From Thermoanaerobaculia bacterium (GTDB lineage: Bacteria; Acidobacteriota; Thermoanaerobaculia; Multivoradales; JAHEKO01): a stretch of DNA of 8,228 nucleotides. Below the pieces are notes generated by a model. That model had not been told where the DNA came from. It saw nothing but the letters and a program-made list of their open reading frames with translations, and did no database searches. The DNA lies in assembly GCA_029287645.1 (NCBI GenBank), contig JARFQS010000168.1, positions 1 to 8,228 on the forward strand. The letters are read 5' to 3'. Every line of letters begins with the position of its first letter. Within the stretch, counting starts at the first letter, position 1. Of the stretch, positions 1-8,228 are shown one piece after another. A program made the position numbers and the translations under genes.

Positions 1-716
1 TCATCGCAGACGACGGTCGGCCAGAGTTGGTCCGGCCGATCCGAGGTGAGAGGGGCAGCGATCGCATCCGCCAGGGAAAGTTGACCGTTGTATAGAGCCA
101 TGCCCACCTGAGCGTCCGCGCCGATCGCGTCGATGGCCGCAATCTCCTCGACCGTCGAGACTCCGCCCGCCACGGTGACCTTCGCCCGACCGGCCCGATC
201 GACGACAGCCCGGGCGCGCTCGAGATCGGTGCCTTCGAGCCGCCCTTCTCGCTCGACAAAGGTGACGAGAAAACCTCCCACCAGATCCTGGAGCTCCGCG
301 ACCCGATCCGGCAAGCGACGCTTCGTCTCGACCTGCCATCCTTCGACCACCACCCGGCTGTCGACACTGTCGACCGCCGCGATCACCCGCTCTCGGGGAA
401 GCTGCCGAAGGAGCTCTGGAGTGGCTGCCGTGCCCAAGATCACCTGCTCCGCTCCCGCATCGAGCCAGTCCAAGGCCGCATCGACGGTTCGTATGCCTCC
501 TCCGACACGACAACGGAAGCGTCGCACCAGACGCTGGATCAGCTCTCGATTCGAACCCCTGCCGAGTGCCGCATCCAGGTCGATGACGGCCAGCTCCCCG
601 GCGACGGAAAAGCGCTCCGCCACCGCCATCGGCTCTCCGGCATCGATCGCCATCTCCTTGCCCCCCACCAGCTGTACGGCGTGACCCTTCATCAGGTCGA
701 TCGACGGTACGATCAT
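1..716 (-). CDS. hisA: HisA, ProFAR isomerase (3' end outside window; probable fusion to a HisI domain)
   Basis: Catalyses the Amadori rearrangement of ProFAR to PRFAR (phosphoribosylformimino-AICAR-P isomerase), supplying HisHF in the cytoplasm. The first 238 codons are visible and no stop occurs before the edge. Seen: a (beta/alpha)8 barrel start with PSIDL (Asp7, first catalytic acid), the half-barrel phosphate motif VGGGIRT (71-77), LGTAA (94-98), a second acid at Asp116 in AAVDS, Thr152 in the loop matching catalytic Thr164 of Thermotoga HisA, and the second phosphate motif VAGGVST (182-188). The loop usually written TDI-x-RDG reads TFVEREG, so this is a divergent HisA, somewhat like eukaryotic HIS6. 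The barrel should end near residue 222. The following SDRPDQLWPTVVCD (225-238) resembles the start of the cyclohydrolase domain of HIS4-type proteins, so the gene probably continues as HisA-HisI. ATG at 716 overlaps the hisF stop (ATGA), with GGAGGT six bases upstream. Confidence 0.9.
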   Translation of the reverse strand, partial: MIVPSIDLMKGHAVQLVGGKEMAIDAGEPMAVAERFSVAGELAVIDLDAALGRGSNRELIQRLVRRFRCRVGGGIRTVDAALDWLDAGAEQVILGTAATPELLRQLPRERVIAAVDSVDSRVVVEGWQVETKRRLPDRVAELQDLVGGFLVTFVEREGRLEGTDLERARAVVDRAGRAKVTVAGGVSTVEEIAAIDAIGADAQVGMALYNGQLSLADAIAAPLTSDRPDQLWPTVVCD

Positions 717-1465
717 CGACGCACCTCCAATCCGAGTTTCTCCAGATCCTCCTTCAAGCTTCGCACCGTGTACTGACCCTCGTGGAAGATGGAGGCGGCC
801 AGAACGGCGTCGGCCCCGGCCCGAATCGCAGCCACCATGTGTTCCGCCCGCGCCGCACCGCCGGAAGCGATGATCGGCACCGTCACAGCCTGACGTATGG
901 CAGCGATGAGCTCGAGGTCGTAGCCATTTCGCGTACCGTCTCGATCCCAGCTGGTCAGCAGAATCTCTCCCACGCCGAGATCCATCGCCCGACGGGCCCA
1001 ATCGATGGCGTCGACATCGAGTCGATCGCGACCCGACCGCACTACGATCGACCACCGGTCTCCATCCACGGCGGCATCGACCGCGAGCACGGTGCACTGA
1101 CTTCCAAAGCGAGCCGCCAAACGAGACAGCAGGCTCGGGTCCTCGACCGCCGCCGTATTGACGGCGACCTTGTCTGCGCCGGCTTCGAGCAGGGACTCCG
1201 CGTCTCCTACCTGGCGCACCCCACCACCCACCGTCACCGGTAAAGGAAGCACCTCTCGGACGGCCCGTACCGTCTCCACCTGGTTATCCCGTTCTTCGGG
1301 AGTCGCACCGACATCGAGAATCACGATCTCGTCTGCGCCTTGCTCGGCATAGCTCTGCGCCAGCTCTACCGGATGACCAGCGTCTCGCAGGCCCTGGAAT
1401 TGCACACCCTTCACCACCCGACCGTCGGCCACATCCAGACATGGAATGACTCGTGGCAACAGCAT
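713..1465 (-). CDS. hisF: HisF, cyclase subunit of imidazole glycerol phosphate synthase
   Basis: With ammonia delivered by HisH, HisF converts PRFAR to imidazole glycerol phosphate and AICAR. The 250-residue product has the normal length for a free-standing HisF. Seen: catalytic Asp11 (PCLDV) and Asp130 (LAVDA) at exactly the family positions, Lys19, phosphate motif VGGGVR (79-84), LLTSWDRDG (169-177, Asp176) and IIASGGA (198-204). The ammonia-gate residues Arg5, Glu46, Lys99 and Glu167 known from Thermotoga HisF are all present, which supports a working HisHF complex. After Asp51 the usual LDITAS reads LDVGAT, a minor divergence. The frame stays open for 82 codons upstream, but that part overlaps hisH and does not resemble HisF. 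ATG at 1465 overlaps the hisH stop by one base (TGATG). A GTG directly before it would give a GTGA overlap and one extra residue, so the start is certain only to within one codon. Confidence 0.96.
   Translation of the reverse strand: MLLPRVIPCLDVADGRVVKGVQFQGLRDAGHPVELAQSYAEQGADEIVILDVGATPEERDNQVETVRAVREVLPLPVTVGGGVRQVGDAESLLEAGADKVAVNTAAVEDPSLLSRLAARFGSQCTVLAVDAAVDGDRWSIVVRSGRDRLDVDAIDWARRAMDLGVGEILLTSWDRDGTRNGYDLELIAAIRQAVTVPIIASGGAARAEHMVAAIRAGADAVLAASIFHEGQYTVRSLKEDLEKLGLEVRR
723..728 (-). promoter_or_regulatory. Shine-Dalgarno of hisA
   Basis: GGAGGT on the minus strand lies 6 nt before the hisA ATG (716-714), inside the last codons of hisF. It is the most canonical ribosome binding site in the operon. 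It suggests hisA is initiated de novo as well as by coupling through the ATGA overlap, and it fixes the start. Confidence 0.75.
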
Positions 1466-2076
1466 CACGATCCCCCTTCTGCCGCCGCCAGCCAACGATG
1501 CACGAGGCGCTGACCCCACGAGCCGGAGAGCTCGGGATGGAACTGACAGCCGAGGACGGTTCCCTTCTCCACACCGGCGACGAAGGGACCGCCATGGTCG
1601 GCGGTCGCCGAGGCCCAACGGGGTGCCGTCTGCAGTCGATAGGAGTTGGCGAAATAGGCGAAGCCGCCCTCGAGGAGTCGGCAGTCGGGACCGACCTCCA
1701 CCCGATTCCAACCCAGCTGCGGCACTCTCACCGAGGCGGGGAATCGACGGACATCGGTTGTCAGGACTCCCAGACCCCGAACGCCTGGTGCCTCCTCGCT
1801 CGACTCGGCCAGAATCTGCAACCCCAAGCAGATCGCCATGGTCGGCCTGCCGAGGCGAATCCTCTCCGCCAAAGGTTCGACGAGACCCGCGCCCCGCAGC
1901 CGTTGCATGACGGAGTCAAAGGCGCCGACCCCTGGAAGCACCAGTGCCGCGGCCGATTCCACCTCCCTCGGTGAGGCCACGAGCACCGGCTCGCCCCCCG
2001 CTCTTCGCAGCGCCGCCATCACAGATGCCAGATTCGCCGCACCCGTGCGCACCACAGCCAGCGATGGGTAGCTCAC
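1465..2076 (-). CDS. hisH: HisH, glutamine amidotransferase subunit of imidazole glycerol phosphate synthase
   Basis: HisH hydrolyses glutamine and channels ammonia into the HisF barrel. The 203-residue product is typical in length for this class I amidotransferase. Seen: oxyanion-strand motif LPGVGAFD (47-54), nucleophile Cys83 in AICLGLQ, and His180 and Glu182 in CQFHPELSG completing the triad. VPQLGWN (118-124) corresponds to the family's VPHMGWN. The family's YFVHSY segment reads YFANSY (141-146), so a commonly conserved His is Asn. The start is GTG at 2076, which overlaps the hisB stop as GTGA and is preceded by AAGGGGAG. It places the first beta-strand (LAVVRTGAANL) directly at the N terminus. 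The upstream in-frame extension lies inside hisB and is not HisH-like. The gene sits between hisB and hisF, and its partner hisF is immediately downstream. Confidence 0.95.
   Translation of the reverse strand: MSYPSLAVVRTGAANLASVMAALRRAGGEPVLVASPREVESAAALVLPGVGAFDSVMQRLRGAGLVEPLAERIRLGRPTMAICLGLQILAESSEEAPGVRGLGVLTTDVRRFPASVRVPQLGWNRVEVGPDCRLLEGGFAYFANSYRLQTAPRWASATADHGGPFVAGVEKGTVLGCQFHPELSGSWGQRLVHRWLAAAEGGS
1472..1478 (-). promoter_or_regulatory. Shine-Dalgarno of hisF
   Basis: AAGGGGG on the minus strand ends 6 nt before the ATG at 1465, within the last codons of hisH. It supports initiation here rather than at the far upstream ATG of the same open frame. Confidence 0.55.
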
Positions 2077-2663
2077 TCCAGGCTCCCCTTGGTGCTCGGC
2101 GGGCCCTGCAGATCCATGGGCTCCAAGGCCTGCCGCAACGCCAGGGCCGTGGCCTTGAAGGCCGCCTCGGCCCGGTGATGATCGTTGGTGCCACGCAGGA
2201 GATCGACGTGGAGAGCGCATCGGGCGCGCATCGCGAAAGAGGTCAGCACGTGCCCTACGTTCTCCGCTGAGAGGCCACCCAGCCGCTCCCGGGTCAGGCC
2301 CAGGTGGATCTCCGGCCAGGGGCGACCCGCCAGGTCCACCACGGCTCGCGCCAGCGACTCGTCCAAGGGCGCATGGGCCGATCCGAAGCGGCGGATGCCA
2401 CCGCGGTCACCGAGCAAACTGTCAACCGCCTCGCCCAGCGCCAAGGCGCAGTCTTCAGCCGTGTGGTGATCATCGACCTGGAGGTCACCGTCGCACGACA
2501 GGCGGAGGTCCCATCCGGCGTGAAAGGCCAGGGCCGAGAGCAGATGATCGAGAAATCCGATGCCGGTGCCTACCTCGAGCCGGCGATTTCCACGCAACTC
2601 CAGATCGACTCTCACCGTCGTCTCGGAGGTTTGTCTGTCGACGCGAATACTCGTTGTCTTCAT
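2073..2663 (-). CDS. hisB: HisB, imidazoleglycerol-phosphate dehydratase (monofunctional)
   Basis: Dehydrates imidazole glycerol phosphate to imidazole acetol phosphate using two Mn ions, in a 24-mer. The 196-residue length is that of the stand-alone dehydratase, so there is no N-terminal histidinol-phosphatase domain as in E. coli HisB. Seen: GFLDHLLSALAFHAGWDL (36-53), the first metal-binding repeat DDHHTAED (64-71), RFGSAHAPLDES (92-103), EIHLGL (118-123), His138 in the NVGHVLTSF segment, and the second metal repeat GTNDHHRAEAAFKA (158-171). ATG at 2663 overlaps the hisC-HAD stop as ATGA and is preceded by AGGAGA with 7-nt spacing. The last 16 residues or so are a variable tail. The phosphatase activity missing from this protein is probably supplied by the HAD domain of the gene just upstream. 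Confidence 0.96.
   Translation of the reverse strand: MKTTSIRVDRQTSETTVRVDLELRGNRRLEVGTGIGFLDHLLSALAFHAGWDLRLSCDGDLQVDDHHTAEDCALALGEAVDSLLGDRGGIRRFGSAHAPLDESLARAVVDLAGRPWPEIHLGLTRERLGGLSAENVGHVLTSFAMRARCALHVDLLRGTNDHHRAEAAFKATALALRQALEPMDLQGPPSTKGSLE
2083..2090 (-). promoter_or_regulatory. Shine-Dalgarno deciding the GTG start of hisH
   Basis: AAGGGGAG on the minus strand lies 6 nt before GTG 2076-2074. Because hisH has no suitable ATG, this site together with the GTGA overlap is what fixes its start. Confidence 0.65.
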
Positions 2664-4375
2664 GGCAAGATCTCCTGAATCTCATTGACGGATCGGAGCA
2701 CCCTCGAGGCGTGCTCGAGGCCCTTTCGGGCCAGCCTCGGATCGTCGGCGGGAGCCGTGACGCCGATCGGCAACACCCCTGCCGAGCGGGCTGCCGAGAT
2801 GTCGTCCGGCGTATCACCGAGCATCCAGGCCCGCTCTACCGCCAAGGCATCCAGAGCCCTCAGCACGGGTTCCGGATCCGGCTTGCTGGGGCCATCTTCG
2901 AGCGTGACGACCGCAGCGAAGAAGTCCTGAACACCATGCATCTCGAGGAAGCGGACAGCATCGGAGCGGGGTCGTCCGGTGACGATCGCCAGGGGGTAGC
3001 GTGCTGCCAGACCCCCCAACAGTTCCCGGTCGATCAGCAAGGGCTCGTCCTTCCACAATCCACACTGGCCGTCGGCACCCTGATAGAGGCCTTCGAACAC
3101 CTCTCGTACTTCCGACAAAGGCTGCTCGACCCCGTGCCGCCGTAGCAACGCTTGCGTCAAGCACCAATCGTTGTTGCTGTTTCCTGCTGCCTTGGCCTCT
3201 GCAATCTCGTCGGGTCCCAGCTCCACGCCGAAAGCGGAGGCCGTCCGAACGATCGCCAATCGGTAGGATCTCGAGACATCGGCAAGAACCCCGTCGAGGT
3301 CGAAAAGCAGAGCTTCCGGCCTCAGCGTCGTACGCACGGATTCCAACAGCCTGTCAGCGAGACTCTCCTCGCTCGGAATGGTGATCCGCAGCCAGGCGTC
3401 CAGACCAGGTCTGCCCGGAAACGAGCGCACCCCGATCCCCAGACCCGCGAGGGCGTCGAGCATCCATTCCGCATCCTGGAAACGTGCGAAGACGAAGTTG
3501 GCCTGTGAATCCATCGCCTCCAGACCCAGCTCCCGCAAGCCTCGTAGGACTCGGCTTCGCTGCCTGACGACTCTCTCGACATGGGACCCCACGCCCTGGG
3601 CTCGCGACAGGAGTCGACGAGCAGCGATCAAGGATGGGGCACTGACCGGGTAGGGTTGACCCGCAGCACGAAGCCACGAGATGACCCGAGGATCTCCCAG
3701 GGCATATCCCACCCGTAGGCCGGCTGCAGCCCACGCCTTGGAGAGCGTTCGGAAGACAACCACGTTCGGCAGCTCGAGAGCCGTCGAAGTCAGGTCTTCG
3801 TCCGCGAACTCGATATAGGCGAGGTCGAGTAGTATGAGCACATTGGGCAGCGTCCGCGCCAAACGCCTCAGCGCTGCGGCGGAAACCACACTGCCAGTCG
3901 GGTTGTTGGGGCTCACCATGGCGATGGCGCAGGTGCGGGACGAGGCTCTCGCAATGGCCTCGTCGACAGGCCACTCGCCAGACCACCAGGAGAGCTCGGT
4001 GACCGATCCACCGCTGAGCAGCACATAGCGCTCCAGCATCTCGAAGCCGGGATTCGTGAGGATCACTTTGCGGCCCGGCGAACAGACGGCCCGCACCCCC
4101 CGTTCCAGCCCATCGTCACCTCCGGCTGTGACCAGAACCTGCTCGCGGTCGAGGCGGAAGAGCTCCGACAGAAGGCTCTCCAATTCCCCGTTCTTCGGGT
4201 ATCGATTCGTGGTGTCGGAGGCCAATCGCAAACTCTCATCCAGCTCTGGCAGAGGGGCACCTGCCTCGTTGGCGTCCAGCCATAGATCGATGCCGCTCCT
4301 GCGGCGGCGGGGCTCGTAGGCGGCGATCTCGGCCACATTCGGCTGTGGACGGACAAGAAGCTCGGGAGCGCTCAT
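2660..4375 (-). CDS. hisC: HisC-HAD fusion: histidinol-phosphate aminotransferase with C-terminal HAD phosphatase
   Basis: A 571-residue two-domain protein. Residues about 1-350 are a fold-type I PLP aminotransferase: NEAGAPLP (36-43), SPNNPTG (155-161), Asp184 and Tyr187 of LDLAYIEF, the PLP-binding Lys213 in RTLSKAWAAAGLRVGY, and carboxylate-binding Arg330 in LRITIP. It converts imidazole acetol phosphate and glutamate to histidinol phosphate. Residues about 354-571 are a complete HAD subfamily IA hydrolase: motif I LFDLDGVLAD (Asp359 nucleophile, Asp361), motif II Thr466 in IVTGRP, motif III Lys498 in SKPDP, motif IV GDTPDD (520-525). The domain boundary lies near nt 3316, with no stop or internal start. 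Context suggests that the HAD domain is the histidinol-phosphate phosphatase, so two consecutive steps would share one chain. This specificity is inferred. From memory, the HAD half resembles the small clade described as TIGR01548. ATG overlaps the hisG stop (ATGA) and has only a weak ribosome site. Confidence 0.93.
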   Translation of the reverse strand: MSAPELLVRPQPNVAEIAAYEPRRRRSGIDLWLDANEAGAPLPELDESLRLASDTTNRYPKNGELESLLSELFRLDREQVLVTAGGDDGLERGVRAVCSPGRKVILTNPGFEMLERYVLLSGGSVTELSWWSGEWPVDEAIARASSRTCAIAMVSPNNPTGSVVSAAALRRLARTLPNVLILLDLAYIEFADEDLTSTALELPNVVVFRTLSKAWAAAGLRVGYALGDPRVISWLRAAGQPYPVSAPSLIAARRLLSRAQGVGSHVERVVRQRSRVLRGLRELGLEAMDSQANFVFARFQDAEWMLDALAGLGIGVRSFPGRPGLDAWLRITIPSEESLADRLLESVRTTLRPEALLFDLDGVLADVSRSYRLAIVRTASAFGVELGPDEIAEAKAAGNSNNDWCLTQALLRRHGVEQPLSEVREVFEGLYQGADGQCGLWKDEPLLIDRELLGGLAARYPLAIVTGRPRSDAVRFLEMHGVQDFFAAVVTLEDGPSKPDPEPVLRALDALAVERAWMLGDTPDDISAARSAGVLPIGVTAPADDPRLARKGLEHASRVLRSVNEIQEILP

Positions 4376-5238
4376 GGCACGATCTGCGCGAGACGGGTGA
4401 CGACGAGATCGGTCCCCCCACGACTCTTCAAGACGGGAATGACCGCGGGCAGCTCGAGGCTCGGAACCGCCGCTTTGACAGCAAACCCTGCCTCACCGGC
4501 GAGTGTCGAAACCGTCGGCTCGCGCATGCAGGGCAGCACCTCGAGGACACTCTCCAGTCGATCCTGCGATACGTTGACTTCCACCATGACTCGACTCCGC
4601 GCCTCCAAGACAGATCGGACGAGAAGCACGAAGTCCTCGATCGCCCGACGCCGGCCAGAGTCCCGCAAGGCCTCGGGGCTGGCGTACAGCCGGGTCGAAG
4701 ACTCCATGAGCTGATCGACGATCTGGAGACCGTTGGCAACGAGGGTCGAGCCCGTCGCCGTGTTGTCCACGATCAGATCGGCATCTTCGGGCGGAAAGAC
4801 CTCTGTCGCTCCATAGGAGTGCACGAAGCTCGCCTCGATCCCACGCGCCTGGATCCAACTACGGGTGAGCCGCTCATACTCGGAGGCGACCACCAGAGGT
4901 CGCCCTGGCAGGCGTTCTCCTTCGAGCAGATCCGCTGGTGCCGCCGCAACCAGCCGAACCGGATCCAGGCCGGTGTCTTGAAGCTCCTCGAGGCGGCCAT
5001 CCAGCTCCGAGACCCAGTCAGCTCCTGAAAAACCGAGATCCCGAGAGCCCACCTGCAGCATCTCGATGATGTTCTGCGGTTTGAGAACCTTGACCTCGCA
5101 GTCAGGGAGCGAAATGTGAGGCCTGTAGCCCCTCGCGGTGTCGCTGAGGTGGATTCCGGCCCCCCTGAGGAGATCGACCACACCCTCGTTCATGCGGCCT
5201 TTCGGAATCGCCAGTCGAAGCTTCTGTCTCGTCGGCAT
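4372..5238 (-). CDS. hisG: HisG, ATP phosphoribosyltransferase (long form)
   Basis: First committed step: ATP plus PRPP gives phosphoribosyl-ATP. The 288-residue product is the long form. Residues about 1-212 are the periplasmic-binding-protein-like catalytic domains, with LRLAIPKGRM at the N terminus, LGFSGADWV (68-76), SYGATEVFPP (141-150) and the PRPP loop DNTATGSTLVANGL (158-171). Residues about 213-288 form the ACT-like regulatory domain (VMVEVNVSQDRLESVLEVLPCM, PTVSTLAG), the usual site of histidine feedback inhibition, so no HisZ partner is expected. ATG at 5238 is preferred because GGAGGA lies 4 nt upstream and the family begins with KLRLAIPKGR. A start 15 codons further upstream would translate the ribosome site itself. 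It is the first structural gene after the attenuator, and its stop overlaps hisC. Confidence 0.96.
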   Translation of the reverse strand: MPTRQKLRLAIPKGRMNEGVVDLLRGAGIHLSDTARGYRPHISLPDCEVKVLKPQNIIEMLQVGSRDLGFSGADWVSELDGRLEELQDTGLDPVRLVAAAPADLLEGERLPGRPLVVASEYERLTRSWIQARGIEASFVHSYGATEVFPPEDADLIVDNTATGSTLVANGLQIVDQLMESSTRLYASPEALRDSGRRRAIEDFVLLVRSVLEARSRVMVEVNVSQDRLESVLEVLPCMREPTVSTLAGEAGFAVKAAVPSLELPAVIPVLKSRGGTDLVVTRLAQIVP

Positions 5239-5242
5239 GTCT

Positions 5243-5249
5243 TCCTCCC
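5243..5249 (-). promoter_or_regulatory. Shine-Dalgarno deciding the hisG start
   Basis: GGGAGGA on the minus strand lies 4 nt before ATG 5238, in the 43 nt between the attenuator terminator and hisG. It rules out the in-frame start at 5283, which would place this purine-rich tract inside the coding region. Confidence 0.7.
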
Positions 5250-5281
5250 CGCCTCCCCGACCGACGCTTCGCTGCAGAAGC

Positions 5282-5308
5282 AAAAAGCGCCGGCTCGGGG
5301 CCGGCGCT
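5282..5308 (-). terminator. Intrinsic terminator of the his attenuator (segments 3:4)
   Basis: On the minus strand AGCGCCGGC (5308-5300) and GCCGGCGCT (5294-5286) form a perfect 9-bp, GC-rich stem with loop CCCGA, followed at once by a run of T (5286-5282). It lies 27 nt beyond the leader-peptide stop and 43 nt before the hisG ATG. Its position inside the leader, not directly after the upstream gene, marks it as an attenuator. It would also stop readthrough from the glycosyltransferase/nucleosidase unit when histidine is plentiful. Confidence 0.9.
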
Positions 5309-5382
5309 CTGGTATCAGTCTCTTGGACTCGGGTCTACACCATCACTCCGCCCCGTCTGGGGTGGTCATGGGAATGATGGTG
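5296..5382 (-). promoter_or_regulatory. his attenuator: mutually exclusive pause hairpin and antiterminator
   Basis: Two exclusive folds can be read by eye in the minus-strand RNA. Segment 1, within the His codons (CACCATCATTCC, 5382-5371), pairs over 12 positions with segment 2 (GGAGTGATGGTG, 5349-5338), with one G-U pair. A CCCC/GGGG hairpin (5362-5359 with 5354-5351) sits inside the loop. Alternatively CGGGGCGG (5355-5348) pairs with CCGGCCCCG (5304-5296, one bulged G), and inside that TGGTGT (5342-5337) pairs with ATACCA (5315-5310) and AGTC (5329-5326) with GACT (5320-5317). The second fold consumes five bases of the terminator's left arm and so should act as antiterminator. A ribosome stalled on the His codons would block segment 1 and favour it. 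No folding energies were computed. Confidence 0.75.
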
Positions 5383-5400
5383 ATGCCGGGTCGTGAACAT
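5335..5400 (-). CDS. hisL: HisL, histidine operon leader peptide
   Basis: A 21-codon open frame from ATG (5400) to TAG (5335) with core RHHHHSHDH: six His codons (residues 6-9, 11 and 13, four CAT and two CAC). It is the hallmark of ribosome-mediated attenuation of his operons, comparable to E. coli HisL with its seven consecutive His codons. Translation in cis senses charged histidyl-tRNA; the peptide itself needs no function. It lies about 14 nt after the predicted transcription start, 27 nt before the terminator and 97 nt before hisG. The ribosome site is weak (GAGTTGGAACC before the ATG). The codons after the His cluster (Pro-Arg-Arg-Gly-Gly) double as antiterminator sequence. No homology beyond the His run is claimed. 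Confidence 0.88.
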   Translation of the reverse strand: MFTTRHHHHSHDHPRRGGVMV

Positions 5401-5421
5401 GGTTCCAACTCGCTAGGCGTG

Positions 5422-5451
5422 AGGCTAACCCGAACTCTCGGCGAGTGTCAA
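5422..5451 (-). promoter_or_regulatory. Predicted sigma-70-type promoter of the his operon
   Basis: The minus strand has a perfect -35 hexamer TTGACA (5451-5446), an 18-nt spacer, and TAGCCT (5427-5422), which keeps the strongest -10 positions T1, A2 and T6. The predicted start is near A5414, giving a very short untranslated region before the leader ATG at 5400. The -35 box contains the TGA stop of the upstream gene, so the promoter begins exactly where that gene ends. The -10 is weak, and sigma consensus in this organism is unknown. Confidence 0.6.
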
Positions 5452-6056
5452 TCGGATTCTCGGTAGCCGAGGATCTCGCTCATCCGTCTCAGGAGCTCGG
5501 ACACCGTCGGGCAGGCCACCCGAACCAGACTCTCGACTCGGTCGGCTGTCAGGCTGCTCAACTCGTCACCTCGATTGTCCGAAACGACTTTGAGCACCTG
5601 CACGAGTCCGGGCCTGGAGACCCGGTTGGCGGCGGCGAAGAAGCCCGACGCCTCCATGTCGTAGGCCGCCTCGGTGGCATACACCGTTTCCGGTCGATCG
5701 ACCGTGCAGACGGTAGCTGTCGGACAACTGATTCGGAACGGAATGCTCGGCTTCCACGACCGCCCGGTGGCGAATTCCCGGATCTCCTCGGCCAGCAGAC
5801 AGGTCCCAGGAGAGAGATCGGCGTGACCCGCGATACCCACATTGAGCCATGCGTGGTGTGCCTTCTGGCTCATCCGCTCGGCAATCGCCTCCACTGCCCG
5901 GCGGGAACGCTGCCGCCCCGGCCCGCAGATTACGAGGTCGATGCCAGCACCAGAATGGGCGGGCTGCGATCCGCTCCCGCTCCCGCCGCTTTGCGCTCCC
6001 AGAACTCGGGCCAGGCCACGAGCTTCAGCAGGCAGGGCGACGACGAGGTGGATCAT
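5448..6056 (-). CDS. Nucleoside phosphorylase / MTA-SAH nucleosidase superfamily protein
   Basis: A 202-residue cytosolic protein of the PNP/UDP superfamily, which cleaves N-glycosidic bonds of nucleosides hydrolytically or with phosphate. Seen: N-terminal strand MIHLVVALPAEARGL with Glu11 at the position of the MTA/SAH nucleosidase general acid, NVGIAGHADL (72-81) as the glycine-rich core, YDMEASGFF (132-140) with the Met-Glu pair that binds the ribose, and Asp160 in VVSDN, the position of the catalytic Asp. CPTATVCTVDRPET (111-124) replaces the usual purine-specificity region. At 202 residues it is shorter than typical MTA/SAH nucleosidases (about 230). Futalosine hydrolase and hopanoid-associated phosphorylase are related options, but I cannot assign the substrate. 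ATG at 6056 overlaps the glycosyltransferase stop (ATGA) and has GGAGAG 5 nt upstream. Its stop lies inside the -35 box of the his promoter. Confidence 0.8.
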   Translation of the reverse strand: MIHLVVALPAEARGLARVLGAQSGGSGSGSQPAHSGAGIDLVICGPGRQRSRRAVEAIAERMSQKAHHAWLNVGIAGHADLSPGTCLLAEEIREFATGRSWKPSIPFRISCPTATVCTVDRPETVYATEAAYDMEASGFFAAANRVSRPGLVQVLKVVSDNRGDELSSLTADRVESLVRVACPTVSELLRRMSEILGYRESD

Positions 6057-6913
6057 GGGGGCTCTCCGGCCACCGCCCCGCACCTCCAGCGCTCGAGGCG
6101 GGCCTCGTACTCGGCAGCCTCTTCGACCCTGCCTCGCTTGCGGGCACCCGCCAGGTAGATCTGTAGCTTCTCGAGCAGCATCGCCAACGCGGCAGCCTGA
6201 TCATCCTCTGAAAGACGATCCTCGCGCAGGATCTTCTCCAGCGCCTGGATGCGAAAACGATCCAGCCCCCAGATGCGACTCGACAGCTGGTCCTCGTGCC
6301 CTCCGTACTTCACCACCAGCGGCTCGTCGACGTAGAGGACCGGATGGCGGCTGCAGATGCGAAGCCAGAGATCGTAGTCCTCGCAAGCAGGTAATCCCTC
6401 GTCGAACAAGCCGACTTCGTCGAAGACGCTGCGATGGATCAGGATCGACGAAGGCGACATCGCGCACAGCGGCAAACAGCGCTTGAAGATCCAACCGCCA
6501 TGCTTGGCGTGGATCTGCCGTGGATTCACGCGCCTGCCTCTCCGGATCCAGATCTCGTCGGTGTGGCAGATTCGCAACTCCGGGTGATCTCGCAGTGCTG
6601 CCAGTTGGCGTTCGAGCTTCTCAGGCCGCCATTCATCGTCTGAGTCCAGGAGCGCTATCCACTCACCCGTCGAGGCCTCGATTCCCCGATTGCGTGCTGC
6701 GCTGACGCCGCGGTTCTCCTGCCGCAGGATGCGAGCCTCCGGAAACTGCCCTGCGATGAGCTCGACAGTATCGTCGGTGGATCCATCGTCAACGACGATC
6801 AACTCGGCAGGCGGACGCGTCTGCGTCGTTACCGACTCGAGGGCGCGCGGCAACACCGCAGCCCTATCGAAGGTAGGGACGATTACACTGACGTCTTCAG
6901 ATCGGCAAGTCAC
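6053..6913 (-). CDS. Family 2 glycosyltransferase (GT-A fold)
   Basis: A 286-residue inverting GT2-type transferase, expected to move a sugar from a nucleotide-sugar onto a polysaccharide, lipid or protein acceptor at the cytosolic membrane face. Seen: strand VSVIVPTFDRAAVLPRALESV (8-28), nucleotide-binding VDDGSTDDT (41-49), ENRGVSAARNRGI (66-78), the metal-binding DSDD (90-93) after WIALL, and the ED pair (178-179) in CEDYDLWLR typical of the catalytic base region. No membrane segment is visible. The charged, helical last 60 residues or so are probably a tail. The start is GTG at 6913, 9 nt after the peptidase stop; no strong ribosome site is visible, so the exact start is less certain than the frame. 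The gene overlaps the downstream nucleosidase by 4 nt. Substrate unknown. Confidence 0.88.
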   Translation of the reverse strand: MTCRSEDVSVIVPTFDRAAVLPRALESVTTQTRPPAELIVVDDGSTDDTVELIAGQFPEARILRQENRGVSAARNRGIEASTGEWIALLDSDDEWRPEKLERQLAALRDHPELRICHTDEIWIRRGRRVNPRQIHAKHGGWIFKRCLPLCAMSPSSILIHRSVFDEVGLFDEGLPACEDYDLWLRICSRHPVLYVDEPLVVKYGGHEDQLSSRIWGLDRFRIQALEKILREDRLSEDDQAAALAMLLEKLQIYLAGARKRGRVEEAAEYEARLERWRCGAVAGEPP

Positions 6914-6922
6914 CGACCGATT

Positions 6923-8228
6923 CTAGCCGTCCTCTCTCAGCCACCGATCGAGCCAGTCGAGCACGGTCTCGTGCCACAAGACGCTGTTGGAGGGCCTCAG
7001 GACCCAGTGATTCTCGTCGGGGAAGTACAGCAGGCGACTCGGGATTCCCCGCCTCTGAAGAGCCGTGAAGGCGGCCAGTCCCTGAGTTTCGGGAATCCGG
7101 AAGTCGAGTGCGCCGTGAATCACCAGCATCGGCGTCTGCCACCGATCCACAAACAGGGCCGGATTGTGCTTCTCGTGACCTTCGGGGTTGTCCCAGTAGG
7201 GGCCGCCGTGCTCCCACTCCGGGAACCAGAGCTCCTCCGTGGAGAAGTACATCATGCGTTGATCGAAGGTACCGTCGTGGTTCACCAGGCAGCGAAACCG
7301 CTCCGGCCAGTTGCCCGCGATCCAATTGATCATGAATCCACCATAGGAAGCTCCGAGAGCACAAACTCGCTCGCCATCCATCCACGAGTAGCTCTCGAGG
7401 GCGGCGGCCAGCCCCTTCTGGAGATCTTCCAGGGGTTTTCCACCCCAATCGCCGCTGATCGAGTCCGTGAATGCCTGACCGTAGCCGACCGAGCCATGGA
7501 AATCGATCATCACCGACGCGTACCCGGCACCGGCATAGGTCTGGGGATTCCAGCGGTAGTGGAAGTCGTTTCCGAAGGACCCCTGCGGCCCACCGTGAAT
7601 CAGGAAGGCCACCGGATAGGTCCGGGACGGGTCGAAATTGGCCGGTTTCACGACATAGCCGTAGACGGTTTCGCCGTTCCATCCCGCAAAGGAGAACTGC
7701 TCCGCTTCGCCCATCGCGACACCTGCGAGACGGTCCGCGTTCACCCGGGTCAGCTGACGAAGCTCCCCGCTTGCGAGATCCATCCGGAAGAGGTCGACCG
7801 GCGCGCCCAGGGTGTCCAGGCCGAAGACGACGCTCTCGCCAACCACCGCGGGCGAGCGCACATGGCCTTCACCCATGAGCAGGAGAGGCTTGCCGGACCC
7901 GACATCGATCGAGAAGAGCGACACCTGGCCTCGATCCGATGCCGTCGTGTAGAGCGTGTCCCCGCTGGCAGAAAAGGCGATCGAGCCGGCCGAATAGTCC
8001 CACTCCTCCGTCAAGATCCGGCGCTCACCCGTCTCCCAGTCCATCATCACAATGCGAAACCGATCCGCCTCGAAACCGGGTCGCTGCATCGCGAGGTAGG
8101 CCAGCGTCTTCCCATCGGGAGAGAAGACGGGTTGCGTGTCCCAAGCCTCGTTCTCCTCGGTCAGGCAACGGGGAGCTGAAGATCCATCCACCGGCACGTG
8201 GTAGAGGTCGAAGTCGGTGGACCAGGGC
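6923..8228 (-). CDS. S9-family serine peptidase (S9C / DPP5-like), 5' end outside window
   Basis: The visible 434 residues are the C-terminal part of a prolyl-oligopeptidase-family enzyme that cleaves short peptides, removing dipeptides or acyl-amino acids. The first part is the end of the beta-propeller, with blade repeats such as PVFSPDGKTLAYLAM and the S9C-like RPGFEADR. The alpha/beta hydrolase domain follows from about residue 180: HGGPQGSFG (211-219), nucleophile Ser294 in GASYGGFM, Asp375 in IHGALDFRIP and His407 in DENHWV complete the triad (numbering from the first whole codon at 8227). Family members have roughly 650-700 residues, so some 220-260 residues, including any signal peptide, lie beyond the edge. 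A GTG at 8197 is not a credible start because the frame continues upstream with family-like sequence (TDFDLYHVPVDGS). The stop is TAG at 6923. Confidence 0.93.
   Translation of the reverse strand, partial: PWSTDFDLYHVPVDGSSAPRCLTEENEAWDTQPVFSPDGKTLAYLAMQRPGFEADRFRIVMMDWETGERRILTEEWDYSAGSIAFSASGDTLYTTASDRGQVSLFSIDVGSGKPLLLMGEGHVRSPAVVGESVVFGLDTLGAPVDLFRMDLASGELRQLTRVNADRLAGVAMGEAEQFSFAGWNGETVYGYVVKPANFDPSRTYPVAFLIHGGPQGSFGNDFHYRWNPQTYAGAGYASVMIDFHGSVGYGQAFTDSISGDWGGKPLEDLQKGLAAALESYSWMDGERVCALGASYGGFMINWIAGNWPERFRCLVNHDGTFDQRMMYFSTEELWFPEWEHGGPYWDNPEGHEKHNPALFVDRWQTPMLVIHGALDFRIPETQGLAAFTALQRRGIPSRLLYFPDENHWVLRPSNSVLWHETVLDWLDRWLREDG

Follow-up and report, generated by a model that had tools for sequence, protein, structure and literature searches.

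The window analysed here is the whole stretch of 8,228 nucleotides of contig JARFQS010000168.1 of Thermoanaerobaculia bacterium, and most of it is occupied by a histidine biosynthesis operon, which is arranged on the minus strand in the order hisG-hisC::HAD-hisB-hisH-hisF-hisA. The genes of the operon are as follows:

4372..5238, minus strand: hisG, long form with a C-terminal domain (Pfam HisG and HisG_C), ATG at 5238
2660..4375, minus strand: hisC fused to a HAD hydrolase domain (Aminotran_1_2 and HAD families)
2073..2663, minus strand: hisB, imidazoleglycerol-phosphate dehydratase (IGPD)
1465..2076, minus strand: hisH, glutamine amidotransferase, named from the GATase family and operon position, many relatives having the same order
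713..1468, minus strand: hisF (His_biosynth), named from position and sequence, many relatives having the same order
1..716, minus strand: hisA (His_biosynth), named from family and order, continuing to the contig end

The HAD domain fused in frame to hisC is likely the histidinol-phosphatase that is otherwise missing, and the operon extends past the end of the window contig. In many relatives, a HAD domain is also found after HisC at the same position.

The region in front of hisG had been described in an earlier note as containing a -35 box, a 21-codon leader with six His codons in eight residues and a terminator 43 nt before hisG, and all of these are indeed present, in order and on the minus strand. 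The features, together with the segments that are predicted to pair, are listed below:

5446..5451, minus strand: -35 box TTGACA (sequence), sharing bases with the upstream ORF's stop codon
5422..5427, minus strand: candidate -10 TAGCCT (sequence), 18-nt spacer, weak with a 3/6 match
5335..5400, minus strand: leader ORF MFTTRHHHHSHDHPRRGGVMV, 21 codons plus TAG
5362..5385, minus strand: segment 1, regulatory stretch HHHHSHDH, six His codons in eight residues
5338..5382, minus strand: 1:2 hairpin, in which the His codons 5382-5371 pair with 5349-5338, a 12-pair helix in the free fold
5337..5354, minus strand: segment 2, 5′ arm of the predicted antiterminator, GGGGCGGAGTGATGGTGT, extending into the leader stop codon (folding)
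5297..5315, minus strand: segment 3, 3′ partner of the predicted antiterminator, ATACCAGAGCGCCGGCCCC, shared with the terminator 5′ arm (folding, and own-versus-swapped pairing in 34 loci)
5284..5310, minus strand: intrinsic terminator (3:4), 11 pairs, with the T-run to about 5281

That is to say, a short predicted frame carrying codons for the product of the pathway stands before hisG, and an intrinsic terminator lies between this leader and the first gene, with 43 nt between the end of its T-run and the hisG ATG. Reading the sequence upstream of the leader ATG by eye gave no clear Shine–Dalgarno sequence. The promoter of the window scores 9/12 by a looser count, and the promoter scanner called none in the window.

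Folding of the window leader RNA gave -56.9 kcal/mol versus -39.6 ± 3.9 for shuffles (z -4.45). The free RNA folds into the hairpin between the His codons and segment 2 (12 pairs; z of this pairing -3.9) plus the terminator. Segment 2 can pair either with the terminator 5′ arm or with the His codons, each pairing excluding the other. When a ribosome is placed on codon 7 or 9 and the RNA reaches up to the terminator loop, segment 2 pairs with 5315-5297 (-26.9 and -28.4, respectively); when the ribosome is at the stop codon, the antiterminator is absent from the folded nascent RNA (-14.9). For the complete leader at equilibrium, folding prefers the terminator for every ribosome position tried, and any action of the antiterminator would therefore have to be kinetic. 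An antiterminator that excludes the terminator and is set by the position of the ribosome is a prediction from folding and fitted pairing.

The proposed mechanism is as follows. When histidine is plentiful, the ribosome would reach the TAG and cover segment 2, and the terminator would form. When histidine is short, the ribosome would stall on codons 6–9 and segment 2 would be released; the freed segment would then pair with the terminator 5′ arm, and the polymerase would read into hisG. Such control would work without a separate regulator protein, so that the operon could take its control along between genomes.

Another reading is that the hairpin just terminates the upstream gene, that the hisG promoter follows the hairpin and that the His-rich frame is incidental. 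With its -35 box lying across the upstream stop codon and a poor -10, the leader promoter in the window is only a candidate, which speaks for this reading; against it, only about 43 nt are left between the T-run and hisG, and the remaining evidence on it comes from relatives.

For this comparison, 66 named-genome loci were fetched by HisG alone, and L079, which begins within hisG, was left out; the 65 others, the window and the same-family loci L002 and L003 make up 68 upstream regions whose choice did not depend on the presence of a leader; among these, the regions of L036 (186 nt) and L088 (228 nt) are short. A mini-ORF with at least four His in eight residues is found in 43/68 of these regions versus 3/68 on the antisense strand, and in shuffled regions the mean is 0.26 and the maximum 1 of 68 (50 rounds). 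At the stricter level of at least five His in eight, the counts are 39/68 sense versus 0 antisense. On the sense strand, Ser ranks second after His, with 17 versus 6 antisense. By record titles and tree groups, the carriers of a His leader span ten phyla. Among the 65 named loci, whose phylum labels are submitters' titles and which are nearly all metagenome bins, carriers number 13/18 in Planctomycetota, 5/16 in Myxococcota, 5/5 in Gemmatimonadota, 6/10 in Spirochaetota, 4/4 in Bacteroidota, 2/4 in Pseudomonadota, 1/3 in Armatimonadota, one of one each in Verrucomicrobiota, Zixiibacteriota and Acidobacteriota, and 1/2 of the unplaced.

The earlier note had proposed aligning the regions upstream of hisG, and with this done the leader-bearing relatives mostly keep both the His-rich frame and the terminator, an outcome that does not refute the note. 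By a strict scan, most carriers, though not every one, have a terminator in the stretch from the leader to hisG, and the core CGCCGGC..GCCGGCG (ACGCCGGCC...GGCCGGCGTTTT) is common to many relatives from several phyla. No such leader is present in 25/68 hisG regions, including 11/16 from Myxococcota and four Treponema records, so the attenuator is common, not universal; a 3-His frame and a terminator are nonetheless present in three of these 25 (L049, L055 and L092). On the HisG tree, where 42/66 rows are labelled as carriers, 13 changes are needed for leader presence or absence. As for promoters, TTGACA-type sequences scoring at least 9/12 precede 16/43 leaders, with 0.8 expected from shuffles, and L002 and L003 have TTGACA-17-GATAAT ahead of their leaders.

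Two side observations were made among these loci. First, L043 and L066 (both 5501-6100) have nearly identical Myxococcota hisG genes, and their DNA similarity stops just past the terminator; L066 retains the leader and terminator, while L043 has a different sequence there, so that the attenuator has either been lost naturally from L043 or been cut off by a break in the assembly. Second, L040, L051 and L055 (titled Planctomycetota, Phycisphaerales and Phycisphaeraceae) have in common a leader-like frame with spaced His codons, of the ALHQLQHCMKPHA type, with terminator-like hairpins 3′ of it; this frame is possibly a variant with interrupted His codons.

The fit between segment 2 and the terminator was examined in sets from which L065, L087 and L091 (no clear terminator) and the close kin L003, L056, L057, L059, L068, L080 and L081 were left out; the 3-His leaders L049, L055 and L092 were added to the stop-coverage and swap tests, the 34-locus swap test and later tests do not include L078 or L072, for which a wrong hairpin had been chosen, and L040 and L051, in which the pattern was not found, are in neither of these sets. 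In the 34 loci, pairing with the own terminator arm is better than with swapped arms by -2.04 kcal/mol, a value as low as which was reached in 0/20000 permutations, and 22/34 loci lean in the expected direction. The difference is -2.47 when L072 and L078 are kept (36 loci), -1.68 (0/20000) minus the strongest locus, -1.28 (19/20000) minus the three strongest, and -1.25 (27/20000) with bases near the stop codon only. Segment 2 often takes in the leader stop codon (e.g., ...CCGGTGA), which lies within the best duplex in 25/36 loci versus 16.4 expected. The z against single-locus shuffles has a median of -1.5, with 11/42 below -2, and high G+C is common to the pairing tests.

In 31 loci, from which the same rows without a clear terminator, close kin, L072 and L078 are left out, the probability of the antiterminator is 0.74 with the ribosome stalled versus 0.39 with the ribosome at the stop codon. 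The stalled-minus-stop difference is 0.34 versus 0.11 for shuffled linkers (p 8e-7), and it exceeds 0.3 in only 15/31 loci. The pairing of the His codons with segment 2 has a median z of -2.04, and 21/31 loci are below -1.5.

Against the reading of the hairpin as terminator of the upstream gene there stand, then, a His-rich frame, usually with its terminator, that recurs before hisG in records of ten phyla, a segment 2 fitted to its own terminator, and the excess of TTGACA-type promoters before the leaders of relatives; this reading is considered quite improbable. It is very probable that leader and terminator make up a ribosome-mediated transcription attenuator of the hisG operon, as modelled here, which likely senses charged tRNA-His. 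The His-codon attenuation predicted in the earlier note thus gains support from folding, from relatives and from the fitted antiterminator arms. Its further statement that the host is not an enteric also holds: the hisG locus of the same-phylum genome G324 is found letter for letter inside L035 (Acidobacteria bacterium Prado002).

A covariance model, R1, was made from 26 of 29 prepared named loci, with L082, L083 and L084 omitted for their differing terminators, the same-phylum L035 included and the window excluded. In the window, its match is:

5275..5376, minus strand: R1 match, 50.5 bits, E 2.7e-9, the window being outside the training set

This is the sole R1 match of the window genome at E <= 0.001 under strict filters. 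On 52 sources, R1 gave 35 matches up to E 1. The 16 with E <0.001 are all immediately before hisG on the same strand (L003/L121 and L002/L120 being the same places counted twice), and the other 19 (E 0.001 to 1) include the same hairpins read on the opposite strand and sites where no leader is known. On 396 genomes of the phylum, searched with strict filters under which the doubled-leader genomes described below are not listed, so that the figures are no census, 20 genomes had a match at E 0.001, with 22 matches in total. The eight matches of at least 42.8 bits all have a His-rich leader; seven are before hisG, and the contig stretch of the eighth ends 76 nt away from it. Chance matching of R1 to ordinary terminators was considered as well, and it fits the 14/22 matches under 40 bits, of which 12 were inspected and none had a His-rich frame.

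It may also be asked whether the leader encodes a functional His-rich small peptide, e.g., a metal-binding one, rather than a regulatory stall, since His-rich peptides can bind metals. Between groups, the peptides vary in sequence and length outside the His run; the frame precedes hisG and lies beside a switchable terminator; and the 12 weaker R1 matches inspected lack such a frame. All of this argues against a functional peptide, which is judged very improbable.

At threshold, Rfam gave nothing in the window, 13 named loci and 14 phylum loci (28 stretches). RF00514 (His_leader, gathering 49 bits) found nothing in the window up to E 1, which places the window outside that family as modelled; its best scores in the 14 phylum loci were 31.9 and 29.1 bits (L153 and L157), below gathering. 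The sole Rfam family that aligned with the window was Thr_leader RF00506 (24.1 bits, gathering 55, E 0.42), likely because a codon run and a GC-rich terminator look alike. It is exceedingly improbable that another histidine sensor governs the operon, such as the T-box or HisR-type repressor systems that control his genes in Firmicutes according to the cited part of PMC9413887, as the window has neither a T-box match in Rfam up to E 1 nor any other Rfam match at threshold, and the leader accounts for the region. Going beyond the earlier note, the element is, on sequence grounds, recognisable as a predicted RNA family before long-form hisG across phyla.

Within the phylum, HisG was found at E 1e-30 in 122/396 genomes, and the best 29 other HisG loci were examined for leaders (L141 is the same as L035). 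A frame with at least four His in eight is present in 18 of these best 29, and in 14 of the 18 a terminator of -15 kcal/mol or better lies within 110 nt of the frame; L150-L152 have the frame without such a terminator, and the His-rich frames of L161 and L166 appear to be there by chance. Of the hisG loci examined, the five most distant (L164-L168, 35-36% identity) have no leader except the remote frame of L166. In addition, L145, L147, L148 and L149, which are the four HisG carriers among the six genomes of their order, have two His-rich leaders in series within 500 nt before hisG, and a separate terminator belongs to each leader; L146 may show this doubling in a weaker form. A TTGACA-TATATC promoter lies ahead of the first leader in L147-L149. 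R1 detects both modules at E <0.001 in L147, L148 and L149, and those of L145 only at E 0.25 and 0.33. To our knowledge, no doubled His attenuator has been known.

The operon is patchily distributed among the close kin of the window. In its family (f1, G000-G017), HisG is present in 3/18 genomes and HisB in 2/18, and 0/8 high-quality genomes have either; each of the three genomes with HisG also carries a His leader. As far as genome sequences tell, the family looks largely histidine-auxotrophic. Mis-binning of the window contig was ruled out: both same-genus genomes (91% and 84% complete) have the S9 peptidase (86-88% identical) and the glycosyltransferase (78-79%) in unchanged order, and the contig is therefore native. 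At the corresponding site, the his operon is absent in both of these genomes, which have there a nucleosidase-like ORF, followed by a small ORF and then by a sodium:alanine symporter (Pfam, G002); DNA similarity to both stops at 6101, in the last glycosyltransferase codons. In G017, the his operon and this gene row are on different contigs.

The ORF at 5448-6056, between glycosyltransferase and leader, which we take to be MTAN (nucleosidase), had no Pfam match at 1e-5. It shares 39-40% identity with its positional counterparts in the two same-genus genomes; these counterparts are 92% alike, and because the identity of the window ORF is low beside neighbours at 78-88%, this ORF may have arrived together with the his operon. 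The distribution as a whole reads as a gain of the operon along with its leader, and repeated loss among kin, with the operon retained here, is possible. A separate gain of the his operons of the window and G017 was considered as well: the two stand apart on the HisG tree, G017 being in the starred clade with Gemmatimonadota and Bacteroidota, but a single clade for both is compatible with the AU test (p 0.47), and they may share one origin.

An attenuator before hisG in records of ten phyla suggests a general route for the control of histidine synthesis, and it has probably escaped notice, as gene callers pass over so short a leader and the 28 scanned stretches fall below the Rfam threshold. 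It is speculated, with the balance leaning slightly against, that one homologous attenuator RNA moves with long-form hisG operons among at least ten phyla as a self-regulating cassette, which would need only the ribosome, polymerase and tRNA-His of the host, would give auxotrophic lineages a pre-wired pathway and would have been doubled in some Acidobacteriota. If this is true, two His checkpoints lie ahead of one operon in some Acidobacteriota, which raises the question of what benefit a second checkpoint of the same kind brings; whether biosynthetic operons spread more easily with the regulation in their own RNA can now be tested.

His attenuation is the textbook mechanism of enterics, and the anatomy of the enteric his leader serves here for comparison. 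Like the window, the his attenuator of E. coli and Salmonella (RF00514) has a run of His codons in its leader peptide, and a terminator that can be switched lies directly before hisG (in part after PMC9413887). It differs in that the layout of the window is compact, with an antiterminator arm that reaches the leader stop codon and the terminator core CGCCGGC. PMC9413887 also describes His attenuators in Firmicutes, where His-codon leader peptides with a terminator and antiterminator are likewise predicted before his genes; these belong to another phylum and are set beside the window by description. His attenuators of hisZ in C. difficile and the B. cereus group are cited in a passage of PMC4833913. 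The threonine operon leader RF00506 differs from the window in the amino acid concerned, as the window has regulatory His codons before a his operon. For the doubled leaders predicted in L145 and L147-L149, the nearest likeness is Salmonella mgtCBR, which also has two leader ORFs in series; the mgtCBR leaders sense different signals (ATP and proline), as the cited part of PMC3641672 describes, whereas both doubled leaders of the relatives carry His codons. The passages drawn on from PMC9413887, PMC2965389, PMC4833913, PMC2864571 and PMC8305728 place His attenuators in Proteobacteria and some Firmicutes. The wide range reported here is apparently undescribed, and the surveys of Vitreschak 2004 and Lopatovskaya 2010, represented here by the passages that cite them, may name further phyla. 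In summary, the mechanism is classical, and what is new is the host range, the predicted RNA family beyond Rfam in the scanned stretches and the doubled form in relatives.
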